Origin: Bacteroidia bacterium
GTDB taxonomy: Bacteria > Bacteroidota > Bacteroidia > Cytophagales > Cyclobacteriaceae
Length of the DNA: 46,658 nucleotides
NCBI GenBank assembly: GCA_030430675.1
Contig: JAUIKU010000008.1
Span: 1-46,658, forward strand
Reading direction: 5' to 3'
Shown: positions 1 to 46,658 of the stretch, one piece after another
How positions within the stretch are numbered: position 1 is the first letter of the stretch
Layout of the letters: each line of letters begins with the position of its first letter
Position numbers and translations under genes: made by a program
Notes under the pieces: generated by a model
Database searches by the model: none
What the model saw: the letters and a program-made list of their open reading frames with translations, nothing else
Told to the model about the DNA's origin: nothing

Positions 1-1803
1 AGGAAGAATATTGACCATCATCTGTCTGGCCTTCTCCAGGTAATCATTCCGGTAGAGATAGGTGCCCAAATAGTACAGGCTGTGCGCCATGCTGCTGTTG
101 CTGGCTGGAATCACATTATCCGATAGCTCCAACTTCCTGGTTATTAGTTCCGGGTCATCTTCTGAGGTATAAAAAAACATTCCGTTCTCCTGGTTGTAAA
201 AATGTTCCAGGACGTACTCGGTCAACTGTTCGGCTTCCCTAAGCCATTCCTCCTCGAAGGTGGCCTCGTAAATTCCAATGAATGCCTGAATTAGAAAGCT
301 ATAGTCATCCAGAAAACCATTGATGCTGGATTTGCCATCTTTGTAGTTCCTGGTCAATCCTCCATCGGATTTCCTGGCATTTTCTAACAGGAAATTGGCG
401 TTGTTTAAGGCCATATCCAAAAATTTCCGGTTCTTCATAACCCGGTAGGCATCCAGGTAGCCAATGATCATTAAGGCATTCCATGAGGTGAGTATCTTAT
501 CGTCCAAAGCTGGTGGTATTCGCCGGCTCCTGGTTTCAAACAAGTCGGTTCTGGCCTCTTTAAGTACCGCATTTAACTCCTCCAGGCTTAAGCTGTATTC
601 TTCGGCAACCCTTTCCTTTTCTACGCTAACCCGAAGAATATTTTTTCCATCTTCCCAATTTCCGTCTTCCTCGATACCATAATACGAAGAGATCACACGG
701 CCCTCATCACCCAGAACTTCCCTTATTTCACTTGCCGACCAAACGTAAAACTTGCCCTCCTCTCCCTCACTGTCAGCATCATAAGAAGAGTAAAAACCGC
801 CTTCGGGGGATGTCATCTCTCTGGCAATAAAATCCGTGGTTTCCCGGACCACTTTTTTATAAAGTGGGTTACCTGTCAGTTGATAGGACCTGGCATAGAG
901 ACTAACCAATTGGGCATTGTCGTATAACATTTTTTCAAAATGCGGCACTTTCCAATCAGGGTCAGTACTGTAGCGGGCAAAGCCACCTCCTAAATGATCG
1001 TAAAGTCCCCCTGTGGCCATAGCTTGTAAAGTGCGTTCCAGGGCTTCCAAAGACTGCTCATCTTTGTGGAAATAGTAATGTCTCATTAAGTATTGCCAGA
1101 TACTGGGTATGGGAAATTTTTGCTCTCCTTTACGCCCTCCCTTGGATAAATCCACTTCCGACATAACCTTCCGGTGCATGGCCTTTAATTCATCCGGAGA
1201 GATTTCCGATTGGTTTGAATTAAGCGTTACCGTTTCCATGGTTTGTATCCCCTCGGTTACCTTGTCGGCAATCTCCCGAAGCCGGTCCGGATCTTCCTGG
1301 TATTGCTTTACCACATGTTCCAGAATCTTCATCCAGTCACTCTTGGGGAAATAGGTGCCGGCAAAAATGGGGCGTCCATCGGGCATAGCAATCACATTCA
1401 GCGGCCAGCCTCCACGTCCGGTCATGAGATATGAAGCATCCATGTAAATCTTGTCCACATCCGGACGCTCCTCCCGGTCTACCTTAATGGAAACGAAATG
1501 CCTGTTCATGATTTCTGCCACTGCACTATCTTCAAACGATTCCTCTTCCATTACGTGGCACCAGTGACAGGCGGCGTAGCCTACTGATATTACCATCAAT
1601 TTTTGCTGGTCCTCTGCTTCACTCAGGGCTTCCTCTCCCCAGGGATACCAATCAACAGGATTGTGAGCGTGCTGTAATAGATAGGGACTACTCTCTCCCA
1701 CCAGGTGGTTGGAGTATTGGTGTTGGGCTTCCAGTACCCCATGGCGGGCGTTCTGACAGTTCGCCATGATCAGGATCAATACTACTCCAATAAATTTTGA
1801 CAT
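1..1803 (-). CDS. YyaL/SPATA20-like thioredoxin-domain protein (DUF255), 3' end off the window
   Basis: Reading from the ATG at 1803 gives 601 codons with no stop before the window edge; the family is usually about 670-700 residues, so only the C-terminus is missing. The first ~18 residues are hydrophobic and end in a Cys, suggesting a lipoprotein, though the lipobox (M-A-N before Cys) is not ideal. A thioredoxin-fold domain follows, with the CHWCHVME motif at about residues 79-86 and the family signature DREERPDVD just after it. The rest resembles an (alpha/alpha)6 glycosidase-like barrel, with [12 protein letters not shown] and [20 protein letters not shown] as recognisable family blocks. 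Family function is poorly defined. The start lies 9 bp after the stop of the DUF456 gene, so it looks like the last gene of the porV2-porU2 unit. An envelope location is inferred from the N-terminus only. Confidence 0.88.
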
Positions 1804-1812
1804 GTTTCAAGT

Positions 1813-2289
1813 TTAAATCAGCGCCTTTAGGTAGAAATATGCCATAACCAGGCATACCGCAAGTTTGACCCCAGTACCAAAAATATAGCCCAGGAAGGAA
1901 CCAAATCCCGACTTAATGGCTTTTTTCAGGTCATCTCCATTGATCAATTCCCCGATAATGGCTCCTGCAAAAGGACCTACTATTATCCCAATTGGCGGGA
2001 AAAAGAAAACCCCCAGAACCAATCCCGCTATACAACCAATAACTCCCATCCTGGACCCACCAAAGCCCTTGGCTCCCAGAACCGGTACCAGATAGTCCAA
2101 TAGTGAAACCAGCAGAGCAACCGCACCCAGAATGATCAATGTACTGGTTGAAAAATGAGCTCTGGGTGTAAGGTGCAGTAAAATAATACCGGCAAAACCC
2201 AACGGTGGCCCGGGCAACACCGGAAGAAAACAACCTATAATACCCAGTACCACCAAAATCCCCCCTAAAACAACCAGTAAGATGTCCAT
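1813..2289 (-). CDS. DUF456 family membrane protein
   Basis: A 158-residue protein that is almost entirely hydrophobic, with Gly-rich membrane segments at about residues 3-40, 48-75, 82-125 and 133-157. The blocks LPVLPGPPLGFAGIILL near the N-terminus and GPFAGAIIGELI in the middle are typical of DUF456, a small inner-membrane family of unknown function. Its ATG overlaps the TAA stop of porU2 by one base, which implies translational coupling to the T9SS-like genes upstream. No catalytic motif is visible. The family assignment is firm; no role can be given from sequence. Confidence 0.88.
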   Translation of the reverse strand: MDILLVVLGGILVVLGIIGCFLPVLPGPPLGFAGIILLHLTPRAHFSTSTLIILGAVALLVSLLDYLVPVLGAKGFGGSRMGVIGCIAGLVLGVFFFPPIGIIVGPFAGAIIGELINGDDLKKAIKSGFGSFLGYIFGTGVKLAVCLVMAYFYLKALI

Positions 2290-5200
2290 TATCTTAGTAA
2301 ATATAACTTACCATAGCCTTTTTTGAATGCTTTGTCGGCAGAAGTTTCCCGGTGTTTAAAGCTGTCCAGGTCCCTGTTCATCAGTACCCGGTAGATGTAA
2401 ACCCCATTCGCCAGCTGATCTCCGTATTCATCACGGCCGTCCCAGGCATAGTCGGTAATGTTGTTGCCTATTCGAATTACACCGATTTCGTCCTGGGTGA
2501 TCTCCCTGACCACCTTCCCGGTTACAGTCATGATCTGGATCTTCAATTGGTCCGGTATTTCCGCTCCTGTCAGGGTAAAGACAAATCTGGTACTGGTGGA
2601 GAAGGGATTTGGGTAAGGGTAGAAATTGGTAATGGTTGACTCGTTGATAACTTCAAAATTTACGGTATAGGGTTCGCTGCCGGATTTCCTTCCGCTATTG
2701 TCCTCACCCTGAACACGCAAGGTATAAATACCATCCTCCAGCTTTTCCGGTTGATATTCCACCTGGAAATCCGAATTTTCCGTAGCCTCTGTCCAACGGA
2801 CCCTGGGATCTGAAAAATTGATCCGTTGAAACTCACAGTTACTGCAATCATTGCTATTTCTTCTAATGAATAACTCCATACCCACAGTATCCTGCTTGAG
2901 GCTAAACTCGTTGTCCTCCTTCAACAACACTGTGATCACAGGGCTGGGCGATACAATATCTCCATCCAATATATGTACCCCATCGAATGTTACATCCAGA
3001 ATGGGATGGGTATCGTCACTGGCCACTTCGATGTACTGTTGAAAGTCATTCAGATTATTTCCATACCATCTTTCCGGCACCTGCTGGGGGTTTACAAACA
3101 CCCGATAGTCGTTGATTCCACTTTTTTCCCTGGAATCGATAGTAAGGGTAAATTGCACCGAATCCCCCGGCAGAGGTGCTAGAATATTAACTTCCTCCTC
3201 CAGTGAGGACCTTACGCTGCGATTAAACAAAGTACTCCTGACCAGTAAAGAGTCCGTGAATTGCTTTTGCGATAAATTGTAAAAAGTAAATCGTGAAGCG
3301 AATTGCTGTCCTTCCAATAGCGGTATTTTACTGGTCTTATCCGAATCGTTGCCCCTGAATAATAGGACTCCCTCCGGAAGTGTTTCAAAGATCACCTGCC
3401 AGCGCTTTAGTTGAGCCGGGGTAAGGGCAGCGGGGTCTTCCAGGGTAAGCTTTAGCCGCAACCAGGGAAACCTTTGGGCATCTATTCCCGACAAATCCAA
3501 CGGATCACTGGAAATCTCAGGCATCAGAACCTGTTCCTCACCCTGATGGTCAATTCCCAACAATTCCAGGGTAAACCGATCGTTGGGCTCCGTGGTTATT
3601 TGATGATGCAATGTGCTCCAACTGGCAGCGGGGCCAATTGGGGGGCTTTTAATAGCTCCTGCGCTAAACATCCCCCGTAAAGTATGGGACAGGGATATCT
3701 GCTGTTCGTTTTTTGGTATGGCCGTATTGTCATCACCCTTGATAATAACAGGCGGGTCCTGGAAAGCGCCCTTACGCCCTACCACGATAATTGGTTCACC
3801 GTTTTGCCAGGCATCGACCTCACTGACGGATACGCCTATCTGACCTAGCTGGTCCCGGGTGCTGGTCCCCCAACTGCTATAATCTACCTGGCCAATAGAA
3901 AATAGGATCACGTAATCTCCTTCCGGTACCAGGTCCAGATAAGTATCCAGCTTGAGATCGCTATTTATATCGTTGGCCTGAAAAGTATTGATTGCCTGTG
4001 GCGTCCGTCCGCAGCGATTTCTGTCCAATACATCGAACCCTCCGTCAGTCAGGACAGCATAGGGGATGGTGGAAGCCTGGTCGAAGGCAATGGCATTGAC
4101 TGAATTATCCGGACACAACCTGGTACTTACGATAAACGGTTGCCCATCTATAGTGACACTAATATTCGCGGGCTCCCCCTGGGGATGATCGGGTCCATAA
4201 GTAGTTATTTCAACCTGGTTTTCCGTTGAGGCAAATTCCCAGGAACTCAAGGATCTATTGCGCTCCAAACCGTCAGCGAAATTTTTGTCGAACTGGGCAA
4301 AACGGGCCTGAGACCAACCCTCCGGGCTATCTTCAATAAAAATAAAAGAGCTTTGTGTCCAGGTGGTATCCTCTCCTGTTCTGGGCTCGCTGAACCTGGT
4401 GCGCCAGTAGTAAACCGTGCTGTCAGATGGCAACAGACTAACTTGCCATTCAGCCAGTCCATTACCGGTGGTAGTGTGTGCCAACCTGTAGGGACTGTCG
4501 AAACTGCTGGCCGTATCCATTTCGAAAAGAAATGTCCTGGTACCAGTCAGCAAGTCACTGGACTGGGAATACAGGATAGGTTGTCTCTGATTGACAATCG
4601 CAAAATCGAAAGGACTCAAATTGACGGTGCCACCCTGAGGAATAAAAAAATTCAAAATGCCGGAATTGTTCGTTTCATCAAGCTCATCTATGCTTTGATT
4701 GAAATCCAGCACAGCCTCAAACTGGTTATTGCCAAAGTTGTTACTTTGATTGGTACGGATGGTAAAATACAGCGTATCCTGGTAGGAAACAGGGCTGAAA
4801 AAAACAGAATCATAGGTATGAACCTGTCCGTCACCGAAAGTACGCCGAACGGTCACATTGAGCGAATCTTCACTGGTTCGGCCAAAATTCCGGGTTATTA
4901 TGCCAACCTGAAAAGAATCGACCTGGGCGTTGATGGAGGCGCCGTCGAATACCTGCAGGAAAATATTTTCATTGTTAGTTTCGTAATCGGGTAGGGCTAC
5001 TGGAAAAAAACTAAAGGCAGGATCTCCCTGAAACACTTCCTGTTGAACCTGGGCTATATGAGTTTCATCCGGAGAAACGGCATTGATATAGCGGTTTCCT
5101 ACTTCCAGCAATATATCTCCTATCGGCTTGGTCAGGTAAATGGAATCACTATAGGCCAGCTCATAAAAAATGTCCGAGTAGCGCTTGAGATGGCCGGCAT

Positions 5201-7307
5201 ACCCGGCATCTGTATGGGCCAAATACCCTATGGCCCCTTTATTGGGAGCCAGGATCCAGTCCTCCCCAAAACCTGTCTGGTTAAAAAATATGTTTCCGGC
5301 ATTGCAGCCGTTGACCAGGATCATGGGATAACGTCCGTTGTTATCATATCCCAATGTCACATCGGTTACTTTCCCGATTTCAATATCGGTAACCTGGGTG
5401 CTGGAGTGTCCAAAAAATGTAACCAGCGACAATCCCTTATTGACTTCATCTGCCACGTCAATGAGCACTGTGGTTTCATTCGACTGTTTATTTATGGTAG
5501 TAACCTGACCGCCCAGATAGGGGCCTTCTGCCACTGATTTAAACTGGTCCATATAATTCTTAAAAAGCACCAGCTCCCCCTGGGAAAGTCCTCCACTCAG
5601 ATGTAGCAGGTTTTTCCTCCACAGCGCATTAAAAGGTGTTGCTTCCATTTCGATGATTTTATCGAGATAAGCCGCTACTTCCGCCGGTGAACGGGCATTT
5701 ATTCTACCGGTGGGTAATGCCGCACCAATGGTGGAACCTCCCAGCCCTGCGGTCAATGCTACATCAGATCCCGGGAAACCCGCGGTAGGCACCAGATTAA
5801 AAGTAGTGGCGGTCATAGGGTCCTGCCGGTGAGGCTTATAATTTACATTATAACCTTTACCTATCAGTAGCAGGTATCGCGGGTTACCGGTAAGCATGTG
5901 CTGTATAAAATACCGGATAGCCAGAGGGGATATTTCTCCGTAGGTGTACTGATCATACAACAGGTCCATATCCACCACCAGGGTATCGAATGCCCCACCC
6001 TGCTCAGATGACCGGTAAGCTGCATACGACTGCACGGGATCCTGGTAATTTCCAGCCGGCATTCTTAGCGACTTATTACTGACAATTAGATAATTATGAC
6101 GGCTGGCATCGATATTTCGAAACCGCACCCGCGTGATACCGGTAACTGGTATGGGTGATTGCTCCACCAGTAAACGGCTACTAATGATTGCAGGCGGGAT
6201 ACGTGTAACAATTGTCCCACCCTGGTCGCTATGCCCCAAAATATTTACATTGTTCTCATCGGTGATGTCGTATACCTTGTTAACGGTGCTGGTCGCAGCG
6301 ATAGTTAGTGACTGTGGGTTGTTTGAAGCTTCTACTTCGAACTCCTTTCTGACTGCACCATCCATATTCGGCACCTCCGGATAACTGAGCCTTATATAGG
6401 CCACCGAAACATGGTCCGGACCACTGCTGGTAACGGCAACCCTGACCTTAAAATTCTCCCCTGCCGGCAGGTCAGACCACAATAGATCGGTGCTGAACAA
6501 TTGGTTGTCAAAAAACTGAAACTGGGTTGATCCCAGGGTCCGCAAGCTACCGTCGGGCCCTGCTGAAATTTCAACATTGTGTATCGCCTCATTGCGGCCT
6601 GTCAATAATATTTCAACCCTGGGTGATGGTCCGGAGGTAAAGGGAAAGTTTACAGGTCCCAGGTCGTATTCCGTTGAATTTCCGTTTCTGATCCTGGTTC
6701 CGGTAAACCCCTCACCATAATCGAACTGTGATAAATAAGTGGCACCTGAGGCTCCAACCGGATACCTGCGTCCGGCACTAAAATCGGAAGTATACAAAGA
6801 CAAAAAGTGTTTCCAGTGAAAGTCAACCGCTTGAGCACCTGGATCAATGGATACTTGTGGCATCCGTTTCCCCGAAGCCCCATTGGCCCAGGTTAAAAAA
6901 TAAGCGGTGGTATCCGAGTAAAGGTTATGAAATGCATGCGGCTGAGCAACGGGGTTCAGGTATAATGCGGCATCCAGTGTGCCATCATTCTTTTTACCAT
7001 AGAATTCGATATAATCTCCGGGGTCCAAGCGGTTGTCACCCTGATCCACGATTTCGATTGCTTGCTCCAGACCCCGATGAAAAAGCTGAAGGTTAGCCGT
7101 GTTAACCTGTGCAACTGGAAACGCCGCCAGATCTAATTCTTCAAAAGTTATTCGGTGAATACCATTTTCAGCGGTACTTATTTTGTAGTACGATTGAGAA
7201 TAGTTTATCCAGGAACTGCTCTGCGCCGCAGTTTGATAAGGCTGGATAATCGCCAGTATAATTCCGGCCAGGGCGGTCAATAAATATAAAGAGCGGGAAA
7301 CTTTCAC
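2289..7307 (-). CDS. porU2: PorU2-like type IX secretion sortase homologue (peptidase C25 family)
   Basis: A 1672-residue protein with an N-terminal signal peptide (about residues 1-29, ending TAAQ). The gingipain/C25 caspase-like domain spans about residues 405-780. The probable catalytic dyad is His634 in FFGHSS and Cys668 in LVNGCNAGNIF. A CARDB-like beta domain follows at about 790-880, then several further beta domains. The C-terminus carries a YPNPF block, a GKVVREI strand and a FlgD-Ig-like WDGRDEYGDQLANGVYIYRV stretch, resembling a T9SS type A sorting domain. PorU cleaves sorting domains at the cell surface. This protein is much longer than the ~1100-1300 residues of classical PorU, and the adjacent PorV-like gene fits the PorU2/PorV2 pair seen in Cytophagales-type genomes. 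Whether it is the main sortase or a paralogue cannot be told here. Confidence 0.85.
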   Translation of the reverse strand: MKVSRSLYLLTALAGIILAIIQPYQTAAQSSSWINYSQSYYKISTAENGIHRITFEELDLAAFPVAQVNTANLQLFHRGLEQAIEIVDQGDNRLDPGDYIEFYGKKNDGTLDAALYLNPVAQPHAFHNLYSDTTAYFLTWANGASGKRMPQVSIDPGAQAVDFHWKHFLSLYTSDFSAGRRYPVGASGATYLSQFDYGEGFTGTRIRNGNSTEYDLGPVNFPFTSGPSPRVEILLTGRNEAIHNVEISAGPDGSLRTLGSTQFQFFDNQLFSTDLLWSDLPAGENFKVRVAVTSSGPDHVSVAYIRLSYPEVPNMDGAVRKEFEVEASNNPQSLTIAATSTVNKVYDITDENNVNILGHSDQGGTIVTRIPPAIISSRLLVEQSPIPVTGITRVRFRNIDASRHNYLIVSNKSLRMPAGNYQDPVQSYAAYRSSEQGGAFDTLVVDMDLLYDQYTYGEISPLAIRYFIQHMLTGNPRYLLLIGKGYNVNYKPHRQDPMTATTFNLVPTAGFPGSDVALTAGLGGSTIGAALPTGRINARSPAEVAAYLDKIIEMEATPFNALWRKNLLHLSGGLSQGELVLFKNYMDQFKSVAEGPYLGGQVTTINKQSNETTVLIDVADEVNKGLSLVTFFGHSSTQVTDIEIGKVTDVTLGYDNNGRYPMILVNGCNAGNIFFNQTGFGEDWILAPNKGAIGYLAHTDAGYAGHLKRYSDIFYELAYSDSIYLTKPIGDILLEVGNRYINAVSPDETHIAQVQQEVFQGDPAFSFFPVALPDYETNNENIFLQVFDGASINAQVDSFQVGIITRNFGRTSEDSLNVTVRRTFGDGQVHTYDSVFFSPVSYQDTLYFTIRTNQSNNFGNNQFEAVLDFNQSIDELDETNNSGILNFFIPQGGTVNLSPFDFAIVNQRQPILYSQSSDLLTGTRTFLFEMDTASSFDSPYRLAHTTTGNGLAEWQVSLLPSDSTVYYWRTRFSEPRTGEDTTWTQSSFIFIEDSPEGWSQARFAQFDKNFADGLERNRSLSSWEFASTENQVEITTYGPDHPQGEPANISVTIDGQPFIVSTRLCPDNSVNAIAFDQASTIPYAVLTDGGFDVLDRNRCGRTPQAINTFQANDINSDLKLDTYLDLVPEGDYVILFSIGQVDYSSWGTSTRDQLGQIGVSVSEVDAWQNGEPIIVVGRKGAFQDPPVIIKGDDNTAIPKNEQQISLSHTLRGMFSAGAIKSPPIGPAASWSTLHHQITTEPNDRFTLELLGIDHQGEEQVLMPEISSDPLDLSGIDAQRFPWLRLKLTLEDPAALTPAQLKRWQVIFETLPEGVLLFRGNDSDKTSKIPLLEGQQFASRFTFYNLSQKQFTDSLLVRSTLFNRSVRSSLEEEVNILAPLPGDSVQFTLTIDSREKSGINDYRVFVNPQQVPERWYGNNLNDFQQYIEVASDDTHPILDVTFDGVHILDGDIVSPSPVITVLLKEDNEFSLKQDTVGMELFIRRNSNDCSNCEFQRINFSDPRVRWTEATENSDFQVEYQPEKLEDGIYTLRVQGEDNSGRKSGSEPYTVNFEVINESTITNFYPYPNPFSTSTRFVFTLTGAEIPDQLKIQIMTVTGKVVREITQDEIGVIRIGNNITDYAWDGRDEYGDQLANGVYIYRVLMNRDLDSFKHRETSADKAFKKGYGKLYLLR

Positions 7308-7315
7308 CTTATCTG

Positions 7316-8398
7316 CTATTTCTTATCAATACTGGCCCGAATAGAGAATATATGGGAGTACAAGGCATCGGACTGATCTCCCATATCCGTAAGTGCGTAA
7401 TCAATCGCTACCTGTTTTATTCGAAACCCCACCCCAAAGTTGACCTGGGCAGTGGTGCTTTTACTACCGTCAAAATCCTTTATCTGCTGAATGTTGCCAA
7501 GCCCTCCTCTCAGGTAAGCGATACTTTTATAGCCAATTTCCAATCCCAAATGCGGGTCGATGGACATAACATCCGAACCAATAAGAACATTTCTTTGACC
7601 ATCGAAAGTAACATCCAGGTCCAATGCTGCCAATAGTGAAAAATTATCCGAGACATCCCAATCTTTGGATACTCCAAAAATCATCTTTGGCAAGGTGATC
7701 TCCAGGGTATTTTCAGGGATGTCGTTGCCGGTTTGGGTATAAATATCTGCCACCAGCTCCGGGTTATGCGACCATGAATTAAAGGTTCCGGTAATATCCC
7801 GTAACATCAATCCGAACTTCCATCGGCCCAGGCTTAGCTGTGCTCCCGCATCCAGTCCAAACCCCCAGGCTGTGGCGAAATCTCCCACCGTGCGATGAAC
7901 TACCTTAAAATTAGCTCCCAATCTCAACCCCTTAATAAACTTCACCTTCCGGGCGTAGGAGAAGATAAATGCGTAGTCCGCCGCAGAAAAAAAGCTGATG
8001 TTGTCGTAGTTCAGTGTTCCATTTGCGTCGTACAAAAACCGTGTATCAGGAATATCATCTACTGCAAAACGTATGATCGAGAAACCCAGGTGGTTCGAAC
8101 TATCAATGGGTGTGGCAAACCCGGCATAGTCGAAATTGGCAATCCCTGCAAACAAGCTGGCATGCATCAGCTCAAATTGATACTTGGAATCGATTTCCAG
8201 CAGGCCGGCTGGATTCCAGAAACCGGCAGTTACATTATCCACCAGGCTAACCTGTGCATTTGACATTCCCAGACTGCGCGCCCCAACACCAATTGAGAGG
8301 AATTCATTACTGTGTTTTGGTGTATTGGTTTGACTTGCACCAACTGTGGGCCAGAGAACCATCATCGAAAAAATAACCCACCAAAAAAATCTGTTCAT
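7316..8398 (-). CDS. porV2: PorV2-like outer-membrane protein (PorV/FadL-like beta barrel)
   Basis: I place the start at the ATG at 8398, giving 360 residues beginning with a signal peptide (MNRFFWWVIF to GASQ). A TTG at 8413 would add five non-signal residues and is less likely. The mature N-terminus contains EFLSIGVGARSLGMSNAQVSLVDN followed by FWNPAGL, the hallmark of PorV/PorQ-type T9SS outer-membrane proteins. The rest alternates in beta-strand fashion. PorV is the outer-membrane shuttle that brings cargo to the PorU sortase. The gene ends 8 bp before porU2 starts, so the two are almost certainly cotranscribed. The PorV2 rather than PorV label rests on the pairing with the long PorU2-like protein. 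Confidence 0.82.
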   Translation of the reverse strand: MNRFFWWVIFSMMVLWPTVGASQTNTPKHSNEFLSIGVGARSLGMSNAQVSLVDNVTAGFWNPAGLLEIDSKYQFELMHASLFAGIANFDYAGFATPIDSSNHLGFSIIRFAVDDIPDTRFLYDANGTLNYDNISFFSAADYAFIFSYARKVKFIKGLRLGANFKVVHRTVGDFATAWGFGLDAGAQLSLGRWKFGLMLRDITGTFNSWSHNPELVADIYTQTGNDIPENTLEITLPKMIFGVSKDWDVSDNFSLLAALDLDVTFDGQRNVLIGSDVMSIDPHLGLEIGYKSIAYLRGGLGNIQQIKDFDGSKSTTAQVNFGVGFRIKQVAIDYALTDMGDQSDALYSHIFSIRASIDKK

Positions 8399-8720
8399 AC
8401 TTATCGACTTCAAAAGTAAAGTTATGGAATCTCAAATTATTTCAATGGAATGAGGATTGATGAATTATGGGTGATGGGTGATCCGTTAAGAGTGGTGGAT
8501 TGCGGGTTAGGTGCGATAAATGATGGAGCTTATTAGCCTAACATATTTGTAACGTGCTTATTGCTCGTTTCTTACTTTTTATATAACTAATATAATATTT
8601 TATATAATTATTAGTATATTTTTTAATACAAGGTAACATTTTTTGCTTAGTACTTGGCCATACATAGTAGCTAGCCGTATATTTAAATAACAGATTGGAA
8701 AACATATCAAGAGAGGAAGT
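8399..8720. other. AT-rich divergent intergenic spacer between porV2 and padR
   Basis: About 320 bp without a convincing gene. The porV2 side holds G-rich imperfect direct repeats of a GGGTGAT type (about 8466-8485). The centre (about 8577-8625) is a run of more than 40 bases that are nearly all A or T. The padR side has a purine-rich AGAGGAAG at 8712-8719, placed as a ribosome binding site. Promoters for both directions must lie here. I found no tRNA or clear riboswitch. Confidence 0.7.
8586..8615. promoter_or_regulatory. Possible regulatory dyad upstream of padR
   Basis: Seven-base arms ACTAATA (8586-8592) and TATTAGT (8609-8615) form an exact inverted repeat with a 16-base AT spacer, about 105 bp upstream of padR. 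PadR-type regulators commonly bind dyads in their own promoters, so this is a candidate autoregulatory operator. In such AT-rich sequence a chance match is quite possible. Confidence 0.25.
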
Positions 8721-9056
8721 ATGAACTTAGAGAACACACAAGTGCAAATGCGAAAGGGAATCCTGGAGTTTTGCATCTTACATATAATCAGCCGGGGTGA
8801 GGTATACGCCTCGGATATGCTTGAAGAATTGACCTCTGCCAAAATCATGGTGGTTGAAGGCACCTTATACCCCCTGTTGACCAGACTTAGGAAAGCAGGA
8901 TTGGTGGAATACAAATGGGTAGAATCCACTTCAGGGCCTCCAAGAAAGTACTATACCATCACCGATGAAGGCCGAACCTTCCTGAATAGTTTAAGTCTAA
9001 CCTGGAAAGAATTGATGGAATCCACCATTCAAATCATTTCTGAAAAACAATCATAA
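8721..9056 (+). CDS. PadR family transcriptional regulator
   Basis: A 111-residue winged-helix protein. The PadR signature runs through it: RKGILEFCILHIIS in helix 1, a DMLEEL block, then VVEGTLYPLLTRLRKAGLVEYKW for the recognition helix and wing, and GPPRKYYTITDEGRTFL for the second wing. It is the short type, with only a brief C-terminal dimerisation helix. The start is supported by AGAGGAAG a few bases upstream. It sits 9 bp before the PspC/GIN membrane protein gene. PadR genes next to PspC or DUF2807 membrane proteins are a familiar Bacteroidota arrangement, so it probably controls its own operon. The ligand or signal is unknown. Confidence 0.93.
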   Translation: MNLENTQVQMRKGILEFCILHIISRGEVYASDMLEELTSAKIMVVEGTLYPLLTRLRKAGLVEYKWVESTSGPPRKYYTITDEGRTFLNSLSLTWKELMESTIQIISEKQS

Positions 9057-9065
9057 TTTAGGGAC

Positions 9066-11486
9066 ATGAAAAAGAATATCAGTATAAATATCAGCGGTAT
9101 CATATTTCACATCGAGGAGGATGGATACGAAACCCTGCGTAACTATCTGGACTCAATAAATCAATATTTTTCTTCATATGACGATAGCAAAGAAATAGTC
9201 TCCGATATCGAGAATCGAATTGCAGAAATATTCCTATCCAAACTGACTAACGGAAAACAGGTAATCAATGCTGAGGATGTTGAAAGCCTTATCACTACCA
9301 TGGGAAGCATCCAGGATTTTGAGGCCATTGAGGAACCCAAGGAGCAGCAACAGCAGGAACGAAGACAACAAGCCCATGCCACTGGCAGCGATCAGCCCAA
9401 GAAACTATTTCGCGATAATAAACGAAAGGTACTGGGAGGTGTTGCTTCCGGACTGGCACATTATTTTGGTATCGATCCACTTTGGATCCGGCTTATTCTG
9501 GTGATTGGCGTACTGGGTTTGGATGTTTTTCTATGGGGAGCGGCCAGTGGTTTTTTCCTGATCGGCTACATTATATTTTGGATTGTAGTCCCTGGATCTG
9601 ACGATCTGGAAGAGGATAAGGAAGTCAAAAAGCTTTTTCGTAATCCGGAAGACAGGGTTATTGCGGGGGTAGCCAGTGGGATTGGGGCCTATTTTGGTAC
9701 CGAGGTAACCATTATTCGTCTGATTTTTGTAATTACTTTTTTCTTCGGCGGAGCGGGCTTTCTCATCTACGTTATCATGTGGATTATTACCCCTGAAGCC
9801 AAAACCATCACCGATAAAATGCAAATGCAGGGCGAAAGTGTTACCCTGTCGAATATTGAATCCAATATCAAGCGCAGTCTGAATGTTGGGGAGAACGAAG
9901 AAGAGAGCCTGGTGGTTAAGATTCTGTTGTTTCCGTTCAGGCTAATTGCCACGGTAATAGCAGGACTGGGCCGTGCACTGGGTCCGTTTTTAATGTTCCT
10001 GGTAGAGGCGATCCGGGTAATCGTAGGCATTTTCCTGGTGGTAATAGCGGTAAGCATGTTGTTTGCTTTGATCGTCAGTCTGGGAGTACTGTTGGGAATG
10101 GTAAGCGGAGCGGAAGGATTTGTGTTTGGTGACCTTCCATTACATTTAGTACGAGATACGATACCGGTCTTTGGCAGTATGACGGCGTTCTTTAGTTTAT
10201 TTATTCCTGTATTGGCGCTGGCCTTACTGGGAGTTAGCATTATTGCCAAACGAAAGATCATCGCCGCCTCGGTTGGGTGGTCGATGTTCGCCATTTGGAT
10301 TGTAAGCTTACTTGGGCTCGGTCTAACCGTTCCCCGGATAGTTCAGCAATACAAAACCGAAGGCACCCATCGGGTAGTAGATTCATTCGACCTCGATGGT
10401 AAAAAGGCAGTACTTCAACTGCATGAGGTGGGCCTGGACGATTACCAGGTTACCAAATTGCGGTTGTATGGTCACGGTGAGAATGAATTCAAACTGGTAA
10501 GCAAATTTAATTCAAGGGGGCGAACCAGGCAGGAGGCCATTGAAAATGCACAGATGGTGGATTACCGTGTAGTGCAACAAGACTCCTTGTTGATATTCGA
10601 CTCCAACATCAGCTTTAAGGACGATGCAAAGTTCAGGGGTCAATCACTGGATATGGAACTTTACATTCCATACAATCAAGAGTTCTTTATGACCGAAGAC
10701 CTGAAGCATATTGTAAGAAACACAATTTATCGCAGCGGATTCAGCGTCTCACAGATTGAGGGTAATACCTGGGTTTTTACCGAAGCGGGACTGAGATGTT
10801 TGACCTGCGAGTACGATGAGGATGATGACGATCGGGAATACTACTATAGTGGAAGCTTTGAGAAATCTTTCGAGGTAGGCTCTTTTACAGGATTGGAGGT
10901 AGGTGATGATTTTATCATCAATATAACTCAGGGTGATTCCAGTAGTATCAAGCTGGTTGGGGAAGAAAACTTCGTTAATGAAGTACGTGTAGAAAACGAT
11001 GGCGGTCTGGTAAAGATCGATTTTGATGAGGATAATTATTCCTTAAAAAAGAAAAACAGGGGAGTCGAAATTAATGTAGTCGCTTCTGATCTGCGTGAAG
11101 TGCATTTTTCCGGAGTGAGTAAAGCATATCTGAATGACATTGAGGTAGCAAACCTAAAAATGATTCTTTCGGGTGTCTCCGTTACCGAGGGCGGACTGGA
11201 GGTACAAGAAAACCTGGAACTGGAAATGAAGGGTGGAGCTAAATTGGTACTGGAGGGTACTGGCAACTATGTCAATGCCCACTTGTCCGGAGGGAGTATT
11301 CTTAACTCGCTTTATTTTGAAGCGAACCATGTCACCGTGGAAGCGGATGGCGCCAGCTCAGCCAAAGTATATGCAGGAAATACATTGGATGCCTCCAGCG
11401 GTGGCAGCAGTGAAATTCAGTACCGGGGTGACCCGGGAAAAACCAGTCTGGATGAACAAACCGGGTCCAGTATCAGTGAATATTGA
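9066..11486 (+). CDS. Double-PspC membrane protein with C-terminal GIN/DUF2807 domain
   Basis: An 806-residue protein with this order: an N-terminal soluble segment (about 1-105) of the type that precedes PspC domains in Bacteroidota; PspC domain 1 (about 112-180, KKLFRDNKRKVLGGVASGLAHYFG); PspC domain 2 (about 188-248, KKLFRNPEDRVIAGVASGIGAYFG); membrane segments at about 285-425; and a long soluble region ending in a repetitive beta DUF2807 'head GIN' domain (about 600-800). A CLTC pair followed by an acidic run (EYDEDDDD) sits just before the GIN domain. PspC proteins sense or damp envelope stress; the GIN domain is adhesin-like and of unknown function. It is cotranscribed with padR. A role in envelope-stress sensing is inferred; the domain calls are strong. 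Confidence 0.9.
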   Translation: MKKNISINISGIIFHIEEDGYETLRNYLDSINQYFSSYDDSKEIVSDIENRIAEIFLSKLTNGKQVINAEDVESLITTMGSIQDFEAIEEPKEQQQQERRQQAHATGSDQPKKLFRDNKRKVLGGVASGLAHYFGIDPLWIRLILVIGVLGLDVFLWGAASGFFLIGYIIFWIVVPGSDDLEEDKEVKKLFRNPEDRVIAGVASGIGAYFGTEVTIIRLIFVITFFFGGAGFLIYVIMWIITPEAKTITDKMQMQGESVTLSNIESNIKRSLNVGENEEESLVVKILLFPFRLIATVIAGLGRALGPFLMFLVEAIRVIVGIFLVVIAVSMLFALIVSLGVLLGMVSGAEGFVFGDLPLHLVRDTIPVFGSMTAFFSLFIPVLALALLGVSIIAKRKIIAASVGWSMFAIWIVSLLGLGLTVPRIVQQYKTEGTHRVVDSFDLDGKKAVLQLHEVGLDDYQVTKLRLYGHGENEFKLVSKFNSRGRTRQEAIENAQMVDYRVVQQDSLLIFDSNISFKDDAKFRGQSLDMELYIPYNQEFFMTEDLKHIVRNTIYRSGFSVSQIEGNTWVFTEAGLRCLTCEYDEDDDDREYYYSGSFEKSFEVGSFTGLEVGDDFIINITQGDSSSIKLVGEENFVNEVRVENDGGLVKIDFDEDNYSLKKKNRGVEINVVASDLREVHFSGVSKAYLNDIEVANLKMILSGVSVTEGGLEVQENLELEMKGGAKLVLEGTGNYVNAHLSGGSILNSLYFEANHVTVEADGASSAKVYAGNTLDASSGGSSEIQYRGDPGKTSLDEQTGSSISEY

Positions 11487-11527
11487 CTCGATTCGCCCTC
11501 AAATATCAATTGACGAAAAAACAGTGG

Positions 11528-12605
11528 TTATTGTTCCATCAGGTATGCCTTGATATAATCATCCAGATCACCATCTAGCACGTTTTGTACATCGGTGCGC
11601 TCTACTCCGGTACGAGTATCTTTTACCAGTTTATAGGGATGCAACACATAATTTCGGATCTGGGACCCAAAATCGATCTTCATCTTGGTGCTTTCAATTT
11701 TGTCTCTTTCCTCGTTGCGCTTTTGTATTTCCAATTGGTAAAGGCGGGATTTTAGCATGTTCAGTGCCTTATCCTTATTCTGCAACTGGGATCGCTCCTG
11801 CTGACATTCCAGCACTATACCGGAAGGCTCGTGATGCAGTCGCACTGCGGTTTCTACCTTATTTACATTCTGTCCTCCTGCCCCACCCGACCTGAATGTA
11901 TCCCAAGTAATGTCCGCCGGATTGATTTCTATTTCTATACTGTCGTCTACTACAGGGTATACAAATACCGAGGCAAACGATGTGTGTCTGCGTGCACCGC
12001 TGTCGAATGGTGAAATGCGAACCAAACGATGAACACCTATCTCCGATTTCAAATAACCGTAGGCCAGGTCTCCGTCGAACTCCAGGGTAACCGATTTGAT
12101 GCCGGCAGTATCCCCGGGTTGATAATTTACCTGTCTTACCTTGTACCCTTTCTTTTCTCCCCACATGATGTACATGCGCATCAGCATCTCCGCCCAGTCC
12201 TGACTCTCAGTACCGCCAGCGCCCGGATTGATCTCCATCATAGCACTTAACTGGTCTTCTTCGTGACTTAGCATCTTTTTGAACTCCAGTTCCTCTACCG
12301 CTTCCAATGTCCGCTGATATTCCGTATCTACCTCTTCTACTCCAACTTCTCCCATCTCGAAAAATTCCTGTAGTGTTTCCAGGTCCTGAAACGACTGATA
12401 CACTTCATCAAAGCTGTCGGTCCACATCTTCTTTGATTGTATACCCTTCAGGAATTTCTCCGCTGCCTTTGGGTCCTCCCAAAAATCCGGTTGGACGGTA
12501 ATTTTCTCCTCTTCCTGGATTCGGGCTATCTTGTTGTCATAGTCAAAGATACCCCCTCAAGGCCTCGATCCTGGCCTTCAGATCCTTTAATTGATCTGTC
12601 GTCAT
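11528..12605 (-). CDS. prfB: Peptide chain release factor 2 (programmed +1 frameshift)
   Basis: Release factor 2 recognises UGA and UAA stops and hydrolyses peptidyl-tRNA on the ribosome. The coding sequence is in two frames. It starts at the ATG at 12605 and reads 20 codons to an in-frame TGA at 12543-12545. It then continues in the +1 frame ([14 protein letters not shown]...) to the stop at 11528, giving about 358 residues, normal for RF2. The main frame shows the RF2 tripeptide SPF in [15 protein letters not shown] and the catalytic GGQ in [16 protein letters not shown]. An ATG inside the main frame at 12427 would remove about 60 residues of domain 1 and is not the true start. The gene is convergent with the PspC/GIN gene and lies 39 bp downstream of the ilvE stop. 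Confidence 0.96.
12542..12557 (-). promoter_or_regulatory. RF2 autoregulatory +1 frameshift site
   Basis: On the minus strand the sequence is AGGGGGTATCTTTGAC: a Shine-Dalgarno-like AGGGGG, a three-base spacer, the slippery CTT, and the poorly terminating TGA C. This appears identical to the well-studied Escherichia coli prfB site. When RF2 is scarce the ribosome pauses at TGA, the Leu-tRNA slips from CUU to UUU and translation resumes at GAC; when RF2 is abundant, translation stops after 20 codons. Confidence 0.97.
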
Positions 12606-12644
12606 GGGTTGGAATTAAAGCTTTATGATTGTTACTAGGACAGG

Positions 12645-13709
12645 CTAAACAATGACATTCCAATGGTGACGGTCTTCAATCCGTCCGGTTTTGATATCAT
12701 TCAGCTCTTTGAGTACCCTGTTGGAAAAAATGCGATCTGCCACTGGTGGTAACTGATAGTCCTGCCCATCATTGTTGATCACCGCAATCTGTGCAATGGT
12801 TGCGGCAGTACCGGTACCAAATGCCTCTTTCAAACTTCCTTTCTCTATGGCTTCAATTACTTCGCGCACACTTACATTTCTCTCCTCTACCGTATATCCC
12901 CACTCCCGGGCCAGTTCGAGTACACTCTTTCTGGTGATACCATCTAAAACAGTTTCCCCACCCTTGCTGGTGATCACTTTATCATCGATCACGAACATGA
13001 TATTCATGGTTCCTGCTTCCTCGATAAACTGATGGGTCAATCCGTCGGTCCAGATCAACTGATGATAACCTGCCTCCTGGGCAAGTTTAGCGGGATACAA
13101 ACTGGCAGCGTAATTTCCGGCAGCTTTGGCGGCACCGGTTCCTCCGGGGAATGCCCTGCTGAAGTACTTTTCTACCTTCACCCTTACCGGTTCACTGTAA
13201 TAGGCACCTGCGGGACTGGTGAAAATAATAAAACGATATGTATCGGAAGGTCGGACACCAATAAACTCATCAGTAGCAAACATAAATGGTCTGATGTATA
13301 AAGAAGTTCCCTCGTCTGTGGGCACCCAGACCCGGTCGGTCTGCAACAATTCCTTCAATCCGCCCATAAATATTTCCTCGGGAAGCGCAGGCATGCACAT
13401 ACGTGCTGCAGATTCATTCAGTCTCAAAAAGTTATCTATGGCCCTAAACACCAGCACTTCGCCGTTGGATCCGGCATAGGCTTTCAGTCCCTCAAATACC
13501 GACTGTCCATAGTGCAACACGGACATGGCAGGGCTGACCCTTATGTCATCAAATGGTACGATGCGGCAATCGCTCCAGGCCCCGTCCCGGTAATCCGCCA
13601 CAAACATGTGGTCGGAATAATAACTGCCAAACTGAATATTTTCCATATCCAATTCACTTATTCTGGAATTGGATACCAAGGTCTTTTCTATGGTTACGGT
13701 ATCAATCAT
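12645..13709 (-). CDS. ilvE: Branched-chain amino acid aminotransferase
   Basis: A 354-residue class IV PLP aminotransferase that interconverts Val, Leu and Ile with their 2-oxo acids. I chose the ATG at 13709 (MIDTVTIEKT) over an upstream TTG at 13745, because family proteins start near here. Recognisable blocks are the N-terminal MSVLHYGQSVFEGLKAY, the PLP-lysine region GGTGAAKAAGNYAASL, EAGTMNIMFV, and the C-terminal EAFGTGTAATIAQI. This is the longer, eukaryote-like BCAT group rather than the ~310-residue enterobacterial IlvE. It lies upstream of prfB on the same strand. No leader peptide or attenuator is apparent. Confidence 0.95.
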   Translation of the reverse strand: MIDTVTIEKTLVSNSRISELDMENIQFGSYYSDHMFVADYRDGAWSDCRIVPFDDIRVSPAMSVLHYGQSVFEGLKAYAGSNGEVLVFRAIDNFLRLNESAARMCMPALPEEIFMGGLKELLQTDRVWVPTDEGTSLYIRPFMFATDEFIGVRPSDTYRFIIFTSPAGAYYSEPVRVKVEKYFSRAFPGGTGAAKAAGNYAASLYPAKLAQEAGYHQLIWTDGLTHQFIEEAGTMNIMFVIDDKVITSKGGETVLDGITRKSVLELAREWGYTVEERNVSVREVIEAIEKGSLKEAFGTGTAATIAQIAVINNDGQDYQLPPVADRIFSNRVLKELNDIKTGRIEDRHHWNVIV

Positions 13710-13838
13710 GGGCTTGTCAATTGAATGTAGAGACAAAATTACCAAAATTCTGGCAGTAATATAACCTTTTATGGCTCCGAATGGTATGCTTATTTAAACG
13801 CTATGGAGGGTATACAGGGAAACCTTACTTTATCCGTG

Positions 13839-14387
13839 TTATTTTTTGGGCTTCCAGGGTATTTCTTCCACCTGGAGCTCATGACCCATCTGTCTGCCCA
13901 GCACAAACAGGTAATCCGAGAGCCGGTTGAGGAAGACTAAAATCCATGGTTCCACTACCTCCTGTTGATTAAGAGTCACTACCCATCGCTCCGCCCTGCG
14001 GCAAACACAGCGGGCAATATGGCAAAAAGAAACACTCTGATGACCTCCGGGTAAGGTAAAGGACCGCAATTCCGGCAAGTTACCGGTCATTTCATCTATG
14101 CTCAATTCCAAAGTACCTGTAGCGTCTGTCTCCGGCTTCGGCAGCCTGGACCGGTCCAGACCGGGATCGGCAGCCAGATAGGAACCAATGGTAAATAAAA
14201 CATTTTGAATCTCTCTTAGCATGGCCACCCGTGACTGGTTTACCGGCTGGTCGCCAAGCAATCCCATGTACGCATTAAGCTCATCAATAGTACCGTATGC
14301 ATGTATGCGAATATCGGATTTATCTTTTCTATCACCACCTAACAGGGAAGTCTTTCCGGTATCTCCTCCTTTGGTATAGATCTTCAT
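13839..14387 (-). CDS. PduO-type cob(I)alamin adenosyltransferase
   Basis: A 182-residue protein that transfers the adenosyl group of ATP to cob(I)alamin to make coenzyme B12. The N-terminus [18 protein letters not shown] is the ATP-binding signature of the PduO family. [13 protein letters not shown] follows, and the C-terminal part carries CRRAERWV and [14 protein letters not shown], both typical. The start overlaps the stop of the ABC ATPase gene by 4 bp (ATGA), so the two are translationally coupled. No other B12 gene is in view. The two acyl-CoA carboxylase beta genes elsewhere in the window would feed a propionyl-CoA/methylmalonyl-CoA route that uses this cofactor, but that link is inference. 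Confidence 0.94.
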
Positions 14388-15103
14388 TTATTATCTGCTG
14401 CCGGCTTTTCCGCCTCTTGATTTAATCGGTCGGATTCTACCATACCATCCATTAACCTAATGATCCTGTGAGCAAAATGCGCAATATCATCCTCATGCGT
14501 AACCATGATTATGGTATTGCCCTGATCGTGTAACTCCTGAAACAGGTTCATGATATCGTATGATGTCTTACTATCAAGGTTACCGGTTGGTTCATCGGCC
14601 AGGATAATACTGGGCTTATTTACCAGTGCCCTGGCGATGGCTACCCTTTGCCGCTGCCCACCCGATAGCTCATTGGGTTTGTGGCTGGCACGGTCACCCA
14701 GCCCAACACTTTGCAGTGCTTCCAGGGCCTTCTGTTCCCGGTCCTCCTTCCGGTATCCCGCATAGATCAGAGGCAACGCCACATTTTCCAGGGCTGAGGA
14801 CCTGGGCAGCAGGTTAAAAGTCTGAAATACAAAACCAATTTCCTTATTTCTGATCTCGGCAAGCTCGTTGTCCGTCAACCCTCCAACGTTGTGTCCGTTC
14901 AATTCATAAACGCCCCCGCTGGGGGTATCCAGGCAACCGATAATATTCATCAAAGTGGATTTCCCCGAACCGGAAGGGCCCATAAATGCCACGTACTCAC
15001 CTTCCTCAATATTTATACTCACTGAGCGCAGCGCATGGATAACCTCGTTCCCCATCTTGTAGATGCGGGAAATGTCTTCGGTATGAATAACTCTATTTGA
15101 CAT
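14384..15103 (-). CDS. ABC transporter ATPase, MacB/LolD-like
   Basis: A 239-residue ATPase with every standard motif: Walker [10 protein letters not shown] (about residues 41-49), signature [15 protein letters not shown], Walker [14 protein letters not shown], and the H-loop in IIMVTHEDD. The sequence around the Walker motifs places it in the MacB/LolD/FtsE-type group that works with FtsX-like permeases in lipoprotein release or peptide and macrolide export. No permease gene is adjacent: upstream is the membrane-TPR protein (59 bp gap) and downstream the cobalamin adenosyltransferase (4 bp overlap). Its partner is therefore encoded elsewhere, or the upstream membrane protein is an unusual partner; the former is more likely. 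Confidence 0.92.
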
Positions 15104-15130
15104 AACCTAAAAAATAAAAATACAGAAATC

Positions 15131-15150
15131 ACCGGACTGTGCAGCCGGTT
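15131..15150 (-). terminator. Weak hairpin between the membrane-TPR gene and the ABC ATPase gene
   Basis: ACCGG and CCGGT arms (15131-15135 and 15145-15149) can pair, with possible extra CTG/CAG pairing inside. On the minus strand a T-rich stretch follows about 10 bases later. The gap before the T-run and the short stem make this a weak candidate for a partial terminator or mRNA processing site. Confidence 0.25.
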
Positions 15151-15162
15151 AACCATAATTAT

Positions 15163-18100
15163 TTAAGATTCTTGATCATGATATTCCTCTGTTGACTGTT
15201 GCATCAGGGTTGACTCCAGTTGCTTCAGTTCATTTAGGTAGGATAGAAATTCATCAGAGGATATCAATCCACTCAGGGTTTCCAGTGTAGTCTCCCGATA
15301 GGTATCCAGGTTTAATCGGGTACATTCCAAACCGTAAGCTTTTAGCAGTTTTGTGGAGTACCGGTTCACTTCCAGTGCTTCCAAAAGTGTATTATAGGCA
15401 GCGTAATCATCTTCCGAGGTTTTTTCAAAGTAGCTGGCCGCTTCCAGTATCCCAAATTCAAAAAATGGATTTCTGGTCAATTGATGAAAATACCGATCTG
15501 CCTGAATTTTGGAATTTTGGCTGGTTGCCAGCAGTGCCTTTCCGAGTATAACCCATGGATCCTGGGCATAGTCAAGTCCTTCCACTGCTGTCAGTAATTT
15601 TTGCAAATTGGAATGATCATCAGTAATGGCAGCCAGCTGTAGTTCTTTAAACGGTCTTTGACTTTCCCCGGATAGTGCTCCGAGCAAAGTGGTTGATTTT
15701 TGGTCAAGGGCCTGTTTCCACAACCAGGCTTCCATGCTACTGTGCAGATCAGGGTCCTGGATATCATCAAGAAGAGATGCCTTTTCAGATAATAACAATC
15801 CGGAAGAATTGAATTGCAGGTACCATATCTTCTGCTGGTCATCAAGCAGGTCCCACCGTGGCTGGTTTTGTTGAGAAAAGGCCAGCAACTTGGGGATTTC
15901 AGTATCCAAAGTATCCTTGCTGCGATATCTGTAGGTATTATAACTTCGAATCGCCATATCTATCTGCCCGGTGGCCAAAGATGCCAGTGAATTGTGTTTT
16001 AGTGCCGGTAAATAGCCATAATCTGCACTGCGTTGAAAATACTCGGTGGCCAGCATTGGCTGGCTGTTTTGCAAACTCCATTGTCCCAGAATATCATTAA
16101 TAAATCCGGCCTTTGATTCACTCCTGAACTGAAGGTCCTTCATCAGCACAAATGCCTGTTGCACATCACCGCTATAGTACATCCTAAGGGCCAGTGCAAA
16201 CTGAAGTTGATCCTGGTACATCTGATTTCGGGGCAGGTCCGACAATTTTCGCACTAAATTCAGCTGATGCGAATCAGGCCGATGTCTCTGATTGAGTTGA
16301 AAATTGTATAACCAGGAGAATGTAATAGGGTTTAATAGTGAGTCTTTAAGTAACCCGGCATCCAGTGCCAGTGCATCTTCCATCTTGTTACCCAGTACCA
16401 ATAGATTACTGCCGGTGGCTGTGGACTGATAATGCAGGGTTTCTTTCAGGCTATCCACCGTTAAGTTAAGGCCGGCCTGCATCAATACCGCCAGTTTGTT
16501 GGTTTCTGTAACCCTGGAAACTTCATCATTACCTTTAATATCATCAAGGAAATAGTAGGCAGAATCCAGAAGGTCTGTTTTGGCATACAGTATCGCCAGA
16601 TTATTTGATAGGTGTGGCTCCCCCGGAAACTCTTTTATTCCATCCTTTAACGTAAAAACAGCCTTAAAAAACATACCCTGCTCATCATAGGCCCTGGCAG
16701 TATTTACATAGGCAAAGGGGGTAGGTTGTTTGATGGTGGATTGCTTGTAGTACACCAGGGCCTGACTTATATCCTGGTTCTCTCTTTCCATGCTGGCAAT
16801 GGCATAGTTGGATCTGTGATTGGTCTTGGCATAAATGGCCGCCAGTTTGTAGTACTCCTTGGCCAATAATGGCTGTTCATCAATACGGTGCAGGTCACCA
16901 ATTCCATTGTAATATGCGGTAATGGCTTGATCCAGTGGATATTGATTAGATAGTAAAAACAATCCCAGCACCCCGATAAACCCTCCCAGTCTCATGGAAA
17001 AAAAAGGCATCTTTGTGGGTTTGTAAACCACTTTATACACCTTTAAGTTTATTATCAGTACCCCCCTGAAATTAAACAGGATGTAAATAAGAAATATAAA
17101 ACCTATACTCAACTGGCTGAACACTATTATGTCTTCCATCGCTTCTATTGCCGGATCGTTGGCGGTTGTAAAAAAGTAGCCGATAGTGACAAAACTGATA
17201 ATGGCCAAGGTCAGGTATCCCACCAGCGCATGGGGTACCAAGGGTATAATGTTGCCAAACAACGCCCCTCTTTCCCGCAGCCCCCAGATGCCAATAATGG
17301 CCGCTGCCATCAATATCCAATAGGCATCCAGATAATAAAAGTCCCAATCGATACGGCGGGTATTCCTGAGGTACAACAACAATACATTTACCAGAAAAAT
17401 CAACGAAATGGCTAAGAAATGAATAAAGCTGTTGCTGCTTTCGGGTGTATTGTTCCGGGTGATCAGTACCAGAAACCCGTAAATGATCTCATGTGCGGTT
17501 AACAATATAAAAACCACGGTAAGTCCCAAAGGAATAGCAATTCCATAGTTTACTATGTATAAAAACGGATTGGAAACGCCGCTAAAGAAGTAAACCACCA
17601 ATCCAAAGAATAAGGTTAATACCCCAAATACCATGACCCTGGTGGCCAGAGGGCTCTCTTTCCTGATAGCATGAAAATAATAACTTGCCGGAAGATAGAG
17701 CATGAAAGCCAGTATAAGCGCTACTTTATCCGTGCGATCGAACAGCAGCAATTGTTCCAGTTTGAATCCCACCATAATGAATATAAACGCTACCTGGCTT
17801 ACCATAAACCAAAATCTGCTGAGATCCACCGCCAGTGCCAGGCTTACCACCAGACAAGTAGCCAGAACTAATAACAGCAGGTGCGCAGGCCATTGCGCCA
17901 GAGTAAGGTCACTGCCCTCAAAAATTTGAGTGATCAGGTATTGATCAATACCTATGTTTAAAGGAATAGTAGCAAATTCCCAGGATTGTAATACCAGTGG
18001 TATCGGTGAAACTTTGCTAATGGTCTCCCACTGGATGACCATTCTTGAACTCCAAAAACTACTGATAATGCAGGTTAGAATTGATAACCCCAATAAAAAC

Positions 18101-18165
18101 AGTAGAGATTGATATAGATGTTTCTGAGAACTGGGCCAGGCTTTCCAGAAAGTCAGTCTACTCAT
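15163..18165 (-). CDS. Large membrane protein with C-terminal TPR/alpha-solenoid, function unknown
   Basis: A 1000-residue protein I do not recognise by name. The first ~420 residues hold about ten to twelve hydrophobic helices, starting with LYQSLLFLLGLSILTCIISSF and ending near FIGVLGLFLLSNQYPLD. After that the protein is soluble and helical. TPR-like pairs are clear at about 430-560 (AKEYYKLAAIYAKTNHRSNYAIASMERENQDISQALVYYKQS; AYVNTARAYDEQGMFFKAVFTLKDGIKEFPGEPHLSNNLAILYAKTDLLDSAYYFLDD), and a less regular solenoid continues to the end. No catalytic motif is visible. The start lies 6 bp after the gatC stop, so it shares an operon with gatC and plsC-like genes. Such polytopic-plus-TPR proteins could scaffold an envelope complex; this is a guess. 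Confidence 0.85.
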   Translation of the reverse strand: MSRLTFWKAWPSSQKHLYQSLLFLLGLSILTCIISSFWSSRMVIQWETISKVSPIPLVLQSWEFATIPLNIGIDQYLITQIFEGSDLTLAQWPAHLLLLVLATCLVVSLALAVDLSRFWFMVSQVAFIFIMVGFKLEQLLLFDRTDKVALILAFMLYLPASYYFHAIRKESPLATRVMVFGVLTLFFGLVVYFFSGVSNPFLYIVNYGIAIPLGLTVVFILLTAHEIIYGFLVLITRNNTPESSNSFIHFLAISLIFLVNVLLLYLRNTRRIDWDFYYLDAYWILMAAAIIGIWGLRERGALFGNIIPLVPHALVGYLTLAIISFVTIGYFFTTANDPAIEAMEDIIVFSQLSIGFIFLIYILFNFRGVLIINLKVYKVVYKPTKMPFFSMRLGGFIGVLGLFLLSNQYPLDQAITAYYNGIGDLHRIDEQPLLAKEYYKLAAIYAKTNHRSNYAIASMERENQDISQALVYYKQSTIKQPTPFAYVNTARAYDEQGMFFKAVFTLKDGIKEFPGEPHLSNNLAILYAKTDLLDSAYYFLDDIKGNDEVSRVTETNKLAVLMQAGLNLTVDSLKETLHYQSTATGSNLLVLGNKMEDALALDAGLLKDSLLNPITFSWLYNFQLNQRHRPDSHQLNLVRKLSDLPRNQMYQDQLQFALALRMYYSGDVQQAFVLMKDLQFRSESKAGFINDILGQWSLQNSQPMLATEYFQRSADYGYLPALKHNSLASLATGQIDMAIRSYNTYRYRSKDTLDTEIPKLLAFSQQNQPRWDLLDDQQKIWYLQFNSSGLLLSEKASLLDDIQDPDLHSSMEAWLWKQALDQKSTTLLGALSGESQRPFKELQLAAITDDHSNLQKLLTAVEGLDYAQDPWVILGKALLATSQNSKIQADRYFHQLTRNPFFEFGILEAASYFEKTSEDDYAAYNTLLEALEVNRYSTKLLKAYGLECTRLNLDTYRETTLETLSGLISSDEFLSYLNELKQLESTLMQQSTEEYHDQES

Positions 18166-18171
18166 GTATCG

Positions 18172-18459
18172 CTATTTCAGGACTTTGGGAACTTTAAAGA
18201 ATTCTTCATCTTTTTTCGGCGCATTTTTTAGTGCCTGTTCCCTGCTGATGTCTGACTTTACTTCATCTTCACGCCAAGAATTCACCTCCTGAGACATATT
18301 GGTCAAGGGATCAACCCCTTCAGTATCAACCTCATGCAACTTTTCAACCCAGTTGATCATATCATTCAAACCCTGAAGCATTTCATCTTCTGATTCATCT
18401 GAAAAATTCAATCGGGCCAAATGCGCTATCTTTAATAACGTCTCACGGTTGATTTCCAT
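18172..18459 (-). CDS. gatC: Asp-tRNA(Asn)/Glu-tRNA(Gln) amidotransferase subunit C
   Basis: A 95-residue GatC, the small subunit that stabilises the GatCAB complex, which converts Glu-tRNA(Gln) and Asp-tRNA(Asn) to the amidated forms. The N-terminal INRETLLKIAHLARLNFSDE, the central INWVEKLHEVDTEGVDPL and the C-terminal NAPKKDEEFFKVPKVL are characteristic. Its ATG lies inside the last codons of the upstream acyltransferase gene (17 bp overlap), and the membrane-TPR gene follows after 6 bp. gatA and gatB are not in the window, so the complex is encoded at scattered loci, as is usual in this phylum. Confidence 0.96.
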   Translation of the reverse strand: MEINRETLLKIAHLARLNFSDESEDEMLQGLNDMINWVEKLHEVDTEGVDPLTNMSQEVNSWREDEVKSDISREQALKNAPKKDEEFFKVPKVLK

Positions 18460-19186
18460 ATGGATGATGCTTCAATAATTCTGATTTTATAACTCTGGTT
18501 ACCTGCCCCTTTAAAGATTCCAGGTCCTGTAAACCAAGTCCTTCCGTTGGCAGTGGTTTGTGATAGATGGCAACTGAGGTTCTGCGATTCACCATTAGTC
18601 CCTGATGACTGGGTAAAATTATCCAATTGTAGGGAATAGTTACAGGAACTATTGGTATTTGTTTCTCGATGGCCACCCGGAATGCCCCATCCTTGAATGG
18701 TTCAAGTTTCGGAGGTTTCTTTTCAGTACCTCCTTCCGGGAACATAACCAAACTAATTCCGTGATCTATGGCCAATGACGCTCTTTGGATGGATTCGTAC
18801 TTGCTCTTTAGACTAGACCGATCCACCGTAATATGTACTTTCTTAAATACATAACCGAACAACGGAACTTTGGACAAGGAGCTCTTTCCTACAAAGACAA
18901 ACAGGTTACGGCTCAATCCTATCAATGGAATATCCAGGAATGAGGTATGATTGGCACAAAAAACGTATCTGGCATTTGGGTCCAACGGTGCCCTGAATTC
19001 CTGTTTTACCGGAATAAATGACAGTTTCCAAAAGAGCACTGCCCACCATCGATTTAGTATCAACGCATAGCGTCGCCATTGCTTATTCTGGATTAAAACC
19101 CAGAAAACAGGAAAAAACACCAGGAATATCAGCGCAAATACCGCCAGGCAGTATCTGGAATATAACCATCGGAGCGGCGCTTTCAT
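18443..19186 (-). CDS. PlsC-like lysophospholipid acyltransferase
   Basis: A 247-residue membrane-associated acyltransferase of the 1-acyl-sn-glycerol-3-phosphate acyltransferase group, which adds the second acyl chain to make phosphatidic acid or an equivalent lipid. One N-terminal hydrophobic helix (about residues 11-33) is followed by the catalytic HX4D motif in CANHTSFLDIPL (about residues 75-86) and the substrate-binding FPEGGTE at about 145-151. A late IPIVPVTIPYNW block corresponds to motif IV. It may be the main PlsC or an aminolipid/ornithine-lipid type acyltransferase; the motifs do not distinguish them. It overlaps gatC by 17 bp and lies 45 bp from the MATE gene. Confidence 0.92.
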   Translation of the reverse strand: MKAPLRWLYSRYCLAVFALIFLVFFPVFWVLIQNKQWRRYALILNRWWAVLFWKLSFIPVKQEFRAPLDPNARYVFCANHTSFLDIPLIGLSRNLFVFVGKSSLSKVPLFGYVFKKVHITVDRSSLKSKYESIQRASLAIDHGISLVMFPEGGTEKKPPKLEPFKDGAFRVAIEKQIPIVPVTIPYNWIILPSHQGLMVNRRTSVAIYHKPLPTEGLGLQDLESLKGQVTRVIKSELLKHHPYGNQP

Positions 19187-19231
19187 CTTGCTAAACTACT
19201 ACTATTCCTGAATGATGCCAGAGGTTATGAT

Positions 19232-20584
19232 TCAGACCTTGGCAGCTGTCAGCATATTTGTGGTCAACCGCCGGAATCGGAGAAAAAGCAATACCGCAGC
19301 CAGGGTCAATCCCAGCAGCAATCCATACCATATACCGGTTGCTCCCATTTCTAATGGGAATGACAAAAAATAACCAACAGGTAACCCAACAATCCAGTAG
19401 GCAGTGACTGCAATGGCAGTGGGGATCCTTACATCCTCAATTCCCCTCAATGATCCCATTCCCACTACCTGTACCCCATCTGATATTTGGAAAAAGGCCG
19501 CCACAATCAGCAGCTGGCTGGTTATTTCAATTACTTCCGGATCGGCAATATAGAGTGTCGGCAGTATGTTTTTCAGGAGTAAAAATACCAGTGCTGCCCC
19601 ACCCATAAATATTGCCACCATAATAAAACAGGTATATCCCGCTAATCTTAGGTTGGGTAAATCACGTCCACCCAGTCTGTTTCCTACCCTTATGGTTGCG
19701 GCAGAGGCGATACCGGTAGCCATCATATAGCTGATAGAGGCCAGGTTAATGGCAATTTGATGTGCCGCCAGGGTACGGGTACCAAGCCACCCCATCATAA
19801 TAGCGGCAAACCCGAAAGCACTTACCTCAAATACATATTGCAATCCGGCGGGAATACCAACATTCAGTATCCTGCGGATTACCTGCCCCGAAATGTTAGA
19901 CAATACAAAGGCTGACCGGTATATTTTAAATTTACGGGCGTGGTAAATATATAATCCCATGAGAATGGCCATGACCGATCGGGCGATAAGCGTGGCCCAA
20001 CCCGCCCCGTTCAAACCCATTTCGGGAAAGCCAAATTTACCATAGATCAACAGGTAGTTGAGCAGTATATTTATAGCATTGCCTGTCAACGTGATATACA
20101 TGGCCTGCCTGGTATTGCCCATACCCTCGGCAAATTGCCGGAATGATTGAAATATCATGTATGGGATCAACGCCATGGTGATGATCCTCAGGTAGGGAAT
20201 GGCCATCACCACCACATCCGGAGGTTGATCGAGGTGATTCAATATGGGAGTGCAAACCACCGTGGACAACGCCAGCAGTGTTCCCAGCACGATATTTACC
20301 AGCAATCCATTGCTGAATATTCCACCTATTTTATTTGAGTCCTGTTCACCGTCAGCCGCCGCCACCAGTGGAGTAACTGCCAGCGAAACACCCAAACCAA
20401 ATACCATGATAGCATAAAATATCACATTGGCCAGGGAGGCTGCTGCCAAAGGTACTGCCCCCAGCTTTCCTACCATCAGGCTATCTGCCACTCCCACCGA
20501 TACCTGGCCCAACTGACTGAGCATCACAGGATAAGCCAACAGAAAATTTCGCTGGAAATGCGATTTATATTGGTCCGAAAACAT
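19232..20584 (-). CDS. MATE family efflux transporter
   Basis: A 450-residue protein with about twelve membrane helices in two similar halves. Typical MATE blocks include LAYPVMLSQLGQVSVGVADSLMVGKLGAVPLAAASLAN in the first helices, GMGNTRQAMYITLTGNAINILLNYLLIYG in the first half, and the corresponding GMGSLRGIEDVRIPTAIAVTAYWIVGLPVGY in the second. It resembles the NorM-like branch, which exchanges Na+ or H+ for cationic drugs; the substrate cannot be read from sequence. The ATG overlaps the stop of the NUDIX gene by one base, so the pair is translationally coupled. Confidence 0.94.
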   Translation of the reverse strand: MFSDQYKSHFQRNFLLAYPVMLSQLGQVSVGVADSLMVGKLGAVPLAAASLANVIFYAIMVFGLGVSLAVTPLVAAADGEQDSNKIGGIFSNGLLVNIVLGTLLALSTVVCTPILNHLDQPPDVVVMAIPYLRIITMALIPYMIFQSFRQFAEGMGNTRQAMYITLTGNAINILLNYLLIYGKFGFPEMGLNGAGWATLIARSVMAILMGLYIYHARKFKIYRSAFVLSNISGQVIRRILNVGIPAGLQYVFEVSAFGFAAIMMGWLGTRTLAAHQIAINLASISYMMATGIASAATIRVGNRLGGRDLPNLRLAGYTCFIMVAIFMGGAALVFLLLKNILPTLYIADPEVIEITSQLLIVAAFFQISDGVQVVGMGSLRGIEDVRIPTAIAVTAYWIVGLPVGYFLSFPLEMGATGIWYGLLLGLTLAAVLLFLRFRRLTTNMLTAAKV

Positions 20585-21132
20585 TACAATCCCAGCACCC
20601 TGGCCAACTTTAAAACACTTCCCACACTAAGACCGTCGGTAATTTTTCCCTCCATGACCAAATCGATTAACTCTACCAGCGCCACCTTTTTTACCTGGAT
20701 ATCTTCGGTCTCATCGAATTGCGGCTTCCCAAGGGCCAGGTCTTCAGCAATGTAGGTATAAGCCAATTCATCAGTCACACTATTGGAGGTATGCATTTTC
20801 AGCAACAACTTCCAATCGTTAGCGGTTATTCCGGTTTCTTCCAGCAATTCGCGTTTTGCACCAATCAAAGGATCTTCGTTAAATGGCACGCCACCCATAG
20901 GTAACTCCCAACTGTACTCGTCAAGTGTATACCGGTGTTGTCCCACAATCCATGTATTACCCTCGCGGTCCAACGGGATGATAGCCACTGCAATATTTTT
21001 AAAGCTCACCTTACCATAAATCCCGGGGTTTCCCGAGGGGTTAATAATCTGATCCTCCTGAACCTCGATCCAGGGGTTATCGTAGACCTTTTTACTACTT
21101 ATGGTCTGCCATCGATTGGGTGTCGCTTTCAT
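20584..21132 (-). CDS. NUDIX hydrolase
   Basis: A 182-residue protein, taking the ATG at 21132 rather than the GTG two codons upstream. It has a perfect Nudix box: GGVPFNEDPLIGAKRELLEETGI matches GX5EX7REUXEEXGU, at about residues 83-105. The preceding VAIIPLDREGNTWIVGQHRYTLDEYSWELPMGG resembles ADP-ribose/NDP-sugar pyrophosphatases (NudF/YffH-like), so ADP-ribose or a nucleoside diphosphate sugar is the likeliest substrate. It heads the minus-strand operon with the MATE gene and is divergent from rnhB across about 90 bp that must hold both promoters. Confidence 0.92.
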   Translation of the reverse strand: MKATPNRWQTISSKKVYDNPWIEVQEDQIINPSGNPGIYGKVSFKNIAVAIIPLDREGNTWIVGQHRYTLDEYSWELPMGGVPFNEDPLIGAKRELLEETGITANDWKLLLKMHTSNSVTDELAYTYIAEDLALGKPQFDETEDIQVKKVALVELIDLVMEGKITDGLSVGSVLKLARVLGL

Positions 21133-21224
21133 AAACACAAACTTACGGGGCTCATGTTAAAATATTTTTAAATCCCTCCACTTTTCTTTCACCATCAGAT
21201 CTATTTATCTTAGCAAACAATTCA

Positions 21225-21821
21225 ATGCTCAAATCGCAGTTTTACCGAAGTAAAATTGAGGCTGGTTGTGACGAAGCCGGCCGTGGTTGCCTGGCAGGTC
21301 CGGTGGTAGCCGCAGCGGTAATTTTGCCCAAAAATTATCGGCATAAAGTACTGACCGATTCCAAAAAGCTTTCCAGAAAGCAACGGGATGAACTTAGGCT
21401 GGAAGTTGAAAAGCGATCGCTGGCCTGGTCCATTGGAATCGCCAGCCATCAGGAGATAGATCAGTTGAATATACTCAATGCCTCCTACCTGGCCATGCAC
21501 CGGGCCATAGACCAGCTTAAACAAAAACCAGAGCACCTGCTTATCGATGGCAACCGGTTTAAGGAATATCCTGAGATCCCTCACAAGTGCATTGTGAAAG
21601 GAGATAGTAAATACTATTCCATTGCAGCCGCTTCCATATTGGCTAAAACACACCGAGACCAATTGATGGAAAAACTAGGTCAAACCCATCCTGAGTATCA
21701 ATGGCATACCAATATGGGGTACCCCACGAAAGCCCATCGCTCCGCTATTCGGGATTTTGGTGTTACTCCCTATCATCGTCGCTCATTCCAACTGTTGCCG
21801 GCCCAACTTGAACTATTCTAA
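21225..21821 (+). CDS. rnhB: Ribonuclease HII
   Basis: A 198-residue RNase HII, which nicks RNA-DNA hybrids and starts removal of misincorporated ribonucleotides. The signature [23 protein letters not shown] sits at residues 9-31 with the catalytic Asp-Glu pair of [21 protein letters not shown] follows, then the central Asp in LLIDGNRF, and the [17 protein letters not shown] block carrying the last acidic ligand. [20 protein letters not shown] is the usual C-terminal block. Length is normal. It is followed by gcvT after 52 bp. Confidence 0.97.
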
Positions 21822-21824
21822 TGG

Positions 21825-21856
21825 TTAGTGTTACACTTCAAAAAGCCTTATTTTTG
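21825..21856 (+). promoter_or_regulatory. Candidate Bacteroidota-type promoter of gcvT
   Basis: TATTTTTG at 21849-21856 matches the Bacteroidota -7 element TAnnTTTG exactly. A TTAG at 21825-21828, 20 bases upstream, differs by one base from the -33 element TTTG. Transcription would start about 10 bases before the gcvT ATG at 21874. Confidence 0.4.
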
Positions 21857-21873
21857 CCTGCAAATCGCAAGAA

Positions 21874-22956
21874 ATGGAATTAAAACAGATACCCCTGGCA
21901 CAAACCCATAGAGAACTGGGTGCCCGAATGGCGACCTTTGCCGGCTTTGAGATGCCTATTCGCTATACCTCCCTGGTGGAAGAACACATGACAGTGAGAG
22001 AAAGAGTGGGGATCTTCGATGTATCTCATATGGGTGAATTCCTGATTACCGGCGCCGGTGCACTCGATCTGATTCAATACACAACCTGCAATGATGCCAG
22101 CAAATTATCCGATGGACAGGCACAATATTCATGCTTTATCAACCAACAGGGAGGCATTATAGACGACCTGCTGGTTTACAAGATTGAGCAGGATCATTAT
22201 CTAACCGTAGTAAACGCTTCAAATATTGATAAGGATTGGGAATGGCTCAATCAACAAAATGCTTTTGGAGCCACCCTAACCAATTTATCACCCGACATTT
22301 GCCTGTTTGCAGTACAGGGTCCTTTAGCTGCAAAAACACTGCAGGGCTTGACTGAGGTGGCACTGGACTCCCAGAAGTACTATACCTTTTCAATCGGCAC
22401 TTTTGCCGGGGTACAGGATGTAATAATATCAGCTACCGGTTACACCGGCTCCGGAGGTTACGAACTATATCTGCCTGCCAAACACGCGGCAAAGGTATGG
22501 GATGCTATCTGCGAACAGGGTAAATCATTCGGATTAAAACCCATAGGTCTCGGTGCCAGGGATACATTACGACTGGAGAAAGGATATTGCCTCTATGGTA
22601 ATGACTTGTCTGATGAAACTACACCGTTGGAGGCAGGCCTGGGCTGGATTACCAAATTTTCAAAATCATTTGTTGGTGCCGATATACTTCAGGGTCAAAA
22701 AGAGGGGGGAATTTCTAAAAAACTGATAGGATTCACTATGGAGGATAGAGGAATTCCCAGAAAGGATTACCGAATTCTGGACCGCTCCGGAGATGAAATT
22801 GGAGTGGTAACCTCCGGCAGTCAGTCACCGTGCCTGGGAATCGGAATCGGCATGGGCTATATACGGATAGAGAATGCGGGCATTGATAATGAAATATTTA
22901 TTGAAATAAGAAACAAACCAGTTAAAGCCATCATAAAAAAACTTCCCCTGGTATGA
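21874..22956 (+). CDS. gcvT: Glycine cleavage system T protein (aminomethyltransferase)
   Basis: A 360-residue GcvT, which moves the methylene group from the aminomethyl-lipoyl H protein to tetrahydrofolate and releases ammonia. Typical blocks are the N-terminal LAQTHRELGARMATFAGFEMPIRY, the VGIFDVSHMGEFLITG block, GYTGSGGYELYL, and GLGARDTLRLEKGYCLYGNDLSDETTPLEAGLGW. The C-terminal VTSGSQSPCLGIGIGMGYI closes the folate-binding site. gcvH and gcvP are not in the window. The stop overlaps the start of the ComB-like gene by 4 bp (ATGA). Confidence 0.97.
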   Translation: MELKQIPLAQTHRELGARMATFAGFEMPIRYTSLVEEHMTVRERVGIFDVSHMGEFLITGAGALDLIQYTTCNDASKLSDGQAQYSCFINQQGGIIDDLLVYKIEQDHYLTVVNASNIDKDWEWLNQQNAFGATLTNLSPDICLFAVQGPLAAKTLQGLTEVALDSQKYYTFSIGTFAGVQDVIISATGYTGSGGYELYLPAKHAAKVWDAICEQGKSFGLKPIGLGARDTLRLEKGYCLYGNDLSDETTPLEAGLGWITKFSKSFVGADILQGQKEGGISKKLIGFTMEDRGIPRKDYRILDRSGDEIGVVTSGSQSPCLGIGIGMGYIRIENAGIDNEIFIEIRNKPVKAIIKKLPLV

Positions 22957-23657
22957 AAAACCTAACCACCTGTTTTTCTCCTCAGCTCCTGCCACTGTAT
23001 GAGTTTGAAGACCGTACCGTAGTTGTGGTAGACATCCTAAGAGCTACCAGTAGTATGGTCACTGCCTTTGCCTACGATGTGGCATCTATTACACCGGTGC
23101 CTGCCCTGGCAGACTGCAGGGTACTTAAGGAACAGGGTTATATCACTGCCGGAGAAAGAGGAGGACAGAAGGTAGACGGTTTCGACCTTGGCAACTCCCC
23201 TTTTGAATTCATGGACCACAAATTGAACGGAAAAGATCTGGCATTTACCACCACTAATGGCTCCCAGGCCATACTCGCGGTTACAGGTGCCAGAACCATA
23301 ATACTGGGTTCGTTTCTCAATCTTTCCTCCACTGCAGACTTTCTTATCAAAAACAATGAATCGGTACTGGTATTATGTGCAGGTTGGAAAGGCAAGTTCA
23401 ATATTGAAGATACGCTGTATGCAGGAGCGTTGGCGAATTTACTTCAGGACCAATTTACATTTGAGGACGATTCTACCCTGGCTGCCGTCAATCTTTATCA
23501 AAATGCCGCAGATGATCTTTTAAGCTTCCTGCATCGGGGATCACATGCACAGCGGTTGGCGGGGTTTTTAAATCACCGGGATCTGGAATTCTGCGTACAA
23601 AGGGATAAGTTTTCACTGAATGCCATCTATCGCAATGACCGGTTATACCGGATCTGA
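22953..23657 (+). CDS. ComB-like 2-phosphosulfolactate phosphatase
   Basis: A 234-residue member of the ComB family. VVVVDILRATSSMVTAFAYDV near the N-terminus, the AGERGGQKVDGFDLGNSPFEF block, and TTTNGSQAI in the middle are family hallmarks. The reference activity is the Mg-dependent dephosphorylation of 2-phospho-3-sulfolactate in coenzyme M synthesis. This organism is not expected to make coenzyme M, so the enzyme may serve sulfolactate or sulfonolipid metabolism, or act on another phosphate ester. It overlaps gcvT by 4 bp and is convergent with the MazG-like gene. Confidence 0.88.
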   Translation: MKNLTTCFSPQLLPLYEFEDRTVVVVDILRATSSMVTAFAYDVASITPVPALADCRVLKEQGYITAGERGGQKVDGFDLGNSPFEFMDHKLNGKDLAFTTTNGSQAILAVTGARTIILGSFLNLSSTADFLIKNNESVLVLCAGWKGKFNIEDTLYAGALANLLQDQFTFEDDSTLAAVNLYQNAADDLLSFLHRGSHAQRLAGFLNHRDLEFCVQRDKFSLNAIYRNDRLYRI

Positions 23658-23658
23658 T

Positions 23659-23672
23659 AGCCTTTCAAGGCT
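23659..23672. terminator. Short palindrome at the comB/mazG convergent junction
   Basis: AGCCTTTCAAGGCT is a near-perfect palindrome straddling the 3' end of the MazG-like gene and directly following the ComB-like stop. On the plus strand it is followed by a T-rich TTTAATTT. It could act as a compact terminator in the plus direction. The stem is only five or six pairs. Confidence 0.4.
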
Positions 23673-23994
23673 TTAATTTGCGATTACCCTGATGTCTATT
23701 GGCGTCTCTGGTAGTTTTTTTCTCCATATTTCGATTCAAAGCCGAAGTCAGGTCAATGCCCGTTTGATTTGCCAGACAAATCAATACCCATAGCACATCG
23801 GCCATCTCATCCGCCAGGTCGTATTCCGGTTTGGGTTCCTTAAACGACTGTTCCCCATAGATTCTGGCCATCAATCTGGCCAACTCTCCTACTTCCTCCA
23901 TAAGAATGGCAGTATTGGTCAGTTCATTAAAATAGCGTACTCCGGTAGTGTTAATCCACCGGTCTACCATGGTTTGAGCTTCGGATATGGTCAT
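23665..23994 (-). CDS. MazG-like nucleotide pyrophosphohydrolase
   Basis: A 109-residue all-helical protein of the MazG/dUTPase-like superfamily. The Mg-binding acidic pattern is visible as LMEEVGELARLMAR (about residues 31-44) and DLADEMADVLWVLICLAN (about 59-76), i.e. EExxE and ExxD. Proteins of this small size hydrolyse non-canonical or damaged nucleoside triphosphates to monophosphate and pyrophosphate. It is the last gene of a minus-strand group behind dtd, 64 bp downstream. The start at the ATG at 23994 fits the family. Confidence 0.9.
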   Translation of the reverse strand: MTISEAQTMVDRWINTTGVRYFNELTNTAILMEEVGELARLMARIYGEQSFKEPKPEYDLADEMADVLWVLICLANQTGIDLTSALNRNMEKKTTRDANRHQGNRKLKP

Positions 23995-24058
23995 GTTCGA
24001 ATTTGGTATTACTTCTTGGAAAAATGATCACCATGAAAAACCGGGGCAACGCCGGGAT

Positions 24059-24508
24059 TCAGGGATTCTTTGAATCAATAATTATTGTCACAGGGCCATC
24101 ATTTACCAGGGCAACCTGCATGTCGGCCCCAAACACACCACTGGCGATTTCCCGGCCCAAACCTATCTTACATTCCTGTAAAAAATCCTGATACAATGGT
24201 ATTGCCTGTTCTGGCCTGGCTGCCTTAATGTAACTGGGGCGGTTTCCTTTCCTGGTACTGGCGTGCAGGGTAAATTGGCTCACCACCAGTAACTCCCCTG
24301 CCACCTCTTTTATTGAGCGGTTCATTACCCCCCTTTCATCGTTGAATATTCTCAACCCTAATATTTTTTTGACCAGCCATTGCACATCCTGTTCCCGGTC
24401 CTCTGTTTCGATCCCCAACAGGACCAATAATCCCTGGCCAATGGCACCAACGGTGCTGCCATCTACAGCTACCCGTGACTCAGAAACCCGTTGGATCACA
24501 ACTTTCAT
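24059..24508 (-). CDS. dtd: D-aminoacyl-tRNA deacylase
   Basis: A 149-residue DTD, which removes D-amino acids (and glycine from tRNA-Ala) and so guards translation. It begins with MKVVIQRVSESRVAVDG. The catalytic-site SQFTLHA motif is at about residues 78-84, the conserved NRPSYIKAARPEQA block follows, and the cross-subunit Gly-Pro is in VNDGPVTIIID near the C-terminus. Length is exactly normal. It lies 30 bp downstream of the YkvA-like gene. Confidence 0.97.
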   Translation of the reverse strand: MKVVIQRVSESRVAVDGSTVGAIGQGLLVLLGIETEDREQDVQWLVKKILGLRIFNDERGVMNRSIKEVAGELLVVSQFTLHASTRKGNRPSYIKAARPEQAIPLYQDFLQECKIGLGREIASGVFGADMQVALVNDGPVTIIIDSKNP

Positions 24509-24538
24509 AAGGCAATCTATGGTCTTGGTTTCTGTGCG

Positions 24539-24946
24539 TTAGATCGGACTTGAATTCTCCCATGCCTGAAACGATACCACCTCTTCCTTTACCTTGTTGA
24601 AAATCGCCATTACTACTGCGAAGTCGTCCACATAGCCGGTAATGGGAATAAAGTCAGGCAGCATGTCTAGTGGTACCACAAAATAGATCAAAGCTCCTGC
24701 CACCAATAGTATGGTAGACCATGGTATGTTGTATCTACCGCTCCGGAATGCTTTCAACATGCGAATAAAAGTACTGATAGTGCCTAGAATACCTTTGAAG
24801 TCGTTCTCTTTCAATTCCAGTTCACTCAATTTTTTCTTTGAGGTACTTACCAACTGGTTGACCCTTTCGGGCTGACTCAGCACTTTAACTGCACTTTCTT
24901 TGGCCTGCTTAAATCCGGACAGAGAGTTCTCCTTTTTACGAATCAT
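24539..24946 (-). CDS. YkvA/DUF1232 family membrane protein
   Basis: A 135-residue protein with a basic, helical N-terminal half and a DUF1232 core at about residues 70-118: RYNIPWSTILLVAGALIYFVVPLDMLPDFIPITGYVDDFAVV. The VP-D-PDFIP-GY-DD pattern is the family signature. The function of the family is unknown; it contains one or two membrane segments. It sits 22 bp downstream of the membrane-anchored gene next to it and is followed by dtd. Confidence 0.93.
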   Translation of the reverse strand: MIRKKENSLSGFKQAKESAVKVLSQPERVNQLVSTSKKKLSELELKENDFKGILGTISTFIRMLKAFRSGRYNIPWSTILLVAGALIYFVVPLDMLPDFIPITGYVDDFAVVMAIFNKVKEEVVSFQAWENSSPI

Positions 24947-24968
24947 TTATTGAATCTTAATGCCACTC

Positions 24969-25490
24969 TTAAAATAACGTACGGACTTCATCTTTTATTT
25001 GAGATAAAGCGACTACCGTTGGGTCTGATTTGCGCTCCAGCATCTTTTCAAAAATGCGTTTTGCCAGTTCCAAACTGTTGGCGTCGGATGCTATTCCTTC
25101 AGCCGATTTGTTTACGATAGATATAATTTCCTCTTTGGCACCCTTGACCAAATTCCAGGCATTGTCACTTACATAAATTTGCTGACTCAAATTATGATTG
25201 AACTCCTCCCGGATATCATTCAAAAGGGCCTGTTGAAACTGAACTGCAGTAAACGAGTTATCTCTTACTCTTATGATTAGATTGTTGGGAGCTATTCGCT
25301 CAAGAAACAGGCTCAGTCGTTCATAGGCTTTGAGCCTCAACGGCAGAATCACCTCCGTGTTTTTAGATTTTATCTCAATTCGCGCTTTGTCCAATTCCTT
25401 CTGCACAAATGATTTAACCACCAGGTACATGCCATACAATACTGCCGCAGCCGGTATCAGAAGTTTAGCAAATTCCAAAACTATATCCAT
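24969..25490 (-). CDS. Conserved membrane-anchored protein of unknown function
   Basis: I start this at the ATG at 25490 (MDIVLEFAKLLIPAAAVLYGMYLVVKSF), giving 173 residues. An open frame continues upstream to a GTG at 25556, but that part is a low-complexity Lys/Leu/Thr repeat encoded by the hexamer array. The protein has one N-terminal membrane helix (about residues 6-26) and a helical cytoplasmic region with ALRLKAYERLSLFLERIAP-like and FEKMLERKSDPTVVALSQIKDEVRTLF segments. It resembles small conserved Bacteroidota proteins without an assigned role. It is the first gene of the group leading into YkvA, dtd and mazG. Confidence 0.8.
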   Translation of the reverse strand: MDIVLEFAKLLIPAAAVLYGMYLVVKSFVQKELDKARIEIKSKNTEVILPLRLKAYERLSLFLERIAPNNLIIRVRDNSFTAVQFQQALLNDIREEFNHNLSQQIYVSDNAWNLVKGAKEEIISIVNKSAEGIASDANSLELAKRIFEKMLERKSDPTVVALSQIKDEVRTLF

Positions 25491-25493
25491 GTT

Positions 25494-25541
25494 GAGTTTG
25501 AGTGTGAGTGTGAGTGTGAGTTTGGGTTTGGGTGTGAGTTT
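25494..25541. repeat. Eight-unit hexanucleotide repeat upstream of a start codon
   Basis: Eight imperfect six-base units of the form G(A/G)GT(G/T)T lie head to tail from 25494 to 25541, three bases from the ATG at 25490 of the minus-strand gene and about 50 bp before the plus-strand ATG at 25595. The purest part is three consecutive GAGTGT units at 25500-25517. Arrays like this can change length by slippage. Confidence 0.9.
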
Positions 25542-25594
25542 GTAGTAATTTTGCACTGAAGATAGCTATTATTGACAATAATTTAAAAACAGGC

Positions 25595-25906
25595 ATGGAC
25601 ATCCCTGTAAACATTACCGAAAAAGCATTTCAGGAAATAATCCATATTATAGAGCGTAAGAATATTCCGGACCAATATGGGTTGCGAATTGGGATAAAAG
25701 GGGGAGGTTGTGCCGGTATTAGCTATCTACTGGGCTTTGATACCGTCTCAAAGGAGGATGGGAGCTTCGATTTCAGGGGACTACCGGTTTATATTGCCAA
25801 GAAGCACACCATGTATCTGTTTGGCTTAACTCTTGACTTTCATGAGGGCGCTGATGCCAGAGGCTTTGTATTTCTCAACCCGGAGCAGTCTCGGGTCAAA
25901 GAGTAA
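25595..25906 (+). CDS. HesB/IscA-type Fe-S carrier homologue lacking the C-terminal CxC
   Basis: A 103-residue A-type carrier homologue. The N-terminal ITEKAFQEIIHIIERKNIPDQYGLRIGIKGGGCAGISYLLGFD block is the family signature and keeps the first ligand Cys at about residue 39. The usual C-terminal CGCG(S/T)SF tail, which supplies the other two cluster ligands, is absent: the protein ends NPEQSRVKE. Neither alternative reading frame after the stop restores a CxC, so this is not a simple frameshift. A related Cys-poor branch seems to occur in other Cytophagales-type genomes (from memory). It may carry clusters with other ligands or bind iron differently. Its last 11 bp overlap folB on the opposite strand. 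Confidence 0.87.
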   Translation: MDIPVNITEKAFQEIIHIIERKNIPDQYGLRIGIKGGGCAGISYLLGFDTVSKEDGSFDFRGLPVYIAKKHTMYLFGLTLDFHEGADARGFVFLNPEQSRVKE

Positions 25907-26264
25907 CAGGCCGGTCCTCAGTGAGAGTAACCCTTGCCTCTTTACAAACACCACCAATGGGAGGATTGAATTTGGCAATACTTACTTCCACCCATTGTAC
26001 CTTATCAAATTCCTGAAAGACTGACTGTATGATTTCATAACCAATATGTTCCAGCAATCTTGAGCGAATCTGCATATTGTCCTTGACAATGTTATACAGC
26101 GCTTCATAGTTGACAGTTTCCGACAAAGCGTCTTCCACTGCGGCCGTTTGCAGATCCGCACGAACTGTTACGTCAACCGAATATTTATTCCCAACCTTTT
26201 GCTCTTCATCGTAGTAGCCGTGATAGGCAAAAAACTCCAGGCCTCTTAGTGCAACTAAACCCAC
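25896..26264 (-). CDS. folB: Dihydroneopterin aldolase
   Basis: A 122-residue FolB, which converts 7,8-dihydroneopterin to 6-hydroxymethyl-dihydropterin in folate synthesis. The start is a GTG at 26264, forced by an in-frame stop three codons further upstream. LRGLEFFAYHGYYDEEQKVGNKYSVDVTV carries the conserved Tyr/His region, followed by LSETVNYEALY and RSRLLEHIGYEI, and finally the VSIAKFNPPIGG block. It is the last gene of the WD40-DivIVA-folB operon, 9 bp after the DivIVA stop, and overlaps the A-type carrier gene at its 3' end. Confidence 0.96.
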   Translation of the reverse strand: MGLVALRGLEFFAYHGYYDEEQKVGNKYSVDVTVRADLQTAAVEDALSETVNYEALYNIVKDNMQIRSRLLEHIGYEIIQSVFQEFDKVQWVEVSIAKFNPPIGGVCKEARVTLTEDRPVTL

Positions 26265-26273
26265 AATGAAATG

Positions 26274-26990
26274 TTAGTCCAGATTATCGAAAAAAGAGCC
26301 CTCCTCAGTAGTTGGTTCGGCTTTGGGCTGGATATTGTTACTGTGATTGCGGGGGTCGCTTGAACCGCCAATCCCATCATCAGGCTGCTCTTTGGCGGGA
26401 GTAGCCTCAAAGCTGTAGTTTACTTTGGTAATCTTTTTTGCCCGCTTTACTATCTCCTCGATCGAATACTTATCCTGGTCACCACGGGCTTTTGCCACCT
26501 GATCCAAAAAAGCATCGGCCAGGTTTTTTATTTCCCTCAACAGGTTATCGCGTTTTTGCTGTAGCTGGTGGTAATTCTCTTCTATTTTCTTTACTTCCCC
26601 CTGTAATCCATCCATGATGTCTCTGGCATTGCTCTCCGCTTCCTCCAACATAGACCGTGCTTTTGATTCCGATTCACTCATCAGTGCATCAGCATTCATC
26701 TGGGTCTCTTTCATATGAAGTTCTGCAGTTTTATTGGCCTGCTCGATCATATTTGCCCCGGTATCCTCAGCAGTTTTTAAAGTTTTAAACAGGGAATTCT
26801 CAATTTCTCTGAGCTTGGCGATTTCTTTCTCAGCGGACTCCAACTTGATGGATAACTCCTTGTTTTCGTCCATCACCTTTTCCCATGCCTGCGATAAGGA
26901 TACCAGATAAGCATTGACTTCATCTTTGTCATAGCCTCTAAACACCTTTTCAAAGGACTTTTTCCTGATTTCTAAGGGAGTAACTTTCAT
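26274..26990 (-). CDS. DivIVA-domain coiled-coil protein
   Basis: A 238-residue protein. The N-terminal MKVTPLEIRKKSFEKVFRGYDKDEVNAYL is a textbook DivIVA domain, which binds curved or negatively charged membrane. Residues ~38-185 are a continuous coiled coil rich in Glu/Lys/Leu heptads. The last ~45 residues are a disordered tail rich in Pro, Asn and acidic residues, ending EEGSFFDNLD. DivIVA proteins recruit division, growth or secretion factors to poles and septa; in Bacteroidota the role is little known. The WD40 gene stops only 4 bp upstream, so the two are probably made together. Confidence 0.92.
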   Translation of the reverse strand: MKVTPLEIRKKSFEKVFRGYDKDEVNAYLVSLSQAWEKVMDENKELSIKLESAEKEIAKLREIENSLFKTLKTAEDTGANMIEQANKTAELHMKETQMNADALMSESESKARSMLEEAESNARDIMDGLQGEVKKIEENYHQLQQKRDNLLREIKNLADAFLDQVAKARGDQDKYSIEEIVKRAKKITKVNYSFEATPAKEQPDDGIGGSSDPRNHSNNIQPKAEPTTEEGSFFDNLD

Positions 26991-26994
26991 AAAG

Positions 26995-27903
26995 TTAGAA
27001 TTTCAAATCCCAAACTGAGATTGTTCTGTCATCACTGCAACTGACCAATTGCTGATTATAGTGCGACCAATATAATTTATTAACGGAAGTTCCGTGTCCG
27101 GCGTGTCGTGCCTTGTCGATAACTTTCAACAATTTAAACTGATGGGCATCCCATACTTTTATGGATTTGTCCATACTGCAAGTTACAAAATGATGTCCAT
27201 TTGGGCTAAATTCTACATGATTTATAGCGTACATATGGGCGGCAATGGACTGATTAGCAGAATAGTCATCGAGATTCCACACCCTTAGGTGGGCATCTCT
27301 TCCTGCACTTAACAGCACCGACTGGCTGGGATGGTAGGCCACGGTAAATACTGAGTTGCTATGACCTGTCAATTCGTACTTCAGGGTATAGGTGGTCGCA
27401 TCAAATACCCTAATAACGTTGTCGCTGTATCCAACTGAAAACTCCTGTTGATCAGGGGCGATCCCAATGCAACGGGCGCTCTTATCGGAATGCTGCAGTA
27501 CTGATTCTACCTTTAATGTCTCGTGTGTTACTACATGCACCTCACCTGAACCACTGGCTACCAACAACTTGCCACCCAGATACTTAATATCAAATATTGC
27601 CGCACTGGATAATGCCAGTGAACCTTTTTCCCGGTTGCTATCCAGGTCAATTATGTGAATCCCCTGATAATTGTGTCCCACAACCAGCTGGTTAAGATTT
27701 GCAATGCTGTGCAAAGCATATACCGAGTTCTGCAGTTTGGCTACCAAATGGCCCTGGTCCGGAGAATCCAGGTCCCAACGCACTATCATCCCGTCACCGG
27801 CTCCTGAGAAAAACACAGCTTGTCCATCCATGGGTTCAATGGTGTAAATGGCGTCCTTGTGCCCCGAGTAGGTATGTAGTTTGGTGACCTGCAAAGTTGA
27901 CAT
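26995..27903 (-). CDS. Cytoplasmic seven-bladed WD40 repeat protein
   Basis: A 302-residue protein that is essentially one beta-propeller, with no signal peptide. WD-type repeats are seen throughout: TYSGHKDAIYTI...IVRWDLDS near the N-terminus, LTGHSNSVFTVAYHPSQSVLLSAGRDAHLRVWNLDD, IAAHMYAINHVEFSPNGHHFVTCSMDKSIKVWDAH, and the final LVSCSDDRTISVWDLKF, with three more degenerate blades in between. Such propellers are scaffolds, and no partner can be read from sequence. It precedes the DivIVA-like gene by 4 bp and is the first gene of the operon, divergent from the phosphopantetheinyl transferase. Confidence 0.93.
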   Translation of the reverse strand: MSTLQVTKLHTYSGHKDAIYTIEPMDGQAVFFSGAGDGMIVRWDLDSPDQGHLVAKLQNSVYALHSIANLNQLVVGHNYQGIHIIDLDSNREKGSLALSSAAIFDIKYLGGKLLVASGSGEVHVVTHETLKVESVLQHSDKSARCIGIAPDQQEFSVGYSDNVIRVFDATTYTLKYELTGHSNSVFTVAYHPSQSVLLSAGRDAHLRVWNLDDYSANQSIAAHMYAINHVEFSPNGHHFVTCSMDKSIKVWDAHQFKLLKVIDKARHAGHGTSVNKLYWSHYNQQLVSCSDDRTISVWDLKF

Positions 27904-27969
27904 TGCCAGCTAAAATTTCTCTAATTTATCATAAATAGCCTAATTTGGGACCTAAGTCGATTATAGAAT

Positions 27970-28602
27970 ATGCCTCTCAGCAGTTTTGATCCCGTTAATG
28001 CCGAACCGGTCTGGGCCTTATGGCAAATTGAGGAACCAATACAGGAATTGGAAAAGCAAATGAATCCTACCAGGTTAGAGCTATCTGAATTTGATCAGAT
28101 ACATCACCCCCGGAAAAAACTGGAATGGCTAGCTTCCAGGCTGGTCATCAAACACCTGGTGGAAAGTATGGGCAGCGCATTTCAGGGTATCTACAAGGAT
28201 GCCTTTGGCAAACCACATTTGGTTGGACTTCCTTATTCTATTTCTATTGCACATTGTTTCCCGTTTGCGGTGGGTGCTATCGCCAAAGACCACCCGCTGG
28301 GAATTGACATCGAAATGCCTCAGGATAAGCTGCTGCATATACGTGATAAATTCCTCAATGATAGGGAGGCCAAAATGGCCGGCACAAATCTGGAAACACT
28401 GTGTAAATTCTGGACCGCCAAGGAAGTGCTTTACAAAATTTACGGCAGGAAAAAACTCATCTTTAAAGAACACATGGAAGTTTCGGAAATTTCCACTGCG
28501 CCCGGTCTGTTAAGGGGAGATATCCGTTACCAAAATTTCTGCAGGGGATATAACATCATATCCAGACAACTCCATGGCCATTTTATTTCCTACAGTGCCT
28601 GA
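27970..28602 (+). CDS. 4'-phosphopantetheinyl transferase superfamily protein
   Basis: A 210-residue Sfp/AcpS-like enzyme that loads phosphopantetheine from CoA onto carrier proteins. The fold halves are visible: the RKKLEWLASRLVIKHLVE block, the central ISIAHCFPFAVGAIAKDHPLGIDIEMP with the Mg-binding Asp and Glu, and FWTAKEVLYKIYGRK, which matches the W(T/S)xKE(A/V)xxK motif. It could serve the fatty-acid ACP or a secondary pathway; no carrier protein or synthase gene lies nearby. Its 3' end overlaps the glycosyltransferase start by 29 bp. Confidence 0.93.
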   Translation: MPLSSFDPVNAEPVWALWQIEEPIQELEKQMNPTRLELSEFDQIHHPRKKLEWLASRLVIKHLVESMGSAFQGIYKDAFGKPHLVGLPYSISIAHCFPFAVGAIAKDHPLGIDIEMPQDKLLHIRDKFLNDREAKMAGTNLETLCKFWTAKEVLYKIYGRKKLIFKEHMEVSEISTAPGLLRGDIRYQNFCRGYNIISRQLHGHFISYSA

Positions 28603-30124
28603 TCAAAAATATATTCTGTGGGGATTTATTTTGCTAAAGTTCTTCTTGCAATACCTGGCCATTGATCAGGTTTATGAACTACACCGGGACGAATATCTTC
28701 ACCTTGATTTAGGCAAACATCTAGCCTGGGGGTATTCTTCTGTGCCTCCGGTTACCGGCTTGCTTTCCTGGTTGATTGTTAAACTGGGTAATTCTGTGTT
28801 CCTGGTTAAATTTTTCCCTGCCCTGTTTGGCGCCCTAACCCTGGTAGTGGTCTGGAAAACGGTGAAATTCCTGGGAGGAGGGACATTTGCCTTGATCCTA
28901 AGTGCAACTTGTATACTCTTTTCCGCGCTGCTCAGGGTTAACACACTGTACCAGCCCAATTCACTGGAATACTTAATGTGGACCCTGGTTTTCTACTACC
29001 TGGTACGTTATACAGCATCCGGTCTCAGCCGATGGTTGTGGTTGGCTGCGGTATCTTTTGCTATTGGTTTCCTCAATAAATACAATATCACTTTCCTATT
29101 AATCGGACTGACTATCGGGATTTTTTTGTCTCCGGCCAGAAGCCTATTACGGAGCAGGCAGCTTTTTTATGCCACAGGTCTTGCTCTGATTTTAGTCATG
29201 CCTACTTTGATTTGGCAGTTTCTAAACGGTTTCCCGGTATTTCATCACTTGCAGCAACTTTCCGATAATCAACTGGCCGTCAATTCGTGGTCCGGATTCT
29301 TGATCGAGCAGCTGTTCTTTTTTACCGGCTCTTTGTTAATAATTTTACTGGGCCTGATCTCGTTTTTTAGCCATAGTGCCTTCAGAAAGTATGTCTATAT
29401 TTTCTGGAGCTATCTGATCATAATAGCAATGTATTCCTGTTTAAAAGCAAAGGGTTATTACGCCATTGGTCTTTATCCCATACTGATAGCATTTGGCAGT
29501 GCTTACCTGGAAAAACTTCTCCAAACCGGCTGGGTCAGATACTTACGTCCATTGGCAATCGCACTGCCCGTATTGTCATTTCTCCCAGTCTTCAGTCTGG
29601 TGTTACCAGTGCTGCCACCGGAATCGATCATTGCCAAATCTGATCAATTCGAAAAACATGGATTGCTGCGCTGGGAGGACGGTCAGAATCATACCCTTCC
29701 TCAGGATTTTGCAGATATGCTGGGTTGGCGGGAACTTGCTGCCAGGGTGGACAGCGCCTTAAACCTGGTTCCCGACAAAAAGTCAACTTTGATCCACTGC
29801 GATAACTACGGGCAGGCCGGGGCTATCAACTACTATTCTAAAAACAAATATTATGATGCAGTCTCAATGCATGCTGACTACATAAAGTGGTACCCGCTTG
29901 ATGAAATGGAAATAAAGCATGTAATCCTGGTACAGCAGGCCAACGACACTGACCCCGGACGAGAACGCGAAAGAAATTTGTTCGAAAACGTCCTCACTAT
30001 TGGTGCAGTTGAAAATATTTATGCCAGAGAGTATGGCACCAAGGTTTATCTTTTGGAGTATGCCAAGCAGTCGATTAATGATATTTTACAAGAGGAGATG
30101 AATAACAAGGACACTGACCACTGA
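28574..30124 (+). CDS. GT39/ArnT-like membrane glycosyltransferase
   Basis: A 516-residue GT-C type protein with about ten to twelve membrane helices in the first ~350 residues and a soluble C-terminal domain. The catalytic acidic pair sits in the first external loop, ELHRDEYLHLDLGKHLAWGY (about residues 35-55), which matches the DE motif of PMT/ArnT-like enzymes. These use lipid-linked sugars to modify proteins or lipids on the periplasmic side. The acceptor here is unknown. The ATG at 28574 lies within the phosphopantetheinyl transferase gene (29 bp overlap). The C-terminal domain has HCDNYGQAGAINYYSKNKYYDAVSMH, which resembles related glycosyltransferases. Confidence 0.88.
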   Translation: MAILFPTVPDQKYILWGFILLKFFLQYLAIDQVYELHRDEYLHLDLGKHLAWGYSSVPPVTGLLSWLIVKLGNSVFLVKFFPALFGALTLVVVWKTVKFLGGGTFALILSATCILFSALLRVNTLYQPNSLEYLMWTLVFYYLVRYTASGLSRWLWLAAVSFAIGFLNKYNITFLLIGLTIGIFLSPARSLLRSRQLFYATGLALILVMPTLIWQFLNGFPVFHHLQQLSDNQLAVNSWSGFLIEQLFFFTGSLLIILLGLISFFSHSAFRKYVYIFWSYLIIIAMYSCLKAKGYYAIGLYPILIAFGSAYLEKLLQTGWVRYLRPLAIALPVLSFLPVFSLVLPVLPPESIIAKSDQFEKHGLLRWEDGQNHTLPQDFADMLGWRELAARVDSALNLVPDKKSTLIHCDNYGQAGAINYYSKNKYYDAVSMHADYIKWYPLDEMEIKHVILVQQANDTDPGRERERNLFENVLTIGAVENIYAREYGTKVYLLEYAKQSINDILQEEMNNKDTDH

Positions 30125-30205
30125 TTCGTCTTTTTTGACTCCCTGGATTGGACTCAAAGGGACTAACATGGACCAATAGACAGTAAAAGCCGTAGTTGAA
30201 TACCT

Positions 30206-30231
30206 GACAATTATTAGTATTGTAAATTGTC
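30206..30231. promoter_or_regulatory. Inverted repeat upstream of the thioredoxin-like gene
   Basis: GACAATT (30206-30212) and AATTGTC (30225-30231) are exact inverted copies around a 12-base spacer that itself contains a second ATTGT. It ends about 20 bp before the ATG at 30252, where it could act as an operator or a 5' UTR hairpin. No regulator can be named. Confidence 0.3.
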
Positions 30232-30251
30232 AATGTTAACTTTAACCCGGG

Positions 30252-30845
30252 ATGGTATTAAAAAGACTTGAGTTGGTGGTATTTGTTTTGCTGATGTTAC
30301 TCGGCAGCACCCGAATGCCTGCACAATCATTCCAGGGACTGGATGCGGTTAAACTGGTCAATGCGGTAAACGGAGATAGTGTGAGTTTGGACCACAAATC
30401 CAGTGGGCCATTGGTGGTGATAATATTTACCAGTAATTATTGCCCCTACTCCAGAAAGTATGAGGATCGTATCAAAAACCTTTACCAGGAATTCTCTCAA
30501 AAGGACGTGAATTTCATACTGGTAAACCCCAACAATGGTCCAGACGATAACCTGGAAGAAATGCGGAAAAAGGCCAACAGTCTGGGATTTGCAGCACCCT
30601 ATCTCAAGGATCATGAACAAGTGCTCACTGAAATTATGGGAGCCACTCGAACACCAGAGGCATTTCTACTAAAACCGGTGAACAATGGATTTGAGCTGAT
30701 CTACCGGGGAGCTATCGACGACAATCCTCAAACATCCCTGGATGTGGAAGCTAATTTTTTAAGAACAGCCATTCAAAATGCCTTAAGAGGCAACCCTATA
30801 GAACAAGCCGAAGAAAGGGTGATCGGATGTATCATTAAAAAATAG
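30252..30845 (+). CDS. Secreted thioredoxin-like/redoxin protein
   Basis: A 197-residue protein with a signal peptide (about residues 1-25, ending MPAQ) and a thioredoxin fold. The active-site region is VVIIFTSNYCPYSRKYEDR, with a single Cys in CPYS at about residue 65, like a peroxiredoxin or monothiol redoxin. The cis-Pro is in ATRTPEAFLL. A second Cys lies near the end (RVIGCIIKK) and could be a resolving Cys. It resembles periplasmic redoxins of Bacteroidota. It is preceded by a 127-bp spacer, so it may be transcribed separately from the glycosyltransferase gene, and it is convergent with the SirB1-like gene 5 bp away. Confidence 0.87.
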   Translation: MVLKRLELVVFVLLMLLGSTRMPAQSFQGLDAVKLVNAVNGDSVSLDHKSSGPLVVIIFTSNYCPYSRKYEDRIKNLYQEFSQKDVNFILVNPNNGPDDNLEEMRKKANSLGFAAPYLKDHEQVLTEIMGATRTPEAFLLKPVNNGFELIYRGAIDDNPQTSLDVEANFLRTAIQNALRGNPIEQAEERVIGCIIKK

Positions 30846-30850
30846 ACCGC

Positions 30851-31699
30851 TTACAACCGGTCCCATTCATCTGATATCGAGTTCAGCAGTAATTTTACTT
30901 CTTCTACCTTTTGCGGATCGCCAAGTTTTTCAAATGAAATAATCAAACTACGCATTACCCGTTTTATGGTTTCCAGGTTCTCACAGGGTTCGTAATAGCT
31001 ATCTTTTGGGGTCAGGTTCAAATGACCCAGGTAATTATCGATATCGGACTTACTGAATATCAACCCCCGGTTAAAAACATTAATATAAAACTGGGTTTCC
31101 TCCGATTTATATACCAGAATATACAGGTTGGGCAAATTGACTCCCATTACCGGCAGGTTGAGTTTTTGAGCCACCAGCATGTAAATTATACAGAGAGAAG
31201 TGGGATTTCCCTTTTTCGTTTCCAGCACCACATTGATCATGTTGTTGCCGGGACTGTGGAAGTTCTTGGTATTGGCTCCGAACTTTAGCTTACTGAAAAA
31301 CACACTATTGAGCAATCTGATTTGATCGAATGGGTGCGCTTCTGGTTTAAACTCCAGCCAGGCTTCATAGTATACCTGCTCCAGTTCCGTTTTCAATTTT
31401 TCCAACTCGAGATCGGGGTACTGGTAGGTGGCGATCAACCACATGCCTTCCAGTAAATCCATCTCTCCCCGTTTCCAGTCCTCCAGTCTTTCCCGGAGGG
31501 TGTCAAACTGCAGGGTATGGATCAAATCCTCTATTCTACGCTGGACAACCGGGTTGAATTGCTCCTCCCATTGTTGCTCAAGGTAGGGAATTATAGTGCC
31601 TCCCAATGAAATAATCTTTTTTTCCACATGAGTCAAAACTTCCGGATCCTCCTCGTCCAGAAGCGACACTAATGCCTTTAATTCCTTGTCTTCCATCAA
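30851..31699 (-). CDS. SirB1/transglutaminase-like family protein
   Basis: A 282-residue protein of the SirB1 (Transglut_core2) group. A helical N-terminal part is followed by NSVFFSKLKFGANTKNFHSPGNNMINVVLETKKGNPTSLCIIYMLVAQKLNLPVMGVNLPNLYILVY, which matches the core of the family. At the place where relatives usually have a His (GHF or QHF) this protein has Asn-Leu-Tyr, and the following Asp position reads INVFNRG. A Cys is present in SLCIIY. It may therefore be a non-catalytic member; the family's activity is not known in any case. The stop of the upstream carboxylase gene lies 3 bp from its start. Confidence 0.82.
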   Translation of the reverse strand: MMEDKELKALVSLLDEEDPEVLTHVEKKIISLGGTIIPYLEQQWEEQFNPVVQRRIEDLIHTLQFDTLRERLEDWKRGEMDLLEGMWLIATYQYPDLELEKLKTELEQVYYEAWLEFKPEAHPFDQIRLLNSVFFSKLKFGANTKNFHSPGNNMINVVLETKKGNPTSLCIIYMLVAQKLNLPVMGVNLPNLYILVYKSEETQFYINVFNRGLIFSKSDIDNYLGHLNLTPKDSYYEPCENLETIKRVMRSLIISFEKLGDPQKVEEVKLLLNSISDEWDRL

Positions 31700-31702
31700 A
31701 TA

Positions 31703-33331
31703 TTATGTCTGAATAACACCCACGTTAAATTTCTCTTTCAGGGGGGCATGATTAGCTGCTTCAATACCCATGGAAATCACCCTTCTGGTTTCTAACGGAT
31801 CTATTACTCCGTCAACCCACAACCGGGCAGCGGCGTAGTAAGGACTCAATTGCTGATTATACTTTTCGGTAATTCTGTCCAGATGTTCTTGTTGTTGCTT
31901 TTCAGTCAGTGGTTCTCCTTCGGCTTCCGCCGTTTTCACCCGAATCTGTAACAGTGTTTTAGCTGCGGATGCCCCGCTCATTACCGCCATTTCCGCACTG
32001 GGCCAGGAGTAGATCAACCTTGGATCGTATGCTTTGCCGCACATGGCATAGTTGCCTGCCCCATAGGAGTTGCCCACGATTATAGTAAACTTCGGTACCA
32101 CGGAATTCGCCATGGCATTTACCATTTTAGCGCCATCCTTAATAATACCGCCATGCTCTGCCCTACTCCCCACCATGAATCCGCTCACATCCTGCAAGAA
32201 TACCAGAGGTACTTTGCGTTGATTGCAGTTCATGATAAACCTGGCAGCCTTATCCGCACTGTCCGAGTAGATAACACCACCCATTCGCATTTCCCCTTTT
32301 TTGTTTTTGACTACCAGACGCTGATTAGCTACTATACCCACGGACCAACCGTCGATACGGGCGGTACCGCAAATAAGGGATTTCCCATAATCGGCTTTGT
32401 ATTGAGAAAACCTGGAACTATCTACCAGCCGCTTGATGATATCCAGGGTATTATAGGGCTTGACTCTCTGCGAAGGTAGTATACCGTAAATTTCATTGGG
32501 GTCCTGTTTGGGTTCTGCTGACTCTTCCCGGTTGAAACCGGCGTTATCCGTAATTCCAAGATTTGAGAATATATCCCTGATAGCTTCCAGGCATTCCTGG
32601 TCTGACTGATATTTATTGTCCGTTACTCCTGAAATCTCACAATGGGTAGTGGCACCGCCCAAGGTTTCGTTATCTACAACCTCTCCAATAGCCGCTTTCA
32701 CCAGGTAGGAGCCTGCCAGAAATATGGATCCGGTTTTGTCGACTATCAGTGCCTCGTCCGACATTATGGGCAAGTAGGCTCCTCCAGCCACGCAACTCCC
32801 CATGATTGCAGCGATCTGTACAATTCCCATAGAGGACATGCGGGCGTTATTTCTGAATTGTCTACCAAAATGTTCCTTGTCAGGGAAGATCTCATCCTGC
32901 AGCGGAAGGTACACTCCTGCGCTATCCACCAGATATATTACCGGCAGTCTGTTTTCCATGGCTACCTCCTGGGCCCGCAGGTTCTTTTTAGCGGTAATGG
33001 GAAACCAGGCACCGGCCTTAACGGTAGCATCATTGGCAACCACCACACACATTCTGCCTTTAACATAACCAATACCGGCGACCACACCTCCCGAGGGACA
33101 CCCACCATGCTCTTTATACATATCGTCTCCGGCGAATGCACCAATCTCAAGAAAAGGTGATCCCTCATCTGTGAGGTAATCGATACGTTCCCTGGCAGTT
33201 AACTTCCCCTTTTTGTGGTGCTTATCGATGCGCCTGGCACCACCACCTAGCTTAACCTGTGCCAGACGTTTTTGAAGTTGCGCCAGCAATCTTCGGTTAT
33301 GATCTTCATTTTTATTGAACTCCAAATTCAT
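31703..33331 (-). CDS. Acyl-CoA carboxylase beta subunit (methylcrotonyl-CoA carboxylase type)
   Basis: A 542-residue carboxyltransferase subunit. Blocks such as KLTARERIDYLTDEGSPFLEIGAFAGDDMY, the GGCPSGGVVAGIGYV stretch, YLVDSAGVYLPLQDEIFPDKEHFGRQF and GSCVAGGAYLPIMSDEALIV are typical of the MCC-beta group, as are VPLVFLQDVSGFMVGSRAEHGGI and GNSYGAGNYAMCGKAYDPRL in the second half. These enzymes transfer carboxyl from biotin to an acyl-CoA, here probably 3-methylcrotonyl-CoA in leucine breakdown. The biotin-carrying alpha subunit is not adjacent. The gene lies 12 bp downstream of the MlaD-like gene. Confidence 0.93.
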   Translation of the reverse strand: MNLEFNKNEDHNRRLLAQLQKRLAQVKLGGGARRIDKHHKKGKLTARERIDYLTDEGSPFLEIGAFAGDDMYKEHGGCPSGGVVAGIGYVKGRMCVVVANDATVKAGAWFPITAKKNLRAQEVAMENRLPVIYLVDSAGVYLPLQDEIFPDKEHFGRQFRNNARMSSMGIVQIAAIMGSCVAGGAYLPIMSDEALIVDKTGSIFLAGSYLVKAAIGEVVDNETLGGATTHCEISGVTDNKYQSDQECLEAIRDIFSNLGITDNAGFNREESAEPKQDPNEIYGILPSQRVKPYNTLDIIKRLVDSSRFSQYKADYGKSLICGTARIDGWSVGIVANQRLVVKNKKGEMRMGGVIYSDSADKAARFIMNCNQRKVPLVFLQDVSGFMVGSRAEHGGIIKDGAKMVNAMANSVVPKFTIIVGNSYGAGNYAMCGKAYDPRLIYSWPSAEMAVMSGASAAKTLLQIRVKTAEAEGEPLTEKQQQEHLDRITEKYNQQLSPYYAAARLWVDGVIDPLETRRVISMGIEAANHAPLKEKFNVGVIQT

Positions 33332-33343
33332 GGCGGGAGATGT

Positions 33344-34300
33344 TTACTCCTCCAGAGGCTCTGTGGGATCTTCCTCGTTTTCCTGAGCCTGCTTATCCTT
33401 CTTACCAAAAATGGAGAAATGTACATACCGTTTTGGGTTCTCTCTCATATCAATAAACAGCTTATCCAGATCCTCCATGGTTTTGGTCATGTTCTGGTAT
33501 AGTTCATCGTCTTTCAGCAGGCGATTCAGGTTTCCGTCTCCTTCGTTGATTTCCCTTATAGTATTTCCGAATTCATCGATCGTCTTTTTGGTAGAGGTCA
33601 TCATGGCATCGAGTTCCAAACTGTTGACGGTATCTGCCAACTGGTTCATTTTTGCCACCAGTGCGGCCACTCCTGTTTGGGGATCATTTAATTCAGTTAA
33701 TAGCTGGTCCAGCTTTGTGGACATGGCCCCCAGTTTGGAGGTACCACTTGCCAGATTGGAAGAAGTATTCTTGAAATTTGCAATAACCTGATTGATGTTG
33801 TCCTCGTTGTTGGCCAGGTTGGCTAAAATAGTATTCAGGTTGCTTAGGGTGACTTCCATTTGATCAACCAATGGCATGGCGGTAGAGGAGAGTTGTTCGG
33901 TGATCCCCTTATACAGATAGGCATTTAACGTATCCCCATCACCGGCAGGGGCACCAACTGAAATAGAATCCAGGTGGACTGCCTTGGAACCAAGAATATC
34001 ACTTTTAATGGTGGCCCAGGTTCCTGTGGCGATGGTTTGCTTGCGATCTATATCCAGTGAAACCAGCAACTTATTTTGCTGGTTTTGCAGTATTTCAATA
34101 TCACTGACCCTGCCCACGGCGAAACCGTTGATCAATATAGGATTAGATACATTCAATCCATCGATATTGTCATAAACAGCATAGTAAGTATTGTAGGGTG
34201 AAAGGAGATTGCTGCCTTTTAAAAAATTGAATCCCAAATACAAAATTGATAGAGAAATGACCGCCAACAACCCTACTTTAAACTCCTTGGATATTTTCAC
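33344..34300 (-). CDS. MlaD/MCE-domain lipid-transport protein
   Basis: A 318-residue protein with one N-terminal membrane helix (about residues 8-26). The MCE domain follows at about 36-115: YAVYDNIDGLNVSNPILINGFAVGRVSDIEIL and the GTWATIKSDILGSKAVHLD segment. A long helical part (about 135-290) follows that should form a coiled coil or needle, then an acidic tail. MlaD-like proteins shuttle lipids between the inner and outer membrane, usually with an MlaE permease and MlaF ATPase; neither is adjacent. It is 60 bp downstream of the amidase gene. Confidence 0.92.
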   Translation of the reverse strand: MKISKEFKVGLLAVISLSILYLGFNFLKGSNLLSPYNTYYAVYDNIDGLNVSNPILINGFAVGRVSDIEILQNQQNKLLVSLDIDRKQTIATGTWATIKSDILGSKAVHLDSISVGAPAGDGDTLNAYLYKGITEQLSSTAMPLVDQMEVTLSNLNTILANLANNEDNINQVIANFKNTSSNLASGTSKLGAMSTKLDQLLTELNDPQTGVAALVAKMNQLADTVNSLELDAMMTSTKKTIDEFGNTIREINEGDGNLNRLLKDDELYQNMTKTMEDLDKLFIDMRENPKRYVHFSIFGKKDKQAQENEEDPTEPLEE

Positions 34301-34360
34301 ACGAATGCTGTTTTACAGATGATACAGCCTAAAAAAATGCTGTGATCAAATATAGGAACT

Positions 34361-35182
34361 TTAATTTGAAGATTCCATGTCTTGCTTGTAATCCCTAATG
34401 GCCCGAAAAATTGCGGATGCGATGTAACTTTGCTGGACATCATCATTGAGATCCTTTTCCTCTGAAGGGTTGGACAAATACCCTGTTTCCACCAACACAG
34501 CTGGCATTGAGGTACGCCACAACACCCAAAAACCCGCTTGCCTTACCCCTCTGCTATGACGGCCTGCCCTGGTCTTGAATTGGTTTTCTATACTGGCAGC
34601 AAGGTTCAGGCTGTTTTCCAGGTGAGCATTCTGAAATAGTTCAAACAGTATATGGGATTCCGGGCTTTTGGGATCGAAGCCCTCATACCTGTCCTCGTAA
34701 TCTTCCTCTAACAAAATTACCGAATTCTCTCTTTTGGCCACTTCCAGGTTATCCTTCGTCTTGTGGGTGCCCAGTACATAAGTTTCGGTACCATGTACGT
34801 CTTTCCTGGAAAAGGCGTTGCAATGAATGGAAACAAATATATCAGCGTGGTTTTTATTGGCAATTTCAGCACGATGATCCAGATCGACAAACTTGTCTGA
34901 GTTCCTGGTATAAATTACTTCGACATCCTGAAGATGTTTTTCAATGATTGAGCCTAACTCCAAAGCGATATCCAAAGCTATTTCCTTCTCCCGGCTGAAT
35001 TTACCACGAGTGCCCGGATCGTGCCCGCCATGGCCGGCATCAATTACGATTTTTTTTACCTGGTTTCTGGACATAGAACCAGGTCCTGCGGTGCTGGAGG
35101 TGAAAAAAAGTAGTAAAAACGAAAATAATCCTATTGAAAGAATATTACGCACCATATTTCGCATGTTATTCCCGGATAGCAT
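34361..35182 (-). CDS. N-acetylmuramoyl-L-alanine amidase (Amidase_3)
   Basis: A zinc amidase that cuts the bond between MurNAc and L-Ala in peptidoglycan. I place the start at the ATG at 35182 (273 residues); ATGs at 35164 and 35155 are alternatives and all give the same signal peptide. The longer open frame starting at 35347 runs into the lptD region and has no signal sequence. Zinc ligands are visible in VIDAGHGGHDPGTRG (His), REKEIALDIALELG (Glu) and DIFVSIHCNAF (His), with the catalytic Glu in AVLVETGYLSNPSEE. It is a short AmiC-like enzyme without an AMIN domain. It heads a group with MlaD and is divergent from lptD. Confidence 0.94.
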   Translation of the reverse strand: MLSGNNMRNMVRNILSIGLFSFLLLFFTSSTAGPGSMSRNQVKKIVIDAGHGGHDPGTRGKFSREKEIALDIALELGSIIEKHLQDVEVIYTRNSDKFVDLDHRAEIANKNHADIFVSIHCNAFSRKDVHGTETYVLGTHKTKDNLEVAKRENSVILLEEDYEDRYEGFDPKSPESHILFELFQNAHLENSLNLAASIENQFKTRAGRHSRGVRQAGFWVLWRTSMPAVLVETGYLSNPSEEKDLNDDVQQSYIASAIFRAIRDYKQDMESSN

Positions 35183-35228
35183 AAATTTACACAAATTTGA
35201 ATTTTTTTTCGTAAATCGAAAATGCCCA

Positions 35229-37976
35229 GTGACTAAATCTAAAGCTGTTCCCGGCAGTACCTGGCCCATAGCGATCTGTTTAGCTATTTCAGTGTTCTGT
35301 CTTTCAGCTTTCGGCCAACAACCAACCCGTGCCAACCGCCCATCCAACCCAACTCAAGCCAGCCCATTATCTAACGACCAAATAACTCGAAATAATACAA
35401 TATCCGATCAAGATTCCACCATTGTTGGCGATACCCTAAAGGTAGAACAACGTGGTGACATTGAGACCACTGTTCAGTATTTTGCCAGAGACTCCATAGT
35501 CATGGATCGCCAACTTGAAACGGTTTACCTGTATGGAGAAGCCAAGGTGGAATACGGTGCTATCACCGTGGAAGCGGCAAAAATAGTGTTGGATCAAAAG
35601 AACAACCTGTTGACCGCACAGGGGGTGATAGATTCCACCGGTGAGGAAGTGGGGAAACCTGTTTTCACTGAAAGCGGTGTTATGTACACTACGGATGGTA
35701 TGCAGTATCATTTTGGTAATCGCAGGGCTATCACCACTGGTGTAGTAACAGAACAAGGGGAGGGATATTTGCATGGGGAAGAAGTGTTCAAAAATGAGGA
35801 CGATGAATTGTTTGTTAGTCATGCCAAATACACGACCTGTAATTTGGCACATCCGCATTTTGAAATAAGGGCAAAAAGATTGAAGCGATCCGGACGTAAT
35901 ATTATCGCGGGCCCATTTAACATGTATATCAACGATGTGCCTACTCCCCTGGGTCTACCCTTTGGTATGTTCCCCGATCCTGAAACCAGGACCTCCGGTA
36001 TCATTGTTCCTACCTATGGAGAGGAAAAGCAAAGGGGGTTCTTTCTAAGGGACGGCGGATACTTTTTCGATATCAACGAATACTGGAACCTGGCACTGAC
36101 CGGGGAAATTTACAGCAAAGGTGGCTGGGGTACCAGGGTAGCTGCAGATTATAAAAAACGATACAGTCACAGTGGCCGCTTGAACTTCAACCTTACCAAA
36201 AGAAAAACCGGCTTCGAAGGAGAGGATTCCGAGAGCAACGACTTTAGGCTCACCTGGAATCACAGTCCGGTTTCCAGAGGAAACAGCCGGTTTTCAGCTT
36301 CGGTAAATGCTGCTACCAGCAGTTACAATAAGAACAATGCCCTTTCTGTACAGGAAAATATCAACGCCAACCTAAACTCCAGTATCAGTTATTCCAAGGT
36401 ATTTTCCGGCACCCCTTTCAACCTCACGTTAAGTGCCCGGCACAATCAAAACCTCACTACCAACATTGTGGATATCACACTCCCCGAGATGAGCATCAAC
36501 ATGAACCGGCAGACTCCGTTCAAACGCTCAAATGTTGATCTGTTAAAGAACTTTAGTTTCTCGTGGAGTTCAAACGTAAGAAACAGAATTACCAACAGTC
36601 CCAGTCGCAGCGGGGCGAGCTTCAATATTGTAAATGCCGGTGAACAAGTAGACGACACCCTGGCATTTACTTTTGACAATCTCCCGAACCTGCTTGAAAA
36701 TGCAGAAAACGGTGCCAGACATCAAATACCTGTTACTACTTCAACCAAGATTTTCAAGCACTTTACTATTGGCCCTACCGTCAATTTTACTGACCTGTGG
36801 TATCTGAAAAAGTTAAACTATACCTACATACCCGAAGAGAATGGTGTGCGGATCGATACGGTGAGCGGGTTTACCAGGGCCACCACATATTCCACCGGTG
36901 CTTCTCTCAGCACCAGGATCTATGGCACATTCCAGGGTAAACCAGGTAAAAAAGTACAGGCCATCAGGCATACCATTATTCCCACCATCAGCTTCGCCTA
37001 TACGCCGGATTTTACTACCACCAAATACGACTACTTCCAGGAAGTACAGGTCGATTCATTGGGCAATACGCAACTGTTGTCGCGTTATAATGGTTTTGTA
37101 TTCGGCAGCCCCAGTATGGGGAATAGTGGATCTATCGGATTTAGTCTTCAGAATACCCTGGAGATGAAGGTCAAGAAAAGTGACTCCACCAAATCGGAGA
37201 AGATACATATCTTGAGAAATCTCGGTCTTTCTACCAGTTATAATCTCATTGCAGACTCCTTCAACCTGGCTGACATAAGAATTGTTGCCACTACCAGTAT
37301 ACTGGATAATTTGCTGGATTTCAGCGCCGGACTTACCATAGACCCCTATACCTACGAGCTGCTTTCCGATGAAGGAGATGCCAATCTTATGCAACGGCGA
37401 ATCAACGAATTTGCCTGGAAAAATGGCCAGGGTATTGGTTCTATCCGCTCCGCAAACTTTGCATTTAATACCCGCCTGGACCCCAGAACCCTGAGAGGAG
37501 AAAAGTCCGAATCCAATCCGGTGACTACCCCAACCAACACTTTTGGTCTGGATTCCAATGATCCCCAGGAACTGCAGCGGGAAGCACAGGTCCAACATAT
37601 TCTGCACAATCCGAATCAGTATATAGACTTTAGCATCCCCTGGACTCTGCGGCTGCAGTATGCTCTTAGGTATACCAAAACAGGTTTTCAGGAGGCTTCC
37701 ATAACTCAAAGTCTCACTTTCAGCGGGGATCTCAGCCTTTCAGAAAAGTGGAAGCTGAATTTTAATTCCGGTTTTGATTTTGAGAATAAGGAATTTACTC
37801 AAACCAGATTGGGCATAAACCGCAATCTTCACTGCTGGACCCTAAGTGTTGACTGGATACCCTTTGGACGTTTTCAGTCCTATAGTGTTAACATCAATGC
37901 CAATGCCAGTATCTTACAGGACCTCAAGCTATCACGTCGCCGAAGTTTTGTAGATAGCGGTGCCAGTTTTAACTAA
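35229..37976 (+). CDS. LptD-like LPS assembly outer-membrane protein
   Basis: A protein of about 915 residues if read from the GTG at 35229. The frame is open further upstream, to 34944, but that part is antisense to the amidase gene and carries no signal sequence; an ATG at 35163 is another possibility. From the GTG a signal peptide ends at about residue 28 (AFGQ). Then comes an OstA/LptA-like periplasmic domain (about 60-250: [55 protein letters not shown]) and a long beta-barrel domain. LptD with LptE inserts LPS into the outer leaflet. The 3' end overlaps lysS by 8 bp. Confidence 0.9.
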
Positions 37977-39696
37977 CCCAGGTCACCACCTGGTCCAAAG
38001 TGGGATTTTTTACCTCCTTCAGTTTCATTTTCTTACGCATGCCGCATACATCGTTGAACAACTTATTGGGAGGTACAGACTTCAATTTCTCAATGCTGCT
38101 TAACCCCAGCTTCTGAATTACGGGAATCAACTCCTCAGGAACTCCTATGGCTTTATAATCTTCCTCTGAAGCCACTTTTTCTTTCTTTTCCGGCTTCATC
38201 TGGGGAAAAAATATCACATCCTGGATGGAATTTGAATTAGTCATTATCATACACAACCGGTCTATTCCCACCCCCAATCCGGCGGTGGGGGGCATTCCGT
38301 ATTCCAACGCCCTCAGAAAGTCCTCATCCAATACCATGGCCTCATCATCTCCGCGCTTGCCCAGTTCCAACTGCTCTTCAAATCGTTGCCTTTGATCTAT
38401 GGGATCATTTAATTCTGAGAAGGCGTTGCATATCTCTTTGCCGTTACAAATGGCTTCGAATCTTTCTACCAAATCCGGTTTCTCCCGGTGCTTCTTTGCC
38501 AACGGCGACATCTCGATGGGGTAGTCCGTGATAAAGGTAGGTTGGATCAGATGTGGCTCGCATTTTTCACCAAAAATCTCATCGATCAACTTGCCTTTAC
38601 CCATGGAATCGTCAACACTGATGTTTAGGCTTTTGGCGGTTTGGCGCAACTCTTTTTCATCCATGCCGGAGATATCGGTATCGGTAAAGTGCTGAACAGC
38701 TTCGAACATTGTATATCTTTTCCAGGGCCTTTTGAAATCGATCTCATGCTCCCCTACCCGGACCCTGGTGGTACCGTGGAGATCCAGCGCAGCTTTTTCA
38801 ATCATTTCTTCCACCAGATCCATCATCCATTGATAGTCTTTATAAGCCACATATAGCTCTACCTGGGTGAACTCCGGATTGTGAAACCTGGACATTCCTT
38901 CATTGCGAAAATCCTTGGCAAACTCATATACTCCCTCAAATCCCCCCACGATCAAGCGTTTCAGGTACAATTCATTCGCGATGCGTAAGTATAGTGTCAT
39001 GTCCAGGGTATTGTGATGGGTTTTAAACGGCCTGGCTGCCGCACCGCCATATATAGGTTGCAATACCGGCGTTTCCACTTCCAGATAACCTTTATAATTG
39101 AGAAATGAGCGCAGTGAGTTGATCAGCTGACTGCGTTTGACAAAAGTATCCCTTACTCCCGGGTTGACAATGAGATCAACATAGCGCTGACGGTACCGTT
39201 GTTCAGGGTCTAAAAAGGCATCGTGCAGTACCTTGTTGCCTTGTTCGTCTGTTGTTTCCTTTACAATTGGTAAAGGTCTCAGTGCTTTGGACAACACCAC
39301 CAAAGATTTAACATTGATGGTTATTTCACCACTTTGTGTTTCAAACACATTTCCGGTTACACCAATAATATCGCCGATCCCCAGCACTTTTTTGAACACG
39401 GTGTTGTACAGGGACTTATCTTCTTCCGGGCAAATTTCATCGCGCTTTAGATAAAGCTGAATCCTGCCAGTGGAATCCTGCAGCTCGGCAAAGGAAGCAG
39501 AACCCATGATCCTTCTGCTCATCAATCGACCGGCTATGGTAACCTGCTCCAGTTGCTCTCCTTCTTTAAACCGTTTAGTTACCTCATCAGCAGCAATATC
39601 GGTTTCGTAAATGGCTGCAGGATAAGGGTCAATTCCCAGGTCTAAAAGTTGCTGGCGCTCCTGCCTCCTGATAATCTCTTGTTCACTAAGTGACAT
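37969..39696 (-). CDS. lysS: Lysine--tRNA ligase (class II)
   Basis: A 575-residue class II LysRS. The N-terminal OB fold (about 55-170) contains [35 protein letters not shown]. Motif 2 is [20 protein letters not shown], and motif 3 is [30 protein letters not shown]. After motif 3 there is a ~75-residue C-terminal extension of helical character ([52 protein letters not shown]), as in Bacteroidota LysRS proteins. It is convergent with lptD. It lies 35 bp from the upstream-strand proline dehydrogenase stop. Confidence 0.97.
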
Positions 39697-39731
39697 ACTT
39701 GTAAGGGTTTTGCTGCTAAATTAGAATATTA

Positions 39732-40928
39732 TTATATTTTTTTCTGAGCTTGCGCGGCGCGGCGGGCCAATTCCTTTTTGATAAGCCCATACTCCCTGCT
39801 GGTCTGCCCGGCAATGGCAGTATTTTCTTCTGTTCGTCTGATCAGGTATGGGATCACATCCTCTACCGGTCCATAGGGCAAATATTTGGCCACGTTATAG
39901 CCGGCATTTGCCAGGTTAAAACTGATATTATCACTCATCCCATAAAGCTGAGCAAAATAAATACGGGGATCATTTGGAGTGATATTACCATTCGACATCA
40001 ACTCCATCAGGTAATAAGTACTGGCTTCATTATGGGTGCCGCAGCATAGTTCAATACCTTCAATGTTTTCCACACAGAACTTCAGTGCCTTGTTGAAGTC
40101 ATCATCAGTAGCTTGCTTATCGGGTTGAATCGGATCCTCATACCCCATTTCTTCAGCGCGCTCCCGCTCTGTTTCCATGTAGGCTCCTCTGACCAGTTTC
40201 ACCCCCAGGTAATAGCTACTGCTGTGAGCGATATCAAACGCATGAGTTAGATTCTGGTACATGTCCTTCCGGTACATTTGGTAAGTGTTAAATACAATGG
40301 GCGTGTCCCCATTAAATTTGGACATCATTTCATACGTGAGCTGGTCGACTACTCCTTGGGTCCAGCTTTCCTCTGCGTCAATAAGCACTCTTAGTTTGCG
40401 TTGGTGGCAGGCGCTGCAGATATTCTCCATTCGTTGGCAGGTTCTCTGCCACGACAGCTCTTCCTGTGGACTCAGCTCCAGGTTACTTTGAAGTTTAGCC
40501 ATGATCCTATTGGAGGCAATTCCGGATAACTTAAATACGACATAGGGATTTCTGGGCTCGATTTCTGCTTTCTCAATAACACCCAGTATTTCCGTAGCAG
40601 TGTGATCGAAATCTCCCTCATCTTCCGTACCCTCCACGGAATAGTCTAAGATGGTCCCAATTCCATACTTGCTCAGTTCAAGGGATTTCTGGCGACAGTC
40701 ATAAACTATTTCACCGCCACAAAAAAGTTCAAATATTGTTTGTTTGATCAATGGTTTTACCGGTAGCTTCAGTTTAAGTGCAACTTTTAGCAAATAACTG
40801 CCTAACTTTACCAGTTGCTTGTGATTCATGATACCAAACAGCCAGTACATCTTTTTTAAAACCTTATCCGGTTTTGAAGAAAAGGCAATGGACGTATCCT
40901 CAAAGGAAACAGACTGCGGTACATTCAT
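39732..40928 (-). CDS. Proline dehydrogenase (FAD)
   Basis: A 398-residue TIM-barrel flavoenzyme that oxidises proline to pyrroline-5-carboxylate. I take the ATG at 40928 (MNVPQSVSFEDTSIAFSSKPD) as the start; the frame opens earlier, but that part overlaps the aroB start. VRGAYMETERERAEEMGYEDPIQPDKQATDDDFNKAL and ELCCGTHNEASTYYLMELM are barrel strands. The C-terminal YGMSDNISFNLANAGYNVAKYLPYGPVEDVIPYLIRRTEENTAI is the family signature that binds substrate and FAD. It is a monofunctional enzyme, not a PutA fusion. It is divergent from aroB across about 50 bp. Confidence 0.96.
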   Translation of the reverse strand: MNVPQSVSFEDTSIAFSSKPDKVLKKMYWLFGIMNHKQLVKLGSYLLKVALKLKLPVKPLIKQTIFELFCGGEIVYDCRQKSLELSKYGIGTILDYSVEGTEDEGDFDHTATEILGVIEKAEIEPRNPYVVFKLSGIASNRIMAKLQSNLELSPQEELSWQRTCQRMENICSACHQRKLRVLIDAEESWTQGVVDQLTYEMMSKFNGDTPIVFNTYQMYRKDMYQNLTHAFDIAHSSSYYLGVKLVRGAYMETERERAEEMGYEDPIQPDKQATDDDFNKALKFCVENIEGIELCCGTHNEASTYYLMELMSNGNITPNDPRIYFAQLYGMSDNISFNLANAGYNVAKYLPYGPVEDVIPYLIRRTEENTAIAGQTSREYGLIKKELARRAAQAQKKI

Positions 40929-40979
40929 GATCCTGCAAAGATAGAAAATCGATAGTAATTGCGATCTGTTAACCCGCTT

Positions 40980-42026
40980 ATGTATCCAATTCCCGAACAC
41001 ATTGAAATCACCGATAATATTGCTGAATCAGTAAGTCACTACCTGAAAGATCGCAAACAAAAAATTGGTGTATTGGTAGACAGTAATACCTATGTTCATT
41101 GTTACCCGCTGATCGAACAAATCCTTCCACCACATTTTGTGATCAATATTGCCTCCGGGGAAAAACACAAAGACCTGAGTACCTGCAATGGAATCTGGGA
41201 AGAGATGACCTATCACCAGATGGACCGGAAATCCCTGCTGATCAACCTGGGAGGGGGAGTGATTGGCGACATGGGTGGATTTTGCGCCGCCACTTACAAA
41301 AGAGGGATCGATTTTCTTAACATACCCACCACTTTATTGGCCCAGGTGGATGCTTCCATCGGTGGCAAACTGGGCATAGACTTCCAGGGATTTAAAAATC
41401 AGATCGGGACCTTTCGGGAACCGGAATGTGTACTGGTTGGCCCGGAATTTCTAATTACGTTACCCACTGCAGAACTGCGTTCCGGCTTTGCCGAAGTGAT
41501 CAAACATGCACTTATATTTGACTCCAAACACTGGATGAAGATCAAAGATACTCCCTGGGAGCTACAACCGTGGGAGGAACATATCGCGCACTCGATCTTT
41601 ACCAAGAATGAGATCGTAGCACAGGACCCCACTGAAAAAGGACTCAGAAAAATACTGAACTTTGGTCATACCGTTGGTCATGCGGTGGAGACCCACTTTC
41701 TGCATGAACCAGACCCGTTACTTCACGGTGAAGCCATCGCAGTAGGAATGATCTGTGAATGTTATCTCTCCAACCTTAAACAAGAACTTCCTGAATCAGA
41801 GGTAGAAACTATCTCAAATTTTATTATTGCCACCTTTGGCAAAATTGATATACCTCGTGAAGAGTTAAATGCCATAGCCAAAAACGTTCTACAGGACAAG
41901 AAGAATCTCGATGGACGGATTATGTGCACGCTGCTGCCGGAACCTGGAAATGCCAGCTTTAATATTCCGGTAACCCTGCATGAAATCGAAGAATCTTTGG
42001 AATTCTACAGGTCCTTACCTGGTTAG
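40980..42026 (+). CDS. aroB: 3-dehydroquinate synthase
   Basis: A 348-residue AroB from the ATG at 40980; a TTG at 40959 would extend it by 7 residues and is less likely. It makes 3-dehydroquinate from DAHP in the shikimate pathway, using NAD and a divalent metal. INLGGGVIGDMGGFCAATYKRGIDFLNIPTTLLAQVDASIGGKLGID is the NAD-binding and substrate region. Metal ligands are in GFAEVIKHALI (Glu) and LNFGHTVGHAVE (His), with LHGEAIAVGM following. aroA lies about 370 bp further on. The stop overlaps the YtxH gene on the other strand by 4 bp. Confidence 0.97.
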   Translation: MYPIPEHIEITDNIAESVSHYLKDRKQKIGVLVDSNTYVHCYPLIEQILPPHFVINIASGEKHKDLSTCNGIWEEMTYHQMDRKSLLINLGGGVIGDMGGFCAATYKRGIDFLNIPTTLLAQVDASIGGKLGIDFQGFKNQIGTFREPECVLVGPEFLITLPTAELRSGFAEVIKHALIFDSKHWMKIKDTPWELQPWEEHIAHSIFTKNEIVAQDPTEKGLRKILNFGHTVGHAVETHFLHEPDPLLHGEAIAVGMICECYLSNLKQELPESEVETISNFIIATFGKIDIPREELNAIAKNVLQDKKNLDGRIMCTLLPEPGNASFNIPVTLHEIEESLEFYRSLPG

Positions 42027-42268
42027 TTCTTCAGTGCTTCGGTAAATTTTTGCCCGTACTTCTCTACTTCGGTAAGTGCTGAATTTGCCAATCCCCGCAG
42101 TTTCTCAGAGTCTATGTTCTCCTTCAGGTCCTCTTTTAATTCATTGGCTTTGTTGGATATTTTAGTACGGGTTTTTTTCCCAGTGGCCGGGGCAAACAAA
42201 AATCCGGCTGCTAATCCTGCCGCCGCTCCCACTAAAAAGCTAAGCAAAGTTTTTTCTGATCTATTCAT
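42023..42268 (-). CDS. YtxH domain protein
   Basis: An 81-residue protein with a short N-terminal basic stretch, one Gly/Ala-rich membrane helix (FLVGAAAGLAAGFLFAPATGKKTRTKI, about residues 11-37) and a charged amphipathic tail. The AGLAAGFLFAPATGKKTR core with the APxxGxxxR ending is the YtxH signature. The family is stress-associated in some bacteria and has no known biochemical function. It is convergent with aroB and divergent from aroA. Confidence 0.9.
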   Translation of the reverse strand: MNRSEKTLLSFLVGAAAGLAAGFLFAPATGKKTRTKISNKANELKEDLKENIDSEKLRGLANSALTEVEKYGQKFTEALKN

Positions 42269-42393
42269 TAGTTAGGTTACAATAATTAGTTATTCCTCAC
42301 CATTTAATACGTGTCGATTACCGTTAAGTTATGTAATTTTATCGCTTTATTTTCGCTTGGCACCGGAATTCCGATCGTACACATTTTATAAAA

Positions 42394-43632
42394 ATGAACA
42401 TCAAGTCTATCAGGTTTAACAACAATGTTGATTCGGTAGGCCAGGTCACTATAAACCTTGCCTCATCCAAGAGTATTAGCAATCGAGCACTGATCATAGA
42501 TGCTCTTTGCGGTGGGCATTCCCAACTGCAAAATCTGGCGGAAGCTCGGGACACCAGGCTGATGACCAAACTCCTGAACGACCCCTCAGGTATCATCGAT
42601 GTAAAAGATGCCGGCACCACCATGCGTTTCTTGACCGGGTACTTCGCTCTTACCGGTCAACGGAAGAAGCTTACTGGTACCGAACGTATGCAACAACGTC
42701 CTATCGGGATACTGGTTGATGCCTTAAGAGAAATCGGAGCTGAAATCGAATACTTGTCAAATGACGGATTCCCCCCACTGGAAACCGTAGGGTTCAGTGG
42801 TCAGAAATCTACCCGGATAAGTATTGCCGGCAATATTAGTAGTCAGTATATCTCGTCCATCCTAATGATGGCTCCTACTCTTCCCCAGGGATTACAAGTG
42901 AAGATTACCGGAAAAGTGATGAGCAGGCCTTATATTGAAATGACACTGGGGCTGATGAGCCGTTTCGGCGTATCACATTCCTGGCGTGACAGCATCATTG
43001 AAATCCCTCCTCAATCTTACCGGGCTACCACGCTTTTTGTAGAGGCTGACTGGTCAGCAGCCAGCTACTGGTACAGCCTGGTAGCGCTTTCCAAAGAAGC
43101 TACGGTGACACTGTTGGGACTGGAACGCAATTCTTTTCAGGGAGACCACCAGGTTACCCAGATAATGGAATCCCTGGGAGTAGCCACGGAATTTCATGAC
43201 AATGGTTTAACACTAACCAAAACCAACCTTCAAACCGACAAATTACTCTGGGATTTCAGCGGTTGCCCCGATTTGGGACAGACCATTTTAACAACTTGTG
43301 CCGCCCTGGGAGTGGAATGTGAGGCTACAGGACTGGAAAGCCTTAGAATTAAAGAAACGGACCGCATTGCCGCACTTCAAAATGAGCTGGCCAAAATTGG
43401 TGCTGCCCTGGAAGAGCAACCGGGAATCTGGAAACTGCTTCCTGCCAGCAAACTGGACCCGTCAACAGCGGTGACTTTCGAAACCTATGAGGACCACCGG
43501 ATGGCCATGGCGCTGGCCCCTCTGGCCCTGAAACTACCTATTACTATAGAAGATCCGGAGGTAGTTCGAAAGAGTTACCCCGGTTTTTGGGATGACCTGG
43601 CCAAAGCGGGGCTGAACGGTGCAGTGGATTAA
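42394..43632 (+). CDS. aroA: 3-phosphoshikimate 1-carboxyvinyltransferase (EPSP synthase)
   Basis: A 412-residue EPSP synthase, which joins PEP to shikimate 3-phosphate. The N-terminal INLASSKSISNRALIIDALCGG binds substrate, DAGTTMRFLTGYFAL corresponds to the NAGTAMR region, GTERMQQRPIGILVDALREIGAEIEYL follows, and the C-terminal RIKETDRIAALQNELAKIGAALEE and YEDHRMAMALAPLALK blocks complete the active site. The first loop reads DAGTTMRFL rather than NAGTAMRPL, as in many Bacteroidota AroA proteins. It is 125 bp from the YtxH start on the opposite strand. Predicted glyphosate sensitivity cannot be read from the sequence alone. Confidence 0.97.
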   Translation: MNIKSIRFNNNVDSVGQVTINLASSKSISNRALIIDALCGGHSQLQNLAEARDTRLMTKLLNDPSGIIDVKDAGTTMRFLTGYFALTGQRKKLTGTERMQQRPIGILVDALREIGAEIEYLSNDGFPPLETVGFSGQKSTRISIAGNISSQYISSILMMAPTLPQGLQVKITGKVMSRPYIEMTLGLMSRFGVSHSWRDSIIEIPPQSYRATTLFVEADWSAASYWYSLVALSKEATVTLLGLERNSFQGDHQVTQIMESLGVATEFHDNGLTLTKTNLQTDKLLWDFSGCPDLGQTILTTCAALGVECEATGLESLRIKETDRIAALQNELAKIGAALEEQPGIWKLLPASKLDPSTAVTFETYEDHRMAMALAPLALKLPITIEDPEVVRKSYPGFWDDLAKAGLNGAVD

Positions 43633-43666
43633 GAATCATTGCCTTCACTGAACTGAGCTTCATGTT

Positions 43667-43694
43667 ACCATGATGGGTTAGCAAGATTCATGGT
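43667..43694. terminator. Possible hairpin between convergent aroA and M42 genes
   Basis: ACCATGA (43667-43673) and TCATGGT (43688-43694) are exact inverted copies around a 14-base loop, in the 90-bp gap between the two convergent stops. No T-run follows, so terminator function is uncertain. Confidence 0.25.
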
Positions 43695-43722
43695 TGTAAA
43701 GCCCTGTGCCCGCTGCCCTATG

Positions 43723-44793
43723 CTACTTCAAGTAGCTAAAGTCATGGCCACTTTTTAACTGCAGAATAAACTCCAGCATCAATCTGATTACATTTTCGAT
43801 GTCGTCCTGATGAGAAGTTTCGACGGTAGTATGCATATACTTTAAGGGCAGGGAGATCAATGCAGCCGGTACACCCTCGTTACTATAGGCGAACGCGTCT
43901 GTATCCGTACCGGTAGACCGGCTGACCGCCGCTCGCTGGTAGGGGATTTTTTCCCTCTCTGCCACACCTATCAGCATCTGAAGTACATTGTTATGAACTG
44001 CAGGCCCATAGGTGAGGACCGGACCGTCGCCGCATTTTTGATCGCCACTTTTCTTTTTGTCATACATCGGAGAACTGGTATCATGACAGACATCTGTGAT
44101 GAGAGCTAAATTGGGCTTAATACGATGAGCGATCATTTGTGCTCCCCTGAGACCAATCTCCTCCTGCACCGCATTCACAATATACAATCCAAATGGGAGC
44201 TTGTGTTTCTTCTCCTTTATTCTACGGGCTACCTGTGCAATCATGAAACCTCCAACTCTATTGTCCAGGGCCCTGGCGGTATACCAGTTCTTATTCAACA
44301 CCATGAACTCATCTTCGAAAGTAATCACGCTGCCCACGTGTACCCCCAAATCCAGTACTTCGTCCCGGGTCCTGCATCCCACGTCAATAAAGATGTTTTT
44401 CAGACTGGGTGCCTCTTCCTTGCTGCGGTTTCTAACATGAATGGCAGGCCATCCGAAGATCCCCTTTACCACTCCTTTAGACGTATGAATATTTACCCTC
44501 TTGGAAGGAGCAATCTGATGATCGGATCCCCCATTCCTACACACGTAGATATATCCTTCTGAAGTAATATAATTTACAAACCAGGAAATTTCATCGGCAT
44601 GGGCCTCGATCACTACCTTGTAGTCTGCATCCGGGTTGATCACTCCTACCGCAGTACCATAGGTATCGGTAAAATAAGAGTCTGTATAGGATTTAATGTA
44701 GTCTAACCATATCTGTTGACCCGAAGATTCGAAGCCTGTAGGTGACGCATTGTTTAAATATTTTTCCAGAAAGGATTTACTCTTTTTATCCAT
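43723..44793 (-). CDS. M42 family aminopeptidase
   Basis: A 356-residue dinuclear-metal aminopeptidase of the M42 (tetrahedral, TET-like) family. Metal ligands and catalytic residues are recognisable: His and Asp in VVIEAHADEISWFV, the bridging Asp in RALDNRVGGFM, the Glu pair in NAVQEEIGLRGAQ, the Asp in ALITDVCHDTS, and the His in LKYMHTTVETSH. These enzymes trim short peptides in the cytoplasm. Its start is 12 bp after the stop of the PCC-beta-type gene, so the two may form an operon. Older annotations call the family endoglucanase, which is misleading. Confidence 0.94.
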   Translation of the reverse strand: MDKKSKSFLEKYLNNASPTGFESSGQQIWLDYIKSYTDSYFTDTYGTAVGVINPDADYKVVIEAHADEISWFVNYITSEGYIYVCRNGGSDHQIAPSKRVNIHTSKGVVKGIFGWPAIHVRNRSKEEAPSLKNIFIDVGCRTRDEVLDLGVHVGSVITFEDEFMVLNKNWYTARALDNRVGGFMIAQVARRIKEKKHKLPFGLYIVNAVQEEIGLRGAQMIAHRIKPNLALITDVCHDTSSPMYDKKKSGDQKCGDGPVLTYGPAVHNNVLQMLIGVAEREKIPYQRAAVSRSTGTDTDAFAYSNEGVPAALISLPLKYMHTTVETSHQDDIENVIRLMLEFILQLKSGHDFSYLK

Positions 44794-44805
44794 GAAGTTT
44801 GTCGA

Positions 44806-46395
44806 TTATAGTGGGATATTCCCGTGTTTCTTGCGCGGCATTTTGTCTACCTTATTTTTAAGCATTTCGAAAGCCCTGACCAGGCGGTCCCTGGTATCGC
44901 GAGGGTGGATTACCTCATCGATAAATCCCCTGTGGGCTGCCCGGTAAGGGTTGGCAAATTTTGCTGTATAGTCTTCCACCTTTGCTTCCAGCGCCGCCTC
45001 CCGGTCTTCTGCCCGGGCAATTTCTTTTTTGAAAATAATTTCCGCAGCACCCTTGGCTCCCATTACCGCAATCTCAGCAGTGGGCCAGGCAAGATTAATA
45101 TCCGCGCCAATGTGTTTGGAGTTCATTACATCATAGGCCCCGCCATAGGCTTTTCTTGTTATTACCGTAACTCGAGGTACGGTAGCTTCGCAGAAAGCAT
45201 ACAACAATTTAGCGCCGTGCGTAATTATGCCATTCCACTCCTGATCCGTGCCAGGCAGGAATCCGGGTACATCCTCAAATACCAGCAGGGGTATATTAAA
45301 GGAATCACAAAACCGGACGAACCTGGCAGCTTTGGTACTGGCATCAATATCCAAAACCCCAGCCAGTGAAGCAGGCTGGTTACCTACTATACCAATACTT
45401 TTCCCTGCCAGACGCGCAAAACCCACTACAATGTTCTCCGCAAAATTCCGATGCACCTCAAAGAAAGTCTCATCATCTACTACGCCGTAAATCACTTCAC
45501 GCATATCGTATGGATGATTGGGGTTTTCCGGGATCAACTGGTCCAGATCGGGTCTGGTCTCAGAATCCGGTTGCTGATAGGGATAGCTTGGGGGTAACTC
45601 CTCGCAGTTGGCCGGTAGATAAGACAGCAACTGCTTGATATTTTTTATACACTCGATCTCATTAGCACAGGAAAACTGGGTCACCCCACTCTTGGTACTA
45701 TGAGTAGCAGCACCTCCCAGCTCCTCTGCGGTAACTTCTTCATGAGTAACAGTTTTGACCACATTTGGACCTGTTACAAACATATAAGAGGTCTGCTCAA
45801 CCATCAGTACAAAATCCGTGATTGCCGGAGAGTAAACCGCACCTCCGGCACAGGGGCCCATAATGGCAGAAATTTGTGGAATCACCCCGGAAGCCCGGGT
45901 ATTACGATAGAAAATATCGGCATACCCCCCCAGGGAAACTACTCCTTCCTGAATCCTGGCTCCTCCGGAATCATTTAATCCGATAATTGGTGCCCCGTTT
46001 TTGAGCGCCAGATCCATGATCTTTACAATCTTCTCAGCATGGGTTTCGGATAATGAGCCCCCGAATACCGTGAAATCCTGAGAAAACACATAAACCAGTC
46101 TACCGTGGATTGTTCCATAACCGGTTACCACACCATCTCCCAGGTAATGCTGGTTCTCCAAACCAAAATCTTTACAGCGGTGCATGACAAATTTTCCGAT
46201 TTCCTGAAAACTTCCATCATCCAAAAGCAAATGCAACCGCTCCCTGGCGGTAAGCTTTCCTTTTTGATGTTGAGATGCAATTCTGGTCTCTCCTCCTCCC
46301 AGTAGTGCCTCCTGGTTCTTGCGATCTAATAGTTGGTATTTTTCCTTGTTACCCGGCAGGGTATATACCCCTTTACTACTCTTGGATTTGGTCAT
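44806..46395 (-). CDS. Acyl-CoA carboxylase beta subunit (propionyl-CoA carboxylase type)
   Basis: A 529-residue carboxyltransferase subunit of the PccB group, distinct from the MCC-like one at 31.7 kb. [22 protein letters not shown] begins the fold, [23 protein letters not shown] and [39 protein letters not shown] form the N-domain active site, and [55 protein letters not shown] the C-domain. It would carboxylate propionyl-CoA to methylmalonyl-CoA with a separate biotinylated alpha subunit, which is not in the window. It is divergent from the Ppx/GppA gene at the right edge. Confidence 0.94.
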
Positions 46396-46503
46396 ATCGG
46401 TGGAGTGCGTATAACCCTAAATATATGTAAAATGCAGGATTTTATTTCCCTTGAGATCTTTTTCACGGGATAAATATTATATTCGCCAAATTTGCCGGAG
46501 CCT

Positions 46504-46658
46504 GTGAAACGCATAGCTGTCATTGATCTGGGGACCAATACTTTTCATCTGCTGATTGCAGAAATCAGCAGTGACGGTATCGCTGTGCTTCACAAAGAAA
46601 AACGCAGCATCAAGATTGGCGAAAACGGTATCAGTAAAGGCGTAATTGCCAAGTCCGC
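46504..46658 (+). CDS. Ppx/GppA phosphatase family protein, 5' end only
   Basis: The first 51 codons before the window ends, starting from a GTG. The sequence VKRIAVIDLGTNTFHLLIAEI matches the N-terminal phosphate-binding loop of exopolyphosphatase/pppGpp phosphatases (IDxGTNTxxLLIAE), and HKEKRSIKIGENGISKG fits the next family block. These enzymes hydrolyse polyphosphate or guanosine pentaphosphate. Nothing can be said about the rest. The ~110-bp gap to the divergent carboxylase gene holds the promoters. Confidence 0.85.
   Translation, partial: MKRIAVIDLGTNTFHLLIAEISSDGIAVLHKEKRSIKIGENGISKGVIAKS

Follow-up and report, generated by a model that had tools for sequence, protein, structure and literature searches.

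The window, the whole 46,658-nucleotide stretch of DNA analysed here, encodes a 1000-residue membrane protein that belongs to an order-wide ortholog family in the Cytophagales. We are very confident of the gene, its ortholog family, and its layout, in which a polytopic membrane part is joined to a long C-terminal arm of TPR type. Three results go beyond the sequence-only reading of this DNA: the gene is nearly universal in the order, its arm carries a ladder of conserved asparagines, and its combination of 11 TM helices with TPRs is a layout known from the TMTC proteins. The gene probably serves a basic purpose in the envelope, but Pfam and PDB searches gave its membrane domain no family; the ladder makes the question of function directly testable at four asparagines. 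Our tentative reading is that an arm anchored in the inner membrane and reaching into the periplasm would hold extended polypeptide by its backbone, in the service of envelope protein biogenesis.

The gene and its surroundings

The positions of the gene, its parts, and its nearest neighbours are given in Table 1. Orthologs in many genera preserve the reading frame, so it is not a chance frame; the plus-strand reading of the same interval has stops throughout, and the codon-position GC of the gene resembles that of neighbouring genes. It lies 6 bp behind gatC and upstream of an ABC ATPase gene, both as the sequence-only reading had described; the three genes share a strand, and the ATPase gene begins 59 bp further on. 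A hairpin was sought in the 59-nt gap before the ATPase gene, and none was significant (z -0.87). The same reading had placed the gene among envelope and lipid genes, and this was only partly borne out: a plsC-like acyltransferase gene and a MATE transporter gene lie upstream, but gatC, a cobalamin adenosyltransferase gene (identified with Pfam), and what we take from their translations to be ilvE and prfB are housekeeping genes.

Table 1. Positions of the gene, its parts, and its neighbours in the window
Feature	Position	Strand	Basis
1000-aa polytopic membrane protein with C-terminal TPR solenoid (gene)	15163..18165	minus	ATG frame, orthologs
gatC, usual upstream neighbour	18172..18459	minus	Pfam GatC, E 4.5e-23
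plsC-like acyltransferase, second gene upstream	18443..19186	minus	next neighbour in 22/40 loci
MacB/LolD-like ABC ATPase, usual downstream neighbour	14384..15103	minus	Pfam, model scores
Membrane part, residues 1-408, predicted N-in, 11 TM	16942..18165	minus	hydropathy, conservation
TM3-TM4 hairpin, residues 118-166, missing from reduced variants	17668..17814	minus	alignment, hydropathy
TPR solenoid, residues 409-1000, predicted periplasmic	15166..16941	minus	TPR profiles, Foldseek
Asparagine ladder, codon span N488, N522, N556, N587, N621	16303..16704	minus	TPR helix A position 6

The family is nearly universal in one order

Of 59 related genomes searched with the full protein, 55 gave a match, in some cases to a fragment at a contig end; the four others are G003, G004, G043, and G057. 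G003 and G004 are drafts from the window's own genus, and G043 is a small genome from another family. Identity to the window protein is 59, 64, and 58% in three related Cyclobacteriaceae MAGs. A profile of the TM part alone, applied to genomes of the order with a completeness of at least 95% (a sample in which G003, G004, and G043 were not covered), matched 281 of 292. All 11 misses fall in one family with genomes of 0.7 to 1.9 Mb, judging by that size probably the Amoebophilaceae, a family of the same order that includes Cardinium and Amoebophilus. Because the gene is kept in so large a share of these genomes and is absent where the genome is reduced, a basic role in the cell envelope is probable.

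In the phylum sample, 16 of 392 genomes matched: 15 from the family's own order (G000 included) and one weak match (E 8e-4). A core part of the T9SS is not a favoured identity, since the T9SS is phylum-wide and the phylum sample has just that one weak match outside the order. A defence protein was likewise considered and set aside; PADLOC gave a single weak match, in the TPR region (E 0.0067). In the class sample, the TM part was found in eight genomes from other orders (families f90, f69, f108, and f120), members outside the order being counted only if the match spans the TM part at E <1e-40. Among the 296 hits of that sample, 258 were mostly TPR-region matches and were excluded from the counts, as were six f103 genomes, whose weaker matches cover about 282-589 of the profile at E 5e-18 to 4e-20. 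Orthology is supported for four of the eight by neighbours in common with the window: gatC in G586 and G419, gatC and plsC in G559, and plsC, gatC, the ABC ATPase, and the adenosyltransferase in G372. The other four have none of these same-strand neighbours in the stretch examined, which in G527 is cut upstream by a contig end. A literature search gave no paper that we recognised as treating this protein family.

Gene order and the neighbouring ATPase

Gene order was scored over 100 loci (20 + 20 + 60, taken from listed hits with large contigs favoured, and not independent). Counting same-strand genes only, 56 loci have gatC within 250 nt upstream and 53 have the ABC ATPase within 900 nt downstream; 33 loci have both and 24 have neither. 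A smaller set, A1, comprises 36 loci; left out of it were L003 (contig end), L026, L031-L033, L037, L039, TPR-only loci.

The pairing with the ATPase gene raises the idea that the protein is a permease-like or regulatory partner of a MacB/LolD-like ATPase, with loop 367-388 as the coupling element and the TPR arm taking the exported or extracted substrate. The neighbouring ATPase scores best with the MacB, LolD, and DarD models, the cytosolic-face loop of the membrane protein is conserved, and in 20 loci the ATPase follows the gene where no gatC lies within 250 nt upstream. These cases contain few independent ones, however: 16 of the 20 come from family f11, and two loci scored as gatC-free are not truly so, gatC overlapping the longest frame in L219 and lying 322 nt away in L222. 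Moreover, 47 loci have no ATPase within 900 nt (in two of them it is 1.2-1.7 kb off), and 23 of these keep gatC. MacB/LolD ATPases normally pair with FtsX-like permeases of four TM helices, which also speaks against an 11-TM partner, and we consider a partnership of this kind unlikely.

A membrane domain of 11 predicted helices without a family in Pfam or the PDB

The division proposed from the sequence, about 420 residues of membrane helices followed by about 570 TPR-like residues, agrees with our analysis, which places the TM helices in residues 1-408 and the TPR solenoid in residues 409-1000. Single-sequence hydropathy gives 11 TM segments, the last ending at residue 406, and the family-averaged profile agrees, in our reading, once split peaks are merged. 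In the putative cytosolic loops K/R outnumber D/E. From the odd number of helices, the N terminus inside, and this positive-inside charge pattern, the C-terminal arm is predicted to lie on the periplasmic side. The first outer loop is long (residues 38-93).

Conservation peaks in TM10 and is also high in the outer loop that precedes it and the cytosolic loop that follows it. The conserved cytosolic face consists of R176, Y361, N365, and loop 367-388, and its three polar residues are near-invariant (N365 in 100, Y361 in 96, and R176 in 95 of 101 full-length sequences). These 101 sequences are the window protein and the 100 loci, with the eight outside-order orthologs among them and the six reduced variants described below kept apart. 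Overall, the TM part is about equal in conservation to the membrane-proximal part of the TPR arm. In an AlphaFold2 model built from the window protein and three close relatives, mean pLDDT is 47.6 over the full length and 40.7 over residues 1-443.

The sequence-only reading could name no family and had called for profile searches with the membrane part and the solenoid separately. In those searches the solenoid proved to be TPR, and the membrane part stayed without a family: in the window protein it has zero Pfam matches at E up to 1, and its best PDB profile match is at E 2. For 42 TM parts from the family, just 12 Pfam families match, with one member each and a best E of 0.028. A confident alignment with O-antigen ligases or mannosyltransferases, which the same reading had named as the result that would give the protein an ordinary role, was sought by profile comparison with Wzy_C (21 proteins), PMT_2 (18), TMEM260-like proteins (18, cut by the ends of loci to 551-726 aa), MSEP-CTERM (5), and MATE (from 6 loci). 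Comparisons with all five sets stayed at decoy level, at 0.1-3.5% versus 0.1-7.7% for reversed-sequence decoys, while the positive controls gave 99.8-100% (near versus far family members) and 94-97% (PMT_2 versus TMEM260). O-antigen ligase (Wzy_C, 0.3-2.3%, no Pfam match) and the PMT_2 and TMEM260 glycosyltransferase profiles (0.5-3.5% and 1.0-2.4%) were rejected on this basis. So was MSEP-CTERM (TIGR04286), with a TM profile probability of 0.2%; it is not among the NCBIfam hits of P0001, and a TIGR04286 search of G000 gave no match at E<=0.001 (NCBIfam cut-off, 150 bits).

A membrane glycosyltransferase of GT-C, TMTC-like, or O-antigen-ligase-like type, with the TPR arm as a substrate-binding tail, nevertheless has several points in its favour. 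The TMTC layout is the same as the one predicted here (11 TM, N-in, lumenal TPRs, in the consulted part of PMC7801869), OGT feeds its transferase through a TPR ladder (consulted parts of PMC8586251 and PMC10618255), and of the periplasmic loops it is the first that is long. With the -glob 0 flag, a six-sequence distant set compared with PMT_2 reached 16.3% (E 3.4e-4); however, the same flag gave 12.6% for reversed O-antigen-ligase sequences used as a decoy against the full set, and without it the six-sequence set fell to 3.5%, below the 7.7% of its own reversed decoy. The full 42-sequence TM set gave just 0.9-1.6% against PMT_2, and the family has no PMT or TMTC match in Pfam. Every sugar transferase found in the consulted part of PMC7801869 has an aspartate in the first outer loop, whereas no acidic column in that loop here (residues 35-96) exceeds 53% among the 101 sequences. 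Outer-side acids (D or E) are conserved elsewhere, at positions 337 (84%), 137 (82%), and 345 (76%), which leaves room for an unlike active site, but E137 lies in a hairpin that the reduced variants lack. Taken together, we regard a glycosyltransferase as very unlikely.

An asparagine ladder in the TPR arm

The window protein alone falls below threshold against the Pfam TPR models (E 0.04-0.07). TPR_19 is matched by 28 of 36 relatives (best 8.8e-13), and a designed TPR protein is matched by the family profile with E 8e-59; judged by these profiles, which recognise helix-pair repeats of 34 residues, the C-terminal arm is a TPR solenoid. AlphaFold2, run with four sequences, gives helices throughout the arm, with block pLDDT above 60 mainly at about residues 710-930. 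The 50 Foldseek matches listed for the full model are, in our reading, TPR-type or similar helical-repeat scaffolds, LbcA included. The most conserved section of the arm is the membrane-proximal one, residues 409-545.

A series of asparagines at N488, N522, N556, N587, and N621, spaced by 34, 31, and 34 residues from N522 on, was noticed once the conserved columns had been inspected. They are present in 43, 88, 100, 98, and 88 of the 101 full-length sequences, respectively, and in 7, 7, 7, 8, and 7 of the eight outside-order orthologs. Across residues 546-640 mean pairwise identity is 23%, and the three top-conserved columns are N556, N587, and N621. The chance figure of 0.00048 refers to four random positions and was computed after the ladder had been noticed.

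The HMMER alignment puts N522 on the position-6 asparagine of designed TPRs. The family profile also matches a human OGT chain (E 6e-19), with N488/N522 and, in another register, N522/N556 on OGT asparagines; with 22 added, an offset fitted to match, the numbers of the OGT fragment chain become N366/N400 and N264/N298. N264, N298, N366, and N400 are named as OGT ladder residues in the consulted part of PMC10618255. The HMMER alignments do not reach N587 and N621, whose assignment to position 6 rests on the 31/34 spacing and the predicted helices. On this assignment N522, N556, N587, and N621 form a ladder of the OGT type, in which successive repeats have a conserved asparagine as position 6 of their helix A. 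The AlphaFold2 model is weak around the ladder (block pLDDT 35-56). In the consulted parts of PMC8586251 and PMC10618255, the OGT ladder asparagines contact the peptide backbone without sequence preference; by analogy, the ladder here would face the groove and contact backbone.

Asparagine is also usual at TPR position 6, as its presence in designed TPRs illustrates. A control TPR family from the same order (17 of 20 loci, the other three having shorter proteins) has two position-6 asparagines 34 residues apart (206 and 240 of its reference). The control family is better conserved overall, at 52% mean identity. Among columns conserved to at least 85%, asparagine accounts for 6 of 115 in the control family versus 5 of 17 in the arm, and four of those five are ladder positions. 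The ladder is thus stronger than in the one control, yet precedented among TPRs.

A general protein-protein scaffold would account for the arm differently: the TM part would be an anchor, the TPRs would dock folded partner proteins from some machinery of the envelope (for secretion, gliding, or outer-membrane assembly), and the asparagines would be consensus residues. TPR domains most often act as protein-protein scaffolds, the listed Foldseek matches are helical-repeat scaffolds that include a protease adaptor, and the two asparagines of the control family fit as well. Conservation of the TM part, on the other hand, is on a par with the membrane-proximal TPRs, and the near-invariant R176, Y361, and N365 exceed what an anchor needs; within residues 546-640, moreover, the asparagines outlast the remaining columns. 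We find a plain scaffold possible but doubtful.

Reduced variants keep three ladder asparagines

Forms of 704-742 aa occur in six genomes from two genera of family f11 (genomes of 2.5-3.2 Mb); low scores with the TM profile came from eight f11 genomes in these genera, and six were examined. All six variants lack the TM3-TM4 hairpin; the alignment covers TM1, the first loop, and TM2, as well as TM5-TM11. Their hydropathy gives 7 to 9 segments at the threshold used, and we read them as having 9 TM helices. Because a whole two-helix hairpin is lost, the arm would stay on the same side of the membrane. The acid at position 137 sits within the absent hairpin.

Residues 746-890 barely align in the reduced variants, and a C-terminal piece matches the end of the profile in all six; in an alignment with the window protein only (7 sequences), residues 891-1000 barely align. 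N365, N556, N587, and N621 are preserved in 6/6, N488 and N522 are lost in all six, and F replaces Y at position 361. The variants can be read as a minimal working core.

A proposed role for the arm

We propose, tentatively, that the TPR superhelix projects into the periplasm from an anchor of eleven TM helices, and that in three to five consecutive repeats position 6 of helix A would be an asparagine, as in the OGT ladder. Near the outer face of the inner membrane, the groove would grip extended or unfolded polypeptide by its backbone; backbone binding is suggested for the arm because OGT ladders are described as backbone-binding. Exported proteins or membrane proteins may be the clients, flexible stretches of surface proteins or lipoproteins being one example; the arm would hand them on to the TM domain, or to a partner, to be folded, assembled, or modified. 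For polypeptide binding by the ladder, taken by itself, we would likewise give somewhat less than even odds. The periplasmic side, the backbone binding, the client, the envelope-biogenesis role, and any activity of the TM domain are all putative in this proposal.

The near-universal gene, the odd number of TM helices with its positive-inside charge pattern, the hairpin loss that would keep the arm on its side, the backbone binding described for OGT, the OGT alignment, and the conservation of the ladder count for such a mechanism. Counting against it are the asparagine usual at position 6, the two in the control family, the low count of N488, the loss of N488 and N522 in the reduced variants, the assignment of N587 and N621 by spacing and predicted helices, the weak model around the ladder, the noticing of the ladder after the conserved columns had been inspected, and the lack of a match in G003, G004, and G043. 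A bolder version, in which the 11-TM domain is a new membrane machine that takes chains from the ladder arm to modify, insert, or extract them, and would through convergence be a bacterial counterpart of the TMTC and OGT arrangements, is in our judgment improbable as a whole.

Comparison with known systems

The MSEP-CTERM proteins are similar in size (about 936-983 aa) and in having an N-terminal polytopic region, and they exceed the cut-off in 5 of the 59 related genomes, all five of which also have the window gene family. They differ in that the TM profiles are unrelated and the C-terminal part is, in our reading, not of the TPR kind. LbcA, the TPR adaptor of protease CtpA, resembles the arm as a bacterial TPR solenoid and matches it both in Foldseek and by sequence profile. 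We take LbcA to be a lipoprotein, not part of an 11-TM protein; the titles of its Foldseek matches name it a lipoprotein binding partner of CtpA.

OGT shares with the family a TPR superhelix in which position-6 asparagines are conserved in consecutive repeats. Unlike OGT, the window protein shows no Pfam match to a catalytic transferase domain; its arm is tied to the membrane, is predicted to lie in the bacterial periplasm, and has fewer conserved ladder positions.

In layout the family resembles the eukaryotic TMTC1-4, assigned as GT-C O-mannosyltransferases. According to the consulted part of PMC7801869, the 11 TM helices of TMTC proteins occupy 426-475 aa, the N terminus is cytoplasmic, about ten TPRs lie on the lumenal side, and the TM region is placed among the GT-C enzymes. 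By hydropathy and the positive-inside pattern, the window protein is predicted to share the N-in topology, the 11 TM helices, and the outer-side TPRs, a combination that among the GT-C, PMT, and TMTC glycosyltransferases is a TMTC trait, and it too has a long TM1-TM2 loop. The family differs from TMTC in its first outer loop, where neither a DD nor any other acid is conserved, which is why we do not file it under GT-C, and in having no PMT or TMTC profile match; its TM7-TM8 loop measures 7 residues in the window protein, where the TMTCs have a DUF1736 segment.

Shortened forms and possible divergent orthologs of the membrane-TPR protein

Naturally shortened forms of the membrane-TPR protein occur at loci L273-L278, in two genera of one family. 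These forms lack one TM hairpin and a middle TPR stretch, and retain three of the ladder asparagines of the TPR arm. For the relative at L026 (genome G055, match at 1501-4476), the genome search reported an in-frame TAA in the open stretch; the same locus also yields a 999-aa frame, at odds with that report. Weak matches to the family profile were obtained in genomes of family f103 (G508, G442, G544, G526, G385, and G488), which are small (1.8-2.2 Mb) and belong to the same class as the window but to a different order. Their frames are 945-996 aa long, the weak match running from about TM8-TM10 into the TPR region, and are possibly very divergent orthologs.

As the control family for ladder conservation we used a TPR protein of ∼470 aa (loci L048, L049, L051, L282-L297, and L299), which occurs across the order, often with the N-terminus MTGD; its mean identity is 52% (n = 17 sequences).

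Other genes in the window

Coordinates of two further genes and of the PMT_2 match
Feature	Position	Strand	Basis
PMT_2 glycosyltransferase gene, separate from the membrane-TPR gene	28574-30124	+	PMT_2 match
PMT_2 match inside this gene	28742-29215	+	E 1.6e-21
ABC ATPase, neighbor of the membrane-TPR gene	14384-15103	-	best-scoring models MacB, LolD, DarD, all below cutoff

Among the matches listed, adjoining copies of the ATPase are 68-83% identical to the window ATPase, for which the top-scoring models were MacB, LolD, and DarD, each below its own cutoff.
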